From: Curvibacter lanceolatus ATCC 14669
GTDB lineage: Bacteria > Pseudomonadota > Gammaproteobacteria > Burkholderiales > Burkholderiaceae_C
Length of the DNA stretch: 64,000 nucleotides
Reading direction: 5' to 3'
Assembly: GCF_000381265.1 (NCBI RefSeq)
Contig: NZ_KB906279.1
Span: 1 to 64,000 of the forward strand
Made by a program: the position numbers and the translations under genes. Shown here in pieces: positions 1-64,000 of this stretch. The notes under the pieces are model-generated. The model was given only the letters and a program-made list of their open reading frames with translations, was not told the origin of the DNA and made no database searches. How positions within the stretch are numbered: the stretch's first letter is position 1; every line of letters starts with the position of its first letter.

Positions 1-88
1 TGACCCCTTGACCCCTTGACCCCTTGACCCCTTGACCCCTTGACCCCTTGACCCCTTGACCCCTTGACCCCTTGACCCCTTGACCCCT
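1..88. repeat. Octanucleotide tandem repeat, 11 exact copies
   Basis: Eleven perfect head-to-tail copies of the 8-mer TGACCCCT run from the first base of the window to 88, followed by a decayed unit (TAACCCCCCCTTGACCCC) to about 107. The array probably continues to the left of the window. No gene is visible across it. The unit is not a multiple of three, so copy-number change would shift any reading frame or alter spacing. Its role is unknown. Confidence 0.95.
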
Positions 89-148
89 TAACCCCCCCTT
101 GACCCCGTGTTGCCCTGCGCCCCCCATGGTGCCGCAGCAGCCGCCAAG

Positions 149-184
149 AAAAAAGCCCTGACTCTTGCGAATCAGGGCTTTTCA
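149..184 (-). terminator. Hairpin terminator downstream of tRNA-Thr
   Basis: An 11-bp perfect inverted repeat (AAAAGCCCTGA at 151-161, TCAGGGCTTTT at 172-182) encloses a 10-base loop. Read on the minus strand it sits just 3' of tRNA-Thr and ends in a T run. The A-rich and T-rich flanks make it potentially bidirectional. Confidence 0.8.
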
Positions 185-186
185 TT

Positions 187-262
187 TGGTGCCGGAGAGA
201 TGAATCGAACACCCGACCTTCTCATTACGAATGAGCTGCTCTACCGACTGAGCTACACCGGC
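187..262 (-). tRNA. tRNA-Thr (anticodon CGT)
   Basis: The minus strand reads as a 76-nt tRNA: a 5' GCCGGTG acceptor strand pairing with the 3' arm, a D-arm AGCTCAGTCGGTAGAGC, an anticodon loop TTCGTAA giving anticodon CGT (reads ACG, Thr), a T-arm with GTTCGATTC and an encoded CCA. It lies just upstream of the terminator at 149-184 and 3' of fbp on the same strand. Confidence 0.95.
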
Positions 263-274
263 GTTAGCCCGCCA

Positions 275-1282
275 TTATAGCGGGGTATGGTAGCTGGTGA
301 TGCGGTCGACCTCATTTTTTGAGCCCAGGATGACGCTCACGCGTTCATGCAACTGGCTGGGCTGGATGTCGAGGATGCGTTGGCGGCCGTTGGTGGCGGC
401 GCCGCCGGCCTGTTCGACCAGCCAGCTCATGGGGTTGGCCTCGTACATCAGGCGCAGCTTGCCGGGCTTGTTGGGTTCGCGCTTGTCCCAGGGGTACATG
501 AAGACGCCGCCGCGGGTCAGGATGCGGTGCACATCGGCCACCATGCTGGCGATCCAGCGCATGTTGAAATCCTTGCCGCGCGGGCCTTCCTTGCCTTGCA
601 GGCATTCGTCGATGTAGCGCTTCACGGGTTCGTCCCAGTGGCGCATGTTGCTCATGTTGATCGCGAATTCCTTGGTGTCGGCGGGGATGCGCACGTTTTC
701 CTGGGTCAGCACGAAAGAGCCTTGTTCGCGGTCCAGGGTGAACATGCTCACGCCGTCACCCACGGTCAGTACCAGGGTGGTCTGGGGGCCGTAGACGCAG
801 TAGCCGGCCGCCACCTGCTGGGCGCCGGCCTGCAGGAAGTCCTGCTCGGTCACGCCGGGCGAGCCCTCGGGCTTCTTGAGCACGCTGAAGATGGTGCCGA
901 TGCTGACATTGACGTCGATGTTGCTCGAGCCGTCGAGCGGATCGAACAGCAGCAGGTACTCGCCCTGCGGGTAGCGGTTGGGCACCAGGTAGATGCTGTC
1001 CATCTCTTCGGAGGCCATGGCCGCCAGGTGGCCACCCCATTCGTTGGCTTCGATCAGGACTTCGTTGGCGATGATGTCGAGCTTCTTCTGCACTTCGCCT
1101 TGCACGTTCTCGCTTTCGGCGCTGCCGAGCACGCCGCCCAGGGCGCCCTTGTTGACGGCCTGGCTGATGCTCTTGCAGGCGCGGGCCACCACTTCAAGCA
1201 GCAGGCGCAGTTGCGAGGGGATGTGACCGTCGACGCGTTGCTGCTCGACGAGGAAGCGGGTCAGGCTGATTTTCGATGCCAT
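275..1282 (-). CDS. fbp: Class I fructose-1,6-bisphosphatase
   Basis: Encodes 335 residues. Fructose-1,6-bisphosphatase hydrolyses fructose 1,6-bisphosphate to fructose 6-phosphate in the cytosol, the committed step of gluconeogenesis. The class I metal and phosphate motif DPLDGSSN is at about residues 114-121, and the region from E92 (SEEMDS) supplies further acidic ligands. Length matches bacterial class I enzymes. The ATG at 1280-1282 is preceded by AAGGAGAG at good spacing; the open frame runs further upstream but only as readthrough antisense to no gene and within pepN's 3' end. It starts 14 bp after pepN, so the two are probably co-transcribed from prfB or pepN promoters. Confidence 0.95.
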
Positions 1283-1296
1283 GTTGATTTCTCTCC

Positions 1297-3987
1297 TTAA
1301 TCGGCGAGGGCGCGGGTGACAACCTCGCGCACATCGTTGCTGAGTTCGGCCTTGGAGGCCACGCGGGCGATGGCTTCGCGGGCGGCGCTGCGGTAGGGCT
1401 CGGCCAGTTTCTTCCAGCGGTCCAGGGCGCGGGCCAGGCGGGCGGCCACTTGCGGGTTGATGGCGTCCAGTTCGATCACGCGGTCCGCCCAGAAGACATA
1501 GCCCGCCGCATCGCTGCGGTGGAAGGCGCCGGGGTTGGCGCTGCAGTAGCTGAAGATCACGCTGCGTGCGCGGTTGGGGTTGCGCAGGTTGAAGTCGGGG
1601 TGACCCATCAACTGGCGCACGGCACCCAGCACGTTGCCGCCGCGGTCGGGGGCGCCAGCCTGCAGCGAGAACCACTTGTCGATGACCAGGGCCTCGTTCT
1701 TGAACAAGGCATGGAAGCGTGCCAGGGCCGGCACGGCCAGTTCGTGGCCGCTGATGACGAGTGCGCTCAGGGCGTTGAAGCGGTCGGTCATGTTGCCCGC
1801 GTCCTTGAAGCGCTGCAGGGCCTTGCCGGGCCAGACGGTGTCACCGCTGTGGCGAGCGGCCAGGCACAGCATGGTCAGCGCCAGGCCGGCCAGGGCCCGC
1901 TTGCCCGACGATTCGGGGTCGGGGCGGTAGCCGCCGGTGTCGCGGTTGACCTCCCAGGCCTGCTGCCAGTCGGCCTGCAGGGCGCGTGCCAGTTGCTCGC
2001 GCATGGCTTCGCGCACGGCATGGATGCGTTGCGGGTCGACCACGTCCAGCTGTTCGGCCAGGTAGGTCTCGGACGGCAGCGTCAGCACCAGTTCCTTGAA
2101 GGCGGCATCGAGGTGGGGGTCGGCCAGCACCTGGCGCATGGCGCGCAGGTAGGCGTCGTCCAGCACCTCGGTGCCAGGGGCTTCTGCGGCGGTGATGGCC
2201 TTGATGGCGCGGGCCAGGGCCAGGCGTTGACCGGCTTCCCAGCGGTTGAAGGCATCGCTGTCGTGGGCCAGCAGGGTCAGCAGTTCGTCGTCGCTGTAGG
2301 CGTAGTCGAGCACCACCGGGGCCGAGAAGTCGCGCAGCAGCGAGGGCACGGGGGCGCTGTCGACGTTGATGAAGGTCAGTGTCTCGCTGGGCTGGCTCAG
2401 CACAAAGGTGCGCGTGCCGGTTTCGGCCTGCGGCCAGTGGGCCAGTTGCAGGGGCAGTTCGCGGCCCTGGGTGTCGAGCAGGCCCAGGTTCAGCGGAATC
2501 ACAAAGGGTTCCTTCAGGGCCTGGCCCGGGGTGGGGGCGCAGTGCTGGCTCAGCGTCAGCGTGTAGGTGTGGGCCTCGGCGTCGTAGCGGCCGATGGCCT
2601 GGACGCGCGGGGTGCCGGCCTGGCTGTACCAGTGCTTGAACTGGGGCAGGCGCTGGGCCAGTTCCGAGCCCGGGTTGGCGTCGGCAATCGCCTGGGCGAA
2701 GGCGTCGCAGGTGACAGCCTGGCCGTCATGGCGCTCAAAGTACAGCTTCATGCCCTTGGCAAAGCCTTCGCGGCCCACCAGGGTCTGCATCATGCGCACC
2801 ACCTCGGCACCTTTTTCGTAGATGGTGACGGTGTAGAAGTTGTTGATTTCGATGTAGCTGTCGGGTCGCACGGGGTGGGCCATGGGGCCGGCGTCCTCGG
2901 GGAACTGCGCGGTGCGCAGCACGCGCACGTCTTCGATGCGCTTGACGGCGCGGGCCGAGGGGCTGCCCGCCAGATCCTGGCTGAACTCCTGGTCGCGGAA
3001 GACGGTCAGGCCTTCCTTCAGGCTGAGCTGGAACCAGTCCTGGCAGGTGACGCGGTTGCCGGTCCAGTTGTGGAAGTACTCATGCCCGACCACGCTTTCG
3101 ATGTTGCTGAAGTCGGCATCGGTGGCGGTGGCCTGGTTGGCCAGAACATACTTGGTGTTGAAGATGTTCAGGCCCTTGTTCTCCATGGCGCCCATGTTGA
3201 AGTCGCTGGTGGCGACGATCATGAAGCGTTCCAGGTCGAGCGGCAGGCCGAAGCGGGCCTCGTCCCAGGCCACGCTGGCCATCAGCGAGTTCATGGCGTG
3301 CTCGGTCTTGTCGAGGTCGCCAGGGCGCACAAACACCTGCAGCAGGTGGTCGTGGCCGGCACGCGAGCGGATGCGCTGCTCGCGCGCCACCAGCTTGCCT
3401 GCCACCAGGGCGAACAGGTAGCAAGGCTTCTTGTGCGGGTCGACCCACTTGGCGAAGTGGCGGCCTTCTTCAAGCTCGCCTTGCTCGACCAGGTTGCCGT
3501 TGGACAGCAGCACCGGGTACTTGGCCTTGTCGGCGCGCAGGGTGACGGTGTAGCTGGCCATCACATCCGGGCGGTCCAGGAAGTAGGTGATGCGGCGGAA
3601 GCCCTCGGCCTCGCACTGGGTGAAGAACGAGTCGTTGCTGACGTACAGGCCCATCAGCTTGGTGTTCTTGGCCGGGTTGCAGGTGGTGAAGATCTCCAGG
3701 TCGAAGGCGTCCGGGCCTTCGGGCAGGTTCTCCAGCACCAACTGGTTGCCGTCCATCTTGAACGAGGTGCCCTGGCCATTGACCAGCACGCGTGCCAGGT
3801 TGAGCTCTTCGCCGTCCAGGCGCAGGGCCTGGGCCGCCACCTCGGTGTTGCGGCGCAGGCGCATCTTGTTGAGCACGCGGGTCTTGGCCGGATCCAGGTC
3901 GAACGTCAGTTCAACCGTGTCGATCCAGTACGCGGGAGCGGTGTAGTCTGCACGGTGGATGGCCGTGGCTTGTCCTTCTCGCATCAT
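1297..3987 (-). CDS. pepN: Aminopeptidase N (M1 family)
   Basis: Encodes 896 residues of a cytosolic zinc aminopeptidase that removes N-terminal residues in general peptide turnover. The substrate-binding GAMEN motif is at 266-270, the zinc site HEYFH at 302-306, and the third ligand E325 follows with M1-family spacing. The N-terminal beta domain, catalytic domain and long helical C-terminal domain are all present. Two adjacent ATG codons (3987 and 3984) could start translation. It lies 44 bp downstream of prfB and 14 bp upstream of fbp, forming a likely operon. Confidence 0.96.
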
Positions 3988-4031
3988 GTGTTTCTTCCTG
4001 TGGGCCGGGGTGCCGGCTGGGGCTGGTGGGG

Positions 4032-5136
4032 TCAGACGCCTTGCTTGAGCGAGGCTTCGATGAAAGCATCCAGGTCGCCGTCCAGCACCTTCTGGGTGTT
4101 GGAGATTTCGACGTTGGTGCGCAGGTCCTTGATGCGGCTCTGGTCCAGCACATACGAGCGGATCTGGTGGCCCCAGCCCACATCGGTCTTGCTGTCTTCG
4201 AGCTTTTGTTGTTCTTCCTGGCGCTTGCGCATCTCGTGGTCATACAGGCGCGAGCGCAGGCGCTTCCAGGCCACGTCGCGGTTGCTGTGCTGGCTGCGGC
4301 CGTCCTGGCACTGCACCACGATGCCGGTGGGGATGTGGGTCAGGCGCACGGCCGAATCGGTCTTGTTGATGTGCTGACCGCCCGCGCCACTGGCGCGGAA
4401 GGTGTCGGTGCGCACATCGGCCGGGTTGATGTCGATCTCGATCGAGTCATCGATTTCGGGGTACACGAAGACGCTGGCAAAGCTGGTGTGGCGGCCGCCC
4501 GATGAGTCGAACGGGCTCTTGCGCACCAGGCGGTGCACGCCGGTTTCGGTGCGCAGCAGGCCGAAGGCGTATTCGCCCTCCACCTTGATGGTGGCGCTCT
4601 TGATGCCGGCCACATCGCCCGGGGTTTCGTCTTCCACGGTGGCCTTGAAGCCCTTGCGCTCGGCGTACTTCAGGTACTGGCGCAGCAGCATGCTGGCCCA
4701 GTCGCAGGCCTCGGTGCCGCCGGCGCCGGCCTGCAGGTCGAGGAAGCAGGGGCTGGGGTCGGCCGGCTGGTTGAACATGCGGCGGAACTCAAGCTGCTCG
4801 ATGCTCTGGGTCAGGTGGGCGCACTCGGCCTCGATGGTCTCCAGACCGGCCTCGTCGCCTTCTTCCTTGCTCATGTCGTAGAGCTCGGTGTTGTCGGCCA
4901 GTTCGCTGCTCAGGCGGTCCAGCACCAGGACGACGTCGTCCAGGGCTTTTTTCTCTTTGCCGAGTTCCTGGGCCTTCTTGGGGTCGTTCCAGACGTTGGG
5001 GTCTTCGAGCGAGGCGGTTACCGTGCGCAGGCGTTCAGCTTTGGCAGGGTAGTCAAAGATACCTCCGTAACTCTTCGGTGCGCTGGCTCAGGTCTGCCAG
5101 GGTGGTGCCGATGAGGTTGACGCGTTCTGCTTCCAT
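4032..5136 (-). CDS. prfB: Peptide chain release factor 2, with programmed +1 frameshift
   Basis: RF2 recognises UGA and UAA stops and triggers peptide release. The zero frame runs from the ATG at 5134-5136 for 27 codons ending RRYL, then meets UGA at 5053-5055. The slip site on the minus strand is GGAGGTATCTTTGAC, the classical arrangement of an internal Shine-Dalgarno, CTT and TGA. After a +1 shift reading continues as DYPAKAERL to the stop at 4032, giving about 367 residues. The catalytic GGQ (in [10 protein letters not shown]) and the codon-recognition tripeptide SPF (in VRKSPFDS) are present. This is an autoregulatory frameshift, not a mutation. Downstream are pepN and fbp. Confidence 0.96.
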
Positions 5137-5264
5137 GATTTTTATCCTGTGAGTGTTCGGGGGCATGCCGCGAGGTGGCTCCGGGCGCCAGTGGCTGGGC
5201 ATGCAAACCCTGCATTTTCTCACGGGTCGTGACAAGACTCCCGGGTGGCCTGTTTCTGGCCCAA

Positions 5265-5290
5265 ATAAAAAAGGACCGCCGAAGCGGTCC
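5265..5290 (-). terminator. Rho-independent terminator of the lactate permease gene
   Basis: A 7-bp stem GGACCGC (5273-5279) / GCGGTCC (5284-5290) with a 4-base loop is followed on the minus strand by TTTTTTATTT. It lies 31 bp after the permease stop and separates it from prfB. Confidence 0.88.
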
Positions 5291-5321
5291 TGGAGCAGGC
5301 TTGGGGCCCAGGCCCCTGGGC

Positions 5322-6983
<1,662 letters not shown>

Positions 6984-7075
6984 TTTTGTCTCCTGTTGTT
7001 GATGGGGCGGCGTCACTTTATCGAGACCGTCTGGGTTGTGGCTGTCGAGAAGCTGTCACAAAGGCTCAGATTGAC

Positions 7076-7168
7076 TGAAAAATTTTCAAGCGGATGTTGC
7101 AGAAATTTTTGAAGACCGTTTTTGGTGTTTTCTGGGGTAAATGAAGAAAGTTGCCGTCATTTTGTCAA
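7076..7168 (-). promoter_or_regulatory. Candidate promoter and AT-rich inverted repeat upstream of lldP
   Basis: On the minus strand a TTGACA hexamer (7163-7168) and TTCATT (7140-7145) are spaced 17 bp; the -10 match is weak. Further down, an AT-rich inverted repeat TGAAAA-A-TTTTCA (7076-7088) could be an operator. The -35 overlaps the stop codon of the upstream chemoreceptor gene. The call rests on pattern alone. Confidence 0.35.
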
Positions 7169-8709
7169 CCGGGTATCACCTGAGTTCGGGTCTTGAAGAA
7201 GGCCACGGAGTTCACCAGGGCCACGGCTTGCTGCTTCAGGCTTTGCGCCGCGGCCGCCCCTTGCTCCACCAGGGCCGCGTTCTGTTGCGTGGTCTGGTCG
7301 AGTTGCTGCACGGCCTGGCCGATCTGGGCCACGCCCAGGCTTTGTTCCTTGCTGGCGGCGCTGATCTGGGCCACCAGCCGGGTCACGTCGGCGATGGCGC
7401 TGACCACCTCGGTCATGGTCGTGCCCGCCAGGCCGGCCACCTGGGCGCCTTGCTCCACCTGTTCATGGCTGGTCTGGATGAGTTGCTTGATCTCGCGTGC
7501 AGCGGCCGCGCTGCGCTGGGCCAGCACCCGCACCTCGCCGGCCACCACGGCGAAGCCCCGGCCCTGCTCACCGGCCCGGGCGGCCTCCACGGCCGCATTG
7601 AGCGCCAGGATGTTGGTCTGAAAGGCGATGCCGTCGATCACGCCGGTGATGTCGGCAATCCGGTGGGCGCTTTGCTGCATCTGCAGCACCGAGTTCACCA
7701 CCGACTGCACCGCGCCGCCGGCCCGTTGCGCCGTGTCGGAGGCCTGGTTGGCCAGGGCATCGGCGCGCAGCGCGTGGTCGGCGTTGTGTTCCACCGTGGC
7801 CGCCATCTCCTCCATCGAGGCCGAGGTCTGCTCCAGCGCCGAGGCCTGCTGCTCGGTGCGCAGGCTCAGGTCGTTGTTGCCGGCGGCAATTTCGGCACTG
7901 GCATGGGCCACCCCCTCGGCCCCCGAGCGCACGGTGCTGACCACCTGGGACAGGCGGGTCTGCATGTCGGACATGGCCTGCAGCAGTTCGGCCACTTCGT
8001 CGCGGCCTGTGGCCCGCAGGGGCAGGCTCAGATCGCCATCGGCCACGGCCCGGGTGACCTGCACCGCGCGCCCCAGCGGGCGGGTGACTGAACGGCTGAA
8101 CAACAGCGCACCCACGGCACTCAGCAGGCACACCAGCCCCATGACCGACAGGCTGATCCAGGTGCTGGCGCGGGCGTGGCTGGCCGCTGCCTCGCCTGAT
8201 TCTTCGCTGGCGCGCCGGATCAGGGCCGTGGCCTGGTCCAGCAGGCGGGCGGGCTCGCGGTCGATGCCGGTGACGGCCTTGTCTCCGGCGGAGGGGTTGA
8301 ACTGGGCCTGCTCAAACGCCTGCAGCCCTTGCCGGTAGGCCTGCCCCATGTGGTGGTGCGTCTGGCTGAACTGCTCCAGCAGGGCGCGGGCGTCGGGCTG
8401 TTCGATCCGGGCCGCGAGCTGACGCGCGCTCTGCTGCACCAGGGCTTCCTGCTTCTGAAAGGCCGCCCAGTAACGCTCGCGCTGGGCCGGGTCCTGGCCG
8501 CGCAGCAGCACGTTCTTCCATTCCTGGATCTGAACCTTGAACTCGCTGAGCAACTGGACCGCCCCCAGGGCGTTGTCGTGGTCTTTTTGCACCACCTCGC
8601 GGTACACGCCGATGGACTGGTTCAGCTGAACCAGGCCGAACAGGGCGGCTGCCAGCAGGGCGGCCAGGGCGCTGGCAAAGGCCAGCGGGAGTTTGATGCT
8701 CAGGCGCAT
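7165..8709 (-). CDS. Methyl-accepting chemotaxis protein
   Basis: Encodes about 514 residues. Chemoreceptors sit in the inner membrane and control CheA. A first membrane segment lies at about residues 8-30, then a periplasmic four-helix-bundle sensor, a second membrane segment near 190-210, a HAMP domain, and a long coiled-coil signalling domain with the hairpin tip motif [22 protein letters not shown] in part. The C-terminus (RTQVIPG) has no CheR-binding pentapeptide. Start MRLSIKLPLAF is supported by GAGGAG upstream; a longer frame begins 60 bases earlier without a better site. The ligand is unknown. The gene is upstream of lldP on the same strand, but no functional link is shown. Confidence 0.93.
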   Translation of the reverse strand: MRLSIKLPLAFASALAALLAAALFGLVQLNQSIGVYREVVQKDHDNALGAVQLLSEFKVQIQEWKNVLLRGQDPAQRERYWAAFQKQEALVQQSARQLAARIEQPDARALLEQFSQTHHHMGQAYRQGLQAFEQAQFNPSAGDKAVTGIDREPARLLDQATALIRRASEESGEAAASHARASTWISLSVMGLVCLLSAVGALLFSRSVTRPLGRAVQVTRAVADGDLSLPLRATGRDEVAELLQAMSDMQTRLSQVVSTVRSGAEGVAHASAEIAAGNNDLSLRTEQQASALEQTSASMEEMAATVEHNADHALRADALANQASDTAQRAGGAVQSVVNSVLQMQQSAHRIADITGVIDGIAFQTNILALNAAVEAARAGEQGRGFAVVAGEVRVLAQRSAAAAREIKQLIQTSHEQVEQGAQVAGLAGTTMTEVVSAIADVTRLVAQISAASKEQSLGVAQIGQAVQQLDQTTQQNAALVEQGAAAAQSLKQQAVALVNSVAFFKTRTQVIPG

Positions 8710-8832
8710 GGTGCGGTTCTCCTCAAGCTCTGGCGAGAGCCGACTTGCCACCACCCAACGCTGTTTCAAATGCCCGCGCCAGCGAGCTTCATTGTGCAGA
8801 GATTTGTGATTAATGGTGATTTTTGGGGTGAT

Positions 8833-9747
8833 TCACCCCAGAAAATCCGCTACCCGTGCGGCCAGGGCTTCGGGCTGGTCGTGGTGCAGCATGTGGCCGG
8901 CGTCGGCGATGCGGGCCACGCGGCAGTCGGGCACCCGCTGCAGGCGCTGGTGGTATTCGTCCAGGGTGTATTGGTCTTTCCACCACTGGCCCAGGCTGTC
9001 GTCCGAGGCTTCAACCGCCAGCAGCGGGGCGCTGATGCGGGCATACAGCTCCAGGGCTTCATCGACCCGGTACAGCTGCGCGCTGGTGACCTTGTGGCCC
9101 GCTTCGCCAAGGATCTGCCACTGGCTCTGCCCCTCTGGGCCGGCCACTTCGTGCGCCCAATGCTGGGCCAGCCACCGGGCCTTGTCGGCGCCCAGGCGGG
9201 GGTTGGTCTTCATCAGGCGCTGGGCCACGCCGTCCAGGCTGTCATAGGCCTTGAGGGCCATGGCGCCTGAGTGCACCTTCTTGAGTTCGTCCATCCAGCG
9301 GGCGTAGCGCCCCGGCGCCTGGGCCGGGCGGGTGGCGGGCATGCCGAAACCCTCCAGGTTGACCAGGCGGCGGATGCGTTCGGGGCGCGCACCGGCGTAC
9401 ATCATGGCCACGTTGCCGCCCATGCTGTGGCCCACCAGGTCGACCACCTGTGCGCCGGTGTAGTGGTCAAGCAGAAAGTCGAGGTCGCCCAGGTAGTCGG
9501 GAAAGCTGTAGTGATCACAGGCGGGCCCGGTGGTGAGGCCAAAACCGCGCCAGTCCGGGGCGATCACGTAGCGATCGGTGGGCAGCGCGTCGATCATGAA
9601 CTGGTACGAGGCCGCCACGTCCATCCAGCCATGCACCATCACCAGAGGGGCTTGGCCGGCTTGCGGCGCGCCCCAGACGCGCACATGGTACTGATGGCCC
9701 CGGAGGGGGATGAATTCGCTGCGGGAGAGGCGTTTGGGCTGGTACAT
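8833..9747 (-). CDS. Alpha/beta hydrolase
   Basis: Encodes about 304 residues of an alpha/beta-hydrolase fold enzyme. The oxyanion region HGWMD is near residue 43, the nucleophile elbow is GHSMGG, and a late GHMLHHDQP supplies the catalytic histidine; an acidic residue in VEASDDSLG is a likely third triad member. It resembles carboxylester hydrolases of the MhpC or haloperoxidase type, but the substrate cannot be told. The ATG at 9745-9747 is used; a GTG at 9774 would add nine residues, and neither has a clear ribosome site. It is divergent from the aldo/keto reductase gene. Confidence 0.85.
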   Translation of the reverse strand: MYQPKRLSRSEFIPLRGHQYHVRVWGAPQAGQAPLVMVHGWMDVAASYQFMIDALPTDRYVIAPDWRGFGLTTGPACDHYSFPDYLGDLDFLLDHYTGAQVVDLVGHSMGGNVAMMYAGARPERIRRLVNLEGFGMPATRPAQAPGRYARWMDELKKVHSGAMALKAYDSLDGVAQRLMKTNPRLGADKARWLAQHWAHEVAGPEGQSQWQILGEAGHKVTSAQLYRVDEALELYARISAPLLAVEASDDSLGQWWKDQYTLDEYHQRLQRVPDCRVARIADAGHMLHHDQPEALAARVADFLG

Positions 9748-9945
9748 CGCGCGGATGATACGAAACGCGCTCACCTGACGTCAGTCAAGTCCAGGACAAG
9801 CCTGCAAGGCCCGCCAGCAGAAAAATCTGCCCGCCCGTACACTCTTTGCCGCCGTTGTTCGCCAAGCAGCCGGGTCCTTTGGAGGGCCTCTGGCCGGAGC
9901 CATCGGCGGCGCGGATTTCCATCAGACAGACCCATCGGAGTTTTC

Positions 9946-11007
9946 ATGAACAAAGTCCAGCTCGGACAAAGCGATCTGCACGTCACGCCCATCTGCCTGG
10001 GCACCATGACCTTTGGCGAGCAGGTTGACGAGGCCAACGCCCACGCCATCCTGGACCGCTCGCTGGCGGCCGGCGTCAACTTCCTCGACACCGCCGAGAT
10101 GTATGCGGTGCCGGCCCGTGCCGAGACCTGCGGCGCCACCGAAACCATCCTCGGCAACTGGTTCGCCAAGAACCCGGGTGCTCGCCAGCAGGTGGTGCTG
10201 GCCACCAAGGTGGCGGGCCCTTCGCGCGGCATGCCCTGGATCCGCGAGGGGGCCGGCATGACGGCGGCCGACATCGCGGCCTCCTGCGAAGGCAGCCTGC
10301 GCCGCCTGCAGACCGACGTGATCGACCTCTACCAGATCCACTGGCCCGAACGCAATGTGCCGGCCTTCGGCGCCATGTACTACGACCCCAGCAAGGAGCG
10401 CTCGGTCACCTCGATCCACGAGCAACTCGAGGCCCTGGGCCGCCTGGTGAAGGCGGGCAAGGTGCGCTATGTGGGGCTGTCCAACGAGACCCCTTATGGC
10501 GTGCATGAGTTCGTGCGCCTGGCAGAACAGCATGGCCTGCCCCGCGTGGCCACGGTGCAGAACCCGTACTGCCTGATCAACCGCAGCTACGAGAACGCCC
10601 TGGACGAAAGCTGCCAGCGCCTGAATGTGTCGCTGCTGGCCTACTCGCCGCTGGGCTTTGGCCTGCTGACCGGCAAGTACGACGCCAGTGGAACCGAAGG
10701 CCCTGAAGCACCGAAAGAGGGCCGCATCGCCCGTTACGAGTCGGTGCGCAAGCAGCGCTGGGGCCGCCCCGAGGCACTGGTGGCGGCGCGCCGCTACAAC
10801 GCGCTGGCACGCGAGCATGGTCTCACGCCCACCCAGTTGGCGCTGGCGTTCTGCTACACCAAGTGGCAGGTGGCCAGCACCATCATCGGCGTGACTTCGG
10901 TCGCCCAGTTGGACGAAGACCTGGCGGCCTGGGGTACCACGCTGTCGCCCGAACTGCTGGCGGCGATCGACGCCATCCGTTGGGAACTGCGCGACCCCGC
11001 GATCTGA
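9946..11007 (+). CDS. tas: Aldo/keto reductase, Tas-like
   Basis: Encodes 353 residues of an NADPH-dependent aldo/keto reductase with a TIM-barrel fold. The family tetrad is visible: D and Y in FLDTAEMYAVP, K in LATKVAGPSRG, H in YQIHWPERN. Resemblance to Escherichia coli Tas extends through GLSNETPYGVHEF, VQNPYCLINRS and AYSPLGFGLLTGKY. The physiological substrate is unknown. ATG at 9946 is 5 bases after a CGGAG; an open frame upstream is readthrough. It is divergent from the hydrolase and convergent with the M20 peptidase. Confidence 0.9.
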   Translation: MNKVQLGQSDLHVTPICLGTMTFGEQVDEANAHAILDRSLAAGVNFLDTAEMYAVPARAETCGATETILGNWFAKNPGARQQVVLATKVAGPSRGMPWIREGAGMTAADIAASCEGSLRRLQTDVIDLYQIHWPERNVPAFGAMYYDPSKERSVTSIHEQLEALGRLVKAGKVRYVGLSNETPYGVHEFVRLAEQHGLPRVATVQNPYCLINRSYENALDESCQRLNVSLLAYSPLGFGLLTGKYDASGTEGPEAPKEGRIARYESVRKQRWGRPEALVAARRYNALAREHGLTPTQLALAFCYTKWQVASTIIGVTSVAQLDEDLAAWGTTLSPELLAAIDAIRWELRDPAI

Positions 11008-11015
11008 TCGACGCA

Positions 11016-11044
11016 GTCGGCCTAATCGATGGATTCAGGCCGAC
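11016..11044. terminator. Inverted repeat between convergent genes
   Basis: An 8-bp perfect inverted repeat GTCGGCCT / AGGCCGAC with a 13-base loop fills the 47-bp gap between the aldo/keto reductase and the M20 peptidase. No T run follows on either strand, so it is at best a weak bidirectional terminator. Confidence 0.4.
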
Positions 11045-11054
11045 CCGGTTGAGT

Positions 11055-12485
11055 TCAGGCAGTCGCCTGGGCCAGCGCCCCAGCCCGCCAGGGGGCGCCG
11101 GGTTCACCCAGGTCCCAGAACAGGCCGGCCATCAGGGCCAGGCCCTCACGGGCCACCGAGGCCAGCAGGTGCTCATTGGGGGCGTGCTGGGCGCAGGCCG
11201 GGTACGAATGCGGCACCCACAGCGTGGGCAGGCCCAGGCCTTCCGAGAAGATGTCATTGGGCAAAGACCCGGCCAGGTTGGGCAGCAGGCTGACCGCCTT
11301 GCCCGTGCTGGCCTGCATCGAGGCCAGGGCCCAGTCGATCCAGGGGTTGTCCAGGGCCAGTCGGGTGGCGGCGCAGCTCATGCCCATCTCCAGCCGAACG
11401 TCGGTGAAGCCGTGCGCGTCCAGGTGCTCGCGCAAGTGCTTTTCGGCGTTGCGCCAATCGGTGCCGACCACAAAACGCAGCTGACAGTGCGCCACGGCCG
11501 AGGCCGGGATGGCGTTGATCGGCCGCACGGCCGAGCCGGCGCCCAGGCCCAGCACCTCCAGCGTGTTCCAGCCCACCAGGCGCTCGGCCGGCGTCAGGCC
11601 CGGCTCGCCCCAGCCGGGGCTGAGGGCGGGGTCATCGGTGCCGCCGCCCACCGGCAGGTCGTGCAAGGCCTGGCGCAGGCGCTCTGGCGGGGCTGGCGGG
11701 CGCAGGGCGGCCACGCGCATCTCGCCTTGCGGGCCGATCAGGCTGGCCACCGCGTGGCTCACGCGGGTGCCCGGGTTGCTCAGCACGCCGCCCCAGTTGC
11801 CCGAGTGGTAGGCGCGCGGGCGGGGCTGCACATGCAGCGAGAAATTGATGGCGCCCCGTGAGCCCAGGAACAGGGTGGGGCGCTCGGCATGCACGCGCGG
11901 GCCGTCGCTGGCCAGGAACAGGTCGGCGCGCAAGGCTTCGCGGTGTTGCTGGCAGAACTCGGCCAACCCGGGTGAGCCGGCCTCTTCGCCCATCTCCAGC
12001 AGCACCGTCAGGTTGTAGCCCAGGCGCTGCTGGCGGGCCTGCAGGGTGTGGGCCAGTGCGCTGAGGTTGATGCTGTGCTGGCCCTTGTTGTCGGCCGTGC
12101 CGCGGCCATACCAGCGGTCGCCCTCGACGCTCAGTTGCCAGGGGTTCAGGCCCTCCCGCCACTGCGGCGTCTGTCCATTGACCACATCGCCATGGCCGTA
12201 GGTCAGCACGGTGGGGGCGGCCGGGTCTTCGATGCGCCTGGCCAGCAGGAACGGGCCGGCACCGGGCACCGGGTTGGGCAGGATCTGCACCTCGAAGCCC
12301 AGCGCCTGCAGCACGGGGCTCATCTCGTCGCTCAGGTAGCCCTGCAGGGCGGCCTGCGAGGCCTCGGTGGCGTCGGCGCCCAGGTCGCTTTCGGTGCGCC
12401 AGGCGACCCGGCGCGCCAGGGTGGCGGCCAGGGCGCCACTGTCAAGTTCGTGGCGGGCTTGCTGGATCAGTTGGTTTCGGGTCAT
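11055..12485 (-). CDS. M20 family metallopeptidase
   Basis: Encodes 476 residues related to ArgE/DapE/CPG2 dinuclear zinc hydrolases, which cleave amide bonds in dipeptides or N-acyl amino acids. Visible metal-site motifs are TYGHGDVV (first His and Asp), RGTADNKGQ (bridging Asp), and LLEMGEEAGSPG (catalytic and metal Glu). A dimerisation or lid insert follows, then the last metal His in VPHSYPACAQHAPNEH. The substrate is not predictable. ATG at 12483-12485. The YitT gene is 64 bp upstream on the same strand and may be co-transcribed. Confidence 0.9.
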   Translation of the reverse strand: MTRNQLIQQARHELDSGALAATLARRVAWRTESDLGADATEASQAALQGYLSDEMSPVLQALGFEVQILPNPVPGAGPFLLARRIEDPAAPTVLTYGHGDVVNGQTPQWREGLNPWQLSVEGDRWYGRGTADNKGQHSINLSALAHTLQARQQRLGYNLTVLLEMGEEAGSPGLAEFCQQHREALRADLFLASDGPRVHAERPTLFLGSRGAINFSLHVQPRPRAYHSGNWGGVLSNPGTRVSHAVASLIGPQGEMRVAALRPPAPPERLRQALHDLPVGGGTDDPALSPGWGEPGLTPAERLVGWNTLEVLGLGAGSAVRPINAIPASAVAHCQLRFVVGTDWRNAEKHLREHLDAHGFTDVRLEMGMSCAATRLALDNPWIDWALASMQASTGKAVSLLPNLAGSLPNDIFSEGLGLPTLWVPHSYPACAQHAPNEHLLASVAREGLALMAGLFWDLGEPGAPWRAGALAQATA

Positions 12486-12549
12486 GTCGGGCTTTCAGTG
12501 AGGTGGGTGGGCCTCCCCGACGCCCGAGCGGGCAGAACGGCGGGGCGGG

Positions 12550-13263
12550 TCAGGATCCGATGTAGCGGTCCTTGCGGTGGTTCATGGTCAGGATCAGGTT
12601 CAGCACCACGGCGCCGGCCACCGACAGGGCCACATTGGGCAGGGGGGCGGTCCACAGGGCCAGCAGCAGGATGGCGCAGTCGATGGCCATCTGGATGTGG
12701 CCGGCCTTCCAGCCCCGGCTCTCCTGCAGGTAGAAGGCCAGGATGCCGACCCCGCCCAGGCTGGCGCGGTGGCGGAACAGCATCAGAAAGCCGACGCCCA
12801 GCAGCACGCCACCGAGCACGCTGGCGTAGATCGGGTCGAGTTGGGCAAAACTGATCCAGTGCGGGGTCCATTCGGCCAACAGCGACAGCAGGGCCACCGC
12901 CGCAATCGTCTTGAGCACAAAGGCACGCTCCATGCGCTTCCAGGCCAGCACGTAAAAGGGCAGGTTGAGCACAAAGAACACCTTGCCGAAGCTGATGCCG
13001 CTGGCGTAGTGCACGATGAAGGCCAGCCCGGCCATGCCCCCCGTCAGCAGGTGGTCGTGCCCGTAGATGGCCACGCCCAGGGCGATCAGCAAGGTGGCCG
13101 AGAACAGTGCAAAAGCGTCTTCCGTGAGGCTGTGGGGCGCCACGCCGCTGACGGGGGAGCTGGGCGCAGGCGCTGCGGCTGGGGTGGATGCCGGGGGGGA
13201 TTCCGGTTGCGGCATCGGCGCTGCGATCGGCGCCACTGTCTGGGCAGGTTCTGGGGTGTTCAT
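12550..13263 (-). CDS. YitT family membrane protein
   Basis: Encodes 237 residues. The first 60 are rich in Pro and Ala and look disordered; then come about five or six membrane helices starting near LFSATLLIALGVAI, with the family-like glycine segment LLTGGMAGLAF. Members of this family are uncharacterised inner-membrane proteins, possibly transporters. The start MNTPEPAQT at 13261-13263 is preceded by GGAG at slightly long spacing; frames upstream are not supported. It lies between the Bug receptor and M20 peptidase on the same strand. Confidence 0.82.
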   Translation of the reverse strand: MNTPEPAQTVAPIAAPMPQPESPPASTPAAAPAPSSPVSGVAPHSLTEDAFALFSATLLIALGVAIYGHDHLLTGGMAGLAFIVHYASGISFGKVFFVLNLPFYVLAWKRMERAFVLKTIAAVALLSLLAEWTPHWISFAQLDPIYASVLGGVLLGVGFLMLFRHRASLGGVGILAFYLQESRGWKAGHIQMAIDCAILLLALWTAPLPNVALSVAGAVVLNLILTMNHRKDRYIGS

Positions 13264-13443
13264 GGCGAGGATTCTCCGCAAAGTCGTGCACGGCCTGCAG
13301 CAAGAGCGGGGCCAGGCCGTGGAAAGCCGGGTAGCAGACCACAGGGCGCTGCCCATGGACGTGATCCGGATCAGACTTTGTCGGAAATGCGGGGTTCGGC
13401 CTGCCGTGCCGCATCGCTGCCGCAGGGGATGTCATGCCCGGCC

Positions 13444-14424
13444 TCACTCCAATGTCAGGTGGGCGTGTGCCGCGGCGGCACGGAACTGGGTGATCTCCTG
13501 CTCCATCAGGCGGGTCATGGTGGCCGGGTCCTGGTACACCGGCTCCAGGGCCTGGGCGCGGAACTGCTTTTGCACCTCCGGCAGGGCCATCACCGCACGC
13601 AGCTCACGGCCCAGGCGCTCCAGCACGGGGGCGGGCGTGCCGGCGGGTGCGGCCATGGCATACCAGCCCTCGAAGCTGGCGTCGGGCAGGCCCAGCTCGG
13701 TCAGCGTGGGCACCTGGGGCAGCGAGCTCACGCGCGCGCGGCTGGGGGTGGCCAGCGCGCGCAGCTTGCCTGCCTTGATCAATGGGCCGGCACTGGCCAC
13801 GGTGTCGAAGGTGGCCTCCACCTCGCCCGACATCAGGGCCGTGCTGACCTGGGCGCTGCCCTTGTAGGGGATGTCTTGCAGGGTGACGCCCGCGCTCAAG
13901 CCCAGCAACAGGCCGGCCAGGTGCGGTGCGGTGGCGCTGCCGTAGGTGGCATAGCGCACCGAGCCGGGTTGGCGTCGGGCCGCGTTCAGCAACTCCGGCA
14001 GGGTCTTGAAGGGCGACTGGGCCGGCACCACCACCACCAGCGGGGCCCGGGCCAGCACCGCCACGGCGCTGAGGTCCTTGAAAGGATCGTAATTCAGGCG
14101 GGGCTTCAGGGCCGGGTTCACCGAGAAGGTGGTGGAGCCCGACACCAGCAGGGTGTAGCCGTCCGGCGCGGCCCGGGTCACGGCCTCGGTGCCGATCAGG
14201 GTGGAGGCCCCGGGCTTGTTGTCGATCACCACCGCCTGGCCCAGGCGGGGCGCCAGGGCTTGCCCCATGGCCCGGCCCACGATGTCGGTGCCGCCCCCCG
14301 GCGGGAAGGGCACCACGATGCGCACCGACCGGCTGGGCCAGGGCTCTGCCGCCGCCAGGGCGGTCTGGCTCAGGCCGGCACAGCCGGCCAGGGCCAGGAG
14401 AGAGAGGGCGCAGCGGCGTTTCAT
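13444..14424 (-). CDS. Bug/TctC family periplasmic solute-binding protein
   Basis: Encodes 326 residues. An N-terminal signal peptide (hydrophobic core LSLLALAGCAGLS, cleavage after ALA near residue 25) precedes a Bug-fold receptor with the typical IVVPFPPGGGTDIVGR start and IDNKPGAS segment. These proteins bind carboxylates for tripartite tricarboxylate transporters, but no TctA or TctB membrane gene is nearby, so it is an orphan receptor as is common in Burkholderiales. It is divergent from a LysR regulator that probably controls it. Confidence 0.92.
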   Translation of the reverse strand: MKRRCALSLLALAGCAGLSQTALAAAEPWPSRSVRIVVPFPPGGGTDIVGRAMGQALAPRLGQAVVIDNKPGASTLIGTEAVTRAAPDGYTLLVSGSTTFSVNPALKPRLNYDPFKDLSAVAVLARAPLVVVVPAQSPFKTLPELLNAARRQPGSVRYATYGSATAPHLAGLLLGLSAGVTLQDIPYKGSAQVSTALMSGEVEATFDTVASAGPLIKAGKLRALATPSRARVSSLPQVPTLTELGLPDASFEGWYAMAAPAGTPAPVLERLGRELRAVMALPEVQKQFRAQALEPVYQDPATMTRLMEQEITQFRAAAAHAHLTLE

Positions 14425-14494
14425 GGCATTCCTTTTCTGCCGCGACGGGGGCGGCGAGGCTCAACAGAGGGGGGGATGAAGACTGGCTGGCCTC

Positions 14495-14553
14495 CATTAG
14501 AAGCCGATTGAGGGTTTGTCAGGGCATGGAACATGCTTGCTCTCATTAGAGAA
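14495..14553. promoter_or_regulatory. Candidate LysR binding sites between Bug receptor and LysR genes
   Basis: Two copies of CATTAGA at 14495-14501 and 14544-14550 are 49 bp apart, about five helical turns. The second lies in the palindrome TCTCATTAGAGA (14541-14552), which fits the T-N11-A shape of LysR-family boxes when extended by one base. The location between divergent genes suits autoregulation plus activation of the receptor gene. Confidence 0.5.
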
Positions 14554-14592
14554 TTAACAAGGCATCGTTGCCTTTATCAGAACGTGTATCGC

Positions 14593-15555
14593 ATGAAGAC
14601 CTCCGTGAAACTGCCTTTGTTCAGCCTGCCCTTGCGCTACTTTGTGGTGGTGGCCCGCACCCGCAGCGTGAGCGAGGCGGCCCGTCAGCTGCATGTGGCG
14701 GCTTCGGCGGTGAGCCGCCAGATCAGCCTGCTGGAAGACGCGCTGGGCCTGGCGCTGTTCGAGCGCGCGCACCGGGGCATGACGCCCACCCCGGCGGGCG
14801 AGCGCCTGCTGGCCCACCTGACGACCGCCACCGAAGAGGGGCAGTTTGTGCTGGAGCAACTGGGCGGGCTGGCCGGCCGGGTGCGGGTGCGTCTGGCCTG
14901 CACCGAGGGCTTTGCCGCGGGCTTCATGGCCGGGGCGCTGCAGGCGTTTCGGCAGGCCCACCCGGGGGCCCAACTGGCGCTGCAGGTGGTGGCGCCCGAC
15001 CAGGTCAACCAGCTGCTGCGCCAGGGCGAGGTGGACCTGGGGCTCAAGTACAGCCTCAGCCCGGAAAAAGACGCCGAGGTGCTGCACACCGTGCTGGCGC
15101 CAGTGCTGGCCGTGATGCGCCCCACCCACCCGCTGGCGGCCAAGGACCGCGTGCGGCTGGCCGACGCCGTGCGCTATCCACTGCTGTTGGGCGAGCCCGG
15201 CACCACCAGCCGGCGCCTGTTCGACCAGGGTTGTGCCTTGCAGGGCTTGCATTACGCACCGGCCATGGTGAGCAATTTCTCACCCACGCTGCTGTCGATG
15301 ATGGGCGAACTGGACCTGATGCCCGCCGGCTACCTGACGGTGTCGCACGCCGTGGAGCAAGGGCAGCTCAAGGCTTTGCCCTTTGCCGAGCCGGGCCTGC
15401 AGCAGCGGCGCCTGTGCCTGCTGGCACAAAGTGGCCGGGCATTGCTGCCCCCGGTGCAGGCCCTGGCCGAGCTGCTGGTGGCCGGCGTGGGGGAGTTCGG
15501 CAAGCGCAAGGTGCGCGCCCGGGTGCCGCGCCGCCCGCCTGTGGCCGCGGCGTAA
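14593..15555 (+). CDS. LysR family transcriptional regulator
   Basis: Encodes about 320 residues. An N-terminal winged helix-turn-helix (FVVVARTRSVSEAARQLHVA then VSRQISLLEDALG) is followed by a LysR substrate-binding domain from about residue 95. The start at 14593 gives the usual distance to the HTH; a start at 14533 would add 20 residues and would place the candidate operator inside the gene. It most likely controls the divergent Bug receptor. The effector is unknown. Confidence 0.9.
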   Translation: MKTSVKLPLFSLPLRYFVVVARTRSVSEAARQLHVAASAVSRQISLLEDALGLALFERAHRGMTPTPAGERLLAHLTTATEEGQFVLEQLGGLAGRVRVRLACTEGFAAGFMAGALQAFRQAHPGAQLALQVVAPDQVNQLLRQGEVDLGLKYSLSPEKDAEVLHTVLAPVLAVMRPTHPLAAKDRVRLADAVRYPLLLGEPGTTSRRLFDQGCALQGLHYAPAMVSNFSPTLLSMMGELDLMPAGYLTVSHAVEQGQLKALPFAEPGLQQRRLCLLAQSGRALLPPVQALAELLVAGVGEFGKRKVRARVPRRPPVAAA

Positions 15556-15602
15556 CATGTCAACCCTGTTGTTTGCCGGGCCGTCAGGGCCTGGTTATTG
15601 CC

Positions 15603-16094
15603 ATGGCCAAGAAAGAACACGTCTCTGAAACACCTGCCACCCAGTGGCTCAAGGCCCACCGTGTGGCCTACACCGAGCACCCCTACGAGTACCTGGAGCA
15701 TGGCGGCGCCCTGCACAGCGCCGAGGTGCTGGGGCAAGACCCCTACACCGTGGTCAAGACCCTGATCATGCAGGACCAGGACGCCAAGCCCCTGGTGGTG
15801 CTGATGCATGGTAACCGCAAGGTGTCGACCAAGAACCTGGCGCGCCAGATCGGGGCCAAGTCGGTCGAGCCCTGCGCCCCTGAGGTGGCCAACCGCCACA
15901 GCGGCTATCTGGTGGGGGGCACCTCGCCTTTTGGCACGCGCAAGCAGATGCCGGTCTACATCGAGGAAACCATCCTGGGCCTGCCCCGCATCTGCATCAA
16001 TGGGGGGCGCCGCGGGTTTCTGGTCGGCATCGATCCCCAGGTGTGCGTGGCCCAGTTGGGTGCCCGGCCGGTGCAGTGCGCGCTGGCAGAATGA
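15603..16094 (+). CDS. ybaK: Cys-tRNA(Pro)/aminoacyl-tRNA deacylase, YbaK/EbsC family
   Basis: Encodes 163 residues of a trans-editing protein that hydrolyses mischarged tRNAs, typically Cys-tRNA(Pro). The family lysine is in VVKTLIMQ, and the GGTSPFGTRKQMP and INGGRRGFLVGI blocks are diagnostic. Length is normal. Start is the ATG at 15603 in GCCATGGCC; upstream open frame is antisense-like readthrough. A terminator follows. Confidence 0.93.
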   Translation: MAKKEHVSETPATQWLKAHRVAYTEHPYEYLEHGGALHSAEVLGQDPYTVVKTLIMQDQDAKPLVVLMHGNRKVSTKNLARQIGAKSVEPCAPEVANRHSGYLVGGTSPFGTRKQMPVYIEETILGLPRICINGGRRGFLVGIDPQVCVAQLGARPVQCALAE

Positions 16095-16104
16095 GCGGCT
16101 GGAT

Positions 16105-16143
16105 CCTGATCGGGCCGCCGTCGCGCCCGGATCAGGGCTTTTT
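16105..16143 (+). terminator. Terminator after ybaK
   Basis: CCTGATC-GGGC pairs with GCCC-G-GATCAGG (one bulged G) around a 9-base loop, then GCTTTTTG. It lies 10 bp after the ybaK stop and ahead of plsY. Confidence 0.75.
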
Positions 16144-16168
16144 GCAGATAGCACAGAGGTAGAACAAG

Positions 16169-16801
16169 TTGGAGATTCTTTACACACTGGCGGCCACGCT
16201 GTTGGCCTACCTGCTCGGTTCGCTGTCGTTTGCCGTCATCGTGAGCCACGTGATGGGCCTGAACGACCCACGCACCTATGGCAGCAAGAACCCGGGCGCC
16301 ACCAATGTGCTGCGTTCGGGCAGCAAGGCGGCGGCCGTTGTCACGCTCTTGCTCGATGCGCTCAAGGGCTGGCTGCCCGTGGTGCTGGTGCGCTGGTATG
16401 GCCGCCGCTGGGGCCTGGACGACGGCACGGTGGCCCTGGTGGGGCTGGCGGCCTTTCTGGGCCATCTGTACCCGGTGTTCTTCCGCTTCCAGGGGGGCAA
16501 GGGCGTGGCCACTGCCCTGGGGGTGTTGTTTGGCGTCGATGCGGTGCTGGGCCTGGCGGCCGGTGCGATCTGGCTGTTGATGGCGGTGCTGTTTCGTTAT
16601 TCCTCGCTGTCTTCGCTGACGGCGGCCGTGGCGGCTCCGCTGGTTTACGTGCTGGCCAGTGGCACCGCCTGGTATGCCGAGACGCCTGAGTTGCTGGCCC
16701 TGGTGGCCATGGCGGCTTTGCTGGTCTATCGGCACCGCGAGAACATCCAGCGCCTGCTGGCGGGTACCGAGTCGCGTCTGGGGCAGAAGAAGAAAGCCTG
16801 A
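16169..16801 (+). CDS. plsY: Glycerol-3-phosphate acyltransferase PlsY
   Basis: Encodes 210 residues of an inner-membrane enzyme that transfers acyl groups from acyl-phosphate to glycerol 3-phosphate, the first step of phospholipid synthesis. The three family loops are visible: GSLSFAVIVS, SKNPGATNVLR (phosphate site) and GHLYPVFFRFQGGKGVAT. About five membrane segments. The start is a TTG at 16169, preceded by AGAGGT at 9 bases; no ATG is available upstream of MEILYTL. Confidence 0.95.
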   Translation: MEILYTLAATLLAYLLGSLSFAVIVSHVMGLNDPRTYGSKNPGATNVLRSGSKAAAVVTLLLDALKGWLPVVLVRWYGRRWGLDDGTVALVGLAAFLGHLYPVFFRFQGGKGVATALGVLFGVDAVLGLAAGAIWLLMAVLFRYSSLSSLTAAVAAPLVYVLASGTAWYAETPELLALVAMAALLVYRHRENIQRLLAGTESRLGQKKKA

Positions 16802-16846
16802 GGTCTCTGGCCCACCAGGCCGGCCAGAACCATCCGGCGCGGCCTG

Positions 16847-17839
16847 TCAGAAGCCGCGGGGTTGTTGCGAGCGGGCCACCGAGATCATGACCGCGTGGTT
16901 GATCATGAGCTTGACTGCATCGGAGGGCACCGCCGCCTGGATGCGTTGCTCGCCCAGGGCGATGTTGCGCAGGCGCGGGTGCGGGAAGGGCTCGCCACGC
17001 GGGTCGATGAGGCTGGCCACCAGCGGTTGGTTGAGTTGCGCGGTGCGCCTCAGCACCACGGCCAGGTCCTGGTTGTCGAGCCTCACATAGGTGCCGGGCG
17101 GGCACAGGCCCACGTGCCGCACCAGGGCTTGGGCCACATCATCATGGCGTCCCTGACTGGCGCTGATGACTGCGCGCAGCGAGTCGGTCACGCTGCGGCC
17201 TGGGCGTGAGCGCCGCGGGCTGATCATGGCGGCATAGCGGTCGATCACCTGCAGGATGTGGGTCAGGCGCAGCACCGGATCGGGCACGCTGCCGGGCAGC
17301 GTCAGGGGCAGGTTCTCGTGGTGCGAGGCCACGATGGCCAGCCAGAGTTCGTCCTTGATGCCCACACGGGCCAGCAGCATGCAGCTTTTGACCGAGTGGG
17401 CGTCGATGTTGGTCTGCTGCTCGACCGAGGGGCGGGTGGTCTGCTCGGCCAGTTCGTCCTGCAGCGCCGTCATGGAGATGTTCATCGTCAGGGCCGCGGC
17501 CACCAGGCTGTCGCGTTGTGCGCTGGGCAGTTGCAGTTCCAGCGCGATGATGTGGCACAGCGCCGCGCACACCAGCGAGTGGGTGGTGCTGTAGCCCGCG
17601 ATCGAGGTGCCCGCCATTTGAAACAACAGGTACAGCGCGGTGTCGGCGTCCTGTTCTAGCAGGTCCTGCATCCAGCGGTCGTACTGCCGCACCTTCTGAT
17701 GAAAGCTGTCGACGTTGTCGGGCACGGCCAGCAGCATGCCCAACCCGGATTCCAGGTCGCTCCATTGGCTCAGTAGGTCCTCATAGCTTTCGCTTGGGCC
17801 ATCCTGGGCCAGGTGCATGGGCAGGGTGTCGCCGCTCAC
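16847..17839 (-). CDS. Degenerate HD-GYP-like domain protein
   Basis: Encodes 330 residues. An N-terminal helical segment of about 65 residues precedes an HD-GYP-like fold. Family positions can be aligned as H87 (STTHS), then MNISM at 119-123 where HDIGK is expected, H148 (DAHS), SHHE at 172-175 and D200 (VIDRYAA). The HD dyad is missing, and no GYP follows HHE, so cyclic-di-GMP hydrolysis is doubtful; a binding or scaffolding role is inferred. The GTG start overlaps the stop of the protease gene by 4 bases (GTGA), showing tight coupling. No receiver domain is present. Confidence 0.75.
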   Translation of the reverse strand: MSGDTLPMHLAQDGPSESYEDLLSQWSDLESGLGMLLAVPDNVDSFHQKVRQYDRWMQDLLEQDADTALYLLFQMAGTSIAGYSTTHSLVCAALCHIIALELQLPSAQRDSLVAAALTMNISMTALQDELAEQTTRPSVEQQTNIDAHSVKSCMLLARVGIKDELWLAIVASHHENLPLTLPGSVPDPVLRLTHILQVIDRYAAMISPRRSRPGRSVTDSLRAVISASQGRHDDVAQALVRHVGLCPPGTYVRLDNQDLAVVLRRTAQLNQPLVASLIDPRGEPFPHPRLRNIALGEQRIQAAVPSDAVKLMINHAVMISVARSQQPRGF

Positions 17840-18525
17840 AGTCGTTTTTCCAGCACCATCTGGTCACTGACCCGGTGCATCTGGAACCGATTCAGAAAGC
17901 TGTTGCCCAGCAGCACCACCGGCATGGCCATGGGCGTGACAACCGCTTCCACATCAAACACTTCGACATCGCCGATGCGCACGCTTTGCAACTGGAGGCG
18001 CCAGCCCTGTGCGGTGCCATTGGCGGTTTGCATCTGCACCGGCTGTCCACCGAGGAAGGCCAGGCCCATGCGCTCGGCATCGGGTCGGCCGATGGACACC
18101 ACGGTGGCCCCGGTGTCGACCACGAACTGCATGATCTGACCATTGATGCTGCCCTGGCTCTTGAAGTGGCCGGTACTGTCGGAGGTCAGGGTGATGCGTT
18201 TGCCGTTGGCCGGGCGTGCCACGGCGCTGCCGGGCTTGACCTGCACCGGTGACTCGCCCAGGCGCAGCGTGAAGCGCTGGCCGTCCTGCTCAAGCAGGGC
18301 GCTGTCCTTGTCGAGCGACACCAGGCGCACGCCCTGGAAGGTTTCGCCCGGGGCCACGGCCTTGGGCGCAGAGGCCCCCACCAGCAGCAAGGCCCGTCCG
18401 CCCAGGATGCCCGAGAGCACCACCTGGGCCGAGGCAGGCAGGCTCAGGCCCCAGGCCAGCCCCATCAGGGCCAGGCCGACAAGCCGGGGCCGCAGTGAGG
18501 GGGGCGGCATGGACCGATGGGGCAT
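17836..18525 (-). CDS. Retropepsin-like aspartic protease, membrane or periplasmic
   Basis: Encodes 229 residues. A signal or anchor segment at about 14-34 ends with LPASAQ. The C-terminal half is a retropepsin-like clan AA domain with the catalytic VDTGATVVSI (D137-T138-G139) and the later LLGNSFLNRFQ block, as in the TIGR02281-type family. Such proteins act as dimers on unknown periplasmic substrates. It is the upstream gene of a pair with the HD-GYP-like protein (4-base overlap) and lies 10 bp after yajQ on the same strand, so all three may share a transcript. Confidence 0.85.
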   Translation of the reverse strand: MPHRSMPPPSLRPRLVGLALMGLAWGLSLPASAQVVLSGILGGRALLLVGASAPKAVAPGETFQGVRLVSLDKDSALLEQDGQRFTLRLGESPVQVKPGSAVARPANGKRITLTSDSTGHFKSQGSINGQIMQFVVDTGATVVSIGRPDAERMGLAFLGGQPVQMQTANGTAQGWRLQLQSVRIGDVEVFDVEAVVTPMAMPVVLLGNSFLNRFQMHRVSDQMVLEKRL

Positions 18526-18535
18526 GCGCAGCGGA

Positions 18536-19021
18536 TCAGTCGCGGAAGTTGTTGAAGTCGACCGGGATGTCGGTGATGTCTTTGCGGATCAGGGCCATGG
18601 CGGTCTGCAGATCATCGCGCTTGGCGCCGGTGACACGCACCGCATCGCCCTGGATGGCGGCCTGGACCTTGAGCTTGCTGTCCTTGATCAGCTTCTGGAT
18701 CTTCTTGGCAGCCTCGGATTCGATGCCGTTGCGCACCTTGACCACCTGCTTGACCTTGTCGCCACCGATCTTCTGGACGGCGCCCTTGTCGAGGAAGCGC
18801 ACGTCCACATTGCGCTTGGTCAGCTTGTTGCGCAGGATGTCTTCGACCTGGTCGAGCTGGAACTCGGCGTCGCCGAAGAGGGTGATTTCCTTGTCCTTGA
18901 GTTCGATGGCGGCAGAGGTGCCCTTGAAATCGAAGCGGGTGCTGATTTCCTTGGCCGCGTTTTCAACGGCATTTTTGACTTCCACCAGATTGGCTTCGCA
19001 GACGGTATCGAATGAGGGCAT
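18536..19021 (-). CDS. yajQ: YajQ family nucleotide-binding protein
   Basis: Encodes 161 residues, the normal length. Starts [19 protein letters not shown] and carries the paired ferredoxin-like folds of the family, with RFDFKGTSA and VDFNNFRD at the end. Members bind cyclic di-GMP in Xanthomonas and affect transcription; in most species the role is open. The ATG at 19019-19021 is divergent from murB, with a 28-bp gap. Downstream lie the protease and the degenerate HD-GYP gene, so three genes with a possible cyclic-di-GMP theme are adjacent. Confidence 0.95.
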
Positions 19022-19049
19022 GACAGGATGAACCAGGGCAAATGAGACA

Positions 19050-20132
19050 ATGTTGCCGATGTTAGTCGAGAAAAATGTCCCGCTCCAGCCTTACAACACC
19101 TTCGGGATCGCGGCCCGTGCCCAGACCCTGGTGCGCGTGCGCGCCCAGGCCGATCTGAGCGAGCTGATGGCCGACCCCGAACTGGGCCCGGCGCCCAAGT
19201 GGGTGCTGGGCGGGGGCAGCAACATCGTGCTCACCGGCGATGTGCGCGATGTGGTGCTGAAGATGGAGATCAAAGGCCTGCGCGTGCTGGACGAAACCCC
19301 CCGCGCCTGGATTGTCGAGGCGGGTGCGGGCGAGGCCTGGCACGACACCGTGGCCTGGACCCTGGACCAGAACCTGCCCGGCCTGGAGAACATGGCCCTG
19401 ATCCCGGGCACGGTGGGCGCCTCGCCGGTGCAGAACATCGGCGCCTATGGCGTCGAACTGCAGGACCGCTTTGAATCGCTCGATGCCTTCGACCTGCTGA
19501 CCGGGCAGACCTTCACCCTGAATGCTGCCCAATGCGCCTTCGGCTACCGCGACTCGGTGTTCAAGCACCGGGCGCCTGCCTCGCCGCAGAATGCCTCACT
19601 GCCCCTGGGGCTGGGGCTGGCCGGCCGGGCCGTGATCACCCGGGTGCGCCTGCGCCTGCCCAAGCCCTGGAGGCCCGAGCTGGGCTACCTGGACCTGGAG
19701 CGGCGCCGCGTCCAGGCCGGCATCGAACGGCCCGAGGCGCGGCAGATCTTCGACTGGGTGTGCGACATCCGCCGCAGCAAGCTGCCCGACCCGGCCGAGG
19801 TGGGCAATGCCGGCAGCTTTTTCAAGAACCCCTCGGTCACGCCTGAGCAGTGTGCCGACATCATTGCCCGCGAGCCCCGCATCGTGCATTACCCCATGGC
19901 CGACGGCAGCATCAAGCTGGCGGCGGGCTGGTTGATCGACGCCTGTGGCTGGAAGGGCAAGTCGGTGGGCAAGGCCGGGGTGTACGACAAGCAGGCCCTG
20001 GTGCTGGTGAACCGTGGCCACGGCGCTGACAGCGTGACCGGCGGCGAGGTGATGACCCTGGCCCGGGCCATCCAGACCAGCGTGTATGAACGCTTCGGCA
20101 TCCGACTGGAGCCCGAGCCCGTGGTGATCTGA
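19050..20132 (+). CDS. murB: UDP-N-acetylenolpyruvoylglucosamine reductase
   Basis: Encodes 360 residues of a cytosolic FAD enzyme that reduces UDP-GlcNAc-enolpyruvate to UDP-MurNAc for peptidoglycan. FAD-site motifs GGGSNIVL and [15 protein letters not shown], the type I YRDSVFK loop, the catalytic serine in [10 protein letters not shown] and the glutamate near the C-terminus (RLEPEPVVI region) are present. Either ATG at 19050 or 19059 could start it. It is convergent with the cheY-like gene. Confidence 0.95.
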
Positions 20133-20137
20133 ACCCC

Positions 20138-20157
20138 GGCGCCCGGATCGGGGCGCC
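20138..20157. terminator. Inverted repeat between murB and cheY
   Basis: GGCGCCC (20138-20144) and GGGCGCC (20151-20157) form a 7-bp GC stem in the 32-bp gap between convergent genes. There is no T run, so termination is uncertain. Confidence 0.35.
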
Positions 20158-20164
20158 TGAGCGA

Positions 20165-20530
20165 TCAAGCCACCATCTTCTTGAGCGAGGCGATCACGGC
20201 CGGGCCGTTGAAGGGCTTGACGATCCAGCCCTTGATGCCGGCCGCCTTGCCGCGCTCTTTCATGGCGGGTGAGTTTTCGGTGGTCAGCATGATGATGTTG
20301 ACGCTGCCATTCTTCAGCTCGCTGCGCACTTTCTCGGCCATGGTCAGGCCGTCCATGTTGGGCATGTTGACGTCGCAGATGACCAGCTTCACGCCAGGGT
20401 CGCCCTTGAGTTTGGCCAGCCCGTCACGACCGTCGACGGCGAATGCCACGCCGAGGCCATTGGATTTCAGGAAGTCACCGACTTCATTGCGAACGGTGCT
20501 GGAGTCGTCAACGACGAGAATCTGTGCCAT
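20165..20530 (-). CDS. CheY-like response regulator
   Basis: Encodes 121 residues, a single receiver domain. The acidic pocket is D8-D9, the phospho-acceptor D53 (VICDVNMPNMDG), the switch threonines at T83-T84 and K105 in GWIVKPF. No output domain, so it acts by protein contact as CheY does. It is the last gene of a four-gene operon, 18 bp after the CheC/CheX-like gene, and is the likely phosphate acceptor for the membrane CheA-like kinase at 21860-24211. Whether it contacts the flagellar switch is not known. Confidence 0.93.
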   Translation of the reverse strand: MAQILVVDDSSTVRNEVGDFLKSNGLGVAFAVDGRDGLAKLKGDPGVKLVICDVNMPNMDGLTMAEKVRSELKNGSVNIIMLTTENSPAMKERGKAAGIKGWIVKPFNGPAVIASLKKMVA

Positions 20531-20548
20531 GGCTTGTTCCTTCTTGAG

Positions 20549-21106
20549 TCAAAACATTTCCAGTTCACCGGTGCCCTGTTCGGCCAGGTCGGGGATCTGG
20601 AAGTCGAAATCGAGGTCTTCTGATTCGCTCACGCAGAGCGTCAGAAACAGGGGCGGGCTGTCGGTCACGCTGAGCCGGAAGTGCTGCAGATGTCCGTACT
20701 TGAGGATGCCCAGGTGGGCCGTGCAGCGGCTGTCAACGATGTTGGGGGTGGACATGCCCACCCAGGGGAAGACCGAACCTAGATCGCGGTTGACGCCGCC
20801 GCAGCACAGGTTGCCTGCTTCGCAGATGGCATCCAGAAATGATTGCTCCGACATCTCTTCGGCCTTTTGCCGGCTGAGCCGGGCAAAGTGGCGGCGTGTT
20901 GCATCGTTGTGGCTGAAGTGCAGCACGATCAGCATGCGAAACGTCAGCGAGGCAATGCTCAGCAAGGCCGCGTGCGATTCGGGTGGCTGGCGCAGCTCGG
21001 GCAAGGTGACCAGTTCTGTCACCTCGTCGGGCGAGGGCGCCAAGGCGGCCTTCAGACCCTGCATCACCATCTTGTCGAAGCCTGCTTTGGCGCGGCTGCT
21101 GATCAT
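20549..21106 (-). CDS. CheC/CheX-like protein of a chemosensory-like operon
   Basis: Encodes 185 residues without signal or membrane segments. An ExxN motif at E96-N99 (ICEAGNLCCGGVNRDLG) followed by WVGMSTPNIVD resembles the active helix of CheC/CheX/FliY CheY-phosphatases, which carry E and N at these positions and a downstream Pro. The protein has only one such motif, as in CheX. The N-terminal 85 residues are of unknown fold. It overlaps the MCP-like gene by 4 bases (ATGA) and precedes cheY, so a role in removing phosphate from that CheY is a reasonable inference. The family assignment is from motif only. Confidence 0.6.
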   Translation of the reverse strand: MISSRAKAGFDKMVMQGLKAALAPSPDEVTELVTLPELRQPPESHAALLSIASLTFRMLIVLHFSHNDATRRHFARLSRQKAEEMSEQSFLDAICEAGNLCCGGVNRDLGSVFPWVGMSTPNIVDSRCTAHLGILKYGHLQHFRLSVTDSPPLFLTLCVSESEDLDFDFQIPDLAEQGTGELEMF

Positions 21107-21840
21107 GCGGTGGCGTCCTGTTCGCTGACAAGATTCAGGATCTTGCGGTTTTGCAGCTCCAGCCCGGTGACGGCGCCCACGATCATCTTGCCGCCGGCCT
21201 GCATGTCCTGGAAGGTGGTGGTGGTGATGAGGTCGTTCTCGTACAGGCTGCTGCGAAAATCCTGGGCCAGCTTTTCGGCGCGCACCGACAGCGAGCGCAT
21301 CTCGTCAGCCACGACCGCGAAGCCCCGCCCCATGGTGCCGGCCCGCGCCGCCTCGATGGAGGCGTTGAGTGCCACGATCACCAATTGGCGTACGATGGAA
21401 GCGAATTCGTCGTTCTTGTTGTGCATGGCCCGGTTGTGGCCGAGCAGAAAGTCCATGCTGGCGTGCCAGCGCTCGTAGGTCTTGCCCACGTTGCGCAGTT
21501 CGGTGATGGAACGGTCCAGCGTGTCGCACTGGCTGGCGATCTGGGTCTGGGCCTGGCTGGCCTGGGCCTGGCTGTGCGTCAGGCGCAGCTGTTGCTCACC
21601 GATCAGCGCTTGCTGGCGGGCGTCCCATTGCCTTTGAGCGTCGTGCAGGCGCTGCTCCAGGGCTTCGATCTGGTCTTGCAGGTCGGCGGCTCTGGCCTGG
21701 GCGCGCTGGTTGCTGTCTTCCAGCAGTTGCCGCGGGACCATGGTCTGCAGGGTGGCGTTCAGCCTGTGGGCGCGCCAGCCCAGCAGCATGCTCATCACGA
21801 TGGCGCCCATCAGGAGGGTCAGCATCAGCGTGGTCGTCAT
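21103..21840 (-). CDS. Short MCP-like membrane-anchored protein lacking sensor and HAMP
   Basis: Encodes 245 residues. One membrane helix at about 5-22, then a coiled coil rich in Gln and Ala (about 30-110), then a reduced MCP signalling hairpin with VALNASIEAARAGTMGRGF and VVADEMRSLS near residues 158-185. Canonical receptors read [23 protein letters not shown], so the tip is altered (RQLVIVALNAS, GTMG). No periplasmic domain, HAMP or pentapeptide. The start at 21838-21840 follows AAGGCAC. It lies 19 bp after the CheA-like gene and overlaps the CheC/CheX-like gene. It may be a scaffold for the kinase rather than a receptor. Confidence 0.8.
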   Translation of the reverse strand: MTTTLMLTLLMGAIVMSMLLGWRAHRLNATLQTMVPRQLLEDSNQRAQARAADLQDQIEALEQRLHDAQRQWDARQQALIGEQQLRLTHSQAQASQAQTQIASQCDTLDRSITELRNVGKTYERWHASMDFLLGHNRAMHNKNDEFASIVRQLVIVALNASIEAARAGTMGRGFAVVADEMRSLSVRAEKLAQDFRSSLYENDLITTTTFQDMQAGGKMIVGAVTGLELQNRKILNLVSEQDATA

Positions 21841-21859
21841 CTTGCGTGCCTTTTCTTGC

Positions 21860-24211
21860 TCAAGCGGTTTGCGGTCGTTGCTGAGCCGCGGCGTGCACGC
21901 CCAGCGAAGCGGGGAGATGGATCCGTGTCTCGAAGGGAACGTGCTCGCGCTGGGTCGCCTCGGCCAACAGCCGCAACTCGATGCGGCCACCGGCTGATTC
22001 GACAAACATCTTCACGGCGTCCATGCCGACACCGCGCCCGGACACCTCGGTGACCGTGCTGGCGGTGGAAAAGCCGGGGGCGAAGATCAGCTGGGCCAGA
22101 TCCTGGGCTTCAGGGTGCTGGCTGGCATCGAGCAGGCCTTGCTCGATCGCCTTGGCCCGGATGCGCTGCAGGGCCAGGCCTTTGCCATCGTCGCTCAGCA
22201 CCAGGTGCAGACCCTGGGCGTCCAGTTGCAGGTCGATCCGGATGGTGCCGGCAATCGGCTTGTCGGCTGCCACGCGGTCCAGAATGGGCTCGATGCCGTG
22301 GTCCATGGCGTTGCGCAGCAGGTGCATGAACACATTGCGCAACAAGGGGGCAGCGGTCGGACGCAGCAGCACGCCCTGATCGGCCAGGACCAGCTTGGGC
22401 GCCTCCTTGCCCAGTTCGAGGGCCAGCGAGGGCAGCGATTCGAACACGCTGGACAGGGTGTCCTGCAGCGATTTGCTGCCCAGGGTGGCCAGGCGGCTCT
22501 TGATGTCGCGGATGGCCTGCGCAGCAGCGCTCAGGTCGCTGGTGTCCACGCCCTCCAGCATTTGCAAGGTGTGCTGGATCTCGGCCTGCGACACGCTGTG
22601 CCCTGCGTCTTCGGTCGCGTCATTGCCGCGGCTGAGCTTGTCGGCGTTGAGCGTGGCGTATTCCTCCAGCGTGTGGCGGGCTTGGGCCAATTCATTCAGA
22701 TAGCGCTCGTTGTCCCATTCCAGGGCCTCTTGCTGGCGCAGGTCGTCATAGCTTTGCTCGGCCTGGTGCAGCACGTCGGTCAGGGTGTGCAGACCGTAGG
22801 TGCGCGCGTTGCCCTTGACGGTGTGCATGTTGCGGAACAGCAGGCCCAGGTGCTGGCGCCGCGTGGCGTCGTCCTGGCTGGCGGCGGTTTCCAGGGTTTG
22901 CTGGTTCTCGTCGAGGAACTGGCGGGCACTGGCCAGGAAGCCTTTGAAGCGGTCCTGCGGCACCGACAGGATCTCTCCGATCATGGCCAGCTCGCGTTTC
23001 TGGGCATCGGCCGCCTTGGCCAGGGATTTGAGTTCGGTCACATCACGCACGCACAGCAGCAGGCGCTCGGTGCTGTCTTGCTCGTTGGTGATCGGCGACC
23101 AGATCAGGTCCAGGATCTTGACGCGGCCATCAGGCAGGGTCTTTTCCACCTCGCGGGGCAGCAAGTGGGCGTTGAAGTCGAAATTCATGCGGTCTTCGCC
23201 GATGCAGGCGGCCACCGCAGCCTCGACCTGCGATCGGGCATCGGCACCGAGGTTCACGCCGGCAAAAATCACCTCGATGAAATCGCGCCCGGCGATGTCT
23301 TCGGTCTCCAGTACGGTGCTCAGGAAGTCGGAGAACTCGGGGTGGATGGTGTTGCCGTTTTCGATCGTCAGAATGCCCTGGGGCACGTTGTGCAGCATGG
23401 CGTGGATGTCGGCAGTTTTCTGGCGCACCAGGGCGCTGCTTTCCTCGATCTTCTCGATCATGGTGTTGAATGCGGTGATCGAGCGCCCCACCTCATCCTG
23501 CCGGGTGACGGGCAGGCGGTGGGTGTAGTCCTGGCTGGTGGCGATCTCGGTCATCTTCAATTCCATGTCCTTGATCGGGTGCACCACCTGGCGGTACAGA
23601 ATGCGGCCAATGGCCACCAGCAACACCACGGCCAGCACGGTGGCGATGGTCAGTGTGGTGGTGGTGCTGGTGAGGTGGCTGTTCATGCTCTCGATGGCCG
23701 CATCTTTGCTGCGGCGCTTTTCGATCTGCAGCGTGTCGAGCAGGGCCCCTTGCTCGCGCAGGTACTGGTCGACCGTGGCGCCCATGTTGGCCTCAGCCAT
23801 GTCCTTCATGCCCTTGAGCTTGAAGTTGGCGGTGTCGTCGATGGCGCTGAAGTAGTTCTTCAGGCTTTCTGCGGCCTCTTTGACCAGGCCTTTCTGGGCG
23901 GTGCTGTCGGCCATCTCGAGTTGGTGGTCCAGCGCCTTTTGCAGGATCTCCTTCTTCTGGGCCAGTTCGTCGCGGGTGCGGGCCACGGTCTGTTCATCGG
24001 GGGCGGCCACCATGCTCATGGCGGCCATCTGCACATCCTTGAGCTGGCCTTGCAACTCCACCGAGTGCATGGCGCTGGGCACCACGCCCTCGGTCACGCT
24101 GCGCACCTCGGAGGCGCTGCCATGTGACTGGAACACGGCAAAGGCGCCGATCGAGCTGAGGGCCAGAAAGGTCAGGGTGATCAGCAACACGATGCGTTGA
24201 CGTATGTTCAT
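21860..24211 (-). CDS. Membrane sensor fused to CheA-type HPt and kinase domains
   Basis: Encodes 783 residues. Membrane helices lie at about 7-27 and 186-206 around a periplasmic four-helix-type sensor, then HAMP (about 208-260), a PAS-like region (265-400), an HPt domain with the phospho-histidine H463 in MHTVKGNARTYGL, and a HATPase domain with N box HLLRNAMDHGIEP (N634), DDGKGL and GRGVGMDAV as in CheA. There is no CheW-like P5 domain at the end and no receiver. So receptor and kinase are one chain. The ATG at 24209-24211 follows GAAGGA. It heads the operon with the MCP-like, CheC/CheX-like and CheY genes. The ligand is unknown. Confidence 0.85.
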   Translation of the reverse strand: MNIRQRIVLLITLTFLALSSIGAFAVFQSHGSASEVRSVTEGVVPSAMHSVELQGQLKDVQMAAMSMVAAPDEQTVARTRDELAQKKEILQKALDHQLEMADSTAQKGLVKEAAESLKNYFSAIDDTANFKLKGMKDMAEANMGATVDQYLREQGALLDTLQIEKRRSKDAAIESMNSHLTSTTTTLTIATVLAVVLLVAIGRILYRQVVHPIKDMELKMTEIATSQDYTHRLPVTRQDEVGRSITAFNTMIEKIEESSALVRQKTADIHAMLHNVPQGILTIENGNTIHPEFSDFLSTVLETEDIAGRDFIEVIFAGVNLGADARSQVEAAVAACIGEDRMNFDFNAHLLPREVEKTLPDGRVKILDLIWSPITNEQDSTERLLLCVRDVTELKSLAKAADAQKRELAMIGEILSVPQDRFKGFLASARQFLDENQQTLETAASQDDATRRQHLGLLFRNMHTVKGNARTYGLHTLTDVLHQAEQSYDDLRQQEALEWDNERYLNELAQARHTLEEYATLNADKLSRGNDATEDAGHSVSQAEIQHTLQMLEGVDTSDLSAAAQAIRDIKSRLATLGSKSLQDTLSSVFESLPSLALELGKEAPKLVLADQGVLLRPTAAPLLRNVFMHLLRNAMDHGIEPILDRVAADKPIAGTIRIDLQLDAQGLHLVLSDDGKGLALQRIRAKAIEQGLLDASQHPEAQDLAQLIFAPGFSTASTVTEVSGRGVGMDAVKMFVESAGGRIELRLLAEATQREHVPFETRIHLPASLGVHAAAQQRPQTA

Positions 24212-24541
24212 GACAGTGTCCTTCGCGAGAGTCGGTCCACCGGACACCGGATGCCGGCTTGTGGCCGAGGGGTGTGAACGGTGGTGATGGGTTGGGTGTT
24301 TTGCCCTGTCGCCTGTAGGGGGCTGCGTGAGCAGACTGAACAGGTGCCGGGCTTGGGGCTTGATCTTCCCGGGATGCCATGACCCCCCGATGGCGGAACC
24401 ATGACGCCTGTATGAAACGGCGCAATGCATGGCCGGACGATGGCAGGTCAGGTGATTTTTATGACCACGAGATGCTGAGGTTGCTCAGGAATTGCAAAGG
24501 GTGATGCGAGGCATCAGAGTGCGCCCGGTGGGCTGCGAACG
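24212..24541. other. Intergenic region upstream of the CheA-like gene
   Basis: About 330 bases without a supported gene. The first 20 bases hold the ribosome site of the CheA-like gene, and its promoter must lie here, but no convincing sigma-70 or flagellar sigma-28 hexamer pair was found. Reading frames that cross it lack starts with ribosome sites. Confidence 0.6.
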
Positions 24542-24573
24542 AAAAAAAAGCCAGTCGGCTGTTGGCCGCTGGC
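24542..24573 (-). terminator. Rho-independent terminator of argG
   Basis: GCCAG-T-CGGC (24550-24559) pairs with GCCG-CTGGC (to 24573), with one bulged T and a short loop, followed on the minus strand by eight T residues. It is 46 bp downstream of the argG stop. Confidence 0.85.
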
Positions 24574-24619
24574 TTGTTGGGGGATGCCACCCGAAGGGCG
24601 GCATCAGAGGGGGGGGCGC

Positions 24620-26295
<1,676 letters not shown>

Positions 26296-26449
26296 GGAGG
26301 TGAATCCGTTGGAGGTGAGGCCACAAGCCGACCTGCACCGGCAGGCGGTGCGCATGGGGTCGAATTCGGGCAAACCTCGATTTTAGGCCACGTCGCAGGC
26401 CTTCGGCCGGGCGCGCGGACTCACTGCCGCGCCCGGCGCGCATATTGCA

Positions 26450-27022
26450 TCAATGTGCCGGGTAGGGTTGGGGCGTGCTGTTGTAGACCGGTGCCGTCAC
26501 GGGCTGTGGGCCGGAAGCCGGGTAGCTGGGGTGGCTGACGCGCCCGTTGATGACGGGGCTCACCTGCACGGGCAGGTACTGGCCGGGGTCGTTGGGCATC
26601 TGAACCGTGTACTGGCGACCGGCGTATTCATAGCTCACGTTGTAGGCCACGGTGCGGTTCTCGTACATGGTCTGGGTACTGCAGTTCTGCACGTTGCGAA
26701 CCTGGGGTTGGCTGGGGCCTTCAATCGAGTTGCCCAGCACGGCGCCCCCCACGACGCCCAGCACGGTGGCAATGGCCTTGCCACTGCCGCCCCCCACCGC
26801 GTTGCCGAGAGCCCCACCCGCGACCGCACCCATCGCCGCACCGGCGCCCGAGGTGCCGCCTGGCGTGGCCACCTGCTGGTTGGTGCAGACCTGCTGGGGA
26901 ACTGCCACCTGCTGGATGATGGGGGTGGTGGAGAGCACACGGGCCATTTCCTGGGCCGATGCGTTGCCCGCCATCACGGCGGTGCTCAACAGGGCCAGGC
27001 CGAAGACAAAGTGCTTGTTCAT
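26450..27022 (-). CDS. Glycine-zipper surface protein
   Basis: Encodes 190 residues. A signal peptide of about 23 residues (cleavage after ASA before QEM) precedes a Cys-containing segment and a glycine zipper (about 55-100, with GAVAGGALGNAVGGG and VVGGAVLGNS), then a Pro-rich tail ending YNSTPQPYPAH. It has the layout of 17-kDa surface-antigen-type proteins of the outer membrane or periplasm. No lipobox was seen. It stands alone between ppnP and the YffB gene. The function is unknown. Confidence 0.8.
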   Translation of the reverse strand: MNKHFVFGLALLSTAVMAGNASAQEMARVLSTTPIIQQVAVPQQVCTNQQVATPGGTSGAGAAMGAVAGGALGNAVGGGSGKAIATVLGVVGGAVLGNSIEGPSQPQVRNVQNCSTQTMYENRTVAYNVSYEYAGRQYTVQMPNDPGQYLPVQVSPVINGRVSHPSYPASGPQPVTAPVYNSTPQPYPAH

Positions 27023-27154
27023 GGAAAACCTCAGTTCAATTGTTGCTGGTTGAACGCTTGTGGGCGTTCCAGGGTTGACCCGCAGTCTAGAGAGCGGGTT
27101 CCTGAGGTGTGTCGGCGCGGCTGTAAAAGGATGTAACAGGAAGTGAGTCTGGCC

Positions 27155-27526
27155 TCAGCGGCCCAGTTGAGTCCAGGTTTCAGCCTTGAAACCCACGGTG
27201 AAGCGGGGCTGGGCCTGGGGTCCCCAGTCGACCACGGGGCGCTTGATCACGCTGGGCTGCTGCAGCATCAGGGCGCGCGCGCTGGCATCGTCCTGGACGC
27301 CGCTTTGCAGGGCCGGATCCAGCTTGCGCCAGGTGGTGCCCTGGCGGTTCACCAGCTTGTCCCAGCCCAGGGCTGGCAGCCAGGCGTCCAGCCCGGCTTC
27401 GGGCACGCCTTGTTTCTTGAAGTCATGGAAGTCAAACGCCAGGCCTTGCTCGGTGAGCCATTGGCGGGCTTTCTTGACGGTGTCGCAGTTGGGAATGCCG
27501 TAGACGGTGATCTTGGGGTGATTCAT
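27155..27526 (-). CDS. yffB: ArsC/Spx family reductase, YffB-like
   Basis: Encodes 123 residues of the thioredoxin-fold ArsC/Spx superfamily. The N-terminal YGIPNCDTVKKARQWL has the single active cysteine (C14 or so), and the LVNRQGTTWRKL and PSVIKRPVVD blocks with the conserved Arg are as in E. coli YffB. Probably uses glutathione; the substrate is unknown and arsenate is unlikely. It is divergent from folC with a 48-bp gap. Confidence 0.9.
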   Translation of the reverse strand: MNHPKITVYGIPNCDTVKKARQWLTEQGLAFDFHDFKKQGVPEAGLDAWLPALGWDKLVNRQGTTWRKLDPALQSGVQDDASARALMLQQPSVIKRPVVDWGPQAQPRFTVGFKAETWTQLGR

Positions 27527-27574
27527 GGGCCGAGATGATGCAGCAGGCCGCGCTGCGCGACAATCCCGGGTCTT

Positions 27575-28900
27575 ATGAGAAATCCCCTGCCTACCACCCT
27601 GGACGCCTGGCTGACCCACTGCGAGCAGCTGCACCCGAAAAACATCGAGATGGGCCTGGACCGTGTGCGCGAGGTGGCGCGCCGCATGGACCTGCGTTTT
27701 GACGTGCCTGTGATCACGGTGGCGGGCACCAATGGCAAGGGCTCGACCTGCGCCATGCTGGAGGCCATCCTGCTGCAGGCCGGCTACCGGCCTGGGGTGT
27801 ACACCTCGCCGCACCTGGTGCATTTCCAGGAGCGTTGCCGGGTGCATGGCGAGATCGTCACCCCCGAAGCCTTGCTGCCGCATTTTGAAGCGGTGGAGTT
27901 GGCGCGCCTGCGCGGCGACGAGGTGTCGCTGAGCTACTTCGAGTTCACCACGCTGGCGATTCTGCGCTGCCTGTCGATGTCCGGGCTGGACGTGGCCATC
28001 CTGGAGGTGGGGCTGGGCGGGCGTCTGGATGCGGTCAACCTGATCGATACCGACTGCGCCATCATCACCAGCATCGACCTCGACCACATGGAGTACCTGG
28101 GCAACGACCGCGAGACCATCGGCCTGGAGAAGGCCGGCATCATGCGCACCGGGCGCCCGGTGGTGGTGAGCGACCCGCTGCCGCCGCAAAGTGTGCTGGA
28201 CCGGGCGCTGGAGATCGGCGCGGACCTGTGGCGTTTCGGCACGGATTTCAATTTCTCGGGCGACAAGCTGCAATGGGGTTGGGCCGGCCGCGGGCGCCGC
28301 TACAGTGGTTTGGCCTATCCGGCGCTGCGTGGCGCCAATCAACTGGTCAATGCCTCGGGCGTGCTGGCGGCCTTGACGGCCTTGCGTGAGCGTCTGCCCA
28401 TCACGGCGCAGGCGGTGCGCAACGGGCTGGCCATGGTGGAGTTGCCCGGCCGCTTCCAGATCGTGCCCGGCCAGCCGGCGCTGGTGCTGGACGTGGCGCA
28501 CAACCCCCACTCAGTGGCCGCCCTGTCGGCCAACCTCGATGCGATGGGCTTTTACCCTTGTACCCATGCGGTGCTGGGTGCCATGGCCGACAAAGACCTG
28601 GGCCCCATGCTGGCGCGCATGGCCCCCCTGGTGGATCGCTGGTATTTCACCGACCTGCCGACCCCGCGTGCCGAGTCGGCCGCAGGGCTGCAAGCCAAGT
28701 GGCACGCGCTGCAGATGGTGGCCGGTGGCCGACGTGAGGTCAGCACCGCCACCTTCCCGGATCCGCAGCAGGCCTTGGCAGCGGCTGTGGCTGCCGCAGA
28801 CCCGGCTGATAGAATCGTGGTCTTTGGATCGTTCTTCACGGTGGGTGGTGTTCTCAAAGACGGCATTCCCCGCCTTCACGCCAAACATCTGGACGCCTGA
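27575..28900 (+). CDS. folC: Bifunctional folylpolyglutamate synthase/dihydrofolate synthase
   Basis: Encodes 441 residues. Adds glutamate to dihydropteroate and folates with ATP. The P-loop TVAGTNGKGSTCAML, the omega-loop region YTSPHLVHFQER, EVGLGGRLDAVN and the C-terminal VLDVAHNPHS are diagnostic. First gene of the folC-SPOR-cvpA-purF run, with 12 bp to the next gene. Confidence 0.96.
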   Translation: MRNPLPTTLDAWLTHCEQLHPKNIEMGLDRVREVARRMDLRFDVPVITVAGTNGKGSTCAMLEAILLQAGYRPGVYTSPHLVHFQERCRVHGEIVTPEALLPHFEAVELARLRGDEVSLSYFEFTTLAILRCLSMSGLDVAILEVGLGGRLDAVNLIDTDCAIITSIDLDHMEYLGNDRETIGLEKAGIMRTGRPVVVSDPLPPQSVLDRALEIGADLWRFGTDFNFSGDKLQWGWAGRGRRYSGLAYPALRGANQLVNASGVLAALTALRERLPITAQAVRNGLAMVELPGRFQIVPGQPALVLDVAHNPHSVAALSANLDAMGFYPCTHAVLGAMADKDLGPMLARMAPLVDRWYFTDLPTPRAESAAGLQAKWHALQMVAGGRREVSTATFPDPQQALAAAVAAADPADRIVVFGSFFTVGGVLKDGIPRLHAKHLDA

Positions 28901-28912
28901 CGCCCACACTTC

Positions 28913-29836
28913 ATGGCTTTTTTCAAGTTTCGCTGGCCCCTGGGGGGCGCTTCCAAAGGCCGTGACGAGCGGCCACCGGCTTCATCGCAAGGTGACAGCG
29001 TGGAAGTGCTGCGCCGCCGCGCCCGCCACCGATTGATCGGTGCCGCCGTTCTGGTGCTGGCCGGTGTGCTGGGCTTTCCGCTGCTGTTCGATACGCAGCC
29101 CCGGCCGATCCCGGTGGACATTCCGATCGCCATCCCGGACAAGAACAAGTCGCCTGCCCTGGCTTTGCCCACCCCGCCGGTGGCGGTCAGCAGCGCATCG
29201 GATTCAGGCATAGGCCCTGATGAAGAGGTGGTGTCTTCCTCGAGCCCGCGCACAGAAACCCGTGCTGCCGTTGCCAAGCCTGCGGCCGAGCCGCGCAAGG
29301 AAGCCCCCAAGGCCGAGCCCAAGAGTGAGGTCAAGGTCGAGGCCAAAACCGAGGCTAAATCAGAGCCCAAGCCCGAGCACAAAGACAAGCCGGAGGCCCG
29401 CGTCGAGCGCAAGCCCGATCCCAAGCCGGAATCCAAACCCGAGCCCAAGCCTGAAGCCCGTGCCGTGGCCAAGGCCGAACCCAAGCCAGAACCCAAGTCT
29501 GACGCCAAATCCGACGGCAAGGCCGCTGATGATGCCGCCAGGGCGCGCGCCTTGCTCGAAGGCAAGAGTGCGGCCGACACTCAGCATGCACCTGCTGCGG
29601 CAGACAGTGCCCGTTTCATCGTGCAGGTGGGTGCCTTCAGTGACGCCACCAAGGCCCGCGACGCCCGCCTCAAGCTGGAAAAGGCGGGGCTCAAGACCTA
29701 TACCCAGGTGATCGAGACCGGTGACGGCAAGCGCATCCGTGTGCGCGTAGGCCCTTTTGCGGGCAAGGCCGAAGCCGACAAGGCGGCATCTCGCATCAAG
29801 TCTCTTGATCTTCCCGCATCCATCCTGACCTTGTGA
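28913..29836 (+). CDS. SPOR-domain division protein, DedD-like
   Basis: Encodes 307 residues. A cytoplasmic Arg-rich start is followed by one membrane helix (about 43-61), a long periplasmic linker and a SPOR domain at about 231-307 (FIVQVGAFSD, KRIRVRVGPFAGKAEAD) that binds denuded septal peptidoglycan. The linker (about 120-205) is a low-complexity run of Lys-Pro-Glu-type repeats (KPEPK, KPESK, KAEPK). The place between folC and cvpA matches E. coli dedD. It starts 12 bp after folC. Confidence 0.9.
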   Translation: MAFFKFRWPLGGASKGRDERPPASSQGDSVEVLRRRARHRLIGAAVLVLAGVLGFPLLFDTQPRPIPVDIPIAIPDKNKSPALALPTPPVAVSSASDSGIGPDEEVVSSSSPRTETRAAVAKPAAEPRKEAPKAEPKSEVKVEAKTEAKSEPKPEHKDKPEARVERKPDPKPESKPEPKPEARAVAKAEPKPEPKSDAKSDGKAADDAARARALLEGKSAADTQHAPAAADSARFIVQVGAFSDATKARDARLKLEKAGLKTYTQVIETGDGKRIRVRVGPFAGKAEADKAASRIKSLDLPASILTL

Positions 29837-29859
29837 TCAATGATGCAGGAGTCTGATGG

Positions 29860-30351
29860 ATGGCTATGGCTGTAACGGACATGGTCCTGCTGGCCGTGCT
29901 GGGGGTGTCCCTGGTGATCGGTGCCTGGCGTGGTCTGGTGTATGAGACGGTGTCCTTGGCGGGCTGGGTGATTGCGTTTGTGGCGGGGCAGTGGTTTGCG
30001 CTGGACGCGGCGGCTTACCTGCCGCTCGGTTCGGCCGATGGGGCCTTGCGTTATGCCGCCGGTTTTCTGGTGGTGTTTGTGGCAGCGATCTTTGCCTCGG
30101 CACTGGTGGCCTTCATGGCGCAGAAATTGGTGGCCGCCATCGGCATGCGGCCGGCGGATCGGGCCATGGGGGCCTTGTTCGGACTGGTTCGAGGGGCGGT
30201 ATTACTGCTCGCGGTGGCGGTGGTGATCCAGGTCACGCCGCTGCACGAGGGCGGATGGTGGCAGGAGTCAAAAGGTGCACCGGTGCTTGCGGCGGTGCTG
30301 GATGGTTTGAAGCCGGCTTTGCCGGCACAGTTTGGAAGATATCTTCCTTGA
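29860..30351 (+). CDS. cvpA: CvpA family membrane protein
   Basis: Encodes 163 residues with four hydrophobic segments (about 5-25, 30-48, 62-85, 100-122) and the family start VTDMVLLAVLGVSLVIGAWRG. Linked in E. coli to colicin V production and envelope stress. Placed 13 bp before purF, as in many Proteobacteria, so it is part of the same transcript. Confidence 0.92.
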   Translation: MAMAVTDMVLLAVLGVSLVIGAWRGLVYETVSLAGWVIAFVAGQWFALDAAAYLPLGSADGALRYAAGFLVVFVAAIFASALVAFMAQKLVAAIGMRPADRAMGALFGLVRGAVLLLAVAVVIQVTPLHEGGWWQESKGAPVLAAVLDGLKPALPAQFGRYLP

Positions 30352-30364
30352 TCGGGGTTTTGTC

Positions 30365-31870
30365 ATGTGTGGAATCGTCGGCGTTGTCAGCAACGCCCCT
30401 GTGAATCAGCTTATCTATGATGCCTTGCTGCTGTTGCAGCACCGCGGCCAGGATGCGGCCGGCATCGTGACCCAGCAGGAGCGCAAATTCTTCATGCACA
30501 AGGCCAAGGGCATGGTGCGTGACGTCTTCCGCACCCGCAACATGCGGGCACTGCCGGGTTCGGTGGGCCTGGGCCAGGTGCGCTACCCCACGGCCGGCAA
30601 TGCCTACAGCGAAGAAGAGGCCCAGCCCTTCTACGTGAACGCGCCCTTTGGCATCGTGCTGGTGCACAACGGCAACCTGACCAACGCCAAGACCCTGCGT
30701 TCGGAACTGTTCTCCACCGACCACCGCCACACCAACACCGAAAGTGACTCGGAGGTGCTGCTCAACGTGTTCGCCCACGAACTCGAGCGCGCCACCCGCG
30801 GTCTGCCGCTGCAGGCCGAAGAAGTCTTCACGGCTGTGCGTGCGGTGCACAAGCGGGTCAAGGGTTCGTACGCGGTGATCGCCCTGATTGCCGGCCATGG
30901 TCTGCTGGCCTTCCGCGATCCGCACGGTATCCGCCCCTTGGCCTTGGGCCGCAGCGCCGACGGCACCGTGATGGTGGCCAGCGAGTCGGTGGCCCTGGAG
31001 GGCACGGGCCATGTGTTCGAGCGCAATGTGAACCCGGGCGAGGCCGTGTTCATCGACCTCAAGGGCCAGATGTCGTCCCAGCAATGCGCCGACAACCCCA
31101 AGCTCAACCCCTGTATTTTTGAATTCGTCTACCTGGCCCGCCCCGACTCGGTGCTGGACAACATCTCGGTCTACCAGGCGCGCCTGAACCTGGGTGAGAG
31201 CCTGGCCAAGCGGGTGGTCTCCACCGTGCCCCCGAGCGAGATTGACGTGGTCATCCCGATCCCCGAATCCAGCCGGCCCAGCGCCACCCAGCTGGCCCAC
31301 CTGTTGGGCATTCCGTACCGCGAAGGTTTCGTCAAGAACCGTTATGTGGGCCGGACCTTCATCATGCCCGGCCAGGGCGTGCGCAAGAAGTCGGTGCGCC
31401 AGAAGCTCAACGTGATCGGCAGCGAGTTCAAGGGCCGCAATGTGCTGCTGGTCGACGACTCGATCGTGCGTGGCACCACCAGCCGTGAGATCGTGCAGAT
31501 GGCCCGCGACGCCGGCGCCAACAAGGTCTACATGGCCAGTGCCGCACCGCCGGTGCGTTACCCCAACGTCTACGGCATCGACATGCCCACCAGCTCTGAG
31601 CTGGTGGCCCACGACCGCACCGTGGAAGAAGTTCGCCAGATCATTGGCTGCGACGCCCTGATCTACCAGGACGTTGACGGCATGAAGGCCGCCATCGGCT
31701 CCCTCAACAGCAGCATCAGTGGTTTTGATGCTTCCTGTTTTGACGGCATCTATGTGACCGGTGACATCACCTCTGATGACATCGCCCGCCTCAATGAGAA
31801 CCGGGTGGGCCAGGAAGAGGGCGAGCCCGATACCTCGCGTCTGGCCTTGCCCAACGCCCAGGAGGCCTGA
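30365..31870 (+). CDS. purF: Amidophosphoribosyltransferase
   Basis: Encodes 501 residues. Catalyses the first step of purine synthesis, PRPP plus glutamine to phosphoribosylamine. The N-terminal nucleophile C2 (MCGIVGVV) with [12 protein letters not shown] marks the glutaminase, and the PRPP site [14 protein letters not shown] marks the phosphoribosyltransferase domain. The true start is ATG 30365 after TTTTGTC; starting upstream would hide the nucleophile. Last of the folC-SPOR-cvpA-purF set. Confidence 0.97.
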
Positions 31871-31946
31871 GCCCGCCCCGGCCGTTTTCGCCTTTCACCC
31901 CGCCCTGGCCACTTCGGTGGCCAGTGGCCTTTCAGCACTGAACATC

Positions 31947-33353
31947 ATGACCACCGCTTCCCCCTCTGTGCGCACCCGTTTCGCGCCTTCGCCAACCGGC
32001 TTCATCCACCTGGGCAACATCCGCTCGGCGCTGTATCCCTGGGCCTTTGCCCGGGCCAACCAGGGGGTGTTCGTGCTGCGCATCGAAGACACCGATCTGG
32101 AGCGCTCGTCCCAGGCGGCGGTGGATGTGATCATCGAAGGCATGAAATGGCTGGGCCTGGACCATGACGAAGGCCCCTTCTATCAAATGCAGCGCATGGA
32201 GCGCTACAAGGAAGTGCTGGCCCAGTTGGAGGCGGCCGGCCATGTCTACCCTTGCTACATGAGCGTGGCCGAACTGGACGCGCTGCGTGAGCGTCAGATG
32301 GCGGCCAAGGAAAAGCCCCGTTATGACGGCACCTGGCGCCCGGCGCCCGGCAAGACCTTGCCGCCCGTTCCCGAAGGTGTGCAGCCGGTGCTGCGCTTCA
32401 AGAACCCCCAAGAGGGCTCGGTGGTGTGGGAGGACAAGGTCAAGGGTCGCATCGAGATCAGCAACGACGAACTCGACGATCTGGTGATCGCCCGCCCTGA
32501 CGGCACGCCGACCTACAACTTCTGCGTGGTGGTGGACGACATCGACATGGCGATCACGCACGTCATCCGTGGCGATGACCATGTGAACAACACGCCGCGT
32601 CAGATCAACATCTTCCGTGCGTTGGGCCAGGAACCCCCGGTGTATGCCCACCTGCCCACCGTGCTCAATGAGCAGGGTGAAAAGATGAGCAAGCGCAATG
32701 GCGCCAAGCCGGTGACCCAGTACCGCGACGAGGGCTACCTGCCCGACGCCATGGTCAACTACCTGGCGCGACTGGGTTGGTCGCATGGCGACGATGAAAT
32801 CTTCAGCCGTGAGCAGTTCCTGGGCTGGTTCAACCTGGATCACCTGGGCCGCAGCGCCGCCCAGTTCGACGAGGCCAAGCTGCGCTGGGTGAATGCCCAG
32901 CACCTCAAGGCCCTGGATGACGCCACCCTGGCGGGCCTGGTGTTGCCCTTCGCTGCCAAGCTGGGTCTGTCTGGTCTGGACGATGGCCGCCTGCCAGCCA
33001 TCTGCGGGCTGTTCAAGGACCGCTGCGACACGCTGGTGGCCCTGGCCGATTGGGTGAAGGTGTTCTACGCCGAAGAAGTCAGCCCCCAGGCTGACGAACT
33101 GGCCAAGCACGTCACCGATGCCGTGCGCCCTGCGCTCAAGGCCTTGGACGCCCGTCTGCAGGTCTGTGCCTGGGACAAGGCATCGATTTCTGCAGCCATC
33201 AAGGAAACACTGACCGAATTTGGCCTTAAGATGCCGCACTTGGCGATGCCGGTGCGTGTTCTCACGGCTGGTACGGCGCATACGCCGTCGGTCGATGCAG
33301 TGCTTGAATTGCTCGGTCGAGAAAAAATTTCGCTGAGATTGCGAAACGCCTAA
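31947..33353 (+). CDS. gltX: Glutamyl-tRNA synthetase
   Basis: Encodes 468 residues. Charges tRNA-Glu. The class I signatures are [11 protein letters not shown] (HIGH-type) and EKMSKRNGA (KMSKS-type), and the C-terminal anticodon-binding domain is intact. The start [16 protein letters not shown] at 31947 gives normal length. Gene lies 76 bp after purF and directly before a tRNA array that includes two tRNA-Glu genes, its own substrates. Confidence 0.96.
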
Positions 33354-33368
33354 AAATGTGACTATAAT
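33339..33368 (+). promoter_or_regulatory. Promoter of the Ala-Glu-Asp tRNA array
   Basis: TTGCGA (33339-33344) and a perfect TATAAT (33363-33368) are 18 bp apart; the -35 lies inside the 3' end of gltX. The first tRNA begins about 75 bases past the expected start site, leaving a leader to be trimmed. Confidence 0.75.
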
Positions 33369-33449
33369 TTGAGGCTCAGGAGTTAACGACATAAATAAAA
33401 CGATGTTGAAGACAAATGAGCTGACTTGAAGTCAGATCAAGCTAGATGT

Positions 33450-33525
<76 letters not shown>

Positions 33526-33560
33526 CAGTTTGTTTTGATGGTTAAGTAGTCCAAGGTTTT

Positions 33561-33636
33561 GACCCTATCGTCTAGAGGCCTAGGACATCACCCTTTCACG
33601 GTGAGTACCGGGGTTCGAATCCCCGTAGGGTCGCCA
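33561..33636 (+). tRNA. tRNA-Glu (anticodon TTC), copy 1
   Basis: 76 nt with encoded CCA. Acceptor GACCCTA pairs with TAGGGTC, anticodon stem CACCC/GTGAG-type with loop giving TTC, T-arm CGGGGTTCGAATCCCCG. Confidence 0.96.
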
Positions 33637-33683
33637 AGTTTGTAGCACTTGGTTCTGGAAACAGAACGCAAAGCTGCCTGCCA

Positions 33684-33760
33684 GGAGTGGTAGTTCAGTT
33701 GGTTAGAATACCGGCCTGTCACGCCGGGGGTCGCGGGTTCGAGTCCCGTCCACTCCGCCA
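33684..33760 (+). tRNA. tRNA-Asp (anticodon GTC), copy 1
   Basis: 77 nt with encoded CCA. Acceptor GGAGTGG pairs with CCACTCC, D-arm GTTCAGTTGGTTAGAAT, anticodon loop CTGTCAC giving GTC, T-arm GCGGGTTCGAGTCCCGT. Confidence 0.96.
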
Positions 33761-33817
33761 GTCAAAGTCTTCGGGCGTTCACGTCAGAAGCGTTTTTTGG
33801 TTGAAAGCCAGAAAATT

Positions 33818-33893
<76 letters not shown>

Positions 33894-33914
33894 ATTTCGG
33901 TTAGTCCAAGGTTT

Positions 33915-33990
33915 GACCCTATCGTCTAGAGGCCTAGGACATCACCCTTTCACGGTGAGTACCGGGGTTCGAATCCCCGTAGGGTCGCCA
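33915..33990 (+). tRNA. tRNA-Glu (anticodon TTC), copy 2
   Basis: Identical over 76 nt to the copy at 33561-33636. The spacer before it (AGTCCAAGGTTT) also matches the first set. Confidence 0.96.
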
Positions 33991-34038
33991 AGTTTGCAGC
34001 ACTTGGCTCTGTCTACAGAGCACAAAAGCTGTCTGCCA

Positions 34039-34115
34039 GGAGTGGTAGTTCAGTTGGTTAGAATACCGGCCTGTCACGCCGGGGGTCGCGGGTTCGAGTC
34101 CCGTCCACTCCGCCA
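34039..34115 (+). tRNA. tRNA-Asp (anticodon GTC), copy 2
   Basis: Identical over 77 nt to the copy at 33684-33760. Last tRNA before the terminator. Confidence 0.96.
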
Positions 34116-34121
34116 AACCTG

Positions 34122-34157
34122 AAAAGGGTCACAGAGTCTTCTGTGACCCTTTTTTTT
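34122..34157 (+). terminator. Terminator of the tRNA array
   Basis: A 10-bp perfect stem GGGTCACAGA (34126-34135) / TCTGTGACCC (34140-34149) with a 4-base loop is followed by eight T residues. Confidence 0.93.
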
Positions 34158-34280
34158 GTTTGCAAAACGCCCGGATGATGTCGTGCGCGATGGGGCTGGA
34201 AGAGTTGCCTGCCGAAGAAGCACTCCAAAGTGCTCTGCCAGACCGGATGGCAAGCGCATCCAGCCTGGCAGGCCAAGGAA

Positions 34281-35039
34281 TCAGCGCGGCGCCAGTCGGA
34301 TCGCGCCGTCGAGGCGAATCACTTCGCCGTTGAGCATGTCGTTTTCAATGATGTGCTGGGCCAGACGGGCGTAATCGTTGGGGGTGCCCAGGCGCGACGG
34401 GAAGGGCACGCTGGCGGCCAGTGCGTCTTGCACTTCCTGCGGCATGCCGAACAGCATCGGGGTGCCGAAAATGCCCGGGGCGATGGTCATGTTGCGAATG
34501 CCGTTGCGTGCCAGATCGCGGGCAATCGGCAGGGTCATGCCCACCACGCCGCCCTTGGAGGCGCTGTAGGCCGCCTGGCCGATTTGGCCGTCATAGGCTG
34601 CAACCGAGGCGGTCGAGATCAGCACACCGCGCTCGCCGGTGGCTTCGGGTTCGTTCTTGCACATGGCGTCGGCCGCCAGGCGAATCATGTTGAAAGTGCC
34701 CACCAGGTTGACCATGATGGTTTTGCTGTAAACGGCCAGGGCGTGCGGGCCGTTTTTGCCAACGGTCTTTTCAGCCGGGGCGATGCCCGCGCAGTTCACC
34801 AAGCCCACCAGTTTGCCCAGGGATGTGGCCTTGGCGACCACAGCTTGGCCATCGGCTTCCTGGCTGACGTCGCATTTGACGAAGGCACCACCAATTTCGC
34901 GGGCCACCGCTTCGCCCTTGTCGGCTTGCATGTCGGCGATGACCACCGTGGCACCGTTGGCGGCCAGCATGCGTGCCGTGCCTTCGCCCAAACCCGAGGC
35001 GCCGCCCGTGACGATGAAAACCCGATCCTTGATTTGCAT
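34281..35039 (-). CDS. Short-chain dehydrogenase, 3-hydroxyacyl-CoA dehydrogenase type 2-like
   Basis: Encodes 252 residues. The NAD site [12 protein letters not shown], the [10 protein letters not shown] segment and the catalytic S ([10 protein letters not shown]), Y and K (YSASKGG) are present. The C-terminal [10 protein letters not shown] and [12 protein letters not shown] resemble human HSD17B10-type enzymes, which oxidise short branched 3-hydroxyacyl-CoAs, for example in isoleucine breakdown. AAGGAGA precedes the ATG at 35037-35039. A perfect palindrome upstream is a probable operator. Confidence 0.9.
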
Positions 35040-35067
35040 GTTGTCTCCTTGAGAGTGATGTGATGAG

Positions 35068-35087
35068 TGACGTTTACGTAAACGTCA
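35068..35087. promoter_or_regulatory. Perfect 20-bp palindromic operator candidate before the SDR gene
   Basis: TGACGTTTACGTAAACGTCA reads the same on both strands and lies 28 bp upstream of the SDR start. Its position and symmetry are those of an operator. From memory it resembles sites of regulators of branched-chain amino-acid or fatty-acid breakdown (for instance MerR-family LiuR), which would fit the enzyme, but no such regulator is in the window. Confidence 0.7.
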
Positions 35088-35206
35088 ATTATGGCATCGT
35101 CGATCATGCGGGCAACGTGTAGACGGCACAATGCCGGACTTGCCCTGATGGCACCAGATGCGCGCCTCACAGGGCCAGCTTGCACTTGTTCGTATTGAAT
35201 CTTTCC

Positions 35207-36184
35207 ATGAAACCTGTCTTGAATGCCCCGATGCGGGCAGCGCCTGCCCGTGTCCGTGTCCGTTCTTGGGCGCTCGGCCTGTGTGCCGCGCTCTTGCTGG
35301 CGGCCTGTTCGACCGCGCCCGAAGTCAAACCGGGCGCCACGCGCAATGACGCCGCCTCTGTTCCGACGCCACCTGCCGTGCCAGAGCCTCCACCGCGTCC
35401 ACCCTTGAAGGTGGGGCTGGCTTTGGGGGGCGGTGCCGCCCGCGGATTTGCCCATATCGGCGTGATCCAGGTGCTGGAAGAGGCGGGTATCAAGCCCGAT
35501 CTGGTGGTGGGCACTTCGGCGGGCAGTGTGGTGGCGGCGCTCTATGCCAGTGGCAAGACGGGGCCCCAGATGCAGCAGGTGGCTGAAACCATGGAGGAGG
35601 CGGCCATCACCGACTGGACGCTGCCTTTGTTCAGCCGCGGCATGCTCAAAGGCGAAGCCCTCGCACGGTATGTGAACAATCTGCTGGGTAATCGCCTGAT
35701 CGAGGACATGAAACTGCCCTTGGGTGTGGTGGCGACGGATCTACAGACCGGGCAGGGCGTGTTGTTCCGGCGGGGCAACACGGGCACGGCGGTGCGAGCG
35801 TCAAGTGCCGTGCCCTCGGTCTTCCAGCCGGTGAGCATCGGGGGCCACGACTATGTGGATGGCGGTCTGGTATCGCCTGTGCCGGTGCGCTTTGCGCGCC
35901 AGATGGGGGCGACCTACGTGGTCGCGGTGGACATTTCCAGCCCGCCGGAAGGCAATCAGGCCAATGATTCGCTGCAGATCCTGCTGCAAACCTTTGCCAT
36001 CATGTCCAAGAGCATCAACAACTGGGAGCTCAAAGAGGCGGATCTGGTGGTGCGGCCTGCATTGCCGGGGGTGAAGAGTGCTGATTTCGGGGCGCGGCGC
36101 CGTTCCATCGAAGCCGGTCGCCTGGCCATGCAGCAGGCTCTGCCAGGCTTGAAGGCTGCGTTGGCGCTGGCCCGTCAGCCCTGA
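35207..36184 (+). CDS. Patatin-like phospholipase lipoprotein
   Basis: Encodes about 325 residues. A lipoprotein signal with lipobox LAAC (C34) is followed by a Pro-rich linker (51-66) and a patatin domain. The oxyanion GGGAARGFAHIG is at about 74-85, the nucleophile is S104 in GTSAGS, and the dyad Asp is in YVDGGLVSP. RssA/PlpD-type families share this core; a lipid-acyl hydrolase at the membrane is inferred. The ATG at 35207 was preferred over a TTG 27 bases upstream. Ends near a shared terminator. Confidence 0.88.
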   Translation: MKPVLNAPMRAAPARVRVRSWALGLCAALLLAACSTAPEVKPGATRNDAASVPTPPAVPEPPPRPPLKVGLALGGGAARGFAHIGVIQVLEEAGIKPDLVVGTSAGSVVAALYASGKTGPQMQQVAETMEEAAITDWTLPLFSRGMLKGEALARYVNNLLGNRLIEDMKLPLGVVATDLQTGQGVLFRRGNTGTAVRASSAVPSVFQPVSIGGHDYVDGGLVSPVPVRFARQMGATYVVAVDISSPPEGNQANDSLQILLQTFAIMSKSINNWELKEADLVVRPALPGVKSADFGARRRSIEAGRLAMQQALPGLKAALALARQP

Positions 36185-36222
36185 CCGAGCCCTGAATGCA
36201 TGCGCTGTGCTGTGCCGAGCAT

Positions 36223-36250
36223 AAAAAAGCCCAGTCGGTGACTGGGCTTT
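36223..36250. terminator. Bidirectional terminator between patatin and phasin genes
   Basis: A 9-bp stem AGCCCAGTC (36228-36236) / GACTGGGCT (36240-36248) has a GGT loop, an A run before it and TTT after it. It sits 39 bp past the patatin stop and about 100 bp past the phasin stop, serving both convergent genes. Confidence 0.8.
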
Positions 36251-36353
36251 GAAGGGATCCCTGAGCCGTAGGCATCGAAGAGATCCGAGGAGACAACTGA
36301 GAAAACAGGCTCCGGATTCGGGTGGTCCGCTGGCCAAGGCCAGCGGAGGACCA

Positions 36354-36908
36354 TCAACGCTTCTTGGCAGCGGTGGTGCCGGTCTTGGCGGCGTTCACGG
36401 CGGTGGCAGCCACGGCGTTGAAGTTGGCTTCGGCCACGTCGGAAGCTTGCTTCACAGCCTTTTGCACCGATTCGAAAGCGTTGTTGGCAGCAGCCACAGC
36501 GCTCTTGATCACGGCCACAGCGGTTTCAGAGCCGGCGGGGGCGTTCTTGGAAGCGTTGTCCACCAGGCCCACGAAGGACTTTTGCACTTCGCTGGTCTTG
36601 GATTCGACAGCCTTGCCGAACTCGGCGCCGGTGCCCGAAGCGATGTCGTACAGGTGACGGCTGTAAGCAGCGGTCTTTTCAGCCAGGGGCTGGAACAGGC
36701 TGGCTTGCAGAGCCAGCAGCTCTTGGGCGTCCTTGACGTTCAGCACGGCTTGGGTGTGGGTGGCGGCTTCTTGCAGGGCGGCACGCGAAGCGGTCACGTT
36801 CAGTTCAACCAGCTTTTCGATGCCTTCGAAAGCCTTGGTGGTCAGGCCAAACAGGGTTTCGACGTTGGCCTTGTGAGCAGCCAGGATTTGTTCAGTGGTC
36901 AGAGACAT
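36354..36908 (-). CDS. phaP: Phasin (polyhydroxyalkanoate granule protein)
   Basis: Encodes 184 residues of an amphipathic helical protein that coats intracellular polyhydroxyalkanoate granules. It starts [20 protein letters not shown], has the phasin_2-type centre ([20 protein letters not shown]) and ends in an Ala/Lys-rich tail [14 protein letters not shown] precedes the ATG at 36906-36908. A promoter flanked by two matching operators lies upstream (see below), suggesting control by a granule-sensing repressor such as PhaR. No PHA synthase gene is in the window. Confidence 0.94.
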
Positions 36909-36966
36909 AGGGACTCCTATTAAAAAAGTGAATTGGAATTTCCTCTGCCCTGAACCGACTAAGTCA

Positions 36967-36981
36967 TGTTGCAGTGCAGCA
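36967..36981. promoter_or_regulatory. Candidate PhaR-type operator 1 at the phasin promoter
   Basis: Minus-strand TGCTGCACTGCAACA, a near-palindrome, overlaps the expected transcription start of phaP. It matches operator 2 at 13 of 15 positions. Confidence 0.55.
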
Positions 36982-36989
36982 TGGGTTGA

Positions 36990-37018
36990 AGTATGCGGGT
37001 GTCATTTCGCCTTGGCAA
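36990..37018 (-). promoter_or_regulatory. Candidate promoter of phaP
   Basis: On the minus strand TTGCCA (37013-37018) and CATACT (36990-36995) are 17 bp apart, about 80 bp before the phasin start, between the two operator candidates. Confidence 0.6.
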
Positions 37019-37026
37019 GTGTTTTT

Positions 37027-37041
37027 TGCTGCGTTGCAACA
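37027..37041. promoter_or_regulatory. Candidate PhaR-type operator 2 at the phasin promoter
   Basis: Plus-strand TGCTGCGTTGCAACA, upstream of the phaP -35 and centred 60 bp from operator 1. The two sites could allow looping, or control of the divergent deacetylase-like gene. Confidence 0.5.
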
Positions 37042-37087
37042 ATTTAGATCTCATTTTCTAATTACTGACATCGGACACCATCGTTTC

Positions 37088-38017
37088 ATGCAAGCCTTCT
37101 ACGCAGATCACTTTGTCCTGCCCCTGCCTGAGGGGCACCGTTTCCCGATGCAGAAATATCGCCTGCTCAGGGGCCGCCTGGTGGCGGAGCTGCCTGAAGT
37201 GGTGCTGTGCGAGGCACCTCGGGCGACCGATGGCGAACTTGCCTTGGCCCATGACCCGGCTTATGTGGAGGCTGTGCAGACGGGCAGCCTCTCGCCAGCC
37301 GCTCAGCGCGAAATCGGCTTTCCCTGGAGCGAGGCCATGGCCGAGCGCTCGCGTCGCTCGGTGGGGGCCACGGTAGCGGCCAGCCGCCTGGCCTTTTCAG
37401 ATGGCATCGCAGCCAATCTGGCAGGCGGCACGCACCACGCCGGGGTCGCGCAGGGCGGTGGCTTCTGTGTCTTCAACGACCTGGCCGTGGCCGCCCGTCT
37501 GATGCAGGCGGAATGGTTTCGGCGCGCCCGGCGAGCGCTGCAGGTGCTGGTGATCGACCTCGATGTGCACCAGGGCAATGGCACTGCGGCCATCTTTCGC
37601 GATGACCCCACGGTCTTCACCTTGTCGCTGCACGGCGAAAAGAACTTTCCTTTCCGCAAGGTGCCCGGTGATCTGGATGTGGACCTGCCGGACGGCTGCA
37701 GTGACGACGCCTACCTGCAAGCCCTGGAACTCGCCTTGCAGGAGGTGGAACACCGCTTTGATCCAGGTTTTGTGTTGTACCTGGCCGGTGCCGACCCGCA
37801 CGAGGGCGATCGTCTGGGCCGCCTCAAGCTGAGCCATGACGGCCTGGAGGCCCGCGACCGCCGGGTGTTCAGCTGGGCTTTCGAGCGTGGCCTGCCCCTG
37901 GCCTTTGCCATGGGTGGCGGCTACGGTCACGATCTGCAGACCACGGTGCAGGCCCAGTTCAACACTTACCGCGTGGCTGCGCAATTTCATGCGCGCTGGC
38001 AAAATCGTCGTCGATGA
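37088..38017 (+). CDS. Histone-deacetylase superfamily hydrolase
   Basis: Encodes 309 residues of the arginase/deacetylase fold. Catalytic motifs are [19 protein letters not shown] (His pair), [10 protein letters not shown] (zinc ligands D and H) and the late [11 protein letters not shown] (zinc D) with [10 protein letters not shown]. Bacterial members hydrolyse acetyl-polyamines, acetoin-utilisation substrates or acetyl-lysine; the substrate is not predictable. ATG at 37088 follows a weak ribosome site. The stop overlaps the thioesterase start by 4 bases, so the two are coupled. It is divergent from phaP. Confidence 0.9.
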
Positions 38018-38475
38018 ACACTGCCGCCACCCCCAGCGCTGCGGATCGGCCCAGCCCCGAGCCCCGCAGCGCCTACGCCACCTTTCGCACCATCACCACC
38101 CGCTGGATGGACAACGACGTTTACGGCCACGTCAACAACGTCGTTTACTACAGCTGGTTCGACACCGCCGTCAACGCCTACCTGATCGAGCAGGGCGTGC
38201 TCGACATCCATGCTGGCAGCACCATCGGTCTGGTGATCGAAACCCAGTGCAATTACTTTGCCCCCCTGGCCTTCCCGCAGAACATCGAGGCCGGCATCCG
38301 TGTGGCCCGGCTGGGCGGGTCCAGCGTGCGCTATGAGGTGGGTCTGTTTGCCGAGGGCGAAGACCTGTGCGCGGCCAAAGGCCATTTCGTGCACGTCTAT
38401 GTGGATCGCGAGACCCGCCGTCCGGTGCCCGTGCCCGAGTCCTTGCGTGCCGTTCTGACCGGTCTGCAGCGTTGA
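38014..38475 (+). CDS. Acyl-CoA thioesterase (4HBT, hotdog fold)
   Basis: Encodes 153 residues. The hotdog motif [25 protein letters not shown] contains the catalytic Asp of the YbgC/FadM-like 4HBT family (given here in two parts: [12 protein letters not shown] and [10 protein letters not shown]). It hydrolyses acyl-CoA esters of unknown chain. It overlaps the deacetylase-like gene by 4 bases (ATGA). The first 20 residues are a non-conserved tail. Confidence 0.9.
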
Positions 38476-38691
38476 GGGGCAGGGGCCGTGCCGCAGGCGT
38501 TCGCAGCCCGGCAAGGCCGCCTTGGCCCATCGCGCAGGCCCGCTCGGCGCAGGCCTGTCTGCAGGTGCCACAATGAGGGTTGGCAAGGGCCTTGAGCCCC
38601 TCACGACAACAGAGACTGATTCCCCGCCGTGCACTGTGGCCCCTGGCCCGATGCACCTCGAACCGCAGCGGCAGGCCAGCCGCGACACACC

Positions 38692-39861
38692 ATGATCATC
38701 ACCAGCCTTCTCGACACCGACCTGTACAAGTTCACCATGATGCAGGTGGTGCTGCACCAGTTTCCGGGGGCTCAGGTCGAGTACCGCTTCAAGTGCCGCA
38801 ATCCTGGCATCAACCTGGCCCGCTATGCCAACGAGATCCGCGATGAGATCCGCTCGCTGTGCAGCCTGCAGTTCCAGGACGCCGAGCTGGCTTATTTGCG
38901 CTCGATGCGCTTCATCAAGAGCGACTTTGTCGATTTTCTGGGGCTTTTCCGGCTCAACGAGAAGTACATCACCATCACGCCGCTGCCCAGCGACGAGATC
39001 GACATCACCATCCGCGGGCCCTGGCTGCACACCATCCTGTTCGAGATCCCGGTGCTGGCCATCGTCAACGAGGTGTACTTCCGCAACACCCAGCCCGTGC
39101 CCGACTTCCCGGAAGGCCGGCGCCGCCTCGATGTGAAGATCGCCCAGCTCCAGGGCGAAGGCCTGTCCAACCTCAAGATCGCCGACTACGGCACCCGGCG
39201 CCGCTTTTCGCGAGCCTGGCATGAAGAGGTGCTGCGCGTGCTCAACAGCCGCCTGGGCCACCAGTTTGCCGGTACCAGCAATGTGCTGGCCGCCATGCGC
39301 CTGGGCATCACCCCGCTGGGCACCATGGCCCACGAATACCTGCAGGCCTGCCAGGCCCTGGGGCCGCGCCTGCGCGACAGCCAGGTGTTCGGCTTCGAAT
39401 CGTGGGCCAAGGAGTACCGCGGCGACCTGGGCATTGCGCTCAGCGATGTCTATGGCATCAATGCCTTCCTGCGCGACTTCGATATGTATTTCTGCAAGCT
39501 GTTCGACGGCGCGCGTCACGACAGCGGAGACCCCTTCGCCTGGGGTGAGCGCCTGATCGAGCACTACCGCAACAACCGTGTCGACCCCGGCACCAAGACC
39601 CTGATCTTCAGCGACGGCCTGACCATTCCGCGCACCATCGAGTTGTACCAGCAGTTCCGCGGCCGATGTCTGCTGGCCTTCGGCATCGGCACCAACCTGA
39701 CCAACGACCTGGGCTGCGAGCCCCTGCAGATCGTCATCAAGATGACCCGCTGCAATGGCCAGCCCGTGGCCAAGCTGTCCGACAGCCCCAACAAGAACAT
39801 GTGCGATGACGAGAAATACCTGGCCTACCTGCGCCAAGTGTTCGAGATCGCGCCTCCCTGA
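38692..39861 (+). CDS. pncB: Nicotinate phosphoribosyltransferase
   Basis: Encodes 389 residues. Salvages nicotinate to nicotinate mononucleotide with PRPP and ATP in NAD synthesis. The N-terminal [15 protein letters not shown], the substrate loop [25 protein letters not shown] and [15 protein letters not shown] are diagnostic. The preceding 216 bases hold no gene; the start [12 protein letters not shown] at 38692 gives normal length. Confidence 0.95.
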
Positions 39862-39954
39862 ATCCAGCCGTTCTCGGGGTGCTGACCGGGCCTGATGCCG
39901 GGCCAGCACCGTTTTTTGCCCAACCGCCTGTCCGTCGTCAGCAAGCCCATCGCC

Positions 39955-40938
39955 ATGTCCAAACCCAAGATTCTTGTGGCCCGCGCCATCTTCCCCGAAA
40001 CCCTGGAGCGCCTCAGCGCCCACTTCGAGGTCGAGGCCAACCAGGCCGACACCCTGTTCACCCCCGATGAACTGAAGGCCCGGCTGGCCGACAAGCAGGG
40101 CGTGTTCACCACCGGCAGCGAGCGCATCGATGCGGGCCTGCTGGCCGCCTGCCCGGCCCTCAAGATCTGCGCCAACATGGCTGTGGGCTTCAACAACTTC
40201 GATGTCGAGGCCATGACCGCCCGTGGCGTGCTGGGCACCAACGCCCCCGATGTGCTGACCGAAACCACGGCGGATTTCGGCTTTGCCCTGCTCATGGCCA
40301 CCGCCCGCCGTGTGACCGAGAGCGAGCACTATCTGCGCCGTGGCGAGTGGACCCGCTGGAGCTACGACATGTTTGCCGGCACCGAGGTGCATGGCAGCAC
40401 CCTCGGCATCATCGGCATGGGCCGCATCGGCCAGGGCATCGCCCGCCGGGGCGCCTTCGGCTTTGGCATGGACGTGATCTACCACAACCGTTCGCGCCTG
40501 TCGCCCGAGCTCGAAGCCGACTGCAAGGCACGCTACGTGGGCAAAGAAGAACTGCTGCGCAGCGCCGACCATGTGGTGCTGGTGGTGCCCTACAGCGCGG
40601 CCTCGCACCACACCATCGGCGCGCCCGAACTGGGCTTGATGAAGCCCACGGCCACGCTGATCAACATCGCGCGGGGCGGCATCGTTGACGACGCCGCACT
40701 GGCTGTGGCCTTGCGCGAGCGCCGTATCGCCGCGGCCGGCCTTGACGTGTTCGAGGGCGAGCCCAAGGTGCACCCGGATCTGCTCGCCGTGCCCAACGTG
40801 GTGCTCACGCCGCACATCGCCAGCGCCACCCTCAAGACCCGCCTGGCCATGGCCAACCTGGCCGCCGACAACCTGATCGGCTACCTGGTGCATGGCAAGC
40901 CCCTGACCCCGCTGAACCCGGCCGTGCTGGCCGCCTGA
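39955..40938 (+). CDS. D-2-hydroxyacid dehydrogenase (glyoxylate/hydroxypyruvate reductase-like)
   Basis: Encodes 327 residues. NAD(P)-binding GMGRIGQGIARR, the signature NIARGGIVDDAALA and the catalytic R/E/H set (RGG, the Glu in FEGEPKVHPD, LTPHIASAT) place it in the GyaR/GhrB group, which reduces glyoxylate or hydroxypyruvate. Start MSKPKILVARAIF at 39955. It lies between pncB and rmuC on the same strand. Confidence 0.9.
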   Translation: MSKPKILVARAIFPETLERLSAHFEVEANQADTLFTPDELKARLADKQGVFTTGSERIDAGLLAACPALKICANMAVGFNNFDVEAMTARGVLGTNAPDVLTETTADFGFALLMATARRVTESEHYLRRGEWTRWSYDMFAGTEVHGSTLGIIGMGRIGQGIARRGAFGFGMDVIYHNRSRLSPELEADCKARYVGKEELLRSADHVVLVVPYSAASHHTIGAPELGLMKPTATLINIARGGIVDDAALAVALRERRIAAAGLDVFEGEPKVHPDLLAVPNVVLTPHIASATLKTRLAMANLAADNLIGYLVHGKPLTPLNPAVLAA

Positions 40939-40957
40939 GCAGAGAGCGAGCGACGAC

Positions 40958-42340
40958 TTGGACCTGTGGATCTTCGGGGGGCTGTATGGCCTGCTGCTGG
41001 CCCTGCTGCTGACGCTGCTGGTGGCGGTGTTGCGGCGCCCGGCCAACTCATCTGAGGCCGTGTTGGCGGCCATCAGCAGCAGCGCCGAGCGCACCGAGCG
41101 CGAGCTGCGGCGTGAGCTGGCCGACAGCGCCCGCGGCACCCGCCAGGAGCTGAGCCAGTCGCTGGCCACCTTCCAGCAGACCCTGCTGCGCCAGGGCGCC
41201 GAGGCCACCCGCAGCCAGAACGCCCAGCTCGATGCCTTTGCGCAGCAACTCACCCTGCTGCAGAAATTGCTCACCGACACCCTGGCCCAGCAAGTGCAGG
41301 GCCTGAGCGAGTCCAATGCCCGCCGCCTGGGCGAGCTGCGTGCCACCCTGGAGGCCGCGCTGGCCCAGCTGCAGCAAAGCAATGCCGCCAAACTCGACGA
41401 GATGCGGCAGACCGTCGACGAGAAACTGCAAAGCACCCTCGAAACCCGACTCGGCCAGAGCTTCAAGCAAGTGGCCGATCGCCTCGATCAGGTGCACAAG
41501 GGCCTGGGCGAGATGCACACCCTGGCCCAGGGTGTAGGCGACCTCAAACACCTGCTCACCAACGTCAAGACCCGGGGCATGTTCGGTGAGGCGCAGCTGG
41601 CCGCCTTGCTGGAGCAGGTGCTGGCCCCCGACCAGTACGCCGAGCAGGTGGTCACCCGCCCCGGCAGCCGCAACCCGGTGGACTTTGCCATCCGCCTGCC
41701 TGGGCGGGCCGAGGACGGGGCGCCGCTGTGGCTGCCGATCGACGCCAAGTTCCCCAACGAGGATTACGAGCGCCTGCTCGACGCCCAGCAGCGCGCCGAC
41801 GCCCCGGCGGCCGAGCTGGCCGCTCGCGCCCTGGAGCTGCGCATCCGCACCGAGGCGCGCTCGATTGCCGAGAAGTACATTGAGCCGCCGCACACCACTG
41901 ACTTCGCCATCCTGTTCCTGCCCTCCGAAGGCCTGTATGCCGAGGTGTTGCGCCGCCCCGGCCTGATCGAGGTGCTGCAGCGTGAGCACCGCATCACCCT
42001 GGCCGGCCCGACCACGCTGATGGCCATGCTCAATTCACTGCAGATGGGGTTTCGCACGCTGGCACTCGAAAAGCGTTCCAGCGAGGTCTGGCAGGTGCTG
42101 GGGGCCGTCAAGACCGAATTCAACAAGTTCGGCGAGGTGCTCAGCAAGGTCAAGGAGCAGACCCAGACCGTGCTCAACACCCTGGACCGGGCCCAGACCC
42201 GCAGCAACGTCATGAACCGAGCCCTCAAGAAGGTCGAGGCTCTGCCCGAGCCCGAGGCCGCGCGCTGGTTGCCTGAGCTCGCCCAGCCCGAGGCGCTGCA
42301 GGCGCCAGACGCCCCGGATGCGGCGGAGGGCCCCACTTGA
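40958..42340 (+). CDS. rmuC: DNA recombination protein RmuC
   Basis: Encodes 460 residues. One N-terminal membrane helix (4-25), a long coiled coil (about 35-190), then a nuclease-like RmuC domain with TRGMFGEAQLAALLEQVL, PIDAKFPNEDYERL and FAILFLPSEGLYAEVL. It limits DNA inversions at short repeats in E. coli. The start is a TTG at 40958 after GAGCGAG; there is no ATG at the conserved start. It overlaps the next gene by 4 bases. Confidence 0.92.
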   Translation: MDLWIFGGLYGLLLALLLTLLVAVLRRPANSSEAVLAAISSSAERTERELRRELADSARGTRQELSQSLATFQQTLLRQGAEATRSQNAQLDAFAQQLTLLQKLLTDTLAQQVQGLSESNARRLGELRATLEAALAQLQQSNAAKLDEMRQTVDEKLQSTLETRLGQSFKQVADRLDQVHKGLGEMHTLAQGVGDLKHLLTNVKTRGMFGEAQLAALLEQVLAPDQYAEQVVTRPGSRNPVDFAIRLPGRAEDGAPLWLPIDAKFPNEDYERLLDAQQRADAPAAELAARALELRIRTEARSIAEKYIEPPHTTDFAILFLPSEGLYAEVLRRPGLIEVLQREHRITLAGPTTLMAMLNSLQMGFRTLALEKRSSEVWQVLGAVKTEFNKFGEVLSKVKEQTQTVLNTLDRAQTRSNVMNRALKKVEALPEPEAARWLPELAQPEALQAPDAPDAAEGPT

Positions 42341-43500
42341 AGCGGCGTCTCAATCAGGAGCTGGCCCGGCTCATCACCGCCCAGGTCTGCATCCATGCCG
42401 CCATGGCCGGCATGCGCATGGCCACGCCCTTGCTGGCCTTGCAACAGGGCTACAGCGCGGCCTCGGTGGGGGTGCTGCTGGCCTTGTTTGCCCTGACCCA
42501 GGTGTTTCTGGCCTTGCCCGCGGGCCGCTTTGCCGACCGCCATGGTCTGCACAGGCCCCTGGCCCTCTGCGTGGGCGTGTCGTTTGCGGGCTCGGCCGTG
42601 GCCGTGGCCTGGCCGCATTTCGCCTCACTGTGTCTGGCCGCCCTGTGCACGGGCGGTGCCGCAGGGGCTGCCGTCATTGCCTTGCAGCGCCACGTGGGGC
42701 GACTGGCCGAGGGCCCGACCGAGCTCAAGAAGGTCTTCAGCTGGCTGTCGCTGGGCCCGGCGGTGTCCAACTTCGTCGGGCCTTTCTTTGCTGGCCTGAT
42801 GATCGACCACTTCGGCTTTCGGGCCGCCTTCGGCCTGATGGCGTTTCTGCCCTTGATGTCCTGGTGGTGGTCGCGCTCGGTGCGGGCCCTGCCCGCGGTC
42901 GAGCAGGTGCCCGAACACCGGCGCCGGCCGGCCTGGGTGCTGTTGCGCGATGTGGGCTTCAGGCGCCTGCTGTTGATCAACTGGTGCCTGTCCTCCTGCT
43001 GGGACGTGCACACCTTCGTGGTGCCCTTGCTGGGCCACGAACGCGGGCTCAGCGCCTCGGTGATCGGCACCATCCTGGGGGCGTTTGCCGTGTCGGCCTC
43101 AGGCGTGCGGGTGTTGCTGCCCCTGTTTGCCGAGCGGGTGCACGAGTGGGCCGTGATCATGTCGGCCATGCTGACCACCGCCTTGCTGTTCGGCGTCTAC
43201 CCCTTGCTGCAAGGGCCCTGGGCCATGGGCCTGTGCTCGGTGCTGGCGGGCTTTGCCCTGGGTTCGGTGCAGCCCATGATCATGAGCACCCTGCACCAGA
43301 TCACGCCGCACGACCGGCACGGCGAGGCCCTGGGCCTGCGCCTCATGACCATCAATGCCTCCAGCGTGCTGATGCCCATGCTGTTCGGCTCGGCCGGTGC
43401 GCTGGTCGGGGTGGGTTCGGTGTTCTGGGCCTCGGGCCTGCTGGTCGGCGCAGGCTCCAAGCTGGCCTGGGGCATGCGGGGCCAGGACCATCACGCTTGA
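42337..43500 (+). CDS. MFS transporter
   Basis: Encodes 387 residues with about 12 membrane helices. The loop 2-3 motif GRFADRHGLHRPL is the MFS signature, and the central loop (about 185-200) is charged. The substrate is unknown. The TTG start at 42337 overlaps the rmuC stop (TTGA), with GGAGGG at 9 bases upstream, indicating coupling. It is convergent with the LOG gene. Confidence 0.88.
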   Translation: MKRRLNQELARLITAQVCIHAAMAGMRMATPLLALQQGYSAASVGVLLALFALTQVFLALPAGRFADRHGLHRPLALCVGVSFAGSAVAVAWPHFASLCLAALCTGGAAGAAVIALQRHVGRLAEGPTELKKVFSWLSLGPAVSNFVGPFFAGLMIDHFGFRAAFGLMAFLPLMSWWWSRSVRALPAVEQVPEHRRRPAWVLLRDVGFRRLLLINWCLSSCWDVHTFVVPLLGHERGLSASVIGTILGAFAVSASGVRVLLPLFAERVHEWAVIMSAMLTTALLFGVYPLLQGPWAMGLCSVLAGFALGSVQPMIMSTLHQITPHDRHGEALGLRLMTINASSVLMPMLFGSAGALVGVGSVFWASGLLVGAGSKLAWGMRGQDHHA

Positions 43501-43553
43501 TGGCCCCAGCGCTGCAAGGGGCTGGCCGCGCGCCCTGACCCCTTGCCGGTGGC

Positions 43554-44417
43554 TCACAGCCCGTAGAAGGCCTGGATCTGCTGCCAGGCCTGCAGCGGCT
43601 CGTCGGCGAAGTGGAACAAGGCCAGGTCTTCCTCCGAGATGGTGCCTTCCTCGACCATCACGTCAAAGTTGATCAGGCGCTTCCAGTAGTCGGTGCCGAA
43701 CAGCACGATGGGCACCGGCTTGGCCTTGCGCGTCTGCACCAGGGTCAGCACTTCGAACAGCTCGTCCAGTGTACCGAAGCCCCCGGGGAAGGCCACCAGC
43801 GCCTTGGCGCGCATCATGAAATGCATCTTGCGCAGCGCGAAGTAGTGGAACTTGAAGCACAGGCTGGGCGAGATGTAGGGGTTGCCTTTTTGCTCGTGGG
43901 GCAGGGCGATGTTCAGCCCCACGTTCAGAGCGCCCATGTCGTGCGCGCCACGGTTGGCGGCTTCCATGATGCCGGGGCCGCCGCCGGTGCAGATGTAGAG
44001 CCGGTCTTCCTTGGGGCGCTTGTCGCTCTCGGCGGCCACCAGGCGGGCGAACTGCCGGGCCAGGTCGTAGTAGCGTGCGTTGCGCACCGCCTGCACGGCG
44101 CGGGCGATGGCCCGCGGCTCGCCAGCGGCCTGGGCCTTGTCGAGCGCGGCCTGGGCCTCATCGGGCGCCAGGTAGCGGGCGCTGCCGAACACCACCACCG
44201 TGTTGTTGATGCCCTGGGCCGCATGGGCCAGATCAGGCTTGAGCATCTCCAGCTGGAAGCGGATGCCCCGCGTTTCGCGGCGCAGCAGGAACTCCGGGTC
44301 TGCGAAGGCCAGACGGTAGGCGTCTTCGTCGAGCGAATAGCCGTTGTTGGCGTGGTTTTGCAGTTCGGCCCAGGCATCAGCCAGGCGACGGTCATTGAGT
44401 TGGGTATTGGCTTCCAT
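43554..44417 (-). CDS. LOG family protein (cytokinin riboside 5'-monophosphate phosphoribohydrolase-like)
   Basis: Encodes 287 residues with a Rossmann-type LOG core. Nucleotide-site motifs are GGGPGIMEAANRGAHD and PGGFGTLDELFEV, and NTVVVFGSARY begins the core at about residue 72. It has a longer N-terminal part than minimal LOG proteins. The family hydrolyses nucleoside monophosphates to free bases. Divergent from an MFS gene; the in vivo substrate is unknown. Confidence 0.88.
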   Translation of the reverse strand: MEANTQLNDRRLADAWAELQNHANNGYSLDEDAYRLAFADPEFLLRRETRGIRFQLEMLKPDLAHAAQGINNTVVVFGSARYLAPDEAQAALDKAQAAGEPRAIARAVQAVRNARYYDLARQFARLVAAESDKRPKEDRLYICTGGGPGIMEAANRGAHDMGALNVGLNIALPHEQKGNPYISPSLCFKFHYFALRKMHFMMRAKALVAFPGGFGTLDELFEVLTLVQTRKAKPVPIVLFGTDYWKRLINFDVMVEEGTISEEDLALFHFADEPLQAWQQIQAFYGL

Positions 44418-44502
44418 GGAGAATCATTGTGCCGCTGCTTTATGCGTTTTATGTGCGGTGCACAACGGTTTTTGCGTAGGCGCCACAGGGCAGTTGACTG
44501 CT

Positions 44503-45768
44503 ATGCTGCCACCCATGACAAATGCGGCTGCAGGGGCCGGCGCTGCAGGCGCGCCCCGTTTTTCCGAGCTGTTGCAACAGCGCGCCTTCATCCGGTTCTG
44601 GTTCACGCGGCTCAGTGCCACCACGGGCAATCAGATGCTCATGGTGGCCGTGGGCTGGCAGATGTACGAGCTGACCGGCCAGGCCTGGGACCTGGGCCTG
44701 GTGGGGCTGTACCAGTTTCTCCCCGCACTCCTGTTGACCCTGGTGGCCGGCCATGTGGCCGACCGCGTGCACCGCGCCCGCATCGTGGCTGCCTGCGTGC
44801 TGGCCCAGGGCCTGGTCGCTGCGGTGCTGGTGGTGGCCACGCTGGGCGGCTGGGTCAGCCGCGACTGGCTGCTGTGGCTGTCGGTGGTGCTGGGCACGGC
44901 CCGCGCCTTCCAGATGCCGGCCCAGCAGGCCCTCACCCCCGTGCTGGTGCCGCCCGCCATGCTGCCGCGGGCCATGGCCTTCTCGTCGGCCGGCATGCAG
45001 GCCGCCATCATTGGCGGCCCGGCGCTGGGCGGGGTGATCTTCGTGGCCGGCGCCACCGCGGTGTACCTGTGTTGTGCGGCCCTGTTTGCGCTGGGCATCG
45101 TGCAGATCCTGCGCGTGCACTATGAGCACGATCCACCGCCGCAAGAGCCGGTCTCCCTGGGCACGCTGATGGCCGGGGTGCGATTCATCTGGGAGCGCAA
45201 GGTGGTGTTGGGGGCGGTGTCGCTCGACCTGTTCGCGGTGTTGCTGGGCGGTGCCGTGGCCTTGCTGCCGATCTATGCCAAGGATGTGCTGCATGTCGGG
45301 CCCTGGGGCCTGGGCTTGCTGCGTGCGGCGCCCGCCGCCGGGGCCCTGCTGATGTCGGTGCTGCTCACCCGTTGGCCCATGGACCGCCATGTGGGGCGCA
45401 AGCTGCTGCTGGCCGTGGCCGTGTTCGGCCTGGCCACGCTGGTGTTCGGTGTGTCCACCAGCCTGTGGCTGTCGCTGGCGGCACTGGCCGTCTCCGGTGC
45501 AGCCGACATGGTCAGCGTGGTGGTGCGCCAGACCCTGGTGCAACTCGAAACCCCGGACGCCATGCGCGGCCGCGTGAGCGCGGTCAACTCGGTGTTCATC
45601 GGGGCCAGCAACCAACTGGGCGAGTTCGAATCGGGGGCCACGGCTGCCTTGCTGGGCCCGGTGGGCTCGGTGGTCTTGGGCGGGGTGGGTACCGTGCTGG
45701 TGGCCGCCTTGTGGTTCAAGGGCTTTCCGCAACTGGCGCAGCGCGACCACATGCAGGCGCGCCGCTGA
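44503..45768 (+). CDS. MFS transporter, DUF894/EntS-type
   Basis: Encodes about 421 residues with roughly 12 membrane helices. FWFTRLSATTGNQML and VAVGWQMYELTG at the start and DAMRGRVSAVNSVFIGASNQLGEFESG late are typical of the EntS-like exporter group. The substrate is unknown. Start could be ATG 44503 or 44515 (MTNAAAG); neither has a strong ribosome site. It is followed at 35 bp by the aspartoacylase-like gene, possibly co-transcribed. Confidence 0.87.
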   Translation: MLPPMTNAAAGAGAAGAPRFSELLQQRAFIRFWFTRLSATTGNQMLMVAVGWQMYELTGQAWDLGLVGLYQFLPALLLTLVAGHVADRVHRARIVAACVLAQGLVAAVLVVATLGGWVSRDWLLWLSVVLGTARAFQMPAQQALTPVLVPPAMLPRAMAFSSAGMQAAIIGGPALGGVIFVAGATAVYLCCAALFALGIVQILRVHYEHDPPPQEPVSLGTLMAGVRFIWERKVVLGAVSLDLFAVLLGGAVALLPIYAKDVLHVGPWGLGLLRAAPAAGALLMSVLLTRWPMDRHVGRKLLLAVAVFGLATLVFGVSTSLWLSLAALAVSGAADMVSVVVRQTLVQLETPDAMRGRVSAVNSVFIGASNQLGEFESGATAALLGPVGSVVLGGVGTVLVAALWFKGFPQLAQRDHMQARR

Positions 45769-45803
45769 GGCCGGTGTTTTCTCCGTCAACAGGGGTTTTC
45801 AAG

Positions 45804-46754
45804 ATGAGCGATTCCAAGCAGGCCGCAGGGCCGGTGTTCGAGGTGCTGCCGCGCGATCTCAGCGCCTACCGGCAAGGCAATGTGGGCATCGACTACGTGC
45901 ACCGCTTCGAGTCGGGCCAGCCCGGCCCGCATGTGCTGATCAATGCGCTGACCCACGGCAATGAGCTGTGCGGCATGGTGGCCGCCACCCATTTGCTGGA
46001 CAGCAGCGTGCGCCCCCTGCGGGGCACGCTGACCGTGTCGTTTGCCAACGTGGCCGCCTACGAGAGCTTCGACATCGAGCGGCCCTTCGAGAGCCGCCAA
46101 CTGGTGCACAACCTCAACCGCGTCTGGTCGGCCGCCGAGCTCGAAGGCAGCGACGACAGCCCCGAGCTGCGCCGCGCCCGCGAACTGCGGCCGGTGGTGG
46201 CCGCGGCCGATCACATTCTGGACATCCACTCCACCAGCCAGGACGTGCAGCCCTTCTGGGTCTACCCGGCCTATGCACGCAACGCCGAGGTGGCCTTGGC
46301 CGTGGGCTTGCCACCGGTGCACATGGTGATGCCCAGCGGCCTGGGCTCGGGCACCCCGCTGATCCAGCACGGGCGCCATGGCGAGGCCGACAGCGATGCT
46401 GGCGCCGCCTTGGTGGTGGAATGCGGCCAGCACTTTCTGCAATCGGCGGCCGACACCGCCACCGCGGCGGCCCTGGGCTTTCTGGCGCACTTCGGTCTGA
46501 TCGAGGCGGCCAGCGTTCCTGCCCATCGACCCCAGCCCCGGCGCTACGAGTTGCTCCAGACCTGCCTGGTGCAGACCTCCGATTTCGCCTTCACGCGGCC
46601 CCTGGTCGGCTTTGAAAGCTTTGCCGAGGGCGAGCTGATCGCCCGCGATGGCCCGCACGAGATCCGGGCCCTGTGCGACGACTGCACGGTGATGATGCCC
46701 ACCCGCGCCCCGGTGGTGGGGCGCGAAGCGGTGTACCTGACCCGTCCCCTGTGA
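45804..46754 (+). CDS. Succinylglutamate desuccinylase/aspartoacylase family hydrolase
   Basis: Encodes 316 residues of the M14-like zinc hydrolase group. THGNE supplies the zinc His and Glu (near residues 51-54), LDIHST the third zinc His, and VVECGQHF a catalytic Glu. The C-terminal beta domain is present. Substrates in the family are N-acyl amino acids; the exact one is unknown. ATG at 45804 follows AGGGG at about 8 bases. It is convergent with the second chemoreceptor at 10 bp. Confidence 0.87.
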   Translation: MSDSKQAAGPVFEVLPRDLSAYRQGNVGIDYVHRFESGQPGPHVLINALTHGNELCGMVAATHLLDSSVRPLRGTLTVSFANVAAYESFDIERPFESRQLVHNLNRVWSAAELEGSDDSPELRRARELRPVVAAADHILDIHSTSQDVQPFWVYPAYARNAEVALAVGLPPVHMVMPSGLGSGTPLIQHGRHGEADSDAGAALVVECGQHFLQSAADTATAAALGFLAHFGLIEAASVPAHRPQPRRYELLQTCLVQTSDFAFTRPLVGFESFAEGELIARDGPHEIRALCDDCTVMMPTRAPVVGREAVYLTRPL

Positions 46755-46764
46755 AGCGTGCGGG

Positions 46765-48411
46765 TCAGCGGCCCGTCTGCAGGGTGAACTGAGCCATCGA
46801 GCCACTCAGGCGGGTGGCCTGCTCGGTCAGGCTCTGGGCGGCAGCGGCGCCTTGCTCCACCAGGGCCGCGTTCTGCTGGGTCATCTGATCCAGCTCGCCG
46901 ATGGCCGAACTCACCCGCTGCAGTTCCTGCGTCTGCTCGGCCGTGGCGGCGCTGATCTCGGCCATCAGGGTGCTGACTTGCTGCACGCTGCCCACCAGCT
47001 CGCTCATGGTGCTGCCCGCGGTGCCGACCAGGGCGGTGCCGTCGCGCACCTTCTCGACGCTGGCGCCGATCAGGTTCTTGATTTCGTGGGCGGCGGTCGC
47101 GCTGCGTTGGGCCAGACTGCGCACCTCACCGGCCACCACGGCGAAGCCGCGGCCCTGCTCGCCGGCCCGGGCCGCCTCGACGGCCGCGTTCAAGGCCAGG
47201 ATGTTGGTCTGGAAGGCAATGCCATCGATCAGGCCCACGATCTCACCAATCTTCTGGCTGCGCGTCTGGATCTCGTTCATGGTGTCCACCACCTGCTGCA
47301 CCACGGCACCCCCGCGCCCGGCCACTTCGGTGGCGGTGCGCACCAAGGCCGTGGCCTGGTGGGTGTTGCCCGCATGGGTGCCCACCATGTGGCTGAGCTG
47401 GTCCATGCTGGCGGCCGTCTCTTGCAGCCGGCTGGCCGTGTGCTCGGTGCGCTGGCTCAGGTCCTGGTTGCCCAGGGCCACTTCGGCGCTTGCCGTGTGG
47501 ATGGCCTCGCCTGCATCGCGCACGTCCACCACCACCCGGTTGAGGGCACCCACCATCTGGTTCAGGGCCTGCAGCAGGCTGCCGATCTCGTCCTGGCGCT
47601 GGTGGTCCATGCGCACCGTCAGATCGCCAGCGGCCACCCGGGCCGCGGCGCGTGAGGCCTCGGCCAGTGGCTGCACGATGGAGCGGCGCAGCAGCCAGGC
47701 GCAGGCCGCTGCCAGCAGCAGCACGGCAGTGACGGCGATGGCGCTGATCCACTGGGCGCGCTGGGCATTGCCGATCATGCTGTCGGCATCGGCACGGGCA
47801 CTGGCTTCCGACAGGCCGAGCAGGGTGTCCAGGCTGGCCAGGTAGCTCTTCAGTGCCGCGGCGTGGTCACTGATCTCCTTCTGGCTGATCACCTTCGACT
47901 CCAGCGCGTTCTGCACCAGTTGCTGGCGCAGCTGCACATAGGCGGTCCGCTGCTTCAGGGCGCTGTCCACGGCCTGCTGGGTGGCGCTGTCGGCGCTGCC
48001 CGCCTGCTGCTGGATCGATTGGACCAGCGTGTCGTCGCGCTGAGCCTCGCCGCGCATTTCATTGGCCACCGGAAACACATCGTTCGAGCCCGTGGCCCGC
48101 AGGGCCAGTTCGCCCAGCTTGATCGACTGGGTTTTCCAGTCGCGCACGGCACGCTCCAGCGGCCAGCGCTGTTGCGCCAGGCGCTGGGCCTGGGCGGTGG
48201 TGGCGTCGCCGGTCAACCAGGTGGTGGCCCCCAACAAGGCCACGGCCAGGCCCAGCAGGCCAAAGCTCAGGCCCAGCTTCTGACCGATGCTGAAGCCATG
48301 CCGTGTGGGGGTGGGGGGCTGACCCGTGGGCCCCTGGCTGTGGCTCAGTGGGCTCGGGTGGAGCTTGGGGCTCAGACTGGGGCGGGTGGGCGATGCGATG
48401 AGTTGGGTCAT
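46765..48411 (-). CDS. Methyl-accepting chemotaxis protein
   Basis: Encodes about 548 residues. A polar, Pro/Ser-rich cytoplasmic tail of some 45 residues comes before the first membrane helix (about 52-72), which is unusual; then a periplasmic helical-bundle sensor, the second helix (about 222-243), HAMP and a signalling domain with the conserved tip [18 protein letters not shown]. No C-terminal pentapeptide. The start [11 protein letters not shown] at 48411 has no good ribosome site; starts up to 87 bases upstream are possible. The ligand is unknown. Confidence 0.9.
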
Positions 48412-48565
48412 GCGAAGTCGGGAAGGTGGAATCAACGGAAAAGAATCTGCCAGAACCATGCCAGGGCCATGACAGCCTTGGTGCGGTGTGGGCCTCAAAG
48501 CAAACAGCCCCAGGCCGCCTGGGGGGCGACGCGGGGCTGCTGACCAGGCCCGGGGGGCGGCGGGT

Positions 48566-49876
48566 CTACTTCTCTTTGCCCATCACGAGGTCGGGCAGGA
48601 TGGTGACGATGTCGGGGAACACCGTGATCAACACGATGCACACCACCAGGCAGGCAAAGAACGGGATCGCGGCCTTGGCGATCACGTTGCTGTCCTTGCC
48701 CGTCATGTTCTGCAGCACGAACAGGTTGAAGCCCACCGGCGGCGTGACCTCGGCGATTTCCACCAGGAGCACGATGAAGATGCCGAACCAGACCAGATCG
48801 AAGCCGGCCTTCTGGATCATGGGCAGCACCACCGCGCTGGTGAGCACGATCATGCTGATGCCGTCCAGGGCCGTGCCCAGCACCAGGTACACCACCACCA
48901 GCACGCTGATCAGCGCAAAGGGCGACAGGTGCATCGACTCGACCCACTCGGCCAGTTCACGCGGGATGCCGGTGAAGGCCATGGTCTTGGTCAGAAAGGC
49001 GGCACCCGCCAGGATGAACATGATCATGCAGCTGGTGCGCGTGGTGCCCATCAGCCCTTCCTTGAAGTTCTGCCAGGTCAGCGAGCGGCTCCAAAGGGCC
49101 AGGCCCAGCGAACCCACCACGCCATAGGCCGCGCATTCGGTGGCAGTGGCATAGCCGGCAATCAGCACCCAGCAGATGAACACGATCAGGGCCGCGCAAG
49201 GGATCAGGTTGCCTGACTGGCGCAGCTTCTGCATGAAGCTGCTGGGCGGGTCGGCGGCGGGCACCTTGTCGGGGTTGCGCAGGCTCCACCAGCCGATGTA
49301 GCCCGAGAACAGACCCATCAGCAGAAAGCCCGGCAGAAAGCCCGCCAGGAAGATGCGGATGATCGAGGCATCAGCCGCCACCGCATACACCACCATGGTG
49401 ATCGAGGGTGGGATCAGAATGCCCAGCGTGCCGGCGGTGGCCAGCGAGCCCAGGGCCAGCTTTTCGTCGTAGCCGCGCTTCATGAGTTCGGGCAGCGCCA
49501 CTTTCGAGATCGTGGCGCAGGTGGCGGCCGACGAGCCCGACACCGAGCCGAAGATGCCGCACCCCAGGATGGTGGTGTGCATCAGGCGGCCGGGCACGCG
49601 GTTGAGCCAGGGGCGCAGGCCCTCGAACATCTCTTCGCTGAGCTTGGTCCGGAACAGGATCTCACCCATCCAGATGAACAGGGGCAGGGCGGCCAGCTCC
49701 CAGCTGGCATTGCTCTCCCAGAAGGCCGAGAACAGGTTCTTGCCCGGCGCCGTGCTGGTGAAGAAGGCCTGACCGACCCAGCCGCAGATGGCCAGCGTCA
49801 TGGCGATCCAGACGCCGCCCGAGAGCAGCACCATCATGAGCAGCAGCAAGATGCCACCCACCATCAAAATATCCAT
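48566..49876 (-). CDS. dctM: TRAP transporter large permease (DctM)
   Basis: Encodes 436 residues with about 12 membrane helices. DctM features are [37 protein letters not shown] and [19 protein letters not shown] (shown in pieces), as well as [13 protein letters not shown]. It carries the Na+-coupled translocation pathway of the tripartite transporter. It is the third gene after dctP and dctQ, 30 bp downstream of dctQ. The cluster opposite (5-oxoprolinase, pyroglutamyl peptidase) suggests a pyroglutamate-related solute. Confidence 0.94.
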
Positions 49877-49906
49877 GTTGTACTTTCTTGTTGGAGGGGA
49901 GGGGGC

Positions 49907-50440
49907 TCAGACTTCGGACGAGAAATCGCCGCGCGCATGGCGCTCTTCGACCTCGCGCACAAAGGTGGGCACGCCGCCGCGCAGCACGATCACCAGTTCG
50001 TCCACCACGGCCACCAGCAACAACACCGAGCCGATGGCAAAGCTCATCTGCGGGATCCACATCGGGATGGGCAGCAGGCCCTGGGCGATGTCGTTGAACT
50101 CCCAGCTCTCGTAGGTGAACTGGCAGGCCGACCAGGCCAGGTAAGCCGTGGCCACCGAGCCGATCACCAGCGAGATGATCTCCAGCATGCGGCGCTGGCG
50201 GCTGGGCACTTTCTCCAGCAGCAGCGTCACGCGCACAAAGTCACCATGCTTGAAGGCATGGGGCATGGCGAAGAAGGCGGCCGCGGCGCAGAACCAGGCC
50301 ACCACGTCGTTCATGGCGCCGGTGCGCACGCCGAATTCACGCAGCACGCTCTGCGTGATCATCAGCACGCAGATCAGCGCGATGAACGCGGCGCCCAGGG
50401 CGCCGGAGGCAATGTAGAGGCGATCGAGAAAGCGTCGCAT
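49907..50440 (-). CDS. dctQ: TRAP transporter small permease (DctQ)
   Basis: Encodes 177 residues with four membrane helices (about 10-30, 47-63, 87-108, 126-150). It bridges the large permease and supports coupling. HGDFVRVTLLLEKVP and the TYESWEFNDIA segment resemble DctQ proteins. The ATG at 50438-50440 overlaps the dctP stop by one base (TGATG); a GTG one codon earlier is an alternative. Confidence 0.9.
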   Translation of the reverse strand: MRRFLDRLYIASGALGAAFIALICVLMITQSVLREFGVRTGAMNDVVAWFCAAAAFFAMPHAFKHGDFVRVTLLLEKVPSRQRRMLEIISLVIGSVATAYLAWSACQFTYESWEFNDIAQGLLPIPMWIPQMSFAIGSVLLLVAVVDELVIVLRGGVPTFVREVEERHARGDFSSEV

Positions 50441-51432
50441 CACTTCTTGGCCGCAGGGGCGGACTTGCGGTAGGCGGCAATGATGGCTTCACCGTCCGGG
50501 CCGGCCTTCTTGATCCAGTCGCTCAGCATGATGTCACCCACCTGCTTCAGGTCGGCGGTCAGCTTGGCCGGCGGCGGCATGATCTTCATGCCTTTCTCGG
50601 TCAGGGCCTTCTTGTACCAGTCGTTCTTTTCCTGGCTCAGGGCCCAGCCGCGGGTTTCAGCCTCGGCAGCGGCCTTGGTGACGGCGGCCTGGGTGGCCGG
50701 GTCCAGCGCGTCGAACGACTTCTTGTTGACGATGATCGCGTCCTTGGGCAACCAGGCCTGGGTGTCGTACCAGTACTTCAGGCTTTCGTAGGTCTTGGAG
50801 TCGTAGCCTGTGGAGCCCGAGCTCATGTAGCTTTCGATCACGCCTGTGGCCAGGGCCTGCGACAGCTCGGCAGCCTGGATGGTCACGGGCTGGGCGCCGA
50901 TCAGCTCAGCCACCTTGGCGGTGGCCGGGCTGTAGGCGCGCCACTTGATGCCGCGCAGATCGGCCACCGAGGCGATTTCCTTCTTGGTGTAGATGCCTTG
51001 CGGGGGCCATGGCACGGTGTAGAGCAGCTTCATGCCCTGGGCGTTGAGCAGCTTTTCCAGCACGGGCTTTTGCGCGTCATACAGGCGCTTGGACTCGGCG
51101 TACGACGAGGCCAGGAAGGGCACGCCGTCGGTGCCGTAGATGGGGTTTTCGTTCTCGAAGTTGGCCAGCAGGATTTCGCCGATCTGGGCCTGGCCGCCTT
51201 GCACGGCGCGCTTGATTTCGTTGGCCTTGAACAGCGAGGCGTTCGCGTGCACGGTGAGCTTGAGCTTGCCGCCAGTCGCCTTGTCCACGTCCTGCGCGAA
51301 GTGGCTCAGGTTTTCGACGTGGAAGTTGTTGGCAGGGTAGGCCGTGGGCAGGTCCCACTTGGTCTGCGCCATGGTGGCGCCCGAGGCCAGCACCAAACTG
51401 AGAGCCGTGAAAGAGAAATAGCGACGCTTCAT
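50440..51432 (-). CDS. dctP: TRAP transporter substrate-binding protein (DctP)
   Basis: Encodes 330 residues. A 22-residue signal peptide (cleavage after TMAQ-type region) leads to a DctP-type periplasmic receptor. The conserved Arg that binds a substrate carboxylate lies in the LRGIKWRAYSPATAKVAEL part (LRGIKWRAYSPAT), and GIYTKKEIASVADL precedes it. GGAG precedes the ATG at 51430-51432. It heads the dctP-dctQ-dctM operon, divergent from the winged-helix regulator. The ligand is inferred from neighbours only. Confidence 0.92.
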   Translation of the reverse strand: MKRRYFSFTALSLVLASGATMAQTKWDLPTAYPANNFHVENLSHFAQDVDKATGGKLKLTVHANASLFKANEIKRAVQGGQAQIGEILLANFENENPIYGTDGVPFLASSYAESKRLYDAQKPVLEKLLNAQGMKLLYTVPWPPQGIYTKKEIASVADLRGIKWRAYSPATAKVAELIGAQPVTIQAAELSQALATGVIESYMSSGSTGYDSKTYESLKYWYDTQAWLPKDAIIVNKKSFDALDPATQAAVTKAAAEAETRGWALSQEKNDWYKKALTEKGMKIMPPPAKLTADLKQVGDIMLSDWIKKAGPDGEAIIAAYRKSAPAAKK

Positions 51433-51496
51433 GTGTGCTCCGGAAAAAAGTTTGACGTGAATGTAATCGGCCGGCAGGTCGCCTTCATGGGGGTTA

Positions 51497-51524
51497 TTAC
51501 TTAACGTCAATAAAACGTTGGTAA
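51497..51524. promoter_or_regulatory. Candidate operator between dctP and the winged-helix regulator
   Basis: TTAC-TT-AACGT (51497-51507) and ACGTT-G-GTAA (51515-51524) form an imperfect inverted repeat around a 7-base centre. It covers the -35 of a possible regulator promoter (TTGGTA 51518-51523, TACAAT 51542-51547, 18-bp spacing), which would let the regulator control itself and the TRAP operon. Confidence 0.6.
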
Positions 51525-51585
51525 ATTGTCATTGTGCTGCCTACAATCTGAGCATGCAACATCAATGCCAGCTGGGAGGATGACC

Positions 51586-52128
51586 ATGACAGCCAAGCCC
51601 ACCGCTCCCCCCACGGGCGCCACCGAGCGCGCCCTCATTGTGTCCTCTGCGCACCTGGTTTCAGAACAGAGCGCCGAGATGAGCGAATTCGAATTCGGGC
51701 TGGTGGTGGCCGGCAATGCGTTCCACCGCTGGATCGTGCACTGCATGAGTGCAGCCGGCCTGCAGGACCTGACGCCGCTCGATGTATTGGTGTTACACCA
51801 CGTTACGCATCGGGCGCGCAACAAGCGCCTGGCCGACATCTGTTTCATCATGAATGTCGAAGACACCCACCTCATCAATTACTCGCTCAAGAAGCTGCAG
51901 AACCTGGGCGTGGTGATGGCCAGCAAGAACGGCAAGGAAGTGACCTATGCCTGCACCGAGGAGGGGCTGGCCCGGGTGGCCCGCTACCGCGAGATCCGCG
52001 AGTCGTGCCTGATTGGTGCCTTGCAGGCCGACGATGCACTGAATCGGGACATCGGCGACCTGGCCCGGCTGCTGCGCGTGCTGTCGGGCATGTACGACCA
52101 GGCGGCCCGGGCGGCGGCCTCGCTGTGA
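51586..52128 (+). CDS. Winged-helix (MarR-like) transcriptional regulator
   Basis: Encodes about 180 residues. A helical N-terminal part is followed by a winged helix at about 60-130 (LTPLDVLVLHHV, RLADICFIMNVEDTHLINYSLKKL with the recognition helix, then the wing MASKNGKEVTYACTEEG). It resembles MarR-type regulators linked to TRAP and hydantoinase genes. GGAGG lies 7 bases before the ATG at 51586. It starts the plus-strand catabolic run, and probably controls that run and the divergent TRAP genes. Confidence 0.85.
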   Translation: MTAKPTAPPTGATERALIVSSAHLVSEQSAEMSEFEFGLVVAGNAFHRWIVHCMSAAGLQDLTPLDVLVLHHVTHRARNKRLADICFIMNVEDTHLINYSLKKLQNLGVVMASKNGKEVTYACTEEGLARVARYREIRESCLIGALQADDALNRDIGDLARLLRVLSGMYDQAARAAASL

Positions 52129-52133
52129 ACCCC

Positions 52134-52865
52134 ATGGCAGCCCAGCGGCGGCTTGGCCTGATCCTGCTGGACACGCGCTTCCCGCGCCTGTCAGGCGATC
52201 TGGGGCGGCCCGACAGCTACCCCTGGCCGGTGATCACCCAGGTGGTGCCAGGCGCCGTGCCGGCCCAGGTGGTGTGCTCGGCGCAGGCCCTGCAGGCCAG
52301 CGGGCTGGCCGACCGTTTTGTGGCCGCGGCGCGCAGCCTGGTGGCCGAAGGCGCCGATGCCATCACCACCAGCTGCGGCTTTCTGGTGCTGCTGCAGGCG
52401 CAGCTGCAGGCCTCGGTTGCTGTGCCGGTGCTGAGCTCCAGTCTGCTGGCCCTGCCGGCGCTGTTGCGCCGTCAGCCCCGGGTGGGCGTGCTGACCATCC
52501 GGGCCGATCGGCTGGGCCCCGAGCACCTGCTGGCGGCCGGTGTGCCAGAGAGCCGCCTGAGCGATGTGTTGCTGCAGGATCTGCCTGAAGACGGGCATTT
52601 TGTGACCTCGATCCTGGGCAATGGCGTGGCGCTCGATGAAGCCCGTGCCCGCCTCGAAGTGGTGCAGGCCGCCCAGGCGCTGCAGGCCCGCGCCCCCGAT
52701 TTGCGCCAGGTGGTGCTTGAATGCACCAACCTGCCCCCCTATGCCCAGGCCGTGGCCGATGCCACGGGCTGGCAATTGAGCACCTTGCTGCAATCCCGCC
52801 GCCTGCTGGGCGAACGGGCGCTGGCGCAAGCCCCCTTCATCAACCCCTTTGAAGCCGACTTCTGA
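52134..52865 (+). CDS. Asp/Glu racemase superfamily protein
   Basis: Encodes about 243 residues. Both superfamily cysteines are visible, C81 in TTSCGF and C197 in LECTNLPPY, so catalysis by the two-base mechanism is possible. Members act as aspartate, glutamate or hydantoin racemases or as maleate isomerases. A GTG at 52125, overlapping the regulator stop, is an alternative start. It lies 2 bp before the 5-oxoprolinase gene; a role in interconverting D- and L-forms of pyroglutamate, glutamate or a hydantoin is inferred. Confidence 0.82.
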
Positions 52866-52867
52866 CC

Positions 52868-55800
52868 ATGCAAGCCACTGTTTCGCCCACCCCCAATCGC
52901 TGGCAATTCTGGATCGACCGTGGAGGCACCTTCACCGACATCGTGGCGCGCAAGCCGCTGGCTGACGGAGGCTTCACCCTGGTCACGCACAAGCTGCTGT
53001 CCGAGAACCCTGAGCAGTACCGCGACGCGGCGGTGGCCGGCATCCGCCACTTGCTGGGCCTGAAGGCCGGCGAGCCGATCACGCCCGAGCAGGTCGAGTG
53101 CGTGAAGATGGGCACCACCGTGGCCACCAATGCCCTGCTGGAGCGCAAGGGCGAAGCCACGCTGCTGGTGACCACGCGTGGCTTTCGTGATGCCCTGCGC
53201 ATCGCCTACCAGAACCGACCGCGCCTGTTCGATCGCCACATCGTGCTGCCCGAGCTGCTGTACACCGAGGTCATCGAAGCCGACGAGCGTGTGGGCGCCC
53301 AGGGCGAACTGGTGCAGCCGCTGGACGAGGCCCGGCTGCGGGCCGATCTGCAGGCTGCCTACGACCGGGGGCTGCGCAGCGTGGCGATTGTCTTCATGCA
53401 CGGCTACCGCTACACCGCCCACGAAAAAGCCGCCCAGGCGCTGGCCAGCGCCATCGGCTTCACGCAGATCAGCAGCTCGCACGAAACCAGCCCGCTGATG
53501 AAGTTCGTGAGCCGGGGCGACACCACGGTGGTCGATGCCTACCTGTCGCCCATCCTGCGCCGCTATGTGGACCAGGTGGCCTCGGAGATGCCGGGCGTGC
53601 GCCTGTTCTTCATGCAATCGTCGGGCGGCCTGACCGATGCCCATGTGTTCCAGGGCAAGGACGCGATTCTGTCCGGCCCGGCCGGGGGCATCGTGGGCAT
53701 GGCCCGCACCGCCGGCCTGGCGGGGCACGACGACGTGATCGGCTTTGACATGGGCGGCACCTCGACCGACGTGAGCCACTTCCGGGGCGGCTTGCAAGGC
53801 GAGTTCGAGCGTGAGTTCGAAACCCAGGTGGCCGGGGTGCGCATGCGCGCGCCCATGATGAGCATCCACACGGTGGCGGCCGGTGGCGGCTCGATCCTGC
53901 AGTTTGATGGTGCACGCTTCCGCGTGGGCCCTGAAAGCGCCGGGGCCAACCCGGGCCCGGCCAGCTACCGCCGCGGCGGCCCGCTGGCCGTGACCGATGC
54001 GAACGTGATGGTGGGCAAGGTGCAGCCGCGCTACTTCCCGTCGGTGTTCGGCCCGCAGGCCAATGAGCGGCTGGACGCCGAGGTGGTGCAGCAGCGCTTT
54101 GCCGAGCTGGCCCAACGCGCCGGCCGCACGGCCGAGGAAGTGGCCGAGGGTTTCATCCAGATCGCCGTGCAGCAGATGGCCAATGCGATCAAGAAGATCT
54201 CGGTGGCCCGGGGCTACGACGTGACCCGCTACACCCTCCAGTGCTTTGGCGGTGCCGGTGGGCAACACGCCTGCCTGGTGGCCGATGCACTGGGCATGAC
54301 GCGGGTGTTTGTGCACCCCCTGGCTGGCGTGTTGTCGGCCTACGGCATGGGCCTGGCCGATCAGAGCCTGATCCGCGAGCAGGCGGTCGAGTTGCGCCTG
54401 CAGGCCGAGGCCTTGACCGACATCCAGGCCCGGCTGGACGCCCTGGCCCAGGGCGCCGAGGCCGAGCTGGGCCGCCAGCAGGTCAGCGCCGGTGGCATCA
54501 CCACGCACCGCCGTGTTCATGTGCGCTACGAAGGCAGTGACTCGGCCCTGGTGGTGGCCTACCGGCCTGGTGAATCGGTCGAGCAGACCCTGGCCGGCAT
54601 CCAGGCCGGCTTCGAGCAGGCCTACCGGCAGCGCTTCGCCTTCCTGATGGCCGGCAAGGGCCTGGTGGTCGAGGCCGTGTCGGTCGAGTCGGTGGTGGCG
54701 GGCGACGCACCCGCCGAGCCGCAGCACGCCCTGAACCCGGTGCGCGAGGTGCCGCGCCGCGAAACGGTGCGCATGTACTCGGGCGCCCAGTGGCACGACG
54801 CCGCGCTGGTGGTGCGTGAAGACCTGCGCCCCGGCGATGTGATCCCGGGGCCGGCCATCATTGCCGAGAAGAACGCCACCACCATCGTCGAGCCGGGCTG
54901 GGAGGCCACGCTGACGGCGCTGGACCACCTGGTGCTGGAGCGCCGCGAAGCCCGCGCCATCACCTACGCGGCCGGCACCACGGCCGATCCGGTGCTGCTG
55001 GAGGTGTTCAACAACCTGTTCATGAACATCGCCGAGCAGATGGGCCTGCAATTGCAGAACACCGCCTACTCGGTGAACATCAAAGAGCGGCTGGATTTCA
55101 GCTGCGCCTTGTTCGACGCCGCGGGCAACCTGATCGCCAATGCCCCGCACATGCCGGTGCACCTGGGCTCGATGGGCGAGAGCATCAAGACCGTCATCCG
55201 CGAGAACGCCGGCCGCATGCAGACCGGTGATGTGTACGCCCTGAACGACCCCTACCATGGCGGCACCCACCTGCCCGATGTGACCGTGATCACCCCGGTC
55301 TACCTGGGCCAGGCGGCCGACGAGCAGCCGCTGTTCTACGTGGGCTCGCGCGGGCACCACGCCGACATCGGGGGCATCACGCCCGGCTCGATGCCTCCGT
55401 TCTCGACCCGCATCGAAGAAGAGGGCGTGCAGATCAACAATTTCAAGCTGGTCGATCGCGGTGCCTTGCGCGAGGCCGAGATGGTGGCTTTGTTGCAAAG
55501 CGGTGAATACCCGAGTCGCAACCCCGCCCAGAACCTGGCCGATTTGAAAGCGCAGATCGCCGCCAACGAAAAAGGCGTTCAAGAGCTGCGCAAGATGGTG
55601 GCCCAGTTCGGCCTGGACGTGGTGCAGGCCTACATGGGCCATGTGCAGGACAACGCCGAAGAGTCGGTGCGCCGTGCCATCACCCGCCTCAAGGACGGCC
55701 GCTTCACCCTGCCGCTGGACAACGGCGCCCAGATCGCGGTCAGCATCCGCGTGAATGGGGCCGAGCGCAGCGCCGAGATCGACTTCACCGGCACCAGCCC

Positions 55801-56560
55801 TCAGCAGATCAACAACTTCAACGCCCCCACGGCGGTCTGCATGGCGGCGGTGCTGTATGTGTTCCGCACCCTGGTGGATGACGACATCCCGCTCAACGCC
55901 GGCTGCCTGAAGCCCTTGAAGGTGATCATCCCCGAGGGCTCGATGCTCAGCCCGCGTCCGCCGGCCTCGGTGGTGGCGGGCAATGTGGAAACCTCCACCT
56001 GCATCACCAACGCCCTGATCGGCGCCCTGGGCCTGATGGGGGCCAGCCAGTGCACGGTGAACAACTTCACCTTCGGCAATGCGCGCTACCAGTATTACGA
56101 AACCATCAGCGGCGGCAGCGGGGCCGGCGCGGTGTTCGATGCGCAAGGCCAGGTCACGGGCGGCTTCGACGGCACCAGCGTGGTCCAGACCCACATGACC
56201 AATTCGCGCATGACCGACCCCGAGGTGCTCGAGTTCCGCTACCCCGTGCGCCTGGAGAGCTACGAGATCCGTCAGGGCTCGGGCGGGGCGGGGCGCTGGC
56301 AGGGTGGCAATGGCGGCGTGCGCCGCCTGCGCTTCCTGGAAGACATGACGGCCAGCATCCTGTCCAACGGCCGTCTGCGCGGCGCTTTCGGCATGGCCGG
56401 TGGCGAGGCCGGTGCCGTGGGCGTGAACCGTGTGCTGCGCAGCGACGGCCGTGTCGAGACACTGGAGCACATTGGCCAGGCCGAAATGAAGGCGGGCGAT
56501 GTGTTCGAGATCCAGACCCCCGGCGGTGGCGGCTACGGCCCGGCCGACGCAGCCCGCTGA
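52868..56560 (+). CDS. Fused hydantoinase A/B (5-oxoprolinase-like)
   Basis: Encodes 1230 residues. The N-terminal HyuA half (about 1-690) starts with the ATP-site [11 protein letters not shown] and includes GPAGGIVGM and [10 protein letters not shown]; the HyuB half (about 700-1230) begins near [15 protein letters not shown] and ends in GGGGYGPAD. The one-chain layout and length match eukaryotic-type 5-oxoprolinase, which opens 5-oxoproline to glutamate using ATP; bacterial family members also act on hydantoins, or on acetone as carboxylases (usually separate subunits). The neighbour pyroglutamyl peptidase favours 5-oxoproline. No stop or frameshift is seen. Confidence 0.9.
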
Positions 56561-56574
56561 AGAGGCCCGCCACC

Positions 56575-57216
56575 ATGCCCGTCACGGTCTTGCTCACGGG
56601 CTTCGAGCCCTTTGGTGGGGACCCGATCAACCCCTCCTGGGAGGTGGCGCGCCAGCTGGATGGCTGCGTGCTGGCCGGCGGGCAGCGCGTGCAGGCGCTG
56701 CAACTGCCTTGTGTGTTCAGCACGGCCTGGCCGATGCTGCGCCAGGCCATCGAGACCGGGCCTGCGCCCGCGCTGGTCATGGCGCTGGGCCTGGCGGCCT
56801 CGCGCACCGAGCTGTGCGTGGAGCGGGTGGCCCTGAACTGGGTGGATGCGCGCATCCCCGACAACGCGGGTGAGCAGCCGCTGGATCAGCCCATCCTGCC
56901 CGAGGCCCCGCTGGCCTGGCGCAGTCGCCTGCCGGTGAAGGCCATGGCCCAGGCCATGCAGGCCGTGGGCGCGCCGGCGGCCGTGTCTTATACCGCCGGC
57001 ACCTTTGTGTGCAACCAGCTGCTGTTTCTGTTGAGTGACTACCTGGAGCAGCACCCCGGCCTGCGCGGGGGCTTCATGCACGTGCCGCCGTTCGCCGATG
57101 AGGCCGGGGCGCGGGGTGTGCCCATCGGCCTGCAAACCAGGGCCGTGCGGGCGGCTCTGGAGGCCGCGCTGGCCCGGCAGCACGATGCCGCCCTGGTCGG
57201 GGGCACCCTCGACTGA
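56575..57216 (+). CDS. pcp: Pyroglutamyl-peptidase I
   Basis: Encodes 213 residues of the C15 cysteine peptidase that removes N-terminal pyroglutamate from peptides. The triad is visible: E79 (SRTELCVERVALN), C146 (GTFVCNQLLF) and H169 (FMHVPPF). The N-terminal LLTGFEPFGGDPINPS is the family start. ATG at 56575, 14 bp after the 5-oxoprolinase gene. The product, free pyroglutamate, is the substrate of that enzyme, so the pair forms a pathway. Confidence 0.94.
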   Translation: MPVTVLLTGFEPFGGDPINPSWEVARQLDGCVLAGGQRVQALQLPCVFSTAWPMLRQAIETGPAPALVMALGLAASRTELCVERVALNWVDARIPDNAGEQPLDQPILPEAPLAWRSRLPVKAMAQAMQAVGAPAAVSYTAGTFVCNQLLFLLSDYLEQHPGLRGGFMHVPPFADEAGARGVPIGLQTRAVRAALEAALARQHDAALVGGTLD

Positions 57217-57275
57217 TCGACCCAGTGTTCATGTGGCGCAGCCTCGGGCTTTGCAGCCTCGGGCGCTGAGCAGAA

Positions 57276-57611
57276 TCAGGGCTTGTCGCTTTCCGGCTGG
57301 GGTGTGCCGGGGTAGGCTTGCCCCTGCACCGTCAGGCCTTGGTGTGAGAGCTGCCGAGCGCGGCGCGGGCCGATGCCGGGCACGCGGCGAATCAGGTCTG
57401 GCCAATCGGCGAAGGGGCTTTGCTGGCGCTGGCTCAGGATCTTTTGCGACAGGGCCGGCCCCACATGCAGCAGGCTGTCGAGTTGGGCCTCGGTGGCTTG
57501 GTTGATCTCCAACTCGGCATGGGCCAGTGTGCCCAGAGACAGGCTCAGGGCGCAGGTGCTGAGCAGGGTGCGGATGGCAGGCCGGAAGGTGGCTGGCGAC
57601 AGAGAGGGCAT
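57276..57611 (-). CDS. ComEA-like helix-hairpin-helix protein
   Basis: Encodes 111 residues. A signal peptide (about 1-32, cleavage after AHA) precedes a helix-hairpin-helix pair: INQATEAQLDSLLHVGPALSQKIL and FADWPDLIRRVPGIGPRRARQL (short forms NQATEAQLDSLLHVGP, RRVPGIGPRRARQ). ComEA proteins bind incoming DNA in the periplasm, but the second motif and the length here are not enough to say it serves transformation. GGAGCG precedes the ATG at 57609-57611. Stands alone between pcp and lapB. Confidence 0.82.
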   Translation of the reverse strand: MPSLSPATFRPAIRTLLSTCALSLSLGTLAHAELEINQATEAQLDSLLHVGPALSQKILSQRQQSPFADWPDLIRRVPGIGPRRARQLSHQGLTVQGQAYPGTPQPESDKP

Positions 57612-57699
57612 GGGGCGCTCCAGGGTTGGCTGAGCCTTTGATTAAAGGCTGGCTAACCGCCTGCAAGGCCGCGCAATGACCATCCCCATGGTGTGCAGT

Positions 57700-57725
57700 T
57701 GAAAGACCCGTTCAAGAGTCTTTCA
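57700..57725 (-). terminator. Weak hairpin after lapB
   Basis: An 8-bp perfect repeat TGAAAGAC / GTCTTTCA with a 10-base loop lies 20 bp past the lapB stop. There is no T run, so a termination role is doubtful. Confidence 0.3.
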
Positions 57726-57745
57726 GACCTGGCCCCAGCGGTGCC

Positions 57746-58903
57746 TCAAAGCTCTTCGACGCGCTGGGCCGGGTAGCTGTCCCAGGATTGGCAGCCTGGG
57801 CATTGCCAGAAGTACTGCTTGGCTTCGAAGCCACAGGCCGCACAGCGGTAGCGGATCAGCGGCTTGGCGGCGTGGTCCAGGGCACGTTGCACCTGAGGGT
57901 GGAACTGCTCGTGGCTCAACTGCTCACCGGACAGCCAGCGCGCAGCGGCCACCAGCGAGGGCTCTTGGTCGAGGTGGCGCACATAGCGCTCGCGGGCCAC
58001 CTCGGTGGGCACGCCCTGGGCCTGGCTCAGGGTGACCAGGGCTTCCAGCAGGTCCAGTGAGGGGTGTTCCTGGTAGATGGCGTCGAGTTGGGCCAGGGCT
58101 TCCGGGCCGCGTTGGGCCGCCTGGGCGCAGTCGGCCCACAGGGGGGCGGCCAGCGAGAGGTGGCTGGGGGCCACGCGGGCCATGTGCTGCAAGGTGTCGC
58201 AGGCGGGGCCGTGCTGCCCTTGCAGGGCCTGCAGGCGGGCGGTTTCGATGTAGGCGCGCGGGGCCTCGGGGGCGATGGTGCGGGCTTCTGCCAGGCGTTC
58301 CAGCGCACCCGGCACATCCTGCTGCGCCACCAGGCTGAGCGCCTGCTCGCACAGGTAGTGGGCCTGGCGGGCATTGAAGCGGCCTTGGCCCGCCTGGTCC
58401 ATGCGCTCGGCAATGGCGGCGGCCTGGGGCCAGTCGCGCGAGCGTTCGTAGATGGCCAGCAGGGCCAGTCGGGCCTGGCTTTCGAAGGGGCTGCCTTCGA
58501 GCTTGTGCAGCGCGGCTTCGGCCCGGTCCAGCAGGCCGGCCTTCAGGAAGTCGAGGGCCAGGGCGTGCTGGGCACGTTCGCGGTCGGTGCGGCTGAGGTC
58601 GGCACGGCTCAGCAGGTGCTCGTGCACGCGCACGGCGCGCTCGTATTCGCCACGGCGCCGAAACAGGTTGCCCAGGGCAAAGTGCAGCTCCGAGGTGTCG
58701 GGGTCATTCTGGACGGCTTCGATGAAGGCGTCGATGGCCTGGTCTTGCTGCTCGTTGAGCAGAAAGTTCAGGCCCTTGAAGTAGGCCTTGGGTGCCTGGC
58801 GGTTTTCCAGGCGCAATTGGCGGATGTCGAAGCGTGAGGCGCCCCATCCCAGCACAAAGGCCAGCGGCAGGCCCAGCAAGAGCCAGCTGAGATCAAATTC
58901 CAT
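57746..58903 (-). CDS. lapB: LPS assembly regulator LapB (TPR protein)
   Basis: Encodes 385 residues. An N-terminal membrane helix (5-22) is followed by tetratricopeptide repeats across about 35-330 and a C-terminal rubredoxin-like zinc ribbon with two CxxC pairs (YRCAACGFEA, WQCPGCQSWD). In E. coli LapB links FtsH to LpxC turnover and so tunes lipopolysaccharide synthesis. It overlaps lapA by 11 bases. Confidence 0.94.
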   Translation of the reverse strand: MEFDLSWLLLGLPLAFVLGWGASRFDIRQLRLENRQAPKAYFKGLNFLLNEQQDQAIDAFIEAVQNDPDTSELHFALGNLFRRRGEYERAVRVHEHLLSRADLSRTDRERAQHALALDFLKAGLLDRAEAALHKLEGSPFESQARLALLAIYERSRDWPQAAAIAERMDQAGQGRFNARQAHYLCEQALSLVAQQDVPGALERLAEARTIAPEAPRAYIETARLQALQGQHGPACDTLQHMARVAPSHLSLAAPLWADCAQAAQRGPEALAQLDAIYQEHPSLDLLEALVTLSQAQGVPTEVARERYVRHLDQEPSLVAAARWLSGEQLSHEQFHPQVQRALDHAAKPLIRYRCAACGFEAKQYFWQCPGCQSWDSYPAQRVEEL

Positions 58904-59219
58904 GAGGGGGTTCGTGCTCGTCTACAGAGGGTGGCGGGGCCACCGGGGCTTGAGGAGGGGCGGCCTGGGCTGCCGGCTGTTGGGCCGCCTGGTCCTGGTG
59001 CTTGCGTGCGGCGCTGCGGTGCTTCCACCAGCGGGGCACCATGCCCAGCACGCCCGCCATCACGCCCAGCGTGAAAGCGGCCAACACCACCAGCACCAGC
59101 GGCGCCCGCCATTGGGTGCCGAAGAAGAAGTGGACGGTTGCGTCTTGCTGGTTGTTCAGCGCAAAGGCAAACAGGGTAAAAAAAATGGCTGCCTTGAGCA
59201 GCCACATGAGGTATTTCAT
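58893..59219 (-). CDS. lapA: LapA domain membrane protein
   Basis: Encodes 108 residues. Two membrane helices (about 6-22 and 40-62) and a Pro/Ala/Gln-rich cytoplasmic tail, with LNNQQDATVHFFFG and WRAPLVLVVLAAFTLGV typical of LapA/DUF1049. It partners LapB. Its 3' end overlaps the lapB start by 11 bases. Confidence 0.92.
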   Translation of the reverse strand: MKYLMWLLKAAIFFTLFAFALNNQQDATVHFFFGTQWRAPLVLVVLAAFTLGVMAGVLGMVPRWWKHRSAARKHQDQAAQQPAAQAAPPQAPVAPPPSVDEHEPPHGI

Positions 59220-59292
59220 TCATCTCCTCAGTGACGGGGAGATTCTAACGACGGATGGCTGGCATGCAGGCCTTGCCTGCACCGTCAGCGCA

Positions 59293-59601
59293 TCACTTGG
59301 GGTCTTGGCCCAGTTCCTCGGTGCGCTTGTCCACCGCCTCGCGCAGGGCCTTGCCCGGCTTGAAATGGGGAACGCGCTTGCTCGGGATCGCCACACTCTC
59401 GCCGCTGCGCGGGTTGCGACCCATGCGGGGCGGGCGGTGGTTGATCGAGAAGCTGCCGAAGCCACGGATCTCGATCCGGTGGCCACGCACCAGTGCATCG
59501 CCCAAGGCGTCAAGAATGGTCTTGACGGCGTGTTCGGCATCCCGGTGTGTCAATTGGCTGAACCGGTTGGCCAGCTCTTCAACAAGGTCGGATCGGGTCA
59601 T
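59293..59601 (-). CDS. ihfB: Integration host factor beta subunit
   Basis: Encodes 102 residues of the DNABII family. [14 protein letters not shown] at the start, [25 protein letters not shown] around the DNA-bending arm ([12 protein letters not shown]) and [12 protein letters not shown] are diagnostic. It bends DNA with IhfA. Lies between rpsA and lapA, the conserved place in Proteobacteria. Confidence 0.95.
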
Positions 59602-59613
59602 GGGTTCAGTCTG

Positions 59614-59657
59614 AAAAAGAAAAAGGGCCGGTTTTGCAGCATGTGCAAAACCGGCCC
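59614..59657 (-). terminator. Terminator between rpsA and ihfB
   Basis: A 14-bp perfect stem GGGCCGGTTTTGCA (59625-59638) / TGCAAAACCGGCCC (59644-59657) with a 5-base loop is followed on the minus strand by TTTTCTTTTTC. It ends rpsA transcripts 24 bp past the stop, so ihfB would get reduced readthrough or need its own promoter. Confidence 0.9.
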
Positions 59658-59680
59658 CGGGGCCGGCTGATCCGTCAGGA

Positions 59681-61366
59681 TCAGTTGTTGCCGCCGTCCA
59701 GCTTGGCGCGCAGCAGAGCGCCCAGGCTGGTGGTGCCGGCGCTTTCGCGGGCCGATTGCTGGCTCAGGGAAGCCATGGCTTCTTGCTGGTCAGCAGCGTC
59801 CTTGGCCTTGATCGACAGCTGGATGTTGCGGGTCTTGCGATCCACGTTCACCACCACAGCAGTCACTTCGTCGCCTTCCTTCAGCACGTTGCGAGCATCT
59901 TCCACGCGGTCACGCGAGATTTCGCTGACGCGCAGGTAGCCGATGATGTCTTCGCCCAGATCGATTTCAGCGCCGCGAGCGTCCACCGTCTTGACCTTGC
60001 CGGTCACGGTCTGGCCCTTGTCGTTCACGGTCACGAAAGTGGTGAACGGGTCGGAATCGAGCTGCTTGATGCCCAGCGAGATGCGTTCGCGGTCCACGTC
60101 CACGGCCAACACGATGGCTTCGACTTCTTGGCCCTTCTTGTAGTTGCGGACAGCGGCTTCGCCAGCTTCGTTCCACGACAGGTCGGACAGGTGAACCAGG
60201 CCGTCGATGCCGGCAGCCAGACCCACGAACACGCCGAAGTCGGTGATCGACTTGATCGGGCCCTTGACGCGGTCGCCGCGCTTGGTGTTTTGTGCGAACT
60301 CTTGCCACGGGTTGGCCTTGCACTGCTTCATGCCCAGGCTGATGCGGCGCTTGTCTTCGTCGATTTCCAGAACCATGACTTCGACTTCGTCGCCCAGCGT
60401 GACCAGCTTGCTGGGGGCGATGTTCTTGTTGGTCCAGTCCATTTCGGAGACGTGCACCAGGCCTTCGATGCCGGGTTCGAGTTCAACAAACGCGCCGTAG
60501 TCGGCGATGTTGGTGATCTTGCCGAACAGGCGAGTGCTTTGCGGGTAGCGACGGTTGACGCCCATCCAAGGATCGTCGCCCATTTGCTTGAGGCCCAGGG
60601 ACACGCGGTTCTTTTCGGTGTCGAACTTGAGGATCTTGGCGGTGATCTCTTGACCAGCTTGCACCACTTCGCTCGGGTGGCGGACACGGCGCCATGCCAT
60701 GTCGGTGATGTGCAGCAGGCCGTCGATGCCGCCGAGGTCAACGAATGCACCGTATTCGGTGATGTTCTTGACCACGCCGTTGACGATGGAGCCTTCCTTC
60801 AGGGTTTCCATCAGCTTGGCGCGCTCTTCGCCCATCGAGGCTTCGACCACGGCACGGCGCGACAGCACGACGTTGTTGCGCTTGCGATCCAGCTTGATGA
60901 CCTTGAATTCCAGGGTCTTGTTTTCGAAGGGCGACAGGTCCTTGATCGGACGGGTGTCGATCAGCGAACCCGGCAGGAAGGCGCGGATGCCGTTGACCAG
61001 GACGGTCAGACCGCCCTTGACCTTGCCGCTGGTGGTGCCGGTGACGAATTCGCCGGATTCCAGGGCCTTTTCCAGGGCCAGCCACGAGGCCAGACGCTTG
61101 GCCTTGTCGCGCGACAGGATGGTGTCGCCGTAGCCGTTTTCGATGGCGTCGATGGCCACCGACACGAAGTCACCCACTTGGACTTCGACTTCGCCCTTGT
61201 CGTTCTTGAACTCTTCCAGAGGCACATAGGCTTCCGACTTGAGGCCAGCGTTCACGACCACGAAGCTGTGCTCGATACGCACGACTTCGGCGGTGATGAC
61301 TTCGCCTGCACGCATTTCAGAGCGTTGCAGAGATTCTTCAAAAAGGGCGGCAAAAGATTCAGACAT
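59681..61366 (-). CDS. rpsA: 30S ribosomal protein S1
   Basis: Encodes 561 residues with six S1 RNA-binding repeats, for example [44 protein letters not shown] and [19 protein letters not shown] (each in short form: [34 protein letters not shown]). It helps mRNA bind to the ribosome. The start [13 protein letters not shown] at 61366. The 203-bp gap to aroA-cmk holds its leader and probably its own promoter. Confidence 0.96.
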
Positions 61367-61569
61367 GAAGTTTCCTATTCCGCAAGCAGGAAATGCGAGG
61401 GCACCATTGCCATCGCTCGGGGCTGATTGCGGCGGTTTTTTTGCGGGCTGACCCGCGGGTTACGTTGATGAACCCCACCGCCTGTGCGCTGACGCGCGAA
61501 GGGGGCTGTGGGGGCCTTCACCGGCCGTGCTATGACAATGAAAATGACAATCGCACGGCTCGGTTTTGC

Positions 61570-63582
61570 TCAGGTGGCGGCTGTGGAGCCGATGGCCTGG
61601 CGTTGCAGCCAGCCTTTCAACACCTGAGACACCGATTCTTCGATGGTCAACTCGGAGTTGTCGAGCAACTGCGCATCAGGCGCGGGCTTCAAGGGCGCAA
61701 CGGCCCGGTTTTGATCCCGGGCGTCACGGGCTTCGAGGTCCGCGCGCAACTCGCTGAGATTAGCAGAGATCCCTTTTGAAATCAATTGCTTGTAGCGGCG
61801 CTCGGCGCGGCAAGCCGCGCTGGCCGTCATGTAGAGCTTGTAGGGGGCGTCGGGGAAGATCACCGTGCCCATGTCGCGCCCGTCGGCCACCAGGCCGGGC
61901 AGAGCGCGGAAGCTGTGCTGCAAATCGACCAGCGCCAGGCGCACGGCGGGCAGGGCCGATACCTTGGAGGCGTTCATGCCGGCTTCCTCGGTGCGGATGG
62001 CTTCGGTCACATCGTCGCTGCCCAGCCACACCTTGCCGTCTTCAAAACGCACCGGCAGGGTGCGGGCCAGATCGGCGATCGCGGTTTCGTGCTCGGTGCT
62101 GATGGCCAGCCCGGCGCGCAGCGCGGCCAGCGCGGTGATGCGGTACATGGCCCCCGAATCCAGAAAATGGTAGCCCAGGCGGGCCGCCACGGCCGCGGCC
62201 ACGGTGCCCTTGCCCGAGGCCGTGGGGCCGTCGATGCAGATCACCGGGATGCGCTGGGTCGGGGTGCTGACCAGGCCGAACAAGGCCTCGAAGTAGTCAG
62301 GGAAGGTCTTGGCCACGCACTTGGGGTCTTCGATGCGCACGCTCACGCCGTCGGGGTTGAAGGCCGCCAGCGAGAAGCACATGGCCACGCGGTGATCGTC
62401 GTAGGTGTGGATGCTGGCGCTGCGCCATTGGCCGGCGGGCAGCGGGTGCACGCGCAGCCAGTCGGGGCCTTCTTCGACCGTGGCGCCCAGCTTGCCCAGT
62501 TCGGCCACCATGGCGGCGATGCGGTCTGTTTCTTTGACGCGCCAGCTCGCGATGTTGCGCAAGGTGGTGGGGCCGTCGGCGTACAAGGCCATCACGGCCA
62601 GCGTCATGGCGGCGTCGGGGATGTGGTTGCAGTCGAGGTCAATGGCTTTTAGCGGCCAGTGTTGGCGCGAGATCTCCAGCCAGTTGGCCCCGCCTTCCAC
62701 CTGCGCGCCCATCAGGCGGGCGGCTTCGACAAAGCGGATGTCGCCCTGGATCGAGTCCAGGCCCACACCCTGGATGCGCACCTTGCCGCCCGGTTGGTGG
62801 GGTTGGGCCAGGGCGCCCAGCGCCACAAAGTAGCTGGCCGACGAGGCATCGGCCTCGACGTGGATGTCGCCGGGCGATTGGTAGCGGCTGCCTGCCGGAA
62901 TGGTGAAGCGGGCCCAGCCCTCGCGCTGCACCTGGATGCCGAAGCGCTGCAGCAGGTTGAGCGTGATCTCGATGTAGGGCTTGCTGATCAGCTCGCCCAC
63001 CACCTCGATCACGATGTCTTGCGTGGCCGCCAGCGGCAAGGCCATCAGCAAGGCCGTGAGGAACTGGCTGGACACATCGCCCCGCACCGGGATGGGCTGG
63101 TCGAGCTGGAGCTTGGGCGGGTGGATGTGCAGCGGCGGGTAGCCCTCGTTGCCGGTGTAGTCGATCTGGCAGCCGAGTTGGCGCAGGGCGTCCACCAGGT
63201 CGCCGATGGGGCGCTCGTGCATGCGCTTCACGCCGCTCAACTCAAAGTCACCCCCCAGCAGGGCCAGGGCAGCGGTGAGCGGGCGCATGGCGGTGCCGGC
63301 ATTGCCCATGAAGAGCTTGGCCTGGCGCTGCCCCAGTTGGCCGCCCAGGCCGTCGATCTCGAGCACGCTGCCTTGCTGGCGCAGGCCGCAGCCCAGCGTG
63401 CGCAGGGCGTCCAGCATCACGCGGGTGTCGTCCGAATCCAGCAGGTCGTGGATGCGGGTGGTGCCCGCGCTCAGGGCCGCCAGCAGCAGCACGCGGTTGG
63501 AGATGCTTTTCGAGCCGGGCAGGGTGACGGCGCCACCGGCACTGGCGAGCGGGGGCAGGTCAAGGAATTCGGTGCTGAACAT
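61570..63582 (-). CDS. aroA-cmk: Fused EPSP synthase and cytidylate kinase
   Basis: Encodes 670 residues. The N-terminal part (about 1-440) is 3-phosphoshikimate 1-carboxyvinyltransferase, with [20 protein letters not shown] (short: [15 protein letters not shown]) and [10 protein letters not shown]; the C-terminal part (about 445-670) is cytidylate kinase, with the P-loop [17 protein letters not shown] and [11 protein letters not shown]. The joint reads [17 protein letters not shown] with no stop or shift. So aromatic amino-acid synthesis and CMP phosphorylation are one chain. The ATG at 63580-63582 overlaps the tyrA stop by one base. Confidence 0.95.
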
Positions 63583-64000
63583 TATTTGGCGGTGCGGGGG
63601 GCTGCCAGGCGCCATTGCGCGCGCACCTGGCTGGCCCGGTCGATGAGGGATTCCAGGGCAGGGCCCTGGTCGGCTTCGAGTTGGGCTTCAAACTCGGCCA
63701 GCGCGGCCTTGAAGTGGCGCGTCTGGGTCAGCAGCTCTTGCCGGTTGGAGCGCAGAATGTCGCGCCACACCTTGGGGTCGCTGGCCGCGATGCGGGTGAA
63801 ATCGCGGAACCCGGGGCCGCCCAGGGCCATGTAGTCGTCGCCTGCCGGCTGGCTGGCAATGCCGTTGATGAAGGCAAACGCCAGCAGGTGGGGCAGGTGG
63901 CTGACGGCCGCAAATGCGGCGTCGTGCTGCTCGGGCGACATGTGGATCACCTGCGACCCAATGGCCGTCCACACCGTGGCGGCCTTTTGCAGGTGCGCAG
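63582..64000 (-). CDS. tyrA: Prephenate dehydrogenase (TyrA), 3' part
   Basis: The C-terminal 138 or so codons of a gene whose start lies beyond the right edge. Frame reads [20 protein letters not shown], then [15 protein letters not shown] and [21 protein letters not shown] (short: [15 protein letters not shown]), typical of the helical dimerisation domain of bacterial prephenate/arogenate dehydrogenases. The stop TAA overlaps the aroA-cmk ATG (TAATG), which indicates translational coupling in an aromatic amino-acid operon. Confidence 0.9.

Follow-up and report, generated by a model that had tools for sequence, protein, structure and literature searches.

The locus comprises four tightly packed genes that occupy positions 20165-24211 of the window (the whole stretch of 64,000 nucleotides that was analysed) and that, like all features described below, lie on the minus strand. 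Read along this strand, they encode a receptor-CheA fusion kinase of 783 aa (K, 21860-24211), a short membrane protein with an MCP hairpin of 245 aa (M, 21103-21840), a CheX-fold protein of 185 aa (X, 20549-21106) and a CheY-like response regulator of 121 aa (Y, 20165-20530). K and M are separated by 19 nt and X and Y by 18 nt, with M and X overlapping by 4 nt in an ATGA. These coordinates, taken from the open reading frames of the window, agree with the original prediction, which had placed a kinase and MCP-like, CheC/CheX-like and CheY genes in this arrangement, and the intergenic spacing is identical in a close relative (locus L040). The start codon of K matches that of most relatives. A scan of 20050-24700 for promoters and terminators returned one sigma-70-like site, located inside the operon at 21131-21102 (expected number 0.4); on the strand of the operon it returned no terminator-like site. 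The evidence on the module consists of sequence and structure models, with the membrane helices of its proteins read by eye.

K is a receptor-CheA fusion that ends at the ATPase and has no P5. Above the Pfam cut-offs it contains 4HB_MCP_1, HAMP (residues 205-257, 23441-23599; 37.4 bits, cut-off 25), Hpt (33 bits) and HATPase_c. The Hpt or P1 domain (residues 419-525, 22637-22957) is also supported by CheA P1 structures and by the AlphaFold model, and the CheA-type ATPase or P4 domain (residues 587-773, 21893-22453) by CheA P4 structures. H463 (codon 22823-22825), the predicted phosphorylation site, is invariant throughout the 27 rows of the K alignment, as are the ATP-site residues N634, D674-G676 and G725-G729. 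A putative PAS-like domain (residues 278-390, 23042-23380) has no Pfam match in the window's K and is visible in the AlphaFold model alone, a model whose overall confidence is low (pTM 0.43). The same model places a shortened P3-like helical pair at residues 542-576 (22484-22588), with helices of 12 and 17 residues (542-553 and 560-576). H-kinase_dim (PF02895) has no Pfam match in K, and the PDB profile match extends into the P3 part of 4xiv.

A receptor-CheA fusion devoid of a CheW-binding domain had been claimed for this gene, and neither Pfam, NCBIfam, PDB profiles nor the structure model detects a CheW domain (PF01584) or P5 in K. At E 0.001, none of ten divergent K proteins displays a CheW domain. 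The tail beyond the ATPase measures 3-43 residues in the K rows, compared with 137-351 in those CheA rows that are not cut by the locus end. In all ten divergent K proteins the sensor part differs while the Hpt and ATPase stay, and in a tree the K ATPase separates by one branch from 33 ordinary CheA rows of relatives.

K can be compared with several known systems. With CheA proteins (classes F1-F17, Tfp and ACF) it shares an Hpt with an active His and a P4 ATPase with all motifs, but it departs from them in fusing a membrane sensor, HAMP and the putative PAS in cis, in its apparently shortened P3 and in the missing P5/CheW. Class I sensor histidine kinases (TM-HAMP-PAS-DHp-CA) likewise unite sensor, TM, HAMP, PAS and kinase in one chain, whereas K carries an Hpt and a CheA ATPase instead of DHp and CA. 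Wsp-type and Tfp/Chp systems, which control processes other than motility or type IV pili, resemble the module in combining a CheA-like kinase, a dedicated receptor and a regulator in one cluster; these systems have CheW, CheR/CheB and arrays. In the available portion of a large survey, a CheW domain is reported for 100% of 13,673 CheA sequences, and CheA is described as sensorless and coupled to receptors via P5 and CheW (PMC10782961). K lies outside the CheA definition given in that portion, in line with the earlier statement that the module is unlike known chemotaxis systems. No published description of a K-M-X-Y module was found in the literature searched, which lay mostly outside subscription journals and was in part available.

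M exceeds the MCPsignal cut-off of Pfam (57.4 bits, cut-off 34.6) and has neither a sensor nor a HAMP domain by Pfam, as anticipated for the MCP-like partner. By eye, its sequence starts with a single N-terminal hydrophobic helix and continues as a coiled coil. In the available text of MiST 3.0, the term MAC (MAC1/MAC2) denotes methyl-accepting coiled-coil proteins. The alignment of M retains the ALNASIEAARAG tip (residues 155-174, 21319-21378), and the tip hairpin is shared with methyl-accepting chemotaxis proteins, from which M differs by the missing sensor and HAMP, a short C-terminal arm and replacement of the T-N pair just before the tip. At this pair, N occurs in 0/41 unique M sequences versus 33/36 of the other MCPs compared, the replacing residues being mostly hydrophobic. 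An FQD motif (residues 210-212, 21205-21213) is invariant in 30/30 rows of the M alignment and in all 24 M rows of a second alignment. CheZ carries the same motif (FQDLTGQ), and M was considered as a CheZ homologue. The two FQD motifs stand in register, but M has no CheZ profile match (hhalign probability 0.3%, E 0.22), and a motif resemblance was kept at most.

The original prediction had described the module as self-contained, with a kinase unable to join a standard CheW array. The part of this claim that concerns K agrees with the missing P5, but isolation does not follow: coupling of the module to ordinary arrays is possible, because each of the 45 module genomes examined for CheW has it and the MCP tip is largely preserved in M. 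The tip might even tie M directly to the CheA/CheW arrays of the cell, with K and Y modulating, or being modulated by, canonical chemotaxis. Besides the MCPsignal score and the conserved tip, the nine CheW-domain places in the module's own genome would suit such a bridge. However, the absence of N at the T-N pair in every unique M sequence, the lack of HAMP, the short conserved hairpin and the missing P5 in K speak against it, and we consider it unlikely.

X scores 20.1 bits against Pfam CheX, under the cut-off of 27. The PDB chains nearest to its AlphaFold model (pLDDT 87.8) are CheC/CheX proteins, with modest TM-scores of ~0.55-0.6 on query length; the Foldseek E-values are 2.0e-8 for 3iic and 7.5e-8 for 1squ, and FliY and FliM, which share the CheC/CheX superfamily, match more weakly. 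The active-site motif of CheX and CheC is D/S-x3-E-x2-N, and D92, E96 and N99 of X (E96-x2-N99 at 20810-20821) are invariant in 30/30 rows. Motif and fold together point to an assignment of X to CheX and to a putative phosphatase activity. X shares the fold and a D-x3-E-x2-N motif with CheX/CheC phosphatases, and is distinguished from them by its sub-threshold Pfam score and by a C-terminal tail. In many relatives a fifth gene, RX, is present, which joins a degenerate receiver-like part to CheX, again unlike these phosphatases. One RX protein exceeds the Pfam CheX cut-off (40.1 bits versus 27). In a profile alignment, the RX receiver position aligned to D53 of Y is Asp in 4/15 rows, suggesting that the RX receiver is mostly devoid of a phosphoacceptor.

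A feature new here is the C-terminal peptide common to X and RX, with the consensus GELE[LMF]F-COOH. In the window's X it reads GELEMF (20549-20569 with the stop codon) and is disordered in the AlphaFold model. An end of the form G-x-[LM]-E-[LMF]-[FL] fits all 49 member X proteins, and G-[ED]-L-[ED]-[LMF]-F fits all 31 RX proteins. Searched as a DNA pattern in 46 genomes, the tail gave 75 matches, 71 of them at the ends of X or RX genes, compared with 2 matches for the reversed control in the same genomes. Similar C-terminal tails are also seen in MCP-CheZ-like proteins. CheZ, which differs from X in that X has the CheX fold, also ends in an acidic-hydrophobic peptide with a terminal Phe (nine CheZ tails compared); CheZ uses this end to dock on CheY. 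By analogy, the tail of X and RX may serve as a docking element for Y.

Y matches Response_reg with 81.2 bits and is the most constrained part of the module, with a median identity of 0.79 versus 0.38-0.52 for the others. D8/D9, D53, T83/T84 and K105 correspond to the acidic pair, phosphoacceptor Asp, Thr and Lys of CheY, and the predicted phosphoacceptor D53 (codon 20372-20374) stands in the context DVNMP in 48/48 module Y rows. Where E. coli CheY has Tyr106, 48/48 module Y proteins have a Trp, whereas a Tyr is found there in all 13 CheZ-linked CheYs that were readable in 16 loci, including that of the module's own genome. Tyr106 belongs to the FliM-binding face. The output of Y need not be the flagellar motor, because of this difference between Y and the CheZ-linked CheYs.

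The distribution of flagellin nevertheless bears on a motor output. Flagellin is found in 45/46 module genomes, the exception being G1140 with 1.9 Mb, and among the sampled Burkholderiales in 17/17 genomes with an X match versus 273/399 overall. This co-occurrence has p ~0.0013 for the 17 genomes, one of which is a weak match, and p 0.0020 for the 16 strong matches, values that ignore relatedness and genome size. It lends weak support to a motility output as proposed originally; nothing found here points to adhesion or storage, the other outputs suggested then. It would also be compatible with Y as a direct regulator of the motor, with Y-P supplied by K instead of the array and binding FliM like an ordinary CheY. 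The Trp at the Tyr106 position argues against this, as does the nearest PDB sequence, the CheY of 4h60, which comes from Vibrio and is not known to bind FliM; together with the limits of the p-value, this makes direct motor control improbable in our view.

The four genes, which the original prediction wished to see surveyed across genome neighbourhoods, are not scattered. The order M-X-Y is kept in 29/29 related loci and K adjoins it in all of them, upstream in 27; the exceptions are L049, with K beside Y, and L054, with K beside Y on the other strand, while in L048 K lies upstream but in two frames. The stop codon of the L049 kinase is a proper gene end. Among 399 Burkholderiales genomes there are 16 strong matches, and a few more occur in other gammaproteobacteria. 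The module is conserved as a unit, beyond what chance would produce, and its distribution is sporadic. The four proteins K, M, X and Y have correlated pairwise distances (r 0.69-0.93), a result that does not distinguish co-inheritance from a common species history. Weaker X matches were taken as ordinary CheX and not as members: the G330 region (59 bits for X, no other module gene), the G766 region (27 bits for X) and the 20-27 bit matches of a phylum search.

A search for RX is positive in 30/46 genomes and negative in the module's own genome (G000). Loss of RX could mean that the module is decaying here, with M or X perhaps already idle, and the K frame is indeed broken in L048 and in locus L249 of G011. 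However, the four window genes are all intact with their active-site residues present, and in the nearest loci, L040 and L041, all four proteins are 81-100% identical to those of the window. RX is also missing from the cluster in 13/29 loci, several of which come from cultured isolates whose other four genes (K, M, X and Y) are intact. Decay is hence very improbable.

We propose that the module is probably an array-independent CheA-type phosphorelay from K to Y, which is switched off by docking of X/RX on Y via the tail. A membrane signal would pass through HAMP and PAS to the ATPase within K, and since the signal would take this route, K would need neither CheW nor P5. H463 would become phosphorylated and its phosphoryl group transferred to D53 of Y. 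X, together with RX where present, would then dock on Y by the tail, modelled on the CheZ C-terminal peptide on CheY, and remove the phosphate; autophosphorylation, transfer and dephosphorylation are all predicted steps. M, a coiled-coil protein anchored in the membrane, may act as a partner of K, X or Y, and motility control is a first guess for the site where Y would act. More tentatively, the module might represent a separate chemosensory class off the array, in which a CheA has its own receptor, M is a reduced MCP that may act on Y-P through its FQD motif, and GELE[LMF]F is a docking code on CheY for X, RX and perhaps MCP-CheZ-like proteins. We regard this broader reading as conceivable but doubtful.

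A conserved family that combines a CheA core with a membrane sensor of its own would reveal how much of the array such a kinase can do without, and the module offers a small system for studying CheA control like that of an ordinary sensor kinase. The tail shared by X and RX suggests a rule, open to testing, by which phosphatases could locate a response regulator. Because it is sporadic, without fixed neighbours and has its sensor part swapped, the module may be a ready-made signalling cassette. Across 50 regions and the window, no widespread conserved neighbour was found beyond the five genes, and none of the 26 neighbour clusters listed spanned more than ten. The large neighbour clusters among those listed appeared by eye to be shadow frames or synteny of close relatives.

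The cluster at positions 20165-24211 on the minus strand comprises four genes, coding for a receptor-CheA fusion kinase (K, 783 aa), a short membrane protein with an MCP hairpin (M, 245 aa), a CheC/CheX-like protein (X, 185 aa) and a CheY-like regulator (Y, 121 aa). All four were found as the original prediction had described them, with their spacing of a 19 nt gap, a 4-nt overlap and an 18 nt gap. The start of K at 24211 matches most relatives, and the upstream ATG of an 856-aa frame does not. The genome amounts to 6.8 Mb in 72 contigs; M of Curvibacter gracilis is 97% identical to that of the window.

The module is real and conserved. From 80 loci kept for M, 29 (L040-L068) hold true M relatives, and the remaining 51 give shorter, weaker matches around the MCP tip alone. 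The expected gene order is retained, with M, X and Y in that order on one strand in 29/29 loci and K adjoining in all, directly upstream in 27 and next to Y in the remaining two, on the shared strand in L049 and on the opposite one in L054. Of 21 regions from other genomes, one of which (L144) seems to be locus L053 itself, 19 contain a strong X; M accompanies it in all 19, Y in 18 and K in 17, and 15 have a fifth gene, RX. Three plasmid records also carry the module. Those of Burkholderia cenocepacia and Caballeronia have it with all five genes; on the Ideonella dechloratans plasmid (L247, 3776-12601), K, M and X precede a shortened Y, an integrase and the genes of a diversity-generating retroelement. 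In one relative the annotations read Hpt domain-containing protein, methyl-accepting chemotaxis protein and hypothetical protein. No description of the module was found in the literature examined.

In 16/29 loci RX (~324 aa) separates X from Y. It is absent from the whole genome of the window, in a search that was positive in 30/46 genomes; in 11/46 a second RX also scores strongly (e.g. G1145:C254, G083:C14). Its C-terminal CheX domain exceeds the Pfam cut-off at 40.1 bits, and E225 and N228 do not vary across 15 rows. The first part has no Pfam Response_reg match; it looks receiver-like from a profile comparison with the Y family (73% probability, E 3.1e-5 for a single comparison), and the position aligned to D53 of Y is Asp in only 4/15 rows. 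The genome of L150 has an RX with an inner stop.

Searches with the X profile matched 17/399 genomes of Burkholderiales (16 strong, 1 weak), 6/369 of the class (5 strong) and 21/398 of the phylum (5 strong), the window's own genome being among the strong matches each time; the other phylum matches, at ~20-27 bits, are taken as ordinary CheX. Given these sparse strong matches, the module occurs, within the genomes sampled, sporadically in beta- and some other gammaproteobacteria. The distance matrices of the four proteins correlate with one another (r 0.69 to 0.93, 27 rows), a level reached by 0/1000 label permutations; shared species history alone could explain this. No widely conserved neighbor outside the five module genes occurs among the clusters listed. 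An HD-domain gene (16847-17839, minus strand; HD above the Pfam cut-off, HD_5 just below) is separated from the module by murB-like, DUF520 and aspartyl-protease-like genes, and among the matches listed accompanies the module in L040 and L041 only.

K displays Pfam matches above cut-off to 4HB_MCP_1, HAMP, Hpt and HATPase_c. Neither CheW nor H-kinase_dim was matched by Pfam in K, and the chain stops soon after the ATPase, in agreement with the predicted lack of a P5/CheW domain. A profile of 27 K proteins, from the window and 26/29 loci (omitting L049, L048 with its two frames, and L051, cut at the contig start), retrieves CheA P1 (Hpt) and P3-P4 (dimerisation helices and ATPase) structures from the PDB, with H463 and the ATP-site residues invariant in the alignment. 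In the AlphaFold model (mean pLDDT 78.5, pTM only 0.43), a helical sensor is followed by HAMP helices, a PAS-like fold at 278-390, Hpt at 419-525, a short helix pair at 542-576 in place of the long P3 helices of CheA, and an ATPase reaching residue 773. K rows extend only 3-43 residues past the ATPase, whereas CheA rows uncut by the locus end extend 137-351. Ten divergent K proteins all retain Hpt and ATPase, with CheW in 0/10 at E 0.001; the sensor part differs among them (4HB 5, HAMP 4, GAF 1, PAS 1, unnamed 4). In L048 and L249 (G011) the kinase is split over two frames.

The ATPase domains of 48 K rows (some near-copies) and of 33 CheA rows from the collected loci, 81 in total, gave a maximum-likelihood tree in which a branch supported at 100/99 has K on one side. 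The window's K and one near relative were omitted from it; with both included (83 rows), support is 100/98. The program flagged L247, a long K row whose attachment close to the CheA side may be false. The tree, which is unrooted, contains CheAs only from relatives and leaves origin outside its reach, shows K as one lineage. In the accessible part of a survey of 13,673 CheA proteins, all have P1, P3, P4 and P5, the last possibly an entry criterion (PMC10782961). K falls outside CheA as defined there and is therefore not filed as one. It would work as a CheA placed behind a sensor-kinase front.

M begins with a single hydrophobic helix, continues as a variable coiled coil and has a conserved hairpin with ~55 residues ahead of the MCP tip and ~65 behind. 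Just ahead of the tip, N occurs in 33/36 other MCPs and in 0/41 unique M sequences, FQD-x-QA serving to recognise M rows in this comparison. The motif FQD-[MLI]-QA lies ~40 residues past the tip in 30/30 M rows and in all 24 of a wider set. It resembles FQDLTGQ of CheZ; profile comparison gave a probability of 0.3%, too low to claim homology. Possible roles for M are those of a scaffold, of a K regulator or of a partner acting on or with Y.

The AlphaFold model of X (pLDDT 87.8) matches CheC/CheX best in the PDB (E 2e-8 to 1e-7, TM-scores ~0.55-0.6), followed by weaker matches to FliY and FliM chains. Sequence scores are weak (CheX 20.1 bits vs a cut-off of 27; E 0.011 to 1xko), and the motif D-x3-E-x2-N is invariant in 30/30. 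By its model, X is thus of the CheX fold, as anticipated.

X and RX have a C-terminal peptide in common. X ends in G-x-[LM]-E-[LMF]-[FL] in 49/49 members (excluding L158, a non-member), 41 strictly GE[LM]E[LMF]F, and cluster RX in G-[ED]-L-[ED]-[LMF]-F in 31/31, 27 of them strict. The linker ahead of the X tail is variable, and residues 175-185 are disordered in the model (pLDDT below 50). At the DNA level, GE-x-E-x-F-stop gives 75 matches, spread over 44/46 genomes, all but G651 and G1160; a reversed-pattern control gives 2. Every one of the 63 matches inside fetched module regions falls at an X or RX end, and 8 more belong to the window's X (1) and unlinked RX copies (7), bringing X/RX to 71/75; the other four are an MCP-like protein bearing a motif similar to one of CheZ, a meaningless-looking frame and two TGG codons instead of stops. 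Among second RX copies (11 genomes), seven carry the pattern and four end in GELDLF; the six tails found by pattern and the four found without it are all GELE[LF]F or GELDLF. The C-terminal peptide of CheZ binds CheY. In module genomes, CheZ ends in peptides such as DDLLESLGF (nine sequences from 16 loci). By analogy, we infer that the tail would dock X and RX on Y.

Y keeps every phosphorylation residue and varies least among the four proteins (median identity 0.79 vs 0.52 for K, 0.46 for M and 0.38 for X). At the position of Tyr106 of E. coli CheY it has Trp in 48/48; CheZ-adjacent CheYs have Tyr in 13/13 readable cases from 16 loci. Flagellin is present in 45/46 module genomes vs 273/399 genomes of the order, and in 17/17 X-positive genomes of the order sample (p ~0.0013, kinship ignored). 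The anatomy fits the proposed self-contained circuit, and a self-contained phosphorelay appears well supported by it. However, CheW occurs in 45/45 module genomes, making coupling to an ordinary array possible as well.

Some MCP-like proteins (L241, L215/L221, L239, L240) display a CheZ-like motif, FQD-x-T-x-Q, after the tip and tails ending in I-x-[LF]-F; L241 is in the window's own genome (match at G000:C23:44145-44408). One ends in SGEIELF, resembling the X and RX tails, and L215 reaches only E 0.12 against Pfam CheZ. Their sequences hint at possible receptor-phosphatase chimeras. Elsewhere in the window, the tRNA triplet Ala(GGC)-Glu(TTC)-Asp(GTC) at 33449-34115 is a tandem duplication, with repeat blocks of 77-115 nt that are 94-100% identical.
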